Shown piece after piece: positions 1-35,218 of a stretch of DNA of 35,218 nt. Below the pieces are notes generated by a model. That model did not search any database and was not told where the DNA came from. It saw nothing but the letters and a program-made list of their open reading frames with translations. This stretch comes from a bacterium. GTDB taxonomy: Bacteria; Bacillota; Sulfobacillia; UBA995. The translations under genes were made by a program, and so were the position numbers. Numbering within the stretch: the stretch's first letter is position 1; each line of letters opens with the position of its first letter. The DNA is taken from positions 1 to 35,218 of the forward strand of contig JAVHLP010000017.1 in assembly GCA_031082145.1 (NCBI GenBank). Reading direction: 5' to 3'.

Positions 1-193
1 CCTCTGTACTCCGCTACCTGCCAGTCAAGAGCGTGAGGCCGCCTGGGCGCGCAGTCGGCCTGCAAGGGAGCAGCTAATGGTCTCGTACCTGTTCAGGCCC
101 AGCCCCCGTAGATCGTTGGGTGCATCTCACGCACTGCTGGTCCCGGAGTCAGCGCTTAGGTGGGAGGGTGGCTGGCCGCCTTGCACAGTCCTC
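1..193. other. Non-coding or unassigned left edge
   Basis: This stretch lies downstream of the leftward IclR gene and runs to the window edge. I see no convincing reading frame, RNA gene or terminator hairpin followed by a T-run in either direction. The open frame crossing it on the + strand is an antisense frame of the IclR and RidA genes and has low-complexity GC-rich composition. Confidence 0.5.
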
Positions 194-961
194 TCAAGCG
201 GAGCCGACCAGGCCGGCCGTGACCCGCCGGGCAGCTTCCGTGGCCGAAGGCAGGAACTCTCGCAGGCGATCCAGGGAACAGCGCTGGGCCGGGGCGGTCA
301 CGCTCAGGGCGGCCACCACCTGGTTGTGCTGGGGATGGAAGATGGGGACGGCCAAGCACACCACCCCGGCGATGAACTCCTCGTTGTCGATGGCGTAGCC
401 CTGCTCCCGGATCGACTCCAGTTCCCCGGTCAGTTGCTCGGGGGTGACCAGCGTGGATTGAGTGTAGCGGCGGAAGTCCAGGCGGTCGAAGGCCTTTCTG
501 CGCCCGCCGGGATCCAGGAAGGCCAGCAGGGTCTTCCCGGAGGCGGTGGCGTGAAGCGGCATCTGAAAGCCCGTGCTGAAAGCCACCGTCAGCAGATGGG
601 ACGACTTCACGGTCTCGATGCACAGCGCCGATTGCACGTCCAGCGTGTTGAGCAGCACGTCCTCGCCACACCGCTCCAGCAGCCACTCCATCGCCGGGCG
701 GGCGGCCTGCTTCAGGGCGACTCCTCCCACCCAGTAGGCCAGGCTTCGCAGCCGCTGCCCGCGGATATAAGAGCCATCACCTTGCCGGGTCACGTAGTCC
801 AGTTGCGCCAGCGTACGCAGGAAACGCAAGGTGGTGGAGGCGGGGAGCCCCACCCGGTCACTGATCTCGGTGAGGCTGCACGGACCCTCGAAGAGGACAA
901 AGTCCTCCAGTATCTTGAGCACCCGGGCAGCGCTCTTCACCGCGTACCGGTCCGTCGACAA
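194..961 (-). CDS. IclR-family transcriptional regulator
   Basis: A DNA-binding regulator of about 255 residues. Residues 1-70 form a winged helix-turn-helix (LTEISDRVGLPASTTLRFL is the recognition region). The rest is an IclR effector-binding domain with the typical HATASGKTLLAF segment and the C-terminal VVCLAVPIF...VVAALSVTAP pattern. The TTG at 961 is chosen because GGAGG lies 7 bases upstream; a GTG one codon earlier (964) is nearly as good, and longer upstream frames give GC-rich low-complexity sequence. Its start overlaps the 3' end of the RidA gene, so it is the last gene of a leftward catabolic operon. IclR proteins commonly sense a pathway intermediate and control the adjacent operons, so the natural target is the divergent promoter region at 4.17-4.32 kb. 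That target, and the ligand, are inferred. Confidence 0.9.
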   Translation of the reverse strand: MSTDRYAVKSAARVLKILEDFVLFEGPCSLTEISDRVGLPASTTLRFLRTLAQLDYVTRQGDGSYIRGQRLRSLAYWVGGVALKQAARPAMEWLLERCGEDVLLNTLDVQSALCIETVKSSHLLTVAFSTGFQMPLHATASGKTLLAFLDPGGRRKAFDRLDFRRYTQSTLVTPEQLTGELESIREQGYAIDNEEFIAGVVCLAVPIFHPQHNQVVAALSVTAPAQRCSLDRLREFLPSATEAARRVTAGLVGSA

Positions 962-1395
962 CACCGCACCTCCAGCTCTGCCGCTTGGGCATTTCGCCTG
1001 CCACCACCGGTATCCTTCTGCGGCCGGTGGGCCACGGCCTCGATCTCCACCAGGGCGCCGGCGACCAGGTCGGCGACGGTCACGCAAGAGCGGGCCGGCG
1101 GCGGGCTGGTGAACCTGGCCTCATATACCCGGTTCATGGCCTGGTAGTCGGTCATCTGGCGCAGGAAGACGGTGACCTTGACAACGTCGTCCAGGGTCAG
1201 GCCGGCCGCCGCCAGGATACGCTCCAACCAGTCAATGGCCAGGTCCGTCTGCCGGGAGCAGTCGGGCGGGATCTCGCCCGTCGCCGGGTCCTCGCCGATC
1301 TGGCCGGACACGTACACCGCGTCTCCGGCCGTCACGGCGGGAGAGAGGAAAGACGGCACCCGCCACGGGGGCGGAAGGTTCACCACCGAACGCAT
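937..1395 (-). CDS. RidA/YjgF-family protein
   Basis: A 152-residue protein of the RidA (Rid/YER057c/UK114) family. These trimeric cytosolic proteins hydrolyse reactive enamines and imines, such as 2-aminoacrylate released by PLP enzymes. Seen here are the family landmarks AVYVSGQIGEDPATGE near residue 30, LTLDDVVKVTVFL in the middle and PPPARSCVTVADL followed by VEIEAVA near the end. The arginine in PARSCV matches the conserved substrate-carboxylate-binding position. The ATG at 1395 has GGGGGTG just upstream; longer frames are unsupported. The last ~20 residues extend past the usual family length and overlap the IclR gene start. It follows the PLP enzyme gene by about 11 bases, which fits disposal of a reactive product of that enzyme. 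Confidence 0.9.
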   Translation of the reverse strand: MRSVVNLPPPWRVPSFLSPAVTAGDAVYVSGQIGEDPATGEIPPDCSRQTDLAIDWLERILAAAGLTLDDVVKVTVFLRQMTDYQAMNRVYEARFTSPPPARSCVTVADLVAGALVEIEAVAHRPQKDTGGGRRNAQAAELEVRCCRRTGTR

Positions 1396-1406
1396 ACGGT
1401 CACCCC

Positions 1407-2567
1407 CTAAGCTCCAAGAACGGTGCGGACCGCGGCCAGGGCCCGTTCCACGTCGGTCTCGTCGTTGAAGACGTGGGGCGAGAAGCGAGTGGACCCGAAC
1501 CGCGGCGACACGATCACGCGCCGGCGGTTGAGGTCCGCGGCCACCGCCTCGCCATTGCATCCCGGGAAACGGGCGGTGACAATACCGGACCGCCGGTCGT
1601 CCTCGGCCGGAGTGAGGATCTCGGCCCCGAGGCGCTCGAGCCCCTCGCGGAGCAAGGCGGCCAGCCGCAAGGCGTGGTCCAGAGCATTGTCTATCCCCAG
1701 ATCGAGCAGGTATCTTACGACCTCACCGAGGCCAAAGCCAGACGGGTAGTTCATGGTGCCGGACTCGAACTTCCGGGCGTCCCGGGCAAAGATGAGTTCG
1801 GTCGCGTCGAAGTTAAACTGGTTTTCAGTGCTCCGCCAGCCCACGATGGGCGGGGCAAGGCGGTCCCGCAACTCGGGCCGGACGTACAGGATGGCCGCCC
1901 CGAAGGGGCCGCAGAGCCACTTGTAGCCCGAGGTGACCAGGGCGTCGATCCCCGACGCCTTGACGTCGATGGGGACGACCCCGGCCGACTGGGTGGCGTC
2001 GATGATACAGAGGGCGCCGTGGGCATGGGCGAGATCGGCAAGGGATTTGAGGTCAAACCGGTGGCCGGTGGCGTACTGCACGTGACTGACGCACAGGACG
2101 GCCGTGTTCCGGTCGACCAGCCGGGCAACGGTGTCCAGCGACAGTGCGGCCGGGTCGGGAATGGCCCTGGCCAGGCGTATTTCCGCCCCCGTATCCCTGG
2201 CCACCCGCATCCAAGGATAGGTGACGCTCGGGAACTCAAGGTCAATGCTGACAACGTTCTGACCACGGCCCGGCTGGAGACCCCACGCCAGCTGGCACAA
2301 GCCCTCCGTCGCGGAGGTGATGATGGCGACGTTGTCGGGGTGAGTGCCGAGCAGTTCCCCCGCCGCCTGCCGGGGCCCGTCAAAGGCCTTGCTCTCGGCC
2401 TCTTCGTCCAGGCTGACGGTGCCGACCGCGCTGATCGCCCGCTCGTACTCACCCTTTGCCTTGAGCACGGGCTCGGGGATGATCGAGATGGAAGCGGAAT
2501 TCAGGTAGACGTACTCCTTGAGCGCGGGGAAGTCCCCCCGGGGGGCCAGTGAACCTCGCTTGGACAA
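1407..2567 (-). CDS. PLP-dependent class V-type aminotransferase or lyase
   Basis: A 386-residue fold-type I PLP enzyme of the class V / isopenicillin-N-epimerase-like branch. It begins YVYLNSASISIIP (residues 20-31). It has a cofactor-binding aspartate in CIIDATQSAG (D190) and the Schiff-base lysine in TSGYKWLCGP (K216). In cysteine desulfurases of this fold the mobile loop near the C-terminus carries a catalytic cysteine; the matching loop here (VSPRFGSTRFSPH) has none, so desulfurase activity is unlikely. It does not look like the AGXT/PucG type of ureidoglycine aminotransferase at its N-terminus. Start is TTG with GGAGGAG 6 bases upstream. Neighbours are DUF1805 and RidA genes, and the pairing with RidA suggests that an imine or enamine product is formed. 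Transaminase, epimerase and lyase remain possible. Confidence 0.85.
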   Translation of the reverse strand: MSKRGSLAPRGDFPALKEYVYLNSASISIIPEPVLKAKGEYERAISAVGTVSLDEEAESKAFDGPRQAAGELLGTHPDNVAIITSATEGLCQLAWGLQPGRGQNVVSIDLEFPSVTYPWMRVARDTGAEIRLARAIPDPAALSLDTVARLVDRNTAVLCVSHVQYATGHRFDLKSLADLAHAHGALCIIDATQSAGVVPIDVKASGIDALVTSGYKWLCGPFGAAILYVRPELRDRLAPPIVGWRSTENQFNFDATELIFARDARKFESGTMNYPSGFGLGEVVRYLLDLGIDNALDHALRLAALLREGLERLGAEILTPAEDDRRSGIVTARFPGCNGEAVAADLNRRRVIVSPRFGSTRFSPHVFNDETDVERALAAVRTVLGA

Positions 2568-2598
2568 TGACCACTCCTCCTAACTCGAACCGTATCGA

Positions 2599-2919
2599 TC
2601 AGCGCCCCGGACCCAAGCGATCCAGGGCCTCGCGCACGGCCATGCCGGCGACCACTCCCCGTCCCCGCGCCCCGGTGGTTACCGCCGCCACCCTGCCGTT
2701 GAGGAACTGATCAATGGTGCCGACACCGGTCACCAGGGCGGCGGCATCGCCGACCTCTTCTGCGATCGCCAGGTTCAGGTAGCCGCACATGAGGTAGCCT
2801 TCCTCGGCCCGGACTACCAGCAGGTTGGCGCCTTCGCCGGGAAGACGGACATGGATGGCCACGGCCCTGGCCGGCCCTTCTCCGATTTCACGGATCTCGA
2901 CCATGTCTCGACCGTTCAT
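2599..2919 (-). CDS. DUF1805 (YunC-like) protein
   Basis: A small protein of 106 residues recognised as DUF1805 by its core GYLMCGYLNLAIAEEVGDAA followed by VTGVGTIDQFLNGRV and a closing GMAVREALDRLG. The family is widespread in Bacillota and archaea and has no established function. The ATG at 2919 is chosen because GGAGG sits 6 bases upstream; the longer frame from 2961 would overlap the previous gene and add arginine-rich low-complexity residues. It lies 10 bases after the amidohydrolase stop codon and 31 bases before the PLP enzyme gene, so it is part of the same leftward operon. A conserved cysteine (in LMCGYLN) is visible. Its place in a ureide/amino acid catabolic operon is the only clue to its role. 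Confidence 0.85.
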   Translation of the reverse strand: MNGRDMVEIREIGEGPARAVAIHVRLPGEGANLLVVRAEEGYLMCGYLNLAIAEEVGDAAALVTGVGTIDQFLNGRVAAVTTGARGRGVVAGMAVREALDRLGPGR

Positions 2920-2929
2920 GGGTCGCCTC

Positions 2930-4168
2930 CTAGTCGGCGGTCGCCAAAGCGGCGACGGCATTCAGGAGCACATCGGCCCCGGGGATCACGTCCTCCCAGT
3001 CGGTCCACTCCTCGGGCGAGTGGCTTATGCCGCCCCGGCTAGGCACGAAGAGCATGGCGGCGGGAACGTGCCTTCCCCACACCTGCGCGTCGTGACCGGC
3101 CCCGCTCGGCATCTGGTGAGTGGCGATGCCGAGCGACCGAGCCACACTCTCCAGAAGGGCCGTGAGTTCCGCGGACATCGGGCACCCGTGTTCGCGCAAG
3201 GTGCGACGAACGGTGGCCCCCGGATGCTCCGCGACCAGCGAGACCAGCCAGTTGCCGGCCTCGTCCAGCGAACTCGCCCGGGCCGAGCGGAACTCCACCG
3301 AGAGGATCGCCTCGGCGGGAACCACGTTCATCGCCCCCGGTGAGACGCTGACACTCCCGACGTTGCCGATCAAGTCCGCCGGTCGCATGAGTAGGAACTC
3401 CCGGATCACCTGGATGGCCCGAGCCGCTTTGACCAAGGCATCGTCCCGGGCGGCTACCGGCGTGGTCCCCGCGTGACGGGCCTGTCCCGGCACCCGCACC
3501 AGGTACTGGTCGATACCCACAATGCTGGTCACGATCCCCACCGGTATCCCGAGGGACTCCAGGACCGGACCCTGCTCGATGTGTAGCTCGAAATAGGCCC
3601 GAAGCCCGGTCCGTTCCCGCCGGGCCTGACCGATACGGGTCGGCTCCAGGCCGGCCCCCCTCATCACGGCCGCCAGCGGCTCGCGCCCCGGCTGGTGGCC
3701 GAGAAGGTCTTCCTCGCCGACCTCGCCCAGCATCGCCCGGCTGCCGAAAGTACCGGCGTGGTGGCTGCCCTCCTCGTCGGCGTGGGCCACGATCTCCAGG
3801 GGACTGGCGTCCCCCCTCTTCTCCTCGACCAGGCGCTGGACGACCTCCAGGCCGGCCACCACGCCCAGCGCGCCGTCAAACGCGCCACCGTCAGGCACGG
3901 TATCCAGGTGGGACCCGATCACGATGGCCGGCCCGGTCCCCTCCCTCCGGCCGATCAAGTTCCCCGCCGCGTCGTCCCGGACCCGGAGGCCTGCTTCCTC
4001 CATCCACCTGGCGGCAAGGCGGTGGGCCTGTAGGGCAGCGGGACTGAACGCAAGCCTGGTGACGCCACCCCCAGGCGTCTTCCCGATCGCCGCCAAGGCC
4101 TGGAAACGCTCACGCATCCGGCATGCGTTGACACGAAGGGGCTCCCGCACTGGGGGTTGAGTTTGCAT
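2930..4168 (-). CDS. Zn-dependent N-carbamoyl-amino acid / allantoate amidohydrolase (M20 family)
   Basis: A 412-residue member of the hydantoinase/carbamoylase M20 branch that includes N-carbamoyl-L-amino acid hydrolase, beta-ureidopropionase and allantoate amidohydrolase. The dinuclear metal site is visible: H87 in GSHLDTV, D98 in GGAFDGALGV, E132/E133 in ADEEGS, H196 in ELHIEQGPVLE and H383 in GGISHSPEEW. The dimerisation/substrate segment GQARHAGTTP (residues 228-237) and SGAGHDAQ (355-362) are also intact. It releases ammonia and CO2 from a carbamoyl group, the step after ring opening by the cyclic amidohydrolase encoded at 9.9-11.3 kb. The first gene of the leftward operon; no clear ribosome binding site precedes the ATG at 4168, so the start is the least certain part. 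Which ureide it uses cannot be decided here. Confidence 0.9.
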   Translation of the reverse strand: MQTQPPVREPLRVNACRMRERFQALAAIGKTPGGGVTRLAFSPAALQAHRLAARWMEEAGLRVRDDAAGNLIGRREGTGPAIVIGSHLDTVPDGGAFDGALGVVAGLEVVQRLVEEKRGDASPLEIVAHADEEGSHHAGTFGSRAMLGEVGEEDLLGHQPGREPLAAVMRGAGLEPTRIGQARRERTGLRAYFELHIEQGPVLESLGIPVGIVTSIVGIDQYLVRVPGQARHAGTTPVAARDDALVKAARAIQVIREFLLMRPADLIGNVGSVSVSPGAMNVVPAEAILSVEFRSARASSLDEAGNWLVSLVAEHPGATVRRTLREHGCPMSAELTALLESVARSLGIATHQMPSGAGHDAQVWGRHVPAAMLFVPSRGGISHSPEEWTDWEDVIPGADVLLNAVAALATAD

Positions 4169-4316
4169 TAAGAAACTGAGTTCTGTGCCATTCTGCGAAA
4201 CCCTTCCCGAGTCAGAATGTGTGTCGTGTTTCCTGAAGGATATTTCACTCTCGCAGAGAATTTGGCAGATACCGAAGGAGTCTGTTCCAGGTCACGAAAC
4301 AAGGAGGTTCTAACAG
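4169..4316. promoter_or_regulatory. Divergent promoter/operator region with inverted repeat
   Basis: A 148-base non-coding region separates the two divergent catabolic operons and is visibly more A/T-rich than the flanking genes. It contains an inverted repeat ATTCTG (4190-4195) and CAGAAT (4213-4218) separated by 17 bases, with a further TTCTG copy at about 4181. An AAGGAGG ribosome binding site for the binding-protein gene lies near its right end. I could not identify convincing -35/-10 pairs. It is the best candidate site for the nearby IclR regulator, but that assignment is inference. Confidence 0.5.
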
Positions 4317-5900
4317 ATGAAAGGGATTCGCGCCTGGTCGGTGGCAGTAAGCGTGCTCCTGCTGGTAACGGTGGCCCTGGCCGGGTGTCGCCAGGCCCCT
4401 CGGGCCGGGGCCCCGGATGTCTTCGTTATAGCGAACAACATAGACCCCATGTGGAGCTGGGATCCCGCCGACTCCTTCGGCGAGGAGATCCCCGTTCTCT
4501 TCGAGATGTACGAGACCCTGCTCCGGTATCACCCGCTCCAGGACAAGCTGGAGCCAGTCCTGGCCGAAGACTGGGACGTAACACCGGACGGTCTGACCTG
4601 GACCTTCCGGCTCCGGTCGGGGGTCAAGTTCCACTGCGGCCATGCCTTCGACGCCACCCAGGTCAAGAAGTCGATCGACCGCACCCGGGAGCGGGGCATG
4701 GGAGCTGCCTTCATCTGGGATGCGGTGGAGCGGATCGACGCGCCGGAGCCGCAGACGGTGGTCTTCCACCTGTCCTACCCGATTCCCGTGGACCTGACCG
4801 TCGCCTCTGCTTACGGGGCCTTCATGTACTGCCCCAAGTGCCTGGAAGAGAAGGGCGACGATCACTACAACAACGGGAATGCGTGCGGGACTGGGCCATA
4901 CAAGCTAGAGAGCTGGAGGCGCGGAGATCAGGTCTTGCTGACCCGGTTTGACGACTACTGGCGGGGCTGGGAGGACAACCACTTCGATAAGATCCTGGTC
5001 AAGGTGGTGCCCGAAACGGGAACCGCCCGGCAGATGCTCGAGGCCGGTGAGGTCGACCATGTGCGCCTGCTGCCCTTCGAGGACATCCAGGTACTGAAGA
5101 AGAACCCCCGGTTCAACGTGGCCGTCTCCCCATCCTTCCAGAACGTGTACATCCTGATTAACTCCATCCGCGAACCGCTGAACGACGCCAGGGTTCGCCA
5201 GGCCCTCAGCTACAGCATCCCGTACGCGGATATCATCAAGTACGTGATGCACGACTACGCGACCCAGTCGGTGGGTCCCGTCCCGGCCGGCATGTGGGGG
5301 CACGATCCTGGACTCAAGCAGTATACCTATGACCTGACCCGGGCAAGGGAGTTGCTGGCGGCGGCAGGCTATCCGAACGGTGGGTTCAGCCTCGTGATGA
5401 CCGTCGCCAGTGGCGACGAGAACCATCGCAAGGTGGCCGAGATGTGGAAGGGCGAGTTGGCCAAGTTGGGGATAGCCCTGGACATACGCACCATGCCGTT
5501 TGACGCCCAGTGGGACCTGGCCAAGTCCCCCGACGTGAAGCAGCGCCAGGACCTTTACATCCTGTACTACTGGCCCGACGTCACTTCTCCCCAGGCCTTC
5601 CTCGAGGGCTGCTTCGTGACTCAGGACGACTACATCATCTTCAACCTCTCCTACTACAGCAACCCTCTGGTGGATGACCTGGTGTACGGAGCCTGGCAGG
5701 CGGCCGGAACCGATCGGGTCAGGGCAACCGAGCTATACCGGCAGGCTCAGGCGATCCTGCTCGAGGACGCGCCGGCCATCTTCGTCTACGACATGCAGAA
5801 CGTCCGGGTCCTCAACGCGAGCGTGAAGGGCTTCAAGGACAACCCGGCCTACCCGTACGTGCTATTCGTCTACGATCTATACCGGGAGGGCAAGCGCTAG
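4317..5900 (+). CDS. ABC transporter substrate-binding lipoprotein (family 5, peptide/opine type)
   Basis: A 527-residue extracytoplasmic binding protein of the DppA/OppA family (SBP_bac_5). Residues 1-24 form a lipoprotein signal with a basic start, a hydrophobic stretch and the lipobox LAGC, so C24 is the predicted lipidated residue. Family landmarks follow: VLFEMYETLLRYHP, LAEDWDVTPDGLTWTFRLR and GVKFHCGHAFDATQVKKSI near residues 60-125, then RVRQALSYSIPYADI and VGPVPAGMWGHD in the second lobe. The ATG at 4317 has AAGGAGG 8 bases upstream. It is the first gene of the rightward operon and is followed by a strong RNA hairpin before the permease genes. Such proteins bind peptides but also many other solutes; the neighbouring enzymes suggest a ureide or amino acid derivative. 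Confidence 0.93.
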   Translation: MKGIRAWSVAVSVLLLVTVALAGCRQAPRAGAPDVFVIANNIDPMWSWDPADSFGEEIPVLFEMYETLLRYHPLQDKLEPVLAEDWDVTPDGLTWTFRLRSGVKFHCGHAFDATQVKKSIDRTRERGMGAAFIWDAVERIDAPEPQTVVFHLSYPIPVDLTVASAYGAFMYCPKCLEEKGDDHYNNGNACGTGPYKLESWRRGDQVLLTRFDDYWRGWEDNHFDKILVKVVPETGTARQMLEAGEVDHVRLLPFEDIQVLKKNPRFNVAVSPSFQNVYILINSIREPLNDARVRQALSYSIPYADIIKYVMHDYATQSVGPVPAGMWGHDPGLKQYTYDLTRARELLAAAGYPNGGFSLVMTVASGDENHRKVAEMWKGELAKLGIALDIRTMPFDAQWDLAKSPDVKQRQDLYILYYWPDVTSPQAFLEGCFVTQDDYIIFNLSYYSNPLVDDLVYGAWQAAGTDRVRATELYRQAQAILLEDAPAIFVYDMQNVRVLNASVKGFKDNPAYPYVLFVYDLYREGKR

Positions 5901-5915
5901 GCCAGATCTCCAGGA

Positions 5916-5941
5916 AAGGGGGCGGCCTTGCCCGCCCCCTT
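5916..5941 (+). terminator. GC-rich intra-operon hairpin
   Basis: A perfect 10-bp inverted repeat, AAGGGGGCGG (5916-5925) and CCGCCCCCTT (5932-5941), with a 6-base loop, sits 16 bases after the binding-protein stop codon. No T-run follows, so it is not a classical full terminator. Hairpins at this place in ABC import operons usually protect the binding-protein mRNA or partly terminate transcription, giving excess binding protein over permease. Confidence 0.65.
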
Positions 5942-5991
5942 CCCGGGATCCCGGCGCCAGGCCCGGCCGGTCTCGTCGGGGTGAGCCCGCC

Positions 5992-7002
5992 GTGGGAGCG
6001 TTCATCGTTCGGAGGCTGGCCAGTGGAGTGTTCGTGCTGGTCGGCGTATCGCTCCTGACCTTCATGATGACGGTCATCATACCTGCCGATCCCGCCGCCC
6101 GCTGGGCGGGCGTCCGCGCCACCGCCGAACAGGTGGCCAAGGCCCGCCAGGAACTGGGTCTGGACCAGCCACTGCCTGTTCAGTACCTTCGCTACCTATC
6201 GGGGGTACTGCGAGGCAATCTCGGCGTCTCGGTCCGCACCCGGCAGCCGGTCATGGTAGATTTGAGGGCCTACCTCCCGGCAACGGCTGAACTGGTAGTC
6301 GTCGGGATGGCGATATCCCTTGCCATTGGCTTGCCCCTGGGGATCTGGTCGGCCGTACGCAAGGATACCTGGGTTGACCATATGTGCCGGGCGATAGCAG
6401 TGTTCGGCGTCAGCCTGCCGACCTTCTGGCTCGCAATGAACCTGCAGGTTCTCTTCTTCCGGTGGCTGGGGTGGTTCCCGCTAGGGGGCCGGCTGAGCAG
6501 CATGCTCGAACTCACCACCACGGTCCCCCATCTCACCGGCTTCCTCCTCCTGGACTCGCTGGTCACCGGGCACTGGGAGGTCTTCGGCAACAGCCTCAGG
6601 CACCTGGCACTCCCGGCCCTGACCCTGGCCGCATACCCACTGGGCCTGGTGGCCAAGCAGATCCGTTCCTCCCTGCTGGAGGTCTTCGGGGAGGACTACA
6701 TCCGGGTAGCCCGCGCCTACGGACTGCCGGAACGCGTGGTAACCTACAGCTACGCGCTCAAGAACGCCTTCGGGCCGACGCTGACCGTATTCGCGCTCTG
6801 CGCGGGCTACAGCTTGGTTAACACCTTTCTGATCGAGGCCGTTTTCAACTGGCCCGGCCTGGGCAACTACACCGCCATGGCGGTGACGACGGGCGATTAC
6901 CCCGCCATCATGGGGATCACCCTGGTGGTGGCCGTCATGTACGTGATCCTGAACTTGATCGTGGACGTCCTGTTGGCACTGGATCCCCGGGTAAGGGTCT
7001 AG
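5992..7002 (+). CDS. ABC transporter permease, DppB/OppB type
   Basis: A 336-residue inner-membrane permease. The N-terminal pattern FIVRRLASGVFVLVGVSLLTF is the first transmembrane helix of the DppB family. It is followed by the usual extracytoplasmic stretch LGLDQPLPVQYLRYLSGVLRGNLG (split here by context), about five more helices, and the EAA cytoplasmic loop around DYIRVARAYGLPERVV that contacts the ATPases. The tail MYVILNLIVDVLLALDPRVRV is typical. The start is GTG at 5992 with GGGGTGA upstream. It is 17 bases upstream of the second permease gene. The protein forms half of the membrane channel of the importer. Confidence 0.92.
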   Translation: MGAFIVRRLASGVFVLVGVSLLTFMMTVIIPADPAARWAGVRATAEQVAKARQELGLDQPLPVQYLRYLSGVLRGNLGVSVRTRQPVMVDLRAYLPATAELVVVGMAISLAIGLPLGIWSAVRKDTWVDHMCRAIAVFGVSLPTFWLAMNLQVLFFRWLGWFPLGGRLSSMLELTTTVPHLTGFLLLDSLVTGHWEVFGNSLRHLALPALTLAAYPLGLVAKQIRSSLLEVFGEDYIRVARAYGLPERVVTYSYALKNAFGPTLTVFALCAGYSLVNTFLIEAVFNWPGLGNYTAMAVTTGDYPAIMGITLVVAVMYVILNLIVDVLLALDPRVRV

Positions 7003-7019
7003 TAATAGAGAAAGCGGGG

Positions 7020-7910
7020 ATGGCCTTGCCTGCAAACCGCCCCCGGCCGGCCGTGCTGGAGCAGATCCGGTATTCCGGTTACCTGATCACCAAGAACAGC
7101 CTGACCACCGTGGGCTTTGGCATCGTGCTGGTCTTGCTGGTGATCGCCCTTCTGGCGCCGGTGTTCGTGCCCCACCCGGAACACGCCGTCCTCGGAACCA
7201 CCAACGTCGCCGAGGCCCTGCGCCCTCCTTCCGGGCGCTATCTCTTCGGTACGGACGAACTGGGGCGGGATCTGTTCAGCCGGGTCATCTACGGTACCCG
7301 CATCTCCCTGCAGATCGGAACCCTGGCCGTTGGCCTCGCCCTGCTCATCGGTGTGCCGCTGGGACTGGTCGCCGGATACCTGGGAGGTTTCGTGGATGAG
7401 GTGATCATGCGGGTAACCGACATCTTCCTGAGCTTCCCTCCCCTGTTGCTGGCCATCGCCGTGGCCGCCCTCCTCGGTCGGAGTCTCACCAACGCGATGA
7501 TCGCGATCGCCATCGCCTGGTGGCCCTGGTACACCCGGCTGATGCGGGGGACGGTGATCTCCCTGCGGGAGAAGCCCTTTGTTGAGGCGGCCAGGATGAT
7601 GGGAACGCCGGCCACCCGCATCATGGTGCGCCACGTGCTCGTCAACAGCTTGAGCCCGGTTATCGTCCAGGCTTCGCTGGACTTTGGCTCGGTCATCCTC
7701 ACGTCGGCGGCCCTGAGTTTCCTCGGCTTGGGCGCCCAGCCGCCCCAACCGGAGTGGGGTCTGATTCTGAGCACGGCCCGCAACTACTTCCTGGTAGCGC
7801 CCTGGTACAGCTTCTTCCCGGGGATGGCGATGGTGATCACCGTGCTCGCCTTCAACCTTGTGGGAGATGGCCTGCGGGAGATCACCGACCCCAAGACCAG
7901 GCGGCTGTAG
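7020..7910 (+). CDS. ABC transporter permease, DppC/OppC type
   Basis: A 296-residue membrane permease and partner of the preceding DppB-type protein. Seen are the N-terminal helix GIVLVLLVIALLAPVFVPH, the signature LFGTDELGRDLFSRVIYGTR near residue 80, and the EAA loop with EAARMMGTPATRIMVRHVL near residues 190-215. It ends LVGDGLREITDPKTRR, a standard DppC tail. The ATG at 7020 directly follows GCGGGG, which is too close to act as its own ribosome binding site; the TTG two codons later would have better spacing, so the exact start is uncertain by two residues. It is followed at once by the first ATPase gene, whose ribosome binding site overlaps this stop codon. Confidence 0.92.
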   Translation: MALPANRPRPAVLEQIRYSGYLITKNSLTTVGFGIVLVLLVIALLAPVFVPHPEHAVLGTTNVAEALRPPSGRYLFGTDELGRDLFSRVIYGTRISLQIGTLAVGLALLIGVPLGLVAGYLGGFVDEVIMRVTDIFLSFPPLLLAIAVAALLGRSLTNAMIAIAIAWWPWYTRLMRGTVISLREKPFVEAARMMGTPATRIMVRHVLVNSLSPVIVQASLDFGSVILTSAALSFLGLGAQPPQPEWGLILSTARNYFLVAPWYSFFPGMAMVITVLAFNLVGDGLREITDPKTRRL

Positions 7911-7921
7911 GAGGGATCGGA

Positions 7922-8899
7922 TTGCCGGCTCCGCTGCTGGAGCTCAAGGGACTGCAGGTGGAGTTCACCACCTTCGAGGGAAGGGGAGTGACTCTCGACA
8001 TCGACCGCCTGGAGGTATTGGAGGGCGAGAGTTTCGGCTTGGTCGGCGAGAGCGGGTCGGGGAAGAGCCTGACGGCCCTGGCTACCCTCAACCTCGTTCC
8101 CAACCCGCCAGGCCGCATCATCCGGGGTGAGGTATGGTTTCAGGGCCGGGATCTGCTCCGTCTCCCGCCGCGCGAGATGGGCCGGGTCCGAGGAGCGCAG
8201 ATAGCGGCCATTTTCCAGGATCCCATGTCGTCCCTGAACCCCGTCTTCACCGTTGGCGAGCAGGTGACGAGAGTGCTCATGCACCACCAGCGACTGGACC
8301 GGAAGACCGCCTACCGCCGGGCCGTTGAACTCCTGGAGACGGTACGCCTATCCGACCCGGAGACGGTCGGGCGCAAGTACCCGCATGAGCTGAGTGGCGG
8401 CATGCGGCAACGCGTGGTCATCGCCATCGCCCTCTCCTGCGGAGCCCGCCTGCTGATCGCCGACGAGGCCACGCGGAACCTCGACGTCACCATCCAGGCG
8501 GGTATCATCGATCTGCTGACCGAACTCAAGTGCCGTACCGGGATCACCGTCCTCTACATCGCCAACAACCCTGCCGTCGTGGCCGAGATCTGCGATCGTA
8601 TCGGGCTCCTCTACGCGGGTCAACTGGTGGAGGTGGGACCGTCGGCAGCGGTGTTGGCCGGTGGCGGGCACCCGTACACGCGTGCCCTCCTGGCCGCCAT
8701 CCCGCGGGTGGGCGACACGCGGGAGGTCCTCGAGGTGACCGAGGGCTTCCCGCCGGACCCGATCAGGCCGCCACCGGGCTGCCGGTTTCACCCCCGGTGC
8801 CGCCGGGCCAGCCCAGAGTGCCAGGCGGCCACTCCCCCAGCAGTGACCCTGGGGCCGGATCACAGGGTCTACTGTCACCATGCGGGGTGGTCGGCTTGA
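7922..8899 (+). CDS. ABC transporter ATPase, DppD type, lacking the H-loop histidine
   Basis: A 325-residue ATPase of the peptide/nickel importer group. Walker A is GESGSGKS (42-49), the Q-loop glutamine is in AIFQDPMSSLNP (Q99), the signature is LSGGMRQR (157-164) and Walker B is LLIADE (D181, E182). The C-terminal oligopeptide-transporter domain has [11 protein letters not shown] and two further cysteines. Two departures are clear. The usual DEPTTALD is DEATRNLD. The switch segment normally reading ITHD reads IANN, so the H-loop histidine is replaced by N215 (codon 8564-8566). The TTG at 7922 has GGAGGG 6 bases upstream; earlier in-frame starts lie inside the permease gene. Its partner ATPase keeps all motifs, so the dimer should have one normal and one degenerate ATP site. 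Confidence 0.92.
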   Translation: MPAPLLELKGLQVEFTTFEGRGVTLDIDRLEVLEGESFGLVGESGSGKSLTALATLNLVPNPPGRIIRGEVWFQGRDLLRLPPREMGRVRGAQIAAIFQDPMSSLNPVFTVGEQVTRVLMHHQRLDRKTAYRRAVELLETVRLSDPETVGRKYPHELSGGMRQRVVIAIALSCGARLLIADEATRNLDVTIQAGIIDLLTELKCRTGITVLYIANNPAVVAEICDRIGLLYAGQLVEVGPSAAVLAGGGHPYTRALLAAIPRVGDTREVLEVTEGFPPDPIRPPPGCRFHPRCRRASPECQAATPPAVTLGPDHRVYCHHAGWSA

Positions 8900-9885
8900 C
8901 GACACCGATGGTGGAGGCCCAGGCGGTCAAGATGTACTTCCCCATCCGGGCCGGAGTCCTCCAGCGCCCGGTGGCCTGGGTGCGGGCGGTCGACGGGGTG
9001 GACCTGGCAGTTCGCAAAGGTCAGTCGATGGGCCTGGTGGGCGAGTCCGGCTGCGGCAAGAGCACATTGGTGCGCGTGCTACTGCGGCTGTACCGTCCCA
9101 CCGCCGGCCGTGTCCGCTTCATGGGCCAGGAGATCGGCCACTGCCCTGACGGTAAGCTGGGCGTTCTCCGCAAGGAGGCCCAGATGGTCTTCCAGGACCC
9201 CTACTGGTCGCTCAACCCCCGGATGAACGTGGGGGAGATCATCGGCGAGCCTCTCGCCGTGCACACCCGCCTGAGCCGCCGCGAACTCGCGTCCCGGGTC
9301 GAGGGGGTGCTGACGATGATGGGACTCGCCTCCGGCGATGGGCGCCGTTTTCCCCACGAGTTCAGCGGGGGCCAGCGCCAGCGGATAGCCATAGCCCGGG
9401 CCCTGGTGCTCCGACCAAGGCTCCTGGTGCTGGACGAGCCCACTTCGGCCATCGACGCCCTGTCTCAGGCCCAGATCCTCAACCTCCTGAACTCCTTGCG
9501 GCAGGAACTAGACGTGACCTACCTGACCGTCTCCCACGACCTCGCCGTGGTCAGCTACCTCTGCGAGGCAATCACCGTAATGTACCTCGGAAAAGTCGTG
9601 GAGCACGGTCTGACCCGGGACGTGTTCAGGAACCCCCTGCACCCCTATACTCGGGCCCTGATGTCGGCCATCCCCCAGTTCACAAGCGCGGTGAAAAGAG
9701 AGCGGATAGTCCTTTCGGGAGCGGTTCCGAGCGCCGTGACTCCCCCTCCAGGCTGCCGGTTTCACCCGCGCTGCCCGGAGCGCACCGACCGCTGCGCCCA
9801 GGAGGAACCCGGCCTGCTCGAGGCCGCCGGCGGTCATCACGTGGCTTGTCTCAGCGCACCGGTTCAGCCGGGCGATCCTCACTAG
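8896..9885 (+). CDS. ABC transporter ATPase, DppF type
   Basis: A 329-residue ATPase and partner of the preceding DppD-type protein. It has Walker A GESGCGKS (49-56), [13 protein letters not shown] as the Q-loop region, signature FSGGQRQR, Walker [13 protein letters not shown] and the intact switch VSHDLAVV. The C-terminal segment [18 protein letters not shown] with one more cysteine is the oligopeptide-transporter domain, where four cysteines can hold a metal cluster in some members. The TTG at 8896 overlaps the previous stop codon (TTGA) and has GGGGTGG upstream; an ATG four codons later (8908) is the alternative. The overlap implies translational coupling. Confidence 0.92.
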
Positions 9886-9907
9886 GTCCGACCAAGGAGC
9901 GAGCACC

Positions 9908-11311
9908 ATGCAGAGCAGGCTGGCGATCACCGGCGGGGTGCTGGTAACGGAGCACGGAGCCGTGCCCGGCAACCTGACCGTTGACGAGTCCGGTCGCATC
10001 TCGGCGGTCCTGGCGGAAGCCGTGATCCCCGATGCGGCAGAGGTCGTGGATGCCACCGGCCTTCTGGTCCTGCCGGGGGTTGTGGACGGGCATTCGCACC
10101 TCAACGATCCCGGCTACACCGACAGCGAGGATTTCTACACCGGCACCTGTGGCGCCGCGGCCGGTGGGGTGACGACGGTAATCGAGCACCCGCTGACCGA
10201 CCCCCTCCCCGATAGCCTGGACGTCTTCCTGGCGAAGCGGGAGATCGCCGGCGCCAAGGCAGTGGTGGACTACGCTCTCTGGGCGGCCTTGACCCCCGAC
10301 AACGTATCCTACCAGGGGGTCAAGACCAGGGAGTTGGCCCGGCTGGCCGGGGCGGGGGCGGTGGCGTTCAAGGGCTTCATGACCTTTACCTGGGAGATCC
10401 CCCGTCTTGACGACGGGCTGCTGATGGTCGCCTTTCGCCGCGTGGGAGAACTTGGGCTGCCCATCGGAGTGCACAGTGAGAACGGTGAAGTGATCCGCTA
10501 CCTGAGCGAACACTTGCGGGCCAGTGGCCGCGAAGACCCGCTGTCACATGGTGAGGCACGACCGGAGATCACGGAGCGGGAGGCGGTCGCCCGGGTGCTC
10601 GAACTCTCCCGCGGGTCCGAGGCCCGTGTTCACCTGGTGCACCTGAGTGTCCCGGAAGCAGTCGATCTGGTGGCCAGGGCCCGTTTTGAGGGGAGGACGG
10701 TCAGCGCTGAGACCTGCCCCCACTACCTCACGCTGACCGAGGAAGCGCTCACCCGCCTTGGTCCCTACGCCAAGTGCAACCCTCCCCTGAGGAGTTCCCG
10801 CTGTGTCGAGGGCATGTGGCAGCGGCTGTCGCTGGGCCGGATCGACTCGGTGGGATCCGACCACGGGCCTTTCACCCGGCAGGAGAAGGAACGGGATTCC
10901 TTCTGGGACGTACCGGCGGGAGTCACCGGCATTCAGGTCATGTTACCCCTCATGGTCACCGAATGCCTGCGACGCGGCATACCGCTGGAGTCCGTCGTCC
11001 GGCTATGCTCCTCCAACCCCGCCCGGCTGTTCGGGCTATACCCCCGCAAGGGAGTCCTGGCGCCGGGCAGCGATGCCGATCTCGTGTTGCTGGATCCCCG
11101 CGAGCAGTGGGAGTTGACCTCCGGCGAGCTTTTTGCCAAGGAGAAGTGGACTCCCCACGAGGGATGGCGACTGACGGCGCGGGTCAGGCGTACAATCGTG
11201 CGCGGCCAAACAGTGTACGTTGACGGTCCCGGCGGCGGGCGGATATGCGTGGAGCCCGGGTATGGCCGCTTTCTGCGGCCGGGTGCCGGCCGGGAGGAGG
11301 GATCGGCGTGA
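9908..11311 (+). CDS. Allantoinase/hydantoinase-type cyclic amidohydrolase
   Basis: A 467-residue enzyme of the dihydroorotase/allantoinase/hydantoinase group, which opens cyclic amides to carbamoyl acids. All binuclear metal ligands are visible: H62 and H64 in DGHSHLNDPG, the carboxylated lysine K155 in AVAFKGFM, H189 in IGVHSENGE, H245 in VHLVHLS and D318 in VGSDHGPF. The AAAGGVTTVIEHPL segment is closer to allantoinases than to dihydropyrimidinases, while HSENGEVI resembles hydantoinases. The ATG at 9908 follows AAGGAG by 8 bases. The racemase gene overlaps its stop. With that racemase and the leftward carbamoylase it forms a racemise, open, decarbamoylate set. Allantoin and 5-substituted hydantoins are both reasonable substrates. 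Confidence 0.88.
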   Translation: MQSRLAITGGVLVTEHGAVPGNLTVDESGRISAVLAEAVIPDAAEVVDATGLLVLPGVVDGHSHLNDPGYTDSEDFYTGTCGAAAGGVTTVIEHPLTDPLPDSLDVFLAKREIAGAKAVVDYALWAALTPDNVSYQGVKTRELARLAGAGAVAFKGFMTFTWEIPRLDDGLLMVAFRRVGELGLPIGVHSENGEVIRYLSEHLRASGREDPLSHGEARPEITEREAVARVLELSRGSEARVHLVHLSVPEAVDLVARARFEGRTVSAETCPHYLTLTEEALTRLGPYAKCNPPLRSSRCVEGMWQRLSLGRIDSVGSDHGPFTRQEKERDSFWDVPAGVTGIQVMLPLMVTECLRRGIPLESVVRLCSSNPARLFGLYPRKGVLAPGSDADLVLLDPREQWELTSGELFAKEKWTPHEGWRLTARVRRTIVRGQTVYVDGPGGGRICVEPGYGRFLRPGAGREEGSA

Positions 11312-12057
11312 AGCGCATCCTGGTCGTCAACCCCAACACATCCCCGGCGGTGACCGACAAGATCCGCCGGGCTGCCGTTGCCGCAAGCCGGCGGGATACC
11401 CTTGTTGAAGTCGTCATGGCCGCCTACGGTCCCGAGTCCATCGAAGGGGAAGTGGACGAGGTCATCGCCGCCCACGCCGTAGTCGAGTCCATCGCGCGGC
11501 TGTCGCCCGGCTATGATGCGGCGGTCATCGCCTGTTTCTCGGATCCAGGGCTGAGGGCGGCCAGGGAAGCCTGCCGCCAGCCGGTGGTCGGCATCGCCGA
11601 GTCGTCGCTGCTCCTCGCCCATGGCACCGGCCTGCCCTTCTCGCTGCTGAGCAACATGCCGGAAGACGAAGCCGTCTTCCGGCGGCTGGCCCGCTCCCTC
11701 GGCCTGGACCCTCACCTGAGGGGAGTCCACGCCACCGGCTTCCCGGTGGCCGCCTTCGGTGGGGGCGATCGGGAAGCCCTCAGCGCCCTTGATTCGACCG
11801 CCCGGCGAGCGGTCCAAGAGGGAGCCCGGCTGCTTTGTCTGGCCTGTGCGGGGATGAGTGGCCTCTCGGCGCCGCTTGCGGCCATCACCGGGGTGCCCGT
11901 TCTTGATGGAGTAGCCTGCGGGGTGAAGATGGCCGAACTCCGCCTGGATCTGGGTCTGCTTCAGCCGGAAGGCGGCCCGTTCCGGCGGGGGCAGCCACGT
12001 CGCTATGTGGCCGGTTTCGGTTCTGCCCTGGAGCGGCTTTACGATGGCGATCGCTAG
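11308..12057 (+). CDS. Hydantoin/allantoin racemase (Asp/Glu racemase superfamily)
   Basis: A 249-residue racemase of the HyuE/HpxA group. It starts KRILVVNPNTSPAVTDKI, the family hallmark. The two cysteines that act as acid and base are present: C76 in VIACFSDPG and C180 in CLACAGMSGL. Hydantoin racemases and the HpxA allantoin racemase share these features, so the ligand cannot be told from the motifs alone. The GTG at 11308 overlaps the stop of the cyclic amidohydrolase (GTGA) and has GGAGGAGG upstream; the longer frame from 11245 lies inside the upstream gene. It lets the pathway use both enantiomers of the cyclic ureide. Confidence 0.9.
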   Translation: MKRILVVNPNTSPAVTDKIRRAAVAASRRDTLVEVVMAAYGPESIEGEVDEVIAAHAVVESIARLSPGYDAAVIACFSDPGLRAAREACRQPVVGIAESSLLLAHGTGLPFSLLSNMPEDEAVFRRLARSLGLDPHLRGVHATGFPVAAFGGGDREALSALDSTARRAVQEGARLLCLACAGMSGLSAPLAAITGVPVLDGVACGVKMAELRLDLGLLQPEGGPFRRGQPRRYVAGFGSALERLYDGDR

Positions 12058-12060
12058 GTA

Positions 12061-12181
12061 GCCGGACTTACCGCTCCCGGCAGTCACTCCGGCGGGAAGG
12101 AGCTTGCAGTCCTTAAGGCGAACTCGTTGCATATACTGCAAGCTGACTCTTTCACTATGTGGAATGAGGAGTTGAAAGGGC
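12061..12181 (+). promoter_or_regulatory. Structured leader with competing inverted repeats
   Basis: This gap between the racemase and the class III aminotransferase contains a perfect 10-bp inverted repeat, AGCTTGCAGT (12101-12110) and ACTGCAAGCT (12135-12144), with CCTTAAGG in the loop. A second, smaller pairing, AAGGA (12097-12101) with TCCTT (12110-12114), uses the same bases and cannot form at the same time. TTGCA-N5-TGCAA (12127-12141) is a further small palindrome. It may be an operator or an alternating RNA structure controlling the next gene. No known riboswitch class was recognised, and no clear promoter was found. Confidence 0.45.
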
Positions 12182-13483
12182 TTGTCCGGAGCACCTGTCC
12201 TGCCGGCCGTCCCCTTGCAGCAGCGCCTCGCCCCCAGCCTGGCCCGCGACTGGCCCCGCCTCCCGGTCGCCGAGGCCCGGGGGACCGAGCTGATCACGAC
12301 CGACGGGCGCCGTTATCTTGACTTCTGCAGCGGCATGGCCACCGTCAACGCCGGCCACAACCACCCCCGGGTCACGGCGGCAGCCCGGCAGCAGTTGGAG
12401 CGGTTCATCCACGGCCCCCTGGGCGTCGTCTTCTCCGAACCCCTCGCCAAGCTGGCCGAGGAGCTCCCCCGGGTGATGCCGGGGGAGAAGGATATGTTCT
12501 TCTTCTCCTGCAGCGGCTCGGAGGCGGTCGAGGGCGCCATCAAGCTAGCCCGGCACGTCACCGGGCGACCGGGGTTGATCGCCTTCACCGGAGGATTCCA
12601 CGGGCGCACCCTGGGCGCCGTGTCCATTACGACCTCCAAGCCCAAGTACCGGGCGAGGTATGAACCCCTGCTGGGCGGCGTCTACTTCGCCCCCTTTGCA
12701 TACTGCTATCGCTGCCCCTTCGGCAAGGAGCGTCTGTCCTGCGGCCTGGATTGCCTGGAAGCGGTCCGCCGGATCCTGGGCCGGGTCGTACATCCGTCTG
12801 AGGTCGCGGCCATGATCCTGGAACCCATCCAGGGCGAGGGGGGTTACGTGGTGCCCCCCCGGGAGTTCATAACCGGACTGCGGGAGATCTGTGACCACCA
12901 CGACATCCTGCTGGTCTTCGATGAGATCCAGACCGGCTTCGGGCGCACCGGCGACTGGTTTGCCTCCCAGCTCTTCGGGGTGGTACCCGACGTGCTGGCG
13001 GTGGCCAAGGCCATCGCCTCGGGTTTTCCCCTGTCGGCGGTCTGCGCCCACCGCGATCTGATGGGGAAATGGACGCCGGGCGCCCACGGGACCACCTTTG
13101 GCGGCAATCCGGTAGCCGCGGCCGCCGCCGTGGCCACGCTGGAGGTCATGCACCGAGAGGGACTGCCCGCCAGGGCCAGGCGGCTGGGCCAGCAAGCCCT
13201 GGCGCGTTTCCGAGACCTCGCCGGGCGGGCCGAACGTCTTGGTGACGTGCGCGGCGAGGGACTCATGATCGGGCTGGAATTCGTCCAACCGGGGCCGGAT
13301 CGCCGGTCCGATCCCGACTTCTGCCGCAGGGTGCGCGAGCGCTGCCTGGAGCGGGGCGTCCTGCTATACCCCTGTGGCTTTGACGACCATGTCATCCGGT
13401 TCATCCCGCCCCTGACCGTCAGCGAGGAGCACCTCGAGGAAGGGATCGCGGTCCTCGAGGAGGCGGTGGACGGCTGCCGGTGA
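12182..13483 (+). CDS. Class III aminotransferase (4-aminobutyrate/omega-amino acid type)
   Basis: A 433-residue PLP enzyme of class III. Seen are SGSEAVEGAIKLAR (111-124) at the cofactor phosphate, FTGGFHGRTLGA (135-146), the aspartate of VFDEIQTGFGRTG (D247) and the Schiff-base lysine in VAKAIASGFP (K276). GTTFGGNPVAAAAA is the other-subunit phosphate loop. An inserted four-cysteine stretch (C175, C178, C187, C191; CYRCPFGKERLSCGLDC) is known from some GABA and omega-amino acid aminotransferases. The start is TTG at 12182 with GAGGAG about 10 bases upstream. In this locus it could transaminate the amine released by the carbamoylase, for example a beta- or gamma-amino acid. It is separated from the racemase by a structured leader, so it may be controlled on its own. 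Confidence 0.9.
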   Translation: MSGAPVLPAVPLQQRLAPSLARDWPRLPVAEARGTELITTDGRRYLDFCSGMATVNAGHNHPRVTAAARQQLERFIHGPLGVVFSEPLAKLAEELPRVMPGEKDMFFFSCSGSEAVEGAIKLARHVTGRPGLIAFTGGFHGRTLGAVSITTSKPKYRARYEPLLGGVYFAPFAYCYRCPFGKERLSCGLDCLEAVRRILGRVVHPSEVAAMILEPIQGEGGYVVPPREFITGLREICDHHDILLVFDEIQTGFGRTGDWFASQLFGVVPDVLAVAKAIASGFPLSAVCAHRDLMGKWTPGAHGTTFGGNPVAAAAAVATLEVMHREGLPARARRLGQQALARFRDLAGRAERLGDVRGEGLMIGLEFVQPGPDRRSDPDFCRRVRERCLERGVLLYPCGFDDHVIRFIPPLTVSEEHLEEGIAVLEEAVDGCR

Positions 13484-13602
13484 CTCCCGGCGCTCGCCTG
13501 CCGGCCAAGCGGAGACCTTCCCGGCTGCCGGCATTGGCAGGATTCCTCTTCCGGGGTGGAGAACTGCGGCCATATCGGTCCGGAGAGGGGAGCGAGGAGA
13601 GC

Positions 13603-14109
13603 ATGAAGTGCCCGAACTGCAAGACGGTAGTGCCGGCCAGCGCCGCCTATTGCCCCTCGTGCGGCAATGCGATGAGCAGGCAGGATCCGGGCAAGACACC
13701 GGGCGAGGTGTCGCCGGAGTGGCTGGCCCACTTGCTGTGCCAGGACGGTTACTACGACGTCGAGGTCACGCCGGACGAAGAGGTCGTCCGCGGCAAGCAT
13801 AAGACGAGGCCCAACATCGTCCTGCGGATCCGGCGGGATCTGGGCTGCCTGACCATGCTGCATTGGTGGAGCCTCAAGCCGTCCGGCATCTTCGGGGGCG
13901 GCAGCGTACAGACGGCGGTGAACAAGGCGAACAACATCTCCTGGCTCAATAGCTTCTACCTGGACAAGGACGGAGACCTGGCCGTCAGTTCGCAGATCTG
14001 GCTCGGCCGGCAGGTGGGCAGCGAGGACATCCTCACCTTCCTGGACCGCAATGCCAAGGACTTCATGGCCGCGGTGGCCGCCTCCGGGCTACAGCAGCAC
14101 CTCAAATAG
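13603..14109 (+). CDS. Zinc-ribbon plus YbjN-like domain protein
   Basis: A 168-residue protein. Residues 1-22 form a zinc ribbon with two CXXC knuckles (C3/C6 and C17/C20). After a short linker, residues from about 37 on (SPEWLAHLLCQDGYYDVEV) resemble the YbjN / type III secretion chaperone-like fold, with NKANNISWLNSFYLDKDGDLAVSS as its core helix-strand part (given in pieces: NKANNISWL, FYLDKDGDL). Its function is unknown; YbjN-type domains are thought to bind protein partners. The ATG at 13603 follows GAGGAG; the longer frame from 13480 is an arginine/proline-rich extension without support. It stands alone after the aminotransferase gene (gap 119 bases) and is convergent with the M20 peptidase gene. 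Confidence 0.75.
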   Translation: MKCPNCKTVVPASAAYCPSCGNAMSRQDPGKTPGEVSPEWLAHLLCQDGYYDVEVTPDEEVVRGKHKTRPNIVLRIRRDLGCLTMLHWWSLKPSGIFGGGSVQTAVNKANNISWLNSFYLDKDGDLAVSSQIWLGRQVGSEDILTFLDRNAKDFMAAVAASGLQQHLK

Positions 14110-14117
14110 ATGGCGCC

Positions 14118-14140
14118 GGAGACCGGCAGCGCCGGTTTCC
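14118..14140. terminator. Hairpin between convergent genes
   Basis: GGAGACCGGC (14118-14127) pairs with GCCGGTTTCC (14131-14140), one G-U pair included, around a 3-base loop. It lies between the convergent stop codons at 14109 and 14153. It may serve as a bidirectional terminator, although no clear T-run follows on either strand. Confidence 0.55.
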
Positions 14141-14152
14141 GGCCGGTTGGTC

Positions 14153-15283
14153 CTAGGGGAAGACCTGGAGTATCCTCACCAGGAGAGCAGCTCGTAGCGG
14201 CAGTTGGTCCACCGCGACCCGCTCGTCAAGGGCGTGCCCGCCGGCCCCCACCGCGCCCAGACCGTCCAGCACCGGCGTCCCCAGAGCGGCCACGAAATTG
14301 CCGTCACTGGCTCCTCCGGTTCCCCCTTCTTCCAGGTCAAACCCCAACTCGCAGGCCAGCGCCCGGGCCTTCTGAAAGAGGGCCACGATGGCCGGGGTGC
14401 GCTCCATGGGGGGGCGGTTGAGCCCTCCTTCTATGGTGAGTTCGGCCCCGGGGGTGACCGGGGTCAAGCTCCTCACCCGCCGGATCAGGGCTTGGGCCAG
14501 GTCCATGGTGGGAACCCGGAAATCGACTTCCGCTTCAGCGTCGGCGGCGATCACATTGGAGCGGCTGCCGCCCCGGATCACCCCGGCATTGAGGGTCACC
14601 CCGGCCTCATAGTCAGTCATCGCATGTAGCCTCAGGATCTGGTGAGCCAGTTCTTCGGTCGCGCTGACCCCCCGGGCGTGGTCGGCTCCGGCATGGGCGG
14701 GCCGGCCGGTTACCCGTACGCGGAAGTCGCCCACACCCTTGCGAAAGGTCTTGATCTGGCCGGCGGGCCCGCCGGCCGGTTCGAGTACCAGGCAGTAGTC
14801 GCTCTGGCGGCCCTCTTCCTCGATCAGCTCACGGGAGACGGGGCTGCCCACCTCCTCCTCGGAGTTCAGGACGGCGACCACCGGCCGGGCGGAGACCAAC
14901 CCCAGCTCCCGCATGGTGGCCATGGCCGCCAGGAACTGCGCGATGCCGCCCTTCATGTCATAGACGCCGGGCCCCCAGGCGTAACCGTCGGCCAGACGGA
15001 AAGGTCGCCGGCAGGCTTCGCCCACCGGCCACACGGTATCCATGTGGCAGAGCACCAGGACCTGGCCGGGACCCGGAGACCCCCAGGTGGCCCGCAGGAG
15101 GTCGCCGTGGGTCCGGCTCGGGATCCGTTCCACCCGAGCTCCTACCCCGGTGAGGCACTCACCCAGAAACCCGGCCAGCCGGTCCAGGGCCTCTTTACTG
15201 GTCGAGGGCGACTCCAGTTCCACCAGCCGCCGGAGCAGCCGCAGGGTATCTTCGTTGCGGGACCTCAGGTTCTCCAGGAGCAC
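14153..15283 (-). CDS. M20-family metallopeptidase (glutamate carboxypeptidase-like)
   Basis: A 376-residue zinc peptidase of the M20A/CPG2 group. The metal and catalytic residues are visible in VLCHMDTVWPVG (His and Asp), WGPGVYDMKGG (Asp), NSEEEVGSP (Glu pair), LVLEPAG (Glu) and GAGGHALDERV (His). The dimerisation domain has GRPAHAGADHARG. CPG2-like enzymes remove C-terminal glutamate or act on acylated amino acids and dipeptides. Start is GTG at 15283 with GAGGAGG upstream. It is the last gene of a leftward operon and begins 4 bases after the stop of the MoaD-like gene, so the two should be translated together. The substrate is unknown. Confidence 0.9.
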   Translation of the reverse strand: MLLENLRSRNEDTLRLLRRLVELESPSTSKEALDRLAGFLGECLTGVGARVERIPSRTHGDLLRATWGSPGPGQVLVLCHMDTVWPVGEACRRPFRLADGYAWGPGVYDMKGGIAQFLAAMATMRELGLVSARPVVAVLNSEEEVGSPVSRELIEEEGRQSDYCLVLEPAGGPAGQIKTFRKGVGDFRVRVTGRPAHAGADHARGVSATEELAHQILRLHAMTDYEAGVTLNAGVIRGGSRSNVIAADAEAEVDFRVPTMDLAQALIRRVRSLTPVTPGAELTIEGGLNRPPMERTPAIVALFQKARALACELGFDLEEGGTGGASDGNFVAALGTPVLDGLGAVGAGGHALDERVAVDQLPLRAALLVRILQVFP

Positions 15284-15287
15284 CTTC

Positions 15288-15536
15288 TCAGCCTCCTCCG
15301 ACCGGGGCGAACACCTTGACCTCGTCCCCCTCCTCCAGCCGGCGCTCCCAGGAGGCCTTCAGGCCGTTGACCGCCACCAGCCAGACCTCATCTTCGGGCA
15401 CTCCGGCCCGGGCGACGGCCTCTCGCACGGTGGCCGCGGGTTCCAGCGTCAGGCTGGTGCCCCTCCTACCGCCCAGGTGGGCGGACAGGATGGCGCAGGC
15501 ACCGAACTTGATGGTGGTCCGCTTACCGTGGGTCAC
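15288..15536 (-). CDS. MoaD/ThiS-family ubiquitin-fold protein
   Basis: An 82-residue beta-grasp protein with the MoaD/ThiS pattern: LTLEPAATVREAVARAGVP, then EVWLVAVNGLKAS, then LEEGDEVKVFAPVGGG. It ends in a free glycine tail (GGG), the feature that is adenylated and thiocarboxylated in sulfur carriers. The GTG at 15536 overlaps the end of the upstream amidohydrolase gene by 14 bases; only a weak AGG precedes it, which suggests translational coupling. The longer frame upstream is antisense-like to the amidohydrolase coding sequence. No MoeB/ThiF activating enzyme or molybdopterin gene is nearby. It may be a sulfur carrier for another pathway or a small protein modifier; the role in this operon is unknown. 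Confidence 0.8.
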   Translation of the reverse strand: MTHGKRTTIKFGACAILSAHLGGRRGTSLTLEPAATVREAVARAGVPEDEVWLVAVNGLKASWERRLEEGDEVKVFAPVGGG

Positions 15537-16737
15537 GGGGCCTGATACCGGCATCTGAGTCAAACAGCACCTCGCCGTCGACGATGACCGTGCGGCAGCG
15601 GGTGTAAGTGGCGAAGGGATGGCCGTCCCAGATGGCGATATCGGCGTCCTTCCCCGCTTCCAGGCTGCCGAGGCGATGCCCGAGGCCCAGGATCTCGGCG
15701 GCGTTAATGGTGACCGCACGGAAAGCGTCCTCCTCCGGCATGCCGTGGCGGACCGCCATCCCGCAATGGACCGGCAGCCAGCGCGTGTTCGAACTCTCGT
15801 CCACCTGGATGGCCACCTTGACACCGGCCCGGGCCAGGATGCCGGGGTTCTCCAGGGTGAACTTCTCCAGTTCCATCTTGAACCTGGCCATGTGCAAGGG
15901 ACCGACCGTGCAGGGGACTCCCCTGGCGGCGAGTTGTTCGGCTACCCGGTAGCCCTCGGTGGCGTGCTCGATGACCAGGTCCAGGCCGAACTCCTCGGCG
16001 ATGCGGACCGCGGTCATGATGTCGTCCGCCCGGTGGGCGTGGATGCGCGCCTTCATCTCCCGGCGGAGCACCCGGGCCAGGGCCTCCCAGCGCAAGTCGC
16101 GCTCGGGGTACTTGGGCCGGCGGGAACCCTCTTTCTTCTCTTCGGCCTCCTCCTCCGCCTGGCTGAACTTCTCCAGGTAGTTGGCTGCCGAGACCAAGGC
16201 CTCCCGCAACACGGCGGCGTTGCCCATGCGGGTGGAGGGCATCTTCTTCTGATCGCCGAAGACCTTCTTCGGGTTCTCGCCCAGGGCCATCTTCATGGCC
16301 TCGGTGCCGGGGATGACCATCTCCTCCACCGTCCGGCCTCGCAGCTTGATGGCCACGCCGGTACCGCCGATGACGTTTCCCGAGCCGGGTCCGGTGAAGA
16401 CGGTGGTCACACCGGCCGCTACCACGTCGGGTACCGAGGGGTCGTCCGGGTTGAGGGAGTCGATGCCGCGCACCTGGGGCGTAAGCGGGTTGGTCATCTC
16501 GTTTCCGTCGTCGTGAGCCCAGACCCAGGGCTCACCGAACACGCAGATGTGGCAGTGGGCGTCGATCAATCCGGGGGTTACCCAACGGCCCGTCGCGTCG
16601 ATGACGCGCGCTCCATCGGGTACCGCTAGGTCCCGGTCCACGGCGGTGATTTTGCCCTTGTCGATAAGGACGGTGCCCGCTTCTACCGTTCCCCGGGTGA
16701 TGGTGAGGATCTTCCCGTTCACGATGGCGACCGGCAA
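15523..16737 (-). CDS. Amidohydrolase (imidazolonepropionase-like superfamily member)
   Basis: A 404-residue metal-dependent hydrolase. The N-terminal strand domain MPVAIVNGKILTITRG leads into the first metal motif TPGLIDAHCHI (H61, H63). ARIHAHRADDI and LVIEHATEGYRVAEQL supply the later histidines, and VAIQVDESS carries the terminal aspartate where relatives usually read ATDHP. The C-terminal IAIWDGHPFATYTRCRTVIVDGEVLF (in parts: IAIWDGHPF, VIVDGEVLF) closes the composite domain. A charged insertion rich in Glu and Lys lies near residue 195-210. The start is TTG at 16737 with AAGGGAGA upstream. It is 14 bases downstream of the HAD gene and overlaps the MoaD-like gene. The substrate is not evident. 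Confidence 0.88.
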   Translation of the reverse strand: MPVAIVNGKILTITRGTVEAGTVLIDKGKITAVDRDLAVPDGARVIDATGRWVTPGLIDAHCHICVFGEPWVWAHDDGNEMTNPLTPQVRGIDSLNPDDPSVPDVVAAGVTTVFTGPGSGNVIGGTGVAIKLRGRTVEEMVIPGTEAMKMALGENPKKVFGDQKKMPSTRMGNAAVLREALVSAANYLEKFSQAEEEAEEKKEGSRRPKYPERDLRWEALARVLRREMKARIHAHRADDIMTAVRIAEEFGLDLVIEHATEGYRVAEQLAARGVPCTVGPLHMARFKMELEKFTLENPGILARAGVKVAIQVDESSNTRWLPVHCGMAVRHGMPEEDAFRAVTINAAEILGLGHRLGSLEAGKDADIAIWDGHPFATYTRCRTVIVDGEVLFDSDAGIRPRDPR

Positions 16738-16751
16738 GATGGATTCTCCCT

Positions 16752-17480
16752 TCAGGGGTTTCCCCGACTTTCGACCGGCGCCCCGGGAACTCCTCCCGGC
16801 ACCCTCAGCACCGCCAGGAGATCCTCCAGCTTCCCCCTCTCGCCCGTGCCGCCGGCGGAGTTGGTGACGTGGAAGACTCTCATACCGGCGGCCCGGGCTC
16901 CCGCCAAATCCATGGCCGGGTCATCTCCTGCCATCATGCACTCCTCTGGCCGGCAACCGAGGAGGCAAGCCACCTCGGCGTAGTACTCGGGATGGGGCTT
17001 GCAGAAGTGCATTATCTCGTAGCTGGTGATGAGATCGAAGGGCAGGTCGGCGAGGCCCGCCCAGCGAAGCCTCTCCCTGACGGCCACGAGAGGGAACACC
17101 GGGTTGGTTGCCACCGCGGTCCTGAATCCCGCCCGCTGAATGGCTTGCACAACCGTCCGGGCGGCGGGAACCGGCCGGGCGTAGGCATGAAGGCGGGGGA
17201 AGTCCCTCCGGTAGAAATCCTCGAAGATGGGCCTGAGTTCTTCCTCCGCCAGGCCCAGGCGGGGGAAGAAGTCCTCGCGGAACACCATCTGGTTGGTGCG
17301 GGAGGGGTCGCGGTCGGCCACCATGGCCCCGGTGCTCCGCATGAGTTCCCTGACGAAGCGCTCCGGCGGGAGGTAGGCCTCCACCCGACAGGCCACCGCC
17401 TGCAGGTAGGCGGGGAGAAAGGTGTCCAGGTCGATGTCCAGCAAGGTACCGTCGAGGTCGAAGAGCACCGCTCGTGGCAA
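16752..17480 (-). CDS. HAD-superfamily hydrolase
   Basis: A 242-residue HAD phosphatase. Motif I is LFDLDGTLLD (nucleophile D8 and acid/base D10), motif II is TAVATNPVFP, the motif III lysine is in CKPHPEYY, and motif IV is MMAGDDPAMDLAGA. A helical cap lies between motifs I and II (residues 15-110). Such enzymes usually dephosphorylate small metabolites such as phosphoglycolate; the substrate here is not known. The start is TTG at 17480 with GGGAGGT about 7 bases upstream. It heads the leftward operon with the amidohydrolase, MoaD-like and M20 genes, and its 5' end nearly touches the divergent PIG-L gene. Confidence 0.9.
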   Translation of the reverse strand: MPRAVLFDLDGTLLDIDLDTFLPAYLQAVACRVEAYLPPERFVRELMRSTGAMVADRDPSRTNQMVFREDFFPRLGLAEEELRPIFEDFYRRDFPRLHAYARPVPAARTVVQAIQRAGFRTAVATNPVFPLVAVRERLRWAGLADLPFDLITSYEIMHFCKPHPEYYAEVACLLGCRPEECMMAGDDPAMDLAGARAAGMRVFHVTNSAGGTGERGKLEDLLAVLRVPGGVPGAPVESRGNP

Positions 17481-17502
17481 GCCCGTTACCTCCCGTTCGC
17501 TA

Positions 17503-18189
17503 TTGGCAATCGTCGCTCACCCGGATGATGAGGCCTTCGGCCCGGGGGCGACCCTCGCGCACTACGCCGGCCGGGGCGTCCGGGTCTACCTGGCCTGCGC
17601 TACCCGGGGTGAGGCGGGCCGGCGCCGCGGCTCTCCTCCCTTTTGTACCCCGGCCGAGCTGGGGGCGGTCCGGGAGGGCGAACTCCGCCGCTCTGCGCGG
17701 GTGCTGGGAGTGTCCGCCGTGTTCCTGCTGGGACTGCCGGACGGCGAGGTGGCCAAAGCCGATCCTGACGCCTCCGCCCGCCGCCTTGCCCTGGTCATGA
17801 CCCGGACCCGGCCCGAGGTGGTCATCACCTTCGGCCCCGAAGGCAGCCTGTCGCCGCACCCGGACCATGTGGCGGTCTGCCACCTGACTACCCGGGCCTT
17901 CCTGTCCCTGCCGGAGGCGGGGCGGCCGGCCCGGATCTTCCACTACCTGTCGCCCTGGCGCTACAGCCCCCCGGCGACGGCCGGGGGAACGCTGGTCGAG
18001 TTGGATGTCTCGGCTTACCGGGCCCGCCGGCTGGAGGCCCTCAAGTGCCACCTTACCCAGGTGCAGCAGGTGGCGTGGTTGTTTGGACCGGCCGCCGAGG
18101 TCGCCGCCTCTTTTCCCGGCCACGACCGTTTTCGCCTGGCCTATCCCGACCGGGCCGGCGAACTCGACGACCTCTTCGACGGCATCTAG
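17503..18189 (+). CDS. PIG-L family deacetylase
   Basis: A zinc-dependent N-deacetylase of the PIG-L/LmbE family, about 228 residues from this start. The zinc and catalytic motif AHPDDEAFGPGATLA is at the N-terminus and the second zinc motif SPHPDHVAVCH is near residue 120. Family members deacetylate N-acetylglucosaminyl lipids, bacillithiol or mycothiol precursors and other amino sugars. The start is uncertain: the TTG at 17503 gives a normal family N-terminus but has no visible ribosome binding site, while a GTG at 17422 preceded by GGGGAG would overlap the divergent HAD gene by about 59 bases. Its stop codon overlaps that of the convergent plsY homologue (CTAG at 18186-18189). Confidence 0.82.
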   Translation: MAIVAHPDDEAFGPGATLAHYAGRGVRVYLACATRGEAGRRRGSPPFCTPAELGAVREGELRRSARVLGVSAVFLLGLPDGEVAKADPDASARRLALVMTRTRPEVVITFGPEGSLSPHPDHVAVCHLTTRAFLSLPEAGRPARIFHYLSPWRYSPPATAGGTLVELDVSAYRARRLEALKCHLTQVQQVAWLFGPAAEVAASFPGHDRFRLAYPDRAGELDDLFDGI

Positions 18190-18779
18190 GCGGGGTTGCC
18201 GGTCTCCTTCATGGCTCCGGAGGCCCAGCGGATCCAGGCCCGGATCTGCTTGACGGCCAGCAGGCACGCTGCTCCCAGTCCGAACCAGAAGTGCTGCCAG
18301 GAACTCAGGTGAGCCCCCAGCACCACCGGGAGCGCGGTGCAGGCCAGCAGGGAACTCAGGTACTTGTGGCGGGTGACCATGTAGCTTAGGGCCCAGAAGG
18401 GAAGGAGCAGGACCAGGACCCACCAGGCGATGGACACCATCCCGCCCATGAAGGTGGCCAGCCCACCGCCCCCTTCGAAACGAAGCCAGATCGACCAGTT
18501 GTGGCCCAGCATGGCCCAGAGCAGGGCCAGTAAGGGGGCGAAGGCAACCTCTCCGAAGTAGGTGCCGGCCCACCACACCGCCAGGGCACCCTTGCCGGCA
18601 TCGCCCACGGCGGTGATGATGCCGGGGATCACCCCGGCCCGGAGGAGCACGTTGGTGGCCCCCGCATTGCGGCTGCCCACCCGGCGGATGTCGATACCTC
18701 GGAAGAGACGCGCGGTCAGGTAAGCGACGGGAGTCGCTCCCAGGAGGTAGCTCGCCAGAAACAACTTCAGGTAGACCAC
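18186..18779 (-). CDS. plsY: PlsY-family glycerol-3-phosphate acyltransferase homologue, divergent
   Basis: A 197-residue multi-pass membrane protein of the PlsY family, which acylates glycerol-3-phosphate from acyl phosphate. The N-terminus LKLFLASYLLGATPVAYL is the first helix. Motif 1 is GSRNAGATNVLLRAG, where most relatives have GSGN. Motif 2 is GHNWSIWLRFEGGGGLAT, where the usual GGKG lysine is a glycine. Motif 3, normally HRENI-like with a following glutamate, is not recognisable (KQIRAWIRWASGAMKE). The GTG at 18779 is chosen because GGGAGG lies 8 bases upstream; a GTG at 18788 overlaps that site. The gene is 15 bases after murB. The changed motifs make canonical activity doubtful; a second plsY elsewhere is possible. 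Confidence 0.8.
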   Translation of the reverse strand: MVYLKLFLASYLLGATPVAYLTARLFRGIDIRRVGSRNAGATNVLLRAGVIPGIITAVGDAGKGALAVWWAGTYFGEVAFAPLLALLWAMLGHNWSIWLRFEGGGGLATFMGGMVSIAWWVLVLLLPFWALSYMVTRHKYLSSLLACTALPVVLGAHLSSWQHFWFGLGAACLLAVKQIRAWIRWASGAMKETGNPA

Positions 18780-18794
18780 GCCCGACACCTCCCG

Positions 18795-19724
18795 TCAGCC
18801 GGCATCCACGCCGACGATTCTCAACTCCGGCTCAAGTTCAACACCCCTGAGTTCTCGTACCGTCTGCCGGATCCGGTCCATCAGCGCCAGGACGTCGCGG
18901 GCGGTCGCCGCGCCGACGTTGACGATGAACCCCGCGTGGCGCGTTGACACCTGGGCGTCGCCCACGCGCAGACCCCTTAGTCCGGCCTCCTCGATCAGAG
19001 CGCCCGCGAAGTGGCCCTCGGGACGACGGAACACGCTGCCGGCACTCCTCTGGTCCAAGGGCTGCCGCTCCTGCCGGCGCCGGCGGTACTCCTCCATCCG
19101 TTCCCGGATGGCGGCCGGCGATCCTGTCCGCAGCCGGAGGACGGCCTCAACTACCAGTTGCCGGTCCCCAATAGAGCTCCGCCGGTAGCCGAAAGCGAGG
19201 TCGGAAGCCGTAAGTCGCAGCCGCCGCCCTCCCGCTTCCAGGATCGCGCACTCCTCCACCACGTCCGCCATCTCGCCGCCGTAGGCCCCCGCGTTCATCA
19301 CGACAGCCCCGCCCAGACTGCCGGGGATCCCGGAGGCGAACTCCAGCCCGGACATCCCTCGCCGGGCGGCAAAGGCCGCGACCTCCGCCAGGGGCGCTCC
19401 TCCCCCGGCCCGGATCCGCCGCCCGTCGTCCCCGGGGAGTTCGGACAGCTCCCCGAGTCCCGTCATCTTGATGACCAGCCCACGGCAGCCGCCGTCCCGG
19501 ACCAGTAGGTTGGTCCCCAGGCCGATGACCGTTACCGGCATTCCGTGCTCCGCCGCAAAGGCCAGGCAGACCTCGAGTTCTCCCCGGTTCTCGGGTTCCA
19601 CCAGGAGGTCGGCCGGGCCGCCGATGCCGAACGAGGTATGGCGGGCCATGGGTTCATTGACCCGTAGGCGACCGGCAGGCAGCAGCCGGGCCAGCTCAGG
19701 CGCAAGGTCGCCGTAGCCGGTCAT
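18795..19724 (-). CDS. murB: UDP-N-acetylenolpyruvoylglucosamine reductase
   Basis: A 309-residue FAD-dependent reductase that makes UDP-N-acetylmuramic acid in the second committed step of peptidoglycan precursor synthesis. FAD-binding features are visible: HTSFGIGGPADLLVEP (residues 29-44), VIGLGTNLLVRDGG, and SGLEFASGIPGSLGGAVVMNAGAYG (in parts: LEFASGIPG, VMNAGAYGGE). The catalytic serine lies in SAGSVFRRP and the C-terminal catalytic glutamate in LEPELRIVG. FGYRRSS fits the type II branch common in Gram-positive bacteria. The ATG at 19724 has GGGGAGG upstream; the longer frame from 19856 adds unsupported residues. It is the first gene of a pair with the plsY homologue. Confidence 0.95.
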   Translation of the reverse strand: MTGYGDLAPELARLLPAGRLRVNEPMARHTSFGIGGPADLLVEPENRGELEVCLAFAAEHGMPVTVIGLGTNLLVRDGGCRGLVIKMTGLGELSELPGDDGRRIRAGGGAPLAEVAAFAARRGMSGLEFASGIPGSLGGAVVMNAGAYGGEMADVVEECAILEAGGRRLRLTASDLAFGYRRSSIGDRQLVVEAVLRLRTGSPAAIRERMEEYRRRRQERQPLDQRSAGSVFRRPEGHFAGALIEEAGLRGLRVGDAQVSTRHAGFIVNVGAATARDVLALMDRIRQTVRELRGVELEPELRIVGVDAG

Positions 19725-19870
19725 GGCTTCCTCCCCGTTCGTCCTGCAACTTACTATTCCACTCCCCGACCGCCATGTTCCTGCCGGTCCCCTTCCACAG
19801 GCGGGCCCGCCCTGTATGATTCCGGCTATGCCGGCAAAGACTACCGGCAAAATCATCCGGAGGTGGCATC

Positions 19871-20053
19871 ATGAGTACCTTTCACCTCATCCACATCATA
19901 GTCGGGGCCTGGCTGGTCCTGGCTCCCCTGGTCGGCATCTTTGCGACCTTCCAGGGGCTGGTGTGGAACAGCGTGATCATCGGGGCAGTGGTCGGCCTGT
20001 ATAATGCCTGGTACCTGTTTGGCCGGCAGCGGGCGGAGGTCAAGCGGACCTGA
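19871..20053 (+). CDS. Small SPW-repeat membrane protein
   Basis: A 60-residue hydrophobic protein with two predicted membrane helices, IIVGAWLVLAPLVGIFA and VIIGAVVGLYNAWYLFG, matching the SPW repeat pattern (GAWL..AP ... N..I.GA). Function of the family is unknown. The ATG at 19871 has GGAGGTGG 7 bases upstream, which is strong support for such a short gene. A TATGAT box at 19815-19820 is a possible -10 element, with no good -35. Small inverted repeats (GCGGGCCCGC at 19801-19810 and TGCCGG/CCGGCA near 19830-19850) lie in the leader. Its 3' end overlaps the convergent methyltransferase gene by 14 bases. Confidence 0.8.
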   Translation: MSTFHLIHIIVGAWLVLAPLVGIFATFQGLVWNSVIIGAVVGLYNAWYLFGRQRAEVKRT

Positions 20054-21419
20054 CCAGCAGGGCCACCGCCTCCACGTGGGCCGTCATGGGGAACATGTCC
20101 AGCGGGATGACCTCCTCGGTCCGGTAACCCCGCCCGGCCAGGAAAGCCAGGTCGCGGGCAAGCGTTGCGGGGTTGCAGGATACGTAAACGACCCGTGGCG
20201 ACCCTAGCCCGGCGATGGCTTCCAGGGCCGGCGGGGCGCACCCCCGTCTTGGTGGGTCGAGGACCACCGCCCGGGCCGTTAGTCCCGAACGGACGAGTCC
20301 GGGGAGCACCGCTTCGGCTTCTCCCCGGACAAACCGTACGTTCGTGACCCGGTTGGCTGCCGCGTTGCGCCTCGCATCCTCAACCGCTGGAGCGTGGGAT
20401 TCGACCCCCAGCACCAGTCCCGCCCTCTCCGCCAGGCAAAGGGTGATGGTGCCGATGCCCGCGTACACCTCGATGACCGTGTCGCCGGGCCCGGCGGCGG
20501 CCCGATCCGCCGCCAGCTGGCAGAGGACCTCGGCCTGGCCGGGGTTCACCTGGAAGAAGGAACCGGGCGAGATCCGGAAACGATGGGGTCCCAGCCGGTC
20601 GGTGAGGTACCCCCTGCCGGCCACGATTCGCGTGTGGGGGCCGAGGATGACATTCGTGCGCCTGGGGTTGACGTTCTGGGCGACGGTGACCACTTCCGGC
20701 ACCTGCTCGCGGAGAGACCGGGCGAGCGAGCGAACCCCAGGAAGCTGTGACTCCCTGGTCACTAGCACCACCATGACCTCCCCGGTGGCGGCCGCCGAAC
20801 GCACCAGAATGTGCCGCAGCGATCCGGCGCCGGTGTCCTCGTCGTAGGCCTCGATGCCGTGACGCCGTGCCAGGTCGACCGTTGCGGCCAGCGCCTGGCT
20901 GTTCAAGGGGTGCTGGATGGCGCACTCTCCGACCTCCACCAGGTTGTGGGTCCCCGCTTCGTAGATGCCCGCCGCCAGCCGGCGGCCTCTCCCGTCGCGC
21001 ACCATGGTCGTGGGGAACTGCGCCTTGTTGCGGTAGCCCCACAGTTCGGGCGCCGGCCGGCAGGAGTCTACCGGCACCTCGCCGAGTTTCCCGATCCGCG
21101 CCAGGGCGTCGACGACCAACTGGCGCTTGAACTCCAACTGGGACTCGTAGTGTATGTGCTGCAACTGGCAGCCGCCGCAACGGCCGGCCAGCCGGCAGCG
21201 CGGCGGCACCCGGGAGGGAGCAGGGATCAGGACTTCCAGCAGGCGGGCCTGGGCGTACTGGCGATGAGTCCGGGTGATGATGGCCCGTACGCGGTCCCCG
21301 GGAGCCGTTCCGGCCACGAACACCGCCATCCCGCAGTGGCGGCCGATGCCGTCCCCGCCGGCGGCGAGACCGCTGATCGCAAGCTCGATTTCCTGTCCTG
21401 GCCGCAAGAGCCCCGCCAA
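20040..21419 (-). CDS. rlmD: 23S rRNA (uracil-C5) methyltransferase, RlmD/TrmA family
   Basis: A 459-residue S-adenosylmethionine-dependent RNA methyltransferase. Residues 1-60 form a TRAM RNA-binding domain. CRLAGRCGGCQLQH near residue 75 plus a later cysteine (VGECAIQ) form the [4Fe-4S] site. The Rossmann catalytic domain has VIEVYAGIGTITLCLA (SAM motif I), VLDPPRRGC and the catalytic cysteine in VYVSCNPATLARDL, followed by the C-terminal DMFPMTAHVEAVALL. The start is TTG at 21419 with GGGGAG upstream. The TrmA family also contains RlmC/RlmCD enzymes with different target uracils, so the exact site (1939, 747 or both) is not fixed by sequence alone. Confidence 0.88.
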   Translation of the reverse strand: MAGLLRPGQEIELAISGLAAGGDGIGRHCGMAVFVAGTAPGDRVRAIITRTHRQYAQARLLEVLIPAPSRVPPRCRLAGRCGGCQLQHIHYESQLEFKRQLVVDALARIGKLGEVPVDSCRPAPELWGYRNKAQFPTTMVRDGRGRRLAAGIYEAGTHNLVEVGECAIQHPLNSQALAATVDLARRHGIEAYDEDTGAGSLRHILVRSAAATGEVMVVLVTRESQLPGVRSLARSLREQVPEVVTVAQNVNPRRTNVILGPHTRIVAGRGYLTDRLGPHRFRISPGSFFQVNPGQAEVLCQLAADRAAAGPGDTVIEVYAGIGTITLCLAERAGLVLGVESHAPAVEDARRNAAANRVTNVRFVRGEAEAVLPGLVRSGLTARAVVLDPPRRGCAPPALEAIAGLGSPRVVYVSCNPATLARDLAFLAGRGYRTEEVIPLDMFPMTAHVEAVALLVRSA

Positions 21420-21593
21420 CCCGCGCTCCCCCCAGCCCGGGTTCTCTTCTCCGCCAACACCCTACCTTCCCCCGAGTCACGCCGATATATGGCTCACATC
21501 CCCTGCTCGCTCGATCGAGGCCGGAGGGGCCCGCAGGAGCGACCGGGCCGGGGAGGGAATTACTAGCATAGCCTCGATATGAAGGGGGCGGCG
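21420..21593. promoter_or_regulatory. Intergenic region upstream of hut operon
   Basis: This gap separates the leftward methyltransferase gene and the rightward hut operon. It holds a 10-bp palindrome CTCGATCGAG (21510-21519), flanked by the short inverted pair CCTGC and GCAGG at about 21502 and 21533. An operator is possible but I found no convincing promoter hexamers and no known Hut regulator gene next to it. Confidence 0.35.
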
Positions 21594-23126
21594 ATGATCG
21601 GCCGGGTGGAACTGGATGGGACCAGCCTCACGCTGGAGGACCTGGAACGGGTGGCGGCGGGACAAACCCAGGTCGCGCTGACGGCGGAAGCCTGGACCCG
21701 GGTCACCGCCGCCCGGGCGGTGATCGAAGACGCGCTGCGGCAGGGAAAGGTCATCTATGGCGTCACCACCGGCTTCGGCAACTTCAGCGAAGTCCCCATC
21801 TCCCCCTCCGAGGTCCGCCAGCTGCAGCGGAATCTCCTCTTAAGCCATGCCGCCGGTGTGGGCGACCCCCTGCCCGAGCCGGCGGTGCGGGCCATGATCC
21901 TCTTGCGGGCCAACTCGCTTGCCTCCGGCTACTCGGGAGTGCGCCCGGAAGTCATCCGAGCGCTGCTTGACCTGCTGGAACATGGCCTGCACCCGGTGGT
22001 GCCGGTCCAGGGCTCGGTGGGCGCCAGCGGCGACCTGGCTCCCCTGGCGCATGTAGCCCTGGCCCTGATCGGCGAGGGCGAGGTGTTCTGGAAAGCCCGG
22101 CGCGTTCCGGCGGCCGAAGCTCTGGGCAAGGCCGGCCTCAAGCCCTTGACCCTGGAGGCCAAGGAGGGTCTGGCCCTCATCAACGGCACCCAGTTCATGA
22201 CCGCTCTCGGGGCCCTGGCCGTGCTGGGCGCCGACCGCGTCAGCCGGGTGGCCGACGTGGCCGCGGCCATGACCTGCGAGGCACTGCGCGGCACGGACGC
22301 CTCGGCGTCGGATCGGTTCGCCGCCCTCCGACCTCACCCCGGCCACGGCCGGGCGGCCGCCAACCTCAGGCGCCTTCTGGCCGGCAGCCAACTGGTTAGC
22401 CGGCCGGGCGAGATCCGGGTACAAGATCCCTACGTGCTGCGCTGCGTCCCCCAGGTCCACGGGGCCGGCAAGGACGTCCTTGCCCATGTCCGGCAGGTGA
22501 TAGAGCGGGAACTGAACGCCGTCACCGACAACCCCCTGGTATTCCCGGGGGAGGGCCTGATCCTGTCCGGCGGTAACTTCCACGGCCAGCCCCTGGCCCT
22601 GGCCCTGGACTACCTGGCGATGGCCCTGGCCGAGTGGGCTGACATTGCCGAGCGGAGGATCGAGCGCCTGCTGAACCCCCAGCTGAGCGGGCTCCCGGCT
22701 TTCCTGGTGAGAGCGGGAGGCCTCAACTCCGGTCTCATGCTGGCGCAGTATACCGCGGCGGCCCTGGTGTCGGAGAACAAGGTCCTGTGCCACCCGGCCA
22801 GTGTGGACTCCATCCCGACCTCGGCCAACCAGGAAGACCATGTCAGCATGGGGGCCATCGCCGCCCGGAAGGCCGGCCTGGTCCTGGCCAACACCGAGCG
22901 GGTGCTGGCCATCGAACTGCTGTGCGCCGCCCAGGCGCTTGACTTCCGGGATCTGGACGGGGCCGGACCCGCCGTCCGCAGGGCCCACGGCAGGATCCGG
23001 GAACGGCTGCCCCGGCTGGAGGAAGATCGTATGCTAAGCCCGGACATCGAGGCCGTGGCCGGCCTTGTCCGGTCGGGGGAGCTGCTGTCGGCGGTTGAAG
23101 AAGTCACGGGGAGCCTCGCCCCTTGA
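21594..23126 (+). CDS. hutH: Histidine ammonia-lyase
   Basis: A 510-residue enzyme that removes ammonia from L-histidine to give urocanate, the first step of histidine degradation. The MIO electrophile forms from Ala-Ser-Gly at residues 144-146 in [14 protein letters not shown]. Other active-site parts are Y55 in [34 protein letters not shown] and [15 protein letters not shown]. The ATG at 21594 is preferred because AAGGGGGCGG lies just upstream and the length then equals the family norm; the ATG at 21579 has no site at a useful distance. It begins a hutH-hutU-hutI run on one strand. Confidence 0.96.
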
Positions 23127-23154
23127 GGTACCCGTTTCCAGGGAGGGAGAAGCC

Positions 23155-24810
23155 GTGTCCCGGCGGAGTGTGAGGGCACCTCGGGGCGTCGCCCTGAGCT
23201 GCAAGGGATGGCCCCAGGAAGCGGCCTTGCGGATGCTCATGAACAACCTCGATCCCGAGGTGGCGGAGAAGCCCGATGAGCTCATTGTGTACGGCGGTAA
23301 CGCCAAGGCGGCCCGGAACTGGAAGTGCTTCGACGCGCTGGTCCGGTGCTTGCGGGAACTGGAGGCCGACGAGACCTTGCTGGTGCAGTCGGGGAAGCCG
23401 GTCGGCGTCTTCCGCACTCATCCCCGGGCCCCCCGCGTCCTGATCGCCAACTCGCTGCTGGTGCCCAAGTGGGCTACCTGGGAACACTTCTGGGAACTGG
23501 AAGGCCGGGGCCTCATGATGTACGGGCAGATGACGGCGGGATCCTGGATCTACATCGGCACCCAGGGGATCATCCAGGGTACCTACGAGACCCTGGCCGA
23601 GATGGCCCGCCGCCATTTTGGCGGCAGCCTGAAAGGCCGGGTGGTCCTGACCGCCGGCCTTGGCGGCATGGGCGGGGCCCAACCGCTGGCCGTCACCATG
23701 AACGAGGGTGTGGCCCTGGTGGTGGAGGTCGATGAGCGGCGGGCGGCTCGCCGGGCCGGCCAGGGTTTCTGCGACGAGATCACCGCCGACCTGGACGACG
23801 CCATCCGCCGGGCCGAATCGGCCCGGCGGGAGGGAAGACCCCTCTCCATCGCCCTGATCGGGAACGCCGCTCAGACCCACCCCGAACTGGTGCGGCGGGG
23901 GTTCGTGGCCGACGTGGTTACCGACCAGACCTCCGCCCACGACCCCCTCCGGGGATACGTCCCGCCGGGACTCACCGTCGCCGATTCGGCCGCCCTGGCC
24001 GAGCGGGACCCCGCCGAGCACGTCCGGCGGGCCATGGCCGGAATGGCCATCCACTGCCGGGCTATTCTGGACTTGCAGCGAGCCGGGGCGGTAGCCTTTG
24101 ACTACGGGAATAACCTCCGCGGCCACGCCCTGGCCGCGGGAGTGGAGGATGCCTTTGCCTACCCCGGCTTTGTGCCCGCCTACATCCGGCCCCTCTTCTG
24201 CGAGGGGAAGGGCCCCTTCCGGTGGGCGGCCTTGTCGGGCGACCCATCCGACCTCTATCGTACCGACCAGGCCGTACTGGAGGCGTTTCCGGAGAACGAG
24301 AGCCTGGCCCGCTGGATCCGCCTGGCCGGGGAGAGGATTCCCTTCCAGGGCCTCCCCGCCCGCATCTGCTGGCTCGGGTATGGCGAGCGGGATCGCATGG
24401 GCCTCCTCTTCAACGACCTGGTGCGCCGGGGCGATCTCAAGGCTCCCGTGGTCATCGGCCGGGACCATCTAGACGCGGGGTCGGTCGCCTCGCCCTACCG
24501 GGAGACCGAGGCCATGCTGGACGGCAGCGACGCGGTGGCCGACTGGCCCATCCTCAACGCCCTGCTCAACACGGCGGCGGGCGCCACCTGGGTGTCGGTC
24601 CACCACGGTGGCGGGGTGGGCATCGGCTACTCGCTGCACGCGGGAATGGTGGTGGTGGCCGACGGCACCGGCGAGGCGGCGGACCGGCTGGAGTGCGTGC
24701 TGACTACCGACCCGGGCACCGGGGTGATGCGGCACGCCGACGCCGGCTATCCCGAGGCCCACGAGACAGCCAGGCGCAAGGGACTGAAGCTCCCCTTGGT
24801 GACCGGTTAG
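23155..24810 (+). CDS. hutU: Urocanate hydratase
   Basis: A 551-residue NAD+-containing enzyme that converts urocanate to imidazolonepropionate. Seen are [12 protein letters not shown] at the N-terminus, the NAD-binding segment [15 protein letters not shown] (163-177), [22 protein letters not shown] and the catalytic cysteine C349 in [13 protein letters not shown]. The C-terminal [15 protein letters not shown] is also intact. The GTG at 23155 has GGGAGGGAG upstream and gives the normal length; the longer frame from 23065 lies inside hutH. The gap from hutH is 28 bases and the gap to hutI is 2 bases, so the three genes form one operon. Confidence 0.96.
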
Positions 24811-24812
24811 CC

Positions 24813-26072
24813 ATGCGGCTGGTCCTCAAGCACGTGGGCAATCTGACGCCGCTGGATGAGTTCGGCGGCCGGCCCGCCCGCGGGCCCCGCTCCGGGCTGC
24901 GGTCGATCAAGGACGCCTTCCTGGTCGCCGAGGAGGGCCGGGTGAGCCGCCTGGGCCCCATGACCGCCTATGATCCGGCCTGGGAGGAAGGGGCGGACGT
25001 CGTGTCGCTCCCCGGCTCCCTCGTCACCCCCGGCCTGGTGGACCCCCATACCCACACCGTCTTCGCCGGTTGGCGGGCCGACGAGTACGTCTTGCGGCTG
25101 CAGGGCACCAGCTACCAGGAGATCATGGCGGCGGGAGGAGGCATCCGGCGGACGGTCGCGGCCACCCGGGCCGCCGGCGAAGATGAACTGGCCGCCCTGG
25201 CCGCCGGCCGCCTGGACCAGATGCTCCGGCGCGGGGTCACGACGGTGGAGAGCAAGAGCGGTTATGGGCTGGACCTCGAGACGGAGCTCAAGCAGTTGCG
25301 GGTGAACCGGCGCCTGGACGGCGAGCACCCGGTTGACGTGGTCTCCACCTACCTCGGCGCCCACGTTGTGCCGGCGGGAGCGTCGGCCGGGGACTACGTG
25401 GACTCTGTGATCGGGGAGGTCCTGCCCCGGGTGGCGGCGGAGGGCCTGGCGGCCTTCTGTGACGTGTTCTGCGACGAGGGGGCCTTCAATCCGGCCCAGA
25501 CCCGCCGCATTCTCACCCGGGCGGCAGAACTCGGCCTGGGCCTGAAGCTGCACGCTGACGAGCTGGAGGGGTCGGGCGGGGCCGAACTGGCGGTCGAGCT
25601 CGGCGCCACCAGCGCCGATCATCTGCTCAAGCTATCCGACCGAGGCCTGGAGGCCCTGGCCAGTTCCCCAACGGTGGCCGTCCTGCTCCCCGGCACCGCC
25701 TTCTTCCTACGGGCAGGCTATGCGCCCGCCCGGCGGCTACTGGACCGGGGCGCCGCCGTGGCCCTGGCCACCGACCTCAACCCCGGCAGCTCACCCCTGA
25801 TCGATCTCCGCCTGGTCATGGGGTTGGCCTGTCTCCAGATGGGGCTTACCCCGGCCGAGGCTCTGGCCGCGGTGACGGTGAACGCCGCCCACGCCGTGGG
25901 GCTGGGCGACCGGGCGGGCAGCCTGGGTCCGGGTCGAACCGCCGACCTCGTCGTCTGGCGGTGCCCGGACTACACCCACCTCCCCTACTTCCTGGGCTCC
26001 GACCTGGTGGAAGCGGTCTACAAGGGAGGCCGCCGGGTCAGTCCTGGGCCTCCGCCCGGACGTAGTCCTTGA
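24813..26072 (+). CDS. hutI: Imidazolonepropionase
   Basis: A 419-residue metal-dependent amidohydrolase that opens imidazolonepropionate to N-formimino-L-glutamate. Metal ligands are in VDPHTHTVFAGWRADEY (H79, H81), LKLHADELEGSGG, SADHLLKLS and ALATDLNPGSSP. VESKSGYGLDLETELK is the usual substrate-binding stretch. The ATG at 24813 follows the hutU stop by 2 bases with only a weak upstream ribosome site, so it is probably coupled to hutU. Its last 35 bases overlap the 3' end of the convergent SH3-protein gene. No hutG, hutF or glutamate formiminotransferase gene is next to it, so the following step must be encoded elsewhere. Confidence 0.95.
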   Translation: MRLVLKHVGNLTPLDEFGGRPARGPRSGLRSIKDAFLVAEEGRVSRLGPMTAYDPAWEEGADVVSLPGSLVTPGLVDPHTHTVFAGWRADEYVLRLQGTSYQEIMAAGGGIRRTVAATRAAGEDELAALAAGRLDQMLRRGVTTVESKSGYGLDLETELKQLRVNRRLDGEHPVDVVSTYLGAHVVPAGASAGDYVDSVIGEVLPRVAAEGLAAFCDVFCDEGAFNPAQTRRILTRAAELGLGLKLHADELEGSGGAELAVELGATSADHLLKLSDRGLEALASSPTVAVLLPGTAFFLRAGYAPARRLLDRGAAVALATDLNPGSSPLIDLRLVMGLACLQMGLTPAEALAAVTVNAAHAVGLGDRAGSLGPGRTADLVVWRCPDYTHLPYFLGSDLVEAVYKGGRRVSPGPPPGRSP

Positions 26073-26427
26073 AGACATAGCCGGTGCCGCCGTCGCCCAG
26101 CTGCACGCGGGCCCAGAAACCGGCGTACTCCATGAGGATGACCGGAGTCCCCTTGTCCAGCTGCCTGGCCACCTGCTCGCGGGGGCCGGGGCCCTCCCGC
26201 AAGTTGACCTCGCTCTGGGTGATGACGGCAAAGGCGAGGAACTTCTCGGGGACCTCGCGCTCGAAGAGGTCCAGGCTCTTGATCTGAAAGCGCTGATAGG
26301 CGTGGACGATCCGGGCCAACTTCTTCTCACTCGGCGTCGTCGCCGCTGCCATCAACGCCTCGTAGGAAGCCAGAAGTGGATCCTCGCCCTCCCGGATCTC
26401 TCGCGCCAGTTCCTTGACCCACGACAC
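26038..26427 (-). CDS. Bacterial SH3-domain protein of unknown function
   Basis: A protein of about 129 residues. Residues 1-60 are mainly helical and charged (VKELAREIREGEDPLLASYE). Residues 69-127 form a bacterial SH3 (SH3b) domain with the pattern SEVNLREGPGPREQVARQL, ILMEYAGFWARVQL and GYVFKDYV. No signal peptide is visible, unlike most SH3b proteins of the cell wall, so it may act in the cytoplasm. The GTG at 26427 has GGGGAGG 9 bases upstream; the longer frame overlaps the upstream membrane gene out of frame. It is the last gene in the ileS-DUF1189 direction and its 3' end overlaps hutI. Confidence 0.78.
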   Translation of the reverse strand: MSWVKELAREIREGEDPLLASYEALMAAATTPSEKKLARIVHAYQRFQIKSLDLFEREVPEKFLAFAVITQSEVNLREGPGPREQVARQLDKGTPVILMEYAGFWARVQLGDGGTGYVFKDYVRAEAQD

Positions 26428-26466
26428 TCGCAGCCACCTCCCCGGGCACACCTCAACAACCGGCGG

Positions 26467-26496
26467 CCCCCGCCCTCCATGCTTATGCGGCGGGGG
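26467..26496 (-). terminator. GC-rich intergenic hairpin
   Basis: CCCCCGCC (26467-26474) pairs with GGCGGGGG (26489-26496) around a 14-base loop, between the DUF1189 and SH3 genes. No T-run follows in either direction, so it may only reduce read-through or stabilise the upstream message. Confidence 0.45.
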
Positions 26497-26510
26497 GTGG
26501 GTGGCAGACC

Positions 26511-27299
26511 TCAGAGTACGCCGGCTGGTGGGGGCGGAGCCGTGGCCGGACGGTCCGTCGGCCACCGCAGGGCCAGGTAAGCATATGTCAACACCAGGCC
26601 GTAGTAGAGGAGCAGTTGTCCCCCCAATGCCAGCCCTATCCCCAGTTGGCCGCGCCCAAAGGTCAGCAGCAGGGGCAGGGTGACGGCGTGGGCGGCCAGG
26701 TTCCAGGCGGCGAAGAAGGGCAGCGGCCGCCCCCGGAAGCCGGCCAGCAAGGCCACCAGGCCGGCGGCAGCGGTGGTGGACAGCATCTTGGCCGCCAGCG
26801 TTACGCCGTAGCCCAGGATCCCGGCGACGACGGCCAGTGGCTTGAGGTACGGCAGCCAGCCGAGAACCTTGTCCCTGTTGACGTCCAAGCCCACGTCCCG
26901 GTAGGGGAGCACCGTCACCTCGCCGCCCTGGCAAGCCCACAGCCTGTCTCTCCCGACCAGGATGCCCTGCCAGTAGGGACCCAGACCCTCGATGGTGGTG
27001 GCGCCCGTAGTGTCGACGATCAGGCTGCCACCCCGGCTGTGTATCACGTAGGGCTCGGGCCCCTCCCAGTTGAGGACCCCGCCGGCGAGGCTGAAGCCCG
27101 GCATTCCGGCGACCAGCTGACGCTCCAGCTCCCGGTAGAACGCTACGAACGCGACGGCGCCCCTCACCGCCGACACGGCAGAGGTCAGGGTCACGAGCAA
27201 CACCAGATAGGCCAGGCTCCGACCCACCCGCTGGTAGATAATGTCCGCGTAGGACGAGGTGTCGGTCACGCTGGACCAGACCCGCCGCAGGAACCCCAC
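26511..27299 (-). CDS. DUF1189 membrane protein
   Basis: A 262-residue membrane protein resembling DUF1189, a family found mainly in Bacillota with no firmly known function. One helix lies near residues 28-55 (SLAYLVLLVTLTSAVSAV). An extracytoplasmic domain follows with FSLAGGVLNWEGPEPYVI and LIVDTTGATT, features typical of the family. The C-terminal half has about four helices (from LKPLAVVAGILGYGVTLAA onward) and ends in a proline-rich tail. The GTG at 27299 has AGGAGGGG 6 bases upstream, and that ribosome site overlaps the ileS stop codon, so the gene is cotranscribed with ileS and should fall under the same T-box control. Confidence 0.82.
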   Translation of the reverse strand: MGFLRRVWSSVTDTSSYADIIYQRVGRSLAYLVLLVTLTSAVSAVRGAVAFVAFYRELERQLVAGMPGFSLAGGVLNWEGPEPYVIHSRGGSLIVDTTGATTIEGLGPYWQGILVGRDRLWACQGGEVTVLPYRDVGLDVNRDKVLGWLPYLKPLAVVAGILGYGVTLAAKMLSTTAAAGLVALLAGFRGRPLPFFAAWNLAAHAVTLPLLLTFGRGQLGIGLALGGQLLLYYGLVLTYAYLALRWPTDRPATAPPPPAGVL

Positions 27300-27311
27300 G
27301 CCAATCCCCTC

Positions 27312-30300
27312 CTATGTGGTCACCCGCTTCAGGCCCACTTCCACCGGGTGGCCCTCGATCTCCAACTGCTGCCGGTGGTCCACCGCCGGGATGTCACCCA
27401 CGTCGAGCCGGCGGGACAGGGTCTCCCGGCTCAGGTAGGCCCCGTGGGCCCGGATGGCCCGGGCCAGGTCGCCCCCTGCCCGGCAGTAGGTGTCGATGTG
27501 GTCTTCCACGGCAAAGCCGGCCTCCTTGCGCAAGCGCTGAATACGGTTCACCATCTCCCGCGCCAGGCCCTCCAGCATGAGTTCATCACTGATGTCCAGC
27601 CGGAGCGCGACCGCCCGGCCGTTCCCCCGCTCCACCGAGTAGCCTGGACGCTCGTCCAACCGCACTTCCACGTCCTCGGGTCCGAGCACGACCTCCCGCC
27701 CGTCGACCCGCAAGGTCAGGGCGCCCGCTTCCAGGCCGGCGACCGCCTGCCGGGGGGCGAGCCCGGCCAGGGCAGCCGGGATGCCCTGCGCCAGGGAGCC
27801 GTAACGTGGTCCCAGCCGGTCGAAGCGGGGTCTCAGCACCACCGTCAGGTATTCACCGGTGTCCTCTCGGAAGCTGACCGCCTTTACGTTGAGTTCGTCC
27901 CGCAGGAGTTCGATTAGCTGTTCCAGCCGGCCGGTCTCGGCGGCCGGTCCCAGCAGGACCAGTTCCGGCAGGGGTTGGCGGGTCCGCACGTTGGCCCGGT
28001 TCCTGGCCGCCCGGCCCAATCCCACGTACTCCCGCAGCAGCGCCATGGCCTCCTCGAGATCGCGGTCCACCAGCGTGGGGTCGACCTCGGGATATTCGGT
28101 CAGGTGAACGCTGACCGGCCCCTGAGGGTCGGCCGGCCGGGCCAGCCGCCCATGCATCTCCTCGGCCAAGAAGGGCAGGTAAGGCGCCAGCAACCGGGCC
28201 AGGGTGGTCAGGACCTCCCACAGCGTCTGGTAGGCGAAGACCTTGTCCTGGTCGGCCCCGGCCTTCCAGTAGCGCTTGCGCCCCCGACGCACGTACCAGT
28301 TGGACAAGTCGTCCACCAGCTCGGCCAGCAACCGGGCTCCCGTGGTCACCTCGTACTGGTCCAGGCTCTGGCGGACGCCCGCGGTGACCGTCTGCAGCCG
28401 GGAGAGCAGCCACCGGTCAAGAGGGGGCCGCCCGCCCGCGGGCAGGGCCGCCGGCGCGAATCCATCCAGGCTGGCGTAGGTGGTGAAGAAGCTGACCACG
28501 TTCCAGAGGGTGTCCATGGTCCTTCCCTGGTGCTCGGCGATGGCCCGGACCGAGAACCGTTTGGGGTACCAGGGGGGGCTGGACACGCACAGGAACCAGC
28601 GCAGGGCATCCGCCCCCTGCCGGTCGAGGACCTCCCAGGGATCCAGGACGTTGCCCTTGTGCTTGGACATCTTCTGGCCCAGGTCGTCGAGCCCGAAGTC
28701 CGTGCACAGCACGTTCCTGAAGCAGGACTGCCCGAACAGCAGGGTCGAGATGGCCAGCAAGCTGTAGAACCACCCCCGCGTCTGGTCGATGGCCTCGCAG
28801 ATGTAATCGGCAGGGAAACGTTCCTTGAACAGCTCTCGGTTCTCAAACGGGTAGTGCCACTGGGCGAAGAACATGGATCCGGCATCAAACCAGCAGTCGA
28901 TGACCTCCGGCACCCTCCGCATGGTCCCCCCGCAACCGGGGCAGGCCAGCTCCACCCGGTCGATGTAGGGCCGGTGCAGGTCAAGCGGCTCGGGCAAGGG
29001 AGCCGTGGCCAGTTCGGCGAGTTCCTTGATGCTCCCCACGGCCTGTTCCCGGCCGCACTCGCACAGCCAGATGTTCAGCGGAGTGCCCCAGTACCGCTCC
29101 CGGGACAAGCACCAATCCACCACGTTCTCCAGGAAGTTGCCGAAACGGCCGTGCTTCAGGTGTGCCGGAACCCAGTTGATGGTGTCGTTGTTGGCCAGGA
29201 GCTCGTCCCTGACCGCCGTCATGCGGATGAACCAGGCCCCCCGCCCGTAGTACAACAGGGGACTGTCACAACGCCAGCAGAAGGGGTAGCTGTGCCGGTG
29301 GCGTCCCTCCCGGTAGAGCCGGCCCGCCGCCGCCAGGTCGGCGGTAATCCGGGGATCGGCCTCCTTCACGAACTCACCCTGGTAGTCGGGGACCTCGCCG
29401 GTGAAGCAACCACGGGCGTCCACCGGCTGGAAGACGGGCAGCCCGTAGTCAACCCCCATCCGCATGTCGTCCTCGCCGAAGGCCGGCGCCAAGTGGACCA
29501 GCCCGGTCCCCTCCTCCATGGTGACGAAATCTCCCGGCAGCACCGTGAAAGCCGCTTCACTGCCCCCGGCCCGCTCCACGAAGAACTCGAACGGTGGCTG
29601 GTACCGCACACCCAGTAACTCCTCACCCCGGGTCCGTGCCAGCGGGCGATAGCCTTCCCCGAGCACCCGCCCGGCCGGGTCCAGTCCAAGCACCAAGTAT
29701 TCCCCGTCCGCCTCGGCCAGCAGGTACTCTGCTTCGGGGTCCACCGCCAGGCCCACGTTGCTGGGCAAGGTCCAAGGTGTGGTGGTCCAGACCAGGAAGT
29801 GCGCCACCTGCCGGGGATCGAACTCGCCCTGGAAGGCCGGTGGCACTCCCCCCCGGATCTCGAACTTGACGAAGACCGAGGGGTCCTCCGCCTCCTGATA
29901 ACCCTGGGCCACCTCGTGGCTGGAGACGGCGGTCCCGCAGCGGGGGCAGTAGGGAACAATGCGGTGGCCCTGGTACAGCAGTCCCTTGCCATGGATCTCC
30001 TTCAGGGCCCACCAGACCGACTCGATGTAGGAGTTGTGGAAGGTCACGTAGGCGTCATCCATGTCCAGCCAGAACCCGATCCGCTCGGTCAGCCGGACCC
30101 ATTCCCGCTCATAGGCGAACACGCTCTTCTTGCACGCTTCCACAAACCGCTCCACGCCGTAGCGCTCGATCTCATCCTTGCCGTCCAGGCCCAAGGCCTT
30201 TTCAACCTCGATCTCCACCGGCAGGCCATGGGTGTCCCAACCCGCTTTCCGCGGCACCTGCCGTCCCCGCATCGTCTGGTAGCGGGGTATCAGGTCCTTC

Positions 30301-30491
30301 AGGGCCCGGGGGATGACGTGCCCGATGTGGGGCAGCCCGTTGGCGGTCGGAGGCCCTTCGTAGAAGACATACCGGGGGGAGCCGGCCCGCCTGGCCAGGC
30401 TCTGGTCGAACACCCGGTCTTCCCGCCAGAAGGCGAGGACGCGCTCTTCCAGCTCCGGGTAGTTGATCCTGGCGTCCACCTTGCGGAACAC
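27312..30491 (-). CDS. ileS: Isoleucyl-tRNA synthetase
   Basis: A class I aminoacyl-tRNA synthetase of about 1,059 residues that charges tRNA-Ile. The HIGH motif is GLPHIGHVIPRALKD, the KMSKS motif is KMSKHKGNVLDPWE, and the WWxF/CP1 editing region includes LVWTTTPWTLPSN and GTGLVHLAPAFGEDD. CPRCG and CPGCG zinc knuckles are visible within the sequence. The length and YVFYEGPPTANG resemble the longer type 2 IleS enzymes, some of which tolerate mupirocin; that property is not shown here. The GTG at 30491 is chosen because GGAGG lies 7 bases upstream; an ATG at 30497 sits only one base after that site. It is preceded by an isoleucine-type T-box leader and a good promoter. Confidence 0.95.
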   Translation of the reverse strand: MFRKVDARINYPELEERVLAFWREDRVFDQSLARRAGSPRYVFYEGPPTANGLPHIGHVIPRALKDLIPRYQTMRGRQVPRKAGWDTHGLPVEIEVEKALGLDGKDEIERYGVERFVEACKKSVFAYEREWVRLTERIGFWLDMDDAYVTFHNSYIESVWWALKEIHGKGLLYQGHRIVPYCPRCGTAVSSHEVAQGYQEAEDPSVFVKFEIRGGVPPAFQGEFDPRQVAHFLVWTTTPWTLPSNVGLAVDPEAEYLLAEADGEYLVLGLDPAGRVLGEGYRPLARTRGEELLGVRYQPPFEFFVERAGGSEAAFTVLPGDFVTMEEGTGLVHLAPAFGEDDMRMGVDYGLPVFQPVDARGCFTGEVPDYQGEFVKEADPRITADLAAAGRLYREGRHRHSYPFCWRCDSPLLYYGRGAWFIRMTAVRDELLANNDTINWVPAHLKHGRFGNFLENVVDWCLSRERYWGTPLNIWLCECGREQAVGSIKELAELATAPLPEPLDLHRPYIDRVELACPGCGGTMRRVPEVIDCWFDAGSMFFAQWHYPFENRELFKERFPADYICEAIDQTRGWFYSLLAISTLLFGQSCFRNVLCTDFGLDDLGQKMSKHKGNVLDPWEVLDRQGADALRWFLCVSSPPWYPKRFSVRAIAEHQGRTMDTLWNVVSFFTTYASLDGFAPAALPAGGRPPLDRWLLSRLQTVTAGVRQSLDQYEVTTGARLLAELVDDLSNWYVRRGRKRYWKAGADQDKVFAYQTLWEVLTTLARLLAPYLPFLAEEMHGRLARPADPQGPVSVHLTEYPEVDPTLVDRDLEEAMALLREYVGLGRAARNRANVRTRQPLPELVLLGPAAETGRLEQLIELLRDELNVKAVSFREDTGEYLTVVLRPRFDRLGPRYGSLAQGIPAALAGLAPRQAVAGLEAGALTLRVDGREVVLGPEDVEVRLDERPGYSVERGNGRAVALRLDISDELMLEGLAREMVNRIQRLRKEAGFAVEDHIDTYCRAGGDLARAIRAHGAYLSRETLSRRLDVGDIPAVDHRQQLEIEGHPVEVGLKRVTT

Positions 30492-30510
30492 GGTCATCCC
30501 TCCCAACTAG

Positions 30511-30538
30511 AAAACCCCCGCCCCTGGGGACGAGGGTT
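30511..30538 (-). terminator. T-box-controlled terminator of ileS
   Basis: Read leftward, AACCCTCGTCCCC pairs with GGGGCGGGGGTT (with small mismatches) and is followed at once by TTTT. It lies 3' of the T-box sequence and about 20 bases before the ileS start, where the competing terminator of a transcriptional T-box is expected. Uncharged tRNA-Ile binding upstream would favour the antiterminator and let transcription through. Confidence 0.8.
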
Positions 30539-30775
30539 CGCTCGCGGTACCACCCCATTTGCCGGACAAGCCGGCCACTCAGCGGGCACGGCCCCCTGGG
30601 GCGATGCCCGGCCCGGCTAACGGTGGGCGGCCGGCAGAGCCTACTGGCGCTCAGGCGCGTTCAGTCTGCGGCTCCGAGGCGATCACCTGCCGCGTCCGGC
30701 ACCCGTCTTCCACCCTCACGGGCTCGCTGGGCCGCAATGGCGGTGGCGGTCCTCGTCATAGCCAGCCTGACTTTG
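30539..30775 (-). promoter_or_regulatory. T-box riboswitch leader, isoleucine-specific
   Basis: The leftward RNA contains GGGGTGGTACCGCG (complement of 30543-30556), the conserved T-box sequence whose bulge pairs with the tRNA acceptor end. Upstream, an AGTC/GACT and GGCT/AGCC basal helix, followed by ATGACGAGG pairing with CCTCG, builds a Stem I with the usual ATGACGAGGA feature. In the specifier loop the codon ATC (complement of 30681-30683), followed by a purine and then the helix, matches isoleucine and the downstream ileS gene. The leader senses the ratio of uncharged to charged tRNA-Ile. The specifier assignment is by hand folding. Confidence 0.88.
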
Positions 30776-30781
30776 ATGAGG

Positions 30782-30811
30782 ATTATACCATGGGGGTTCC
30801 TGGACGGTCAA
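30782..30811 (-). promoter_or_regulatory. Housekeeping-type promoter for ileS leader
   Basis: On the minus strand TTGACC (30811-30806) and TATAAT (30787-30782) are separated by 18 bases. This is a near-consensus vegetative sigma factor promoter, and it puts the transcription start near 30775, immediately before the first T-box helix. Confidence 0.85.
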
Positions 30812-30933
30812 ACGCTCCCGGCTGAGGCTAGTCGCATTCCGTTCGGCGGCATAGCAGAGCCCTCCTGGGGCAGGGGTTCCTGGGAGGGTTATCCTGCCAT
30901 TCCACCGAATCGAGATGGTGTTCTGGGGCTTGC

Positions 30934-30957
30934 CAGGACTCACTAGAGGAAGTCCTG
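30934..30957 (+). other. Small hairpin upstream of the four-cysteine protein gene
   Basis: CAGGACT (30934-30940) and AGTCCTG (30951-30957) form a 7-bp stem with a 10-base loop, ending 16 bases before the ATG at 30974 and just ahead of its AGGAAGG ribosome site. The rest of 30812-30973 shows no gene or clear promoter for this direction. The hairpin could be an operator or affect translation; no function is known. Confidence 0.35.
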
Positions 30958-30973
30958 AGGAAGGAAGTCGACC

Positions 30974-31297
30974 ATGGAGCGCCCGACCTATGTGACCAGC
31001 ATGCAGCACTATCTTGATGAAGATCACAGCATTCCCGAGAGCATGCCAGGGCCTGCCCTCAATCTCGCACTCTTTCTCGGTTCTATCGTGGGCTGGGTCT
31101 CGGCTCACCGGCGGAGCCCGAAGCCGCGGACCAATGTGCCCTGTCGGCGTCGTCCGGACCTTCAGCGGTGCACCGGTATGATTCACGCCCGCTTCGGGGA
31201 CGATGGTTCGATGATCTTCTGGGAGTGCCCGATCTGTTACGACCACGGAGTCATCCATGGTTGGGAAGACACGCCTTGGGATCGGCGCAGGGATTGA
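30974..31297 (+). CDS. Conserved four-cysteine protein of unknown function
   Basis: A 107-residue soluble protein. An N-terminal part (TYVTSMQHYLDEDHSIPE) is followed by a helix, PALNLALFLGSIVGWVSA, then a likely zinc-binding half with C57 and C66 (PCRRRPDLQRC) and C85/C88 (WECPICYDHGVI), ending GWEDTPWD. I recognise this layout from short hypothetical proteins in many bacteria but know of no established function. AGGAAGG precedes the ATG by about 9 bases. It starts the less GC-rich accessory stretch that also contains the MNT/HEPN pair. A nucleic-acid or regulatory role is only a guess from the zinc-ribbon-like half. Confidence 0.72.
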   Translation: MERPTYVTSMQHYLDEDHSIPESMPGPALNLALFLGSIVGWVSAHRRSPKPRTNVPCRRRPDLQRCTGMIHARFGDDGSMIFWECPICYDHGVIHGWEDTPWDRRRD

Positions 31298-31353
31298 TGC
31301 AGCCCGACCATAATTAGACGCACGGTGGCCACCCGAGCACGCCTTGGTGAGGG

Positions 31354-31359
31354 TATAAT
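31354..31359 (+). promoter_or_regulatory. Consensus -10 box before the MNT gene
   Basis: A perfect TATAAT lies 12 bases before the GTG at 31371. No good -35 hexamer is found 16-18 bases upstream. The predicted start of transcription is near 31366, so the message would have a very short leader. Confidence 0.5.
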
Positions 31360-31370
31360 GGTCCCCGGGA

Positions 31371-31682
31371 GTGGTCCGCTTGCTTACTAGGGACAAGGCC
31401 CTTGAGTTGCTGAGGGACAACCAGGATTACCTTCGCCGTGAGTTCGGTGTGCGGCGAATAGGTGTCTTCGGCTCAGTCGCTCGGGATCAATGCGACGATA
31501 TGAGTGACGTCGACCTCATTGTCGAGTTCAGCCGCCCGATAGGCTTCCGGTTCATGGACCTTGCGGACCATCTGGAGAACCTTCTCGGACGGCGGGTCGG
31601 CCTTCTGACGCCTGCAGGTATCGAGGCCATCCGGCTGGAACGCGTAGGTCGCAGCATAACAGAAGGTGTGTTCTATGTCTGA
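31371..31682 (+). CDS. MNT-domain nucleotidyltransferase (MntA-type antitoxin)
   Basis: A 103-residue minimal nucleotidyltransferase. The active-site pattern GS-X10-DXD is intact: G34-S35 in GVFGSVARD and D46/D48 in SDVDLIVEF. In characterised MntA/HepT pairs this enzyme adds AMP units to a tyrosine of the HEPN toxin and so blocks its RNase activity. The start is GTG at 31371, or TTG at 31380, which has GGGAG at better spacing. The 3' end overlaps the HEPN gene by 8 bases (ATGTCTGA), as is usual for this pair. Base composition is lower in GC than the flanking catabolic genes, which suggests an acquired module. Confidence 0.88.
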   Translation: MVRLLTRDKALELLRDNQDYLRREFGVRRIGVFGSVARDQCDDMSDVDLIVEFSRPIGFRFMDLADHLENLLGRRVGLLTPAGIEAIRLERVGRSITEGVFYV

Positions 31683-32033
31683 ACGGCCGGATAGCCAGCT
31701 CCTAGCTGATATCCGCAAAGCCGCTAACCGCGCTGTGAAGTACGTAGCCGGATTGGCGTACGGCACTTTCCTTGCAGATACCCTAATCCAGGATGCAGTC
31801 ATCCGGAACGTTGAGATCATCGGAGAAGCCGCCAAGAAGCTATCTTCTTCTGCCCGAGCGAGGTATCCCGACATCCCCTGGAAGCAGATGGCCGGCTCTC
31901 GAGACCGTCTGATCCACGACACTTCGGAGTCAACATCGACATCGTCTGGCAGATTACCCGAGAGGACCTCCCCATACTTCTAGACGTTCTCGGTCCAGAC
32001 GACGAGGGACGTCTAACCAGCCGCTCAACCTGA
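31675..32033 (+). pseudogene. HEPN-domain toxin (HepT/DUF86), frameshifted
   Basis: The first 82 codons encode a HEPN domain (DUF86 type) with LIQDAVIRNVEIIGEAAKKL and the catalytic RX4H at R76-H81 (SRDRLIHD). After the GAC codon ending at 31920 the reading frame breaks. In the +2 frame the normal family ending continues without interruption from 31923 (FGVNIDIVWQITREDLPILL) to the TGA at 32031-32033. The break is explained by loss of a single T from an expected TAC codon, so the tyrosine of the RX4HXY motif is the residue lost. In the unshifted frame the product would end at 31983 with a different tail. A sequencing error, a true mutation and programmed frameshifting are all possible. Confidence 0.85.
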
Positions 32034-32149
32034 CACCGGCGTCAGAGGGCTCACTCAGGTTGCGGCTCGGTCGGTGCAGGTTAGCGACCAGCCGTTAGCC
32101 CGTCAGGGTCGCACTGCGGATGGTTGGTCTTTTCAATAGGCCGGCAGAT

Positions 32150-32393
32150 CGAGGCAGATGGGAAGGCGCGGCGTCGGCCGGGTGCACGGGTTTTGATGGT
32201 ACTCAGCTACTCCCGGGCCATGTACGTCGAGTTCGTGGAGCAACAGGACCTCCGCACCCTGTTGCGCTGCCACCTCAATGCCTTCGCCGCCCTGGGCGGC
32301 GTACCGCGGATCGTCCTGTACGACAACATGAAGACCATGGTGCTGAGACGGGCAGGGTCCCGGGTCGAGTATCACCCGAGCGGGACAACCTGA
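32150..32393 (+). pseudogene. Remnant of IS21-family transposase (IstA)
   Basis: The frame encodes VLMVLSYSRAMYVEFVEQ, then LLRCHLNAFAALGGVPRIVL and YDNMKTMVL, which matches the middle of the IS21 IstA catalytic core, including the aspartate in YDN. The N-terminal helix-turn-helix part, the first aspartate region, the C-terminal half and the helper ATPase gene (istB) are missing, and no terminal inverted repeats were seen. It is therefore a decayed insertion sequence fragment. The surrounding 32034-32149 and 32394-32417 contain no other gene that I can support. Confidence 0.8.
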
Positions 32394-32417
32394 TGTCGCT
32401 GGGAGCGTGAACCGGTC

Positions 32418-33347
32418 TTGGGCGCACTGGAGAGCAGGGACATACACAAGCGCTACGGGTCCACCGCGGTGCTCCGCGGAGTGAGCTTCACGGCCCGGCC
32501 GGGGGCGATCACGCTCCTGGCCGGGCCCAACGGTGCCGGTAAGACGACCTGGATCCGCGTGGCGACCGGACTCGCCCGGCCGCAGGCGGGGCAGGTGCTG
32601 TTTGACGGTCAACCTGTGCCGGGGCAGCGCCACCGGCTGGGGGTGGTGCTCAACCACCCGTCAGTGTACCCCCACCTCAACGGTTACGATAACATCCGCT
32701 GCCTGGCGGGAGTTGGGTCCTGGAACCGAAGGCGTATCCACGGGGCCGTCGAGAGCCTGGGTCTCGGCCTCGAGGATGCCAGGCTCCGGCGGCGGGCGGG
32801 GGGCTGTTCCCATGGTGAGAAGCGCCTGCTGGTGCTGGCCTGCGCCCTGATCCGCGACCCTCAGCTCTTGCTGCTGGACGAACCCTCGCTGGGAGCGGAT
32901 CCCCTGGTCTGGCAGCGGATAACCAACACCCTCAAGTACATGCGGGATGAGGGCAGGACCGTACTGCTCACGGGTCAGAGTTTGAACACGCTCGAGGCTC
33001 TGGTCGACGATGTGGCCGTGCTACTGGACGGCTGCGTCGTCTTCCATGGCAGCCTCGCCGCATTGCGGGGGCGTCGCCCGCCAAGAGTGGAAGTGCGGGT
33101 GCGTGATCCGGAGGACGTCGGCACGCTCCTGCGGGTGGCCCGGCCGCTACCCGGTGCACCGGTGGGCACCTTCTCTGTACCCTGCGGCTCCCGGGCTGAA
33201 GCCGAGGAGGTCGCCTCTCGGGTCCAGGCCCTGGGGATACCCCTCTTGCGCCTCGAGGTACGGGAGGACACGCTGGAAGAGGCCTTCACCTCCCTGCTGG
33301 ATGCAGACCACGGCCGGGAGCCAAGGGAGGACGCCCATGCCGGTTGA
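32418..33347 (+). CDS. ABC-2-type ATPase with degenerate signature and H-loop
   Basis: A 309-residue ATPase of the CcmA/ABC-2 exporter type. Walker A is GPNGAGKTT (36-44), and Walker B with the catalytic glutamate is LLLLDEPSLGADP (D154, E155). Other motifs depart from consensus. The signature expected as YSKGMKQR reads CSHGEKRL (130-137), and the H-loop reads LLTGQSLNTLE with Q187 (codon 32976-32978) in place of histidine. The region after residue 215 is the extra C-terminal domain typical of this type. Start is TTG at 32418; GGGAGCG lies about 11 bases upstream, so the start is only moderately supported. Two membrane-protein genes follow directly, overlapping, and it probably forms a transporter with them. 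Confidence 0.88.
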   Translation: MGALESRDIHKRYGSTAVLRGVSFTARPGAITLLAGPNGAGKTTWIRVATGLARPQAGQVLFDGQPVPGQRHRLGVVLNHPSVYPHLNGYDNIRCLAGVGSWNRRRIHGAVESLGLGLEDARLRRRAGGCSHGEKRLLVLACALIRDPQLLLLDEPSLGADPLVWQRITNTLKYMRDEGRTVLLTGQSLNTLEALVDDVAVLLDGCVVFHGSLAALRGRRPPRVEVRVRDPEDVGTLLRVARPLPGAPVGTFSVPCGSRAEAEEVASRVQALGIPLLRLEVREDTLEEAFTSLLDADHGREPREDAHAG

Positions 33348-34290
33348 GGGCCCGGCGGCGCCGGGAGGCCGTCGGCAGTCGTTGCGGCTGTGGTGGTCGG
33401 AGGGGAAGCTGCTGGCGGCCAGCCACTGGACCAGGGTGCTGCTGGCGGTGCTGGTGCTGCTGCTGCTTTGGGCCGAGATGGGCACCTACCGCGCCGCTCT
33501 GAACCAGGAAGCCGACATCGAGTACGTATACCGGGCATCGGGGGGTGAGGACGCTTCGGAGGAAGCGCTGCGCAGCTTCGCCAGGAGCCACCCTGATGCT
33601 CGAACCCAGCGGGAGGCGATCTGGGGTCTGCACCCCGCCACGGGCGCCAACCGCACGCTCGCGGTGCTGGGTGCCCTCGGGCCGATGGTGCTGGCGGTGT
33701 GGTCGGCTCATTGGGTAGGGGCGGAATACGGCTGGCGCACCGCCGCAGTGAGGGCGGCCCACACCGGCTGGCGCCGGGTGCTGGGTGCCAGGCTTGCCTG
33801 GATCGTGCTTGCGTCCGGTCTCGTCAGCGTCGCCGTCGCCGGTGTCGGCAGCCTGGCGGCGCGCATCAGCTGGCCCTTGCTGGTCGCATCGAGCCGGTTT
33901 GCCGCCTGGTTGGATCCGCCCGACCTGGGCATCGCCGCCGGCCGGCAAGTTCTTGCCGTGGCGGCCGGCATGGCGGTGTACGGTCTCATGGCGGCCACGG
34001 TTGCCGTCATGACGCGCAGCGCGCTGGCCGGCGCGCTGGCGGGGCTGGTGGTGCCCAACCTGGAAGTCCTCCTGGCAGGCCGTAGTCCCCTGCTCTGGAT
34101 GCTACCCTGGGGCCTTCACGCCGGGCTGCTGACCGATCACCTCGTGTACCTCTGGGGAGGGTTCGCCGGCGCCCCGCCCTTTGCTCCCCCGGCGCCTGGG
34201 CCGGAGTGGCGCTGGGTCGGTTGCCTGCTGTGGATGCTGGTCTGGTCAGGGCTAACCCTGGGCTGGTCGGGGCGGCAGGAGATCCGATGA
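33337..34290 (+). CDS. ABC-2-like membrane protein, first of tandem pair
   Basis: A 317-residue membrane protein with about six helices. The first helix is RVLLAVLVLLLLWAEMG near residue 33, followed by a long extracytoplasmic stretch of about 90 residues, and five helices from AVLGALGPMVLAVWSAHWVG on. Blocks shared with the next gene include AAVRAAHTGWRRVLGARLAWI, MTRSALAGALAGLVVP and LPWGLHAGLLTDHL. The ATG at 33337 follows GGGAGG by 6 bases and overlaps the ATPase gene by 11 bases, so it is coupled. The layout suggests an ABC-2 exporter subunit. No substrate can be assigned. Confidence 0.82.
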   Translation: MPVEGPAAPGGRRQSLRLWWSEGKLLAASHWTRVLLAVLVLLLLWAEMGTYRAALNQEADIEYVYRASGGEDASEEALRSFARSHPDARTQREAIWGLHPATGANRTLAVLGALGPMVLAVWSAHWVGAEYGWRTAAVRAAHTGWRRVLGARLAWIVLASGLVSVAVAGVGSLAARISWPLLVASSRFAAWLDPPDLGIAAGRQVLAVAAGMAVYGLMAATVAVMTRSALAGALAGLVVPNLEVLLAGRSPLLWMLPWGLHAGLLTDHLVYLWGGFAGAPPFAPPAPGPEWRWVGCLLWMLVWSGLTLGWSGRQEIR

Positions 34291-35216
34291 AGGGCACCAA
34301 GGTGACAATGGGGGACCTCTGGCGGACCGAGTCCGCACTGGTAAGGACCGGCCTCTTGGTTGCCCCGCTGGTCCTCCTGGGCCTGGTGCTGCTGGCCGAG
34401 TGGCACACCTGCGCCCTTGCACTGCACCAGGATCAGGCCATTGACGTTTTCCAGCGCATCTTCCCCGAGCAACTGGGCCAGCGCGAAGCGTTGCTCGAGT
34501 TCGTGTGTGAGTACCCCGGCGCCGCGGCGAACCGCGAGGCGGTCCTGGCGGCACACCCCCACAACGCGCTCGACCGGATCCTGGCGACAGTCACCGTGGG
34601 TCTGGGCCCCCTCGGCGCTGCCCTATGGGGCGGGCTGCTGGTGGGCATGGATTTCGGCCTGGGCACGGCGAGGGTACGCGCGGTTCACCTGGGCTGGAGG
34701 CGCGTGGTGGCGGCGAAGGCCGGCTGGATCGCGGCCTTCGCGGTCCTGGTGACCACTACGGCGGTCCTGGCCGCCGCGGCTGCGGGGCCCGTCAGCTGGG
34801 CCTGGCTGCTCCGCTACTCCGAACTGGCCGGCCTGCTGGAGCCGCCGGCAGTGGAGACCGTCGCCGCCGTGCAGGTCCTGGTGACAGCGCTGGTCTTGAC
34901 CAGCTGGGGACTCCTCGGCGCGACCATGGCCCTGGCCACCCGCAGCGCCCTGGCAGGCACGGTACTAGGCATCCTGCTGCCCTACGCCGAGGGCGTGTTC
35001 CTCAGGCCCCTGGCGAATCCCCTGGGCCTGGATTGGCTCTTGCCCTGGGGCTTGCGGGCGGGCCTGGTCGCCGACCACTTTGCGCACTTCATTGGGGACC
35101 CGGGGATGGTGCCGGAGGTGTCCAACCCGGCCTGGCGGTGGCTGGCGATGGGTGCCTGGACGGTGACCCTGGCCTGCGTGTCCACGTGGTGGGCGGGGCG
35201 GCAGGAGTTGTCGTAG
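34287..35216 (+). CDS. ABC-2-like membrane protein, second of tandem pair
   Basis: A 309-residue paralogue of the preceding membrane protein with the same order of parts: a first helix (LLVAPLVLLGLVLLAEW), a long external segment ending ANREAVLAAHPHNALDRIL, and helices containing ARVRAVHLGWRRVVAAKAGWI, ATRSALAGTVLGILLP and LLPWGLRAGLVADHF. The ATG at 34287 overlaps the previous stop (ATGA) and has CAGGAG upstream. Both end in the same kind of tail (WAGRQELS here, WSGRQEIR before). Together the two likely form a heterodimeric membrane channel with the ATPase at 32.4 kb. The window ends 2 bases after the stop codon, so further genes may follow. Confidence 0.82.
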   Translation: MKGTKVTMGDLWRTESALVRTGLLVAPLVLLGLVLLAEWHTCALALHQDQAIDVFQRIFPEQLGQREALLEFVCEYPGAAANREAVLAAHPHNALDRILATVTVGLGPLGAALWGGLLVGMDFGLGTARVRAVHLGWRRVVAAKAGWIAAFAVLVTTTAVLAAAAAGPVSWAWLLRYSELAGLLEPPAVETVAAVQVLVTALVLTSWGLLGATMALATRSALAGTVLGILLPYAEGVFLRPLANPLGLDWLLPWGLRAGLVADHFAHFIGDPGMVPEVSNPAWRWLAMGAWTVTLACVSTWWAGRQELS

Positions 35217-35218
35217 GG

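Follow-up and report, generated by a model that had tools for sequence, protein, structure and literature searches.

A MoaD/ThiS-like protein encoded directly before an M20 peptidase: a probable sulfur carrier parted from its tungsten AOR

Introduction

MoaD-like genes linked to genes for the tungsten enzyme aldehyde ferredoxin oxidoreductase (AOR) have been on record since a 2006 paper reportedly written by Iyer, Burroughs and Aravind. The available portion of that paper describes AOR-linked MoaD genes in the neighbourhood of the tungsten cofactor (PMC1779556). More recently, Putumbaka et al. (2026) presented WorX, a 'ThiS-like' protein encoded near class I tungsten oxidoreductases, whose exact function is unknown according to its authors and for which pterin biosynthesis was predicted; in the available part of the main text, MoaD and MoaE have 0 occurrences (PMC13328260). 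In Aromatoleum aromaticum, a recombinant bacterial AOR reached 16 U/mg when aorDE was added to aorABC, compared with 4.5 U/mg for aorABC alone, and 85 U/mg when tungstate was supplied as well, while the tungsten content listed in Table 1 of the same paper was 0.39 with aorDE versus 1.06 without, and 1.52 after tungstate was added (PMC9295118, as far as available). According to the accessible text of a study of Thermococcus kodakarensis, TK2118 (UblB) has a role in tungsten-cofactor synthesis, and the Ubls of this organism have overlapping roles (PMC11323500). The Moco genes of Dielma fastidiosa are listed without MoaD or MoaE, and without comment in the part of the paper at hand (PMC6147048). 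Neither a MoaD-M20-amidohydrolase operon nor AOR bacteria lacking MoaE were found to be reported in the literature searched, which was partly available as excerpts.

Here, we analyse a MoaD/ThiS-like protein (UBL) of a known kind. UBL resembles the AOR-linked MoaD proteins in that it is MoaD-like, has relatives encoded beside AOR and occurs in a genome with an E1; the described genes are AOR-adjacent, however, while UBL sits in the gene order HAD-AHY-UBL-M20, where AHY is an amidohydrolase (PMC1779556, available portion). The kin of UBL are ThiS-like proteins of AOR operons, as is WorX, but WorX is encoded beside WorL, from which UBL is parted (PMC13328260, available part). Because adjacency to AOR or WorL is lacking at this locus, we call UBL a WorX-like relative rather than WorX proper. 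AorD and AorE of A. aromaticum are likewise MoaD-resembling putative maturation factors of an AOR operon, but they adjoin the AOR subunit genes and were tested in a betaproteobacterium (PMC6365974, PMC9295118, both as far as available). With MoaD, the small subunit of molybdopterin synthase (PDB 1fm0, 1vjk), UBL shares the beta-grasp fold and the GG terminus, whereas canonical MoaD has a MoaE partner, which was not found in the host genome, and UBL scores below the NCBIfam cut-offs. The SAMP and CysO modifiers pair with a JAMM/MPN protease; UBL, in contrast, has a carboxypeptidase G2-like M20 peptidase as its neighbour at the locus. What differs from the described systems is the separation from AOR, the coupling to M20, the pairing with HAD and the MoaE-less setting.

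Results

Organisation of the locus

The window is the whole 35,218-base contig of the host genome (G000; 2.34 Mb, 98.33% complete), and its genes were called with a simple, untrained ORF picker. The genes for HAD, AHY, UBL and M20 follow each other in this order on the minus strand (Table 1). The small ubiquitin-fold protein with a GGG tail that a first-pass annotation had recognised at this position is real, but lies on the minus strand; the plus-strand frame at its coordinates is unrelated. UBL starts with GTG and ends in ...FAPVGGG. An alternative in-frame ATG at 15554 would add six residues, and a clear Shine-Dalgarno sequence is absent before both the GTG at 15536 and this ATG. The junctions are as tight as originally described, with an overlap of 14 nt between UBL and AHY, and with the M20 start at 15283, 4 nt beyond the UBL stop.

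Judging from its sequence and spacing, the AGGAGG motif in the Gly-Gly-Gly codons of UBL (GGA GGA GGC) is likely the ribosome-binding site of M20. Hence, the codons of the 'GGG tail' probably serve this second role as well, and because the likely M20 ribosome-binding site sits in the glycine codons of UBL, we regard the two genes as translationally coupled. Nearby genes on the plus strand encode an oligopeptide transporter, an allantoinase/hydantoinase-type protein, an Asp/Glu racemase, a class III aminotransferase, a member of the aromatic amino acid lyase family and a urocanase, which is consistent with breakdown of peptides and amino acids.

Table 1. Coordinates of the features discussed in the text. 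Positions without a locus prefix refer to the window.
Feature	Location	Strand	Description
HAD-family hydrolase	16752..17480	-	242 aa
AHY, amidohydrolase	15523..16737	-	404 aa, relative of structure 3ooq (PDB name: amidohydrolase)
UBL, MoaD/ThiS-like beta-grasp protein	15288..15536	-	82 aa, C-terminus PVGGG
AGGAGG in UBL Gly-Gly-Gly codons	15292..15297	-	8 nt upstream of the M20 GTG start codon
M20 peptidase	14153..15283	-	376 aa, carboxypeptidase G2 is the closest solved structure
Possible terminator	14112..14133	-	~20 nt past the M20 stop; weak, as 3 such sites were found versus 1.7 expected by chance
AOR#2 of the host	L083:9419-11299		contig C11
UBL beside AOR#3 of the host	L084:12728-12979
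E1/MoeB-like gene of the host	L085:9483-10436
Third UBL of the host	L225:6476-6709	-	contig C11
HAD-UBL open frame of G002	L034:2808-3773	-	321 aa
In-frame TAG in the M20 gene of G001	L104, about 8750	+	TGG in the window
CQLGCF protein, host	L204:4744-5022	+	contig C22
CQLGCF protein, other loci	L205, L207-L213, L215, L217, L218, L220, L070, L250
Adenosylcobalamin-type ribonucleotide reductase	L066:2983-6174	-	intein-like insert (weak model matches)

Fold and C-terminus of UBL

UBL matched the Pfam families Ub-Mut7C (4.2e-9) and ThiS (3e-8), both above the curated cut-offs. The best match of its profile in the PDB was 1vjk, molybdopterin converting factor subunit 1 (E 4.6e-14), from Pyrococcus furiosus according to the Foldseek listing. 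An AlphaFold2 model had a mean pLDDT of 91.5, with a loose tail, and its top matches in Foldseek were structures of mycobacterial MoaD, SAMP1 and 1vjk. Pfam, the PDB profile search, AlphaFold2 and Foldseek thus all indicate a ubiquitin-like beta-grasp fold. UBL missed the cut-offs of the canonical NCBIfam models for MoaD (TIGR01687, 25 bits versus 49.5; NF008347, 21.1 versus 94) and of the model for ThiS (TIGR01683, 20.6 bits versus 37.45).

The protein carries a C-terminal Gly-Gly, as do its AOR-linked relatives. All 24 UBL termini compared end in x-GG, with A, G, I, S or T at x; AOR-adjacent UBLs also include cases of GGG, and a few proteins in our UBL tree have residues beyond GG. The idea that GGG is an additional tail to be processed was rejected, since it is the usual V-x-GG end with glycine as x.

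A Pfam ThiS search suggested that UBL might be the only MoaD of the genome, an outcome that the first-pass annotation had named as evidence against its own reading. This proved not to be the case, since a second UBL lies beside AOR#3 and a profile search revealed a third, giving at least three in the host genome (the profile contained the UBL of L084, which therefore matches by construction). The other Pfam ThiS match above the cut-off, in a ~744-aa frame (L086), was taken by eye for a RelA/SpoT TGS domain. The third UBL is located 3 nt from a gene for a metallo-beta-lactamase-fold hydrolase, and a similar pair occurs in G001 (L226).

Conservation within family f1

UBL directly precedes M20 in all four genomes of family f1, which represent three genera; this junction is conserved more than chance would predict. 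The complete HAD-AHY-UBL-M20 order, of which the first-pass annotation had asked whether it is conserved across genomes, was present in two of them (G000 and G001), while G002 has HAD-UBL-M20 with AHY missing, and G003 has UBL-M20 running to the contig end. Neither the UBL-M20 pairing nor the full order occurred outside family f1 among the loci compared.

Where AHY is missing in G002, a single open frame spans HAD and UBL, which is an apparent natural HAD-UBL fusion; an internal GTG start within this frame is possible. In G001, M20 carries a single in-frame TAG at the position of a TGG tryptophan codon in the window; a sequencing error in this MAG is as likely here as a pseudogene.

Linkage of UBLs to tungsten AORs

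A search with UBL matched 33 of the 61 genomes of the class. For 35 of 58 AOR frames, a recognised UBL was located within 3 kb on the same strand, and two more AORs with an adjacent UBL (L049, L063) were dropped by the filter. The sister family f2 has the arrangement AHY-UBL-AOR in G004, G006 and G007 according to gene calls, and in G005 according to tblastn. Four loci (L055, L059, L064, L070) carry tandem UBL-like frames by the AOR, of which the first lacks GG and has a degenerate end (...LLYRQYFP in three) and the second is GG-ended.

The host genome encodes three AORs, on contigs C11 and C22, and none on the contig of UBL. AOR#3 (L084) has its own UBL at ~1.5 kb, and none was seen near AOR#1 (L082) or AOR#2 (L083). 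In a tree of 58 AORs, from which frames <350 aa were omitted and for which only part of the sister-family AORs were fetched, the four AOR#2 genes of family f1 (G000 L083, G001 L089, G002 L184, G003 L187) were sister to the AHY-UBL-AOR enzymes of f2, with a support of 98/95. No UBL was seen beside any of these four genes in the stretches fetched. A tree of 37 hand-picked UBLs, which is short on signal, grouped UBL with two family members (97/97) inside a clade of 24 rows (91/95) that are mostly AOR-linked.

Distances between UBLs and between AORs were correlated over 28 adjacent pairs (rho 0.395), a value reached by 0 of 2000 shuffles. When UBL was compared with the three AORs of its own genome, AOR#2 fitted best (rho 0.394 versus 0.065 and -0.108; p 0.042, uncorrected), in a weak test that identified only 12 of 18 known partners correctly. 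In G002, AOR#2 was narrowly outscored by another AOR (0.337 versus 0.35).

Cofactor genes and the missing MoaE

The first-pass annotation had reported no E1-like or molybdopterin gene. This is correct for the window, where none of the 30 ORFs scanned had ThiF/E1, Moa, Moe or AOR domains, but not for the genome. As a search elsewhere had been suggested for, we found one ThiF/E1 gene, whose closest NCBIfam models are MoeB and ThiF (below cut-off). We also found an operon with the order moeA - moeA(PBP) - moaA - moaC/MOSC - mogA-type. Furthermore, the genome has three matches to PF00384, a family that includes non-Mo proteins too.

MoaE (PF02391) was found neither in the host genome nor in any of the 8 genomes of its order, even at E<=10; the same search was positive in 11 of 14 control genomes, and in 13 at a looser threshold. 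A diverged MoaE was considered and rejected, as the search of nine genomes at E<=10 gave a match only in G008, outside the order. Because MoaE was not found in the genome, the known parts do not suffice for the standard MoaD reaction. The presence of sulfur carriers together with the absence of their known acceptor is the oddest feature of this system.

The pattern extends to the class. Ignoring kinship, its 61 genomes comprise 13 with both AOR and MoaE, 30 with AOR only, 13 with MoaE only and five with neither, such that the search for MoaE was negative in 30 of the 43 genomes with an AOR. Among these 30, MoaA was present in 20 and an E1 over the cut-off in 27. Of these 20 MoaE-less genomes with AOR and MoaA, 17 are at least 90% complete, and incompleteness alone would account for ~0.75 expected losses.

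A small protein with a conserved 56-residue end (...CQLGCF) was encoded near MoaA at 14 of 21 MoaE-less loci versus one of 20 MoaE-bearing loci (Fisher p 5e-5, with kinship ignored and several contigs short). The surroundings of MoaA were sampled in 21 of the 22 MoaE-less genomes with MoaA (G024 left out) and in 20 of the 26 MoaE-bearing ones (G043, G049, G054, G056, G058 and G060 left out). Those CQLGCF proteins that were tested had no match in Pfam or NCBIfam, and the protein may be a regulator, a substitute for MoaE, or neither.

AHY, HAD and M20 as neighbours

AHY is close to the solved amidohydrolase 3ooq (E 4e-128). A scan of named genomes matched 591 stretches with 414 relatives, from which 80 loci were kept. 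A UBL was present in 11 of these loci and absent from 69; an AOR followed it in 10 of the 11, the 11th being the G001 contig. Six of the 11 (L104, L105, L110, L112, L113, L137) repeat genomes already sampled and five are new. The idea that AHY explains the linkage was rejected, since in the 80 loci it mostly occurs without UBL or AOR; for the same reason, the pathway of AHY can hardly be read from gene order alone. A fuller cluster, AHY - asparaginase-type hydrolase - HAD - ... - UBL - AOR, was found in L114, L115 and L175 of named Fermentithermobacillaceae; the asparaginase-type hydrolase is assigned to PF01112 by its relative in L042.

M20 can be aligned with carboxypeptidase G2 along its length. 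Three further loci (L127, L128, L132) have no UBL but carry an M20 homologue (49-50%) by AHY, on the opposite strand. M20 and AHY may well be catabolic partners.

According to the coordinates, HAD and UBL share 4 nt at their stop-start junction in L043 and L045, and in L046 the two genes abut. In G017, G026 and G059, a HAD-UBL pair lies next to aspartate kinase and has no adjacent AOR. Other neighbours around the HAD-UBL loci are ribonucleotide reductase, NrdR, SfsA and flavin reductase. The HAD cluster includes an AOR in L045 and L114. In L066, an adenosylcobalamin-type ribonucleotide reductase with an intein-like insert lies near NrdR, SfsA and a HAD-UBL pair (Table 1).

Discussion

Our results point to UBL as a MoaD-type sulfur carrier of the AOR-linked branch ('WorX') that has been parted from its AOR and serves mainly AOR#2, a reading to which we assign a probability of about 0.6. 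UBL is read as a parted carrier because AOR#2 is kin of the AHY-UBL-AOR enzymes of the sister family and UBL is kin of AOR-linked UBLs. The role of sulfur carrier considered in the first-pass annotation is supported by the relatives adjoining tungsten AOR genes, the GG end and the E1 in the genome; the 'undescribed pathway' envisaged for it mostly is not, since linkage of UBL and AOR has already been published. Several findings run against a parted carrier that serves AOR#2: the contig of UBL carries no AOR, MoaE was not found in the genome, the pairing test is weak, HAD-UBL pairs also lie by aspartate kinase, many AHY homologues are located away from any UBL or AOR, and tungsten content was lower with aorDE until tungstate was supplied (PMC9295118, as far as available).

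According to this proposal, the single E1/MoeB-like enzyme of the genome would adenylate the C-terminal glycine of UBL, a sulfur donor would convert the adenylated end into a thiocarboxylate, and the sulfur would then be delivered to the pterin dithiolene of the tungsten cofactor, mainly for AOR#2. The simplest history is that an AHY/HAD-UBL-AOR operon was ancestral, and that AOR separated in family f1 while M20 took the place after UBL. AOR and UBL would have split in the ancestor of the family, with UBL remaining with HAD and AHY and now being co-translated with M20. M20, AHY and HAD would be enzymes of peptide and amino-acid breakdown, supplying aldehydes that the AORs oxidise.

UBL could also be one of several interchangeable carriers for a common Mo/W pterin pool that feeds AORs and PF00384-type enzymes, with no tie to AOR#2. 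The excess of UBLs (at least three) over the single E1 and the three PF00384 matches, in a family that includes non-Mo proteins, fit such a general MoaD, as do the overlapping Ubl roles in T. kodakarensis (PMC11323500, available text). Yet many AOR types have an operon UBL of their own, and UBL and AOR distances are correlated, which makes this reading unlikely. Alternatively, the closest partner of UBL may be HAD, the pair moving among AOR, aspartate-kinase and hydrolase settings as part of a separate, undescribed thio-pathway. The overlapping or abutting HAD and UBL genes, their single frame in G002 and the three aspartate-kinase loci without adjacent AOR would agree with this. We nevertheless consider it quite improbable, as a shared thio-biosynthetic gene was not found around the HAD-UBL loci, the other neighbours are general, and the HAD cluster of two loci contains an AOR.

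The first-pass annotation also raised the possibility of a protein tag, conjugated to proteins and then trimmed or removed by M20, in the manner of SAMP1 or of CysO with its JAMM protease. The GG terminus, the tight coupling of UBL and M20 in all four family genomes and the presence of SAMP1 among the closest folds are what such a tag would show, but the remaining evidence runs against it and renders it very improbable. M20 is nearest to carboxypeptidase G2 rather than to a JAMM protease, its coupling to UBL is restricted to family f1, and its homologues lie by AHY without UBL in three other loci. Moreover, the GG end is already in place: the V-x-GG terminus of UBL matches that of most relatives, which leaves no extra tail to trim.

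The absence of MoaE may be related to a MoaE-independent synthase, to which the AOR-linked UBLs, UBL being one such carrier, would deliver sulfur, and whose acceptor part would be either the uncharacterised CQLGCF protein of the moeA-moaA operon or the UBL-coupled HAD; molybdopterin or tungstopterin would then be made without MoaE. We put this forward as a doubtful proposal.

ThiS/MoaD-like proteins linked to AORs have been in the literature since 2006, and when they were given the name WorX in 2026, their exact function was still stated to be unknown (PMC1779556, PMC13328260, both as far as available). Family f1, in which UBL and AOR have come apart naturally, is of help in testing whether their pairing is functional. 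Moreover, 17 genomes with a completeness of at least 90% have AOR and MoaA without MoaE, a pattern that indicates a gap in a textbook pathway, for which there are candidates testable in E. coli.
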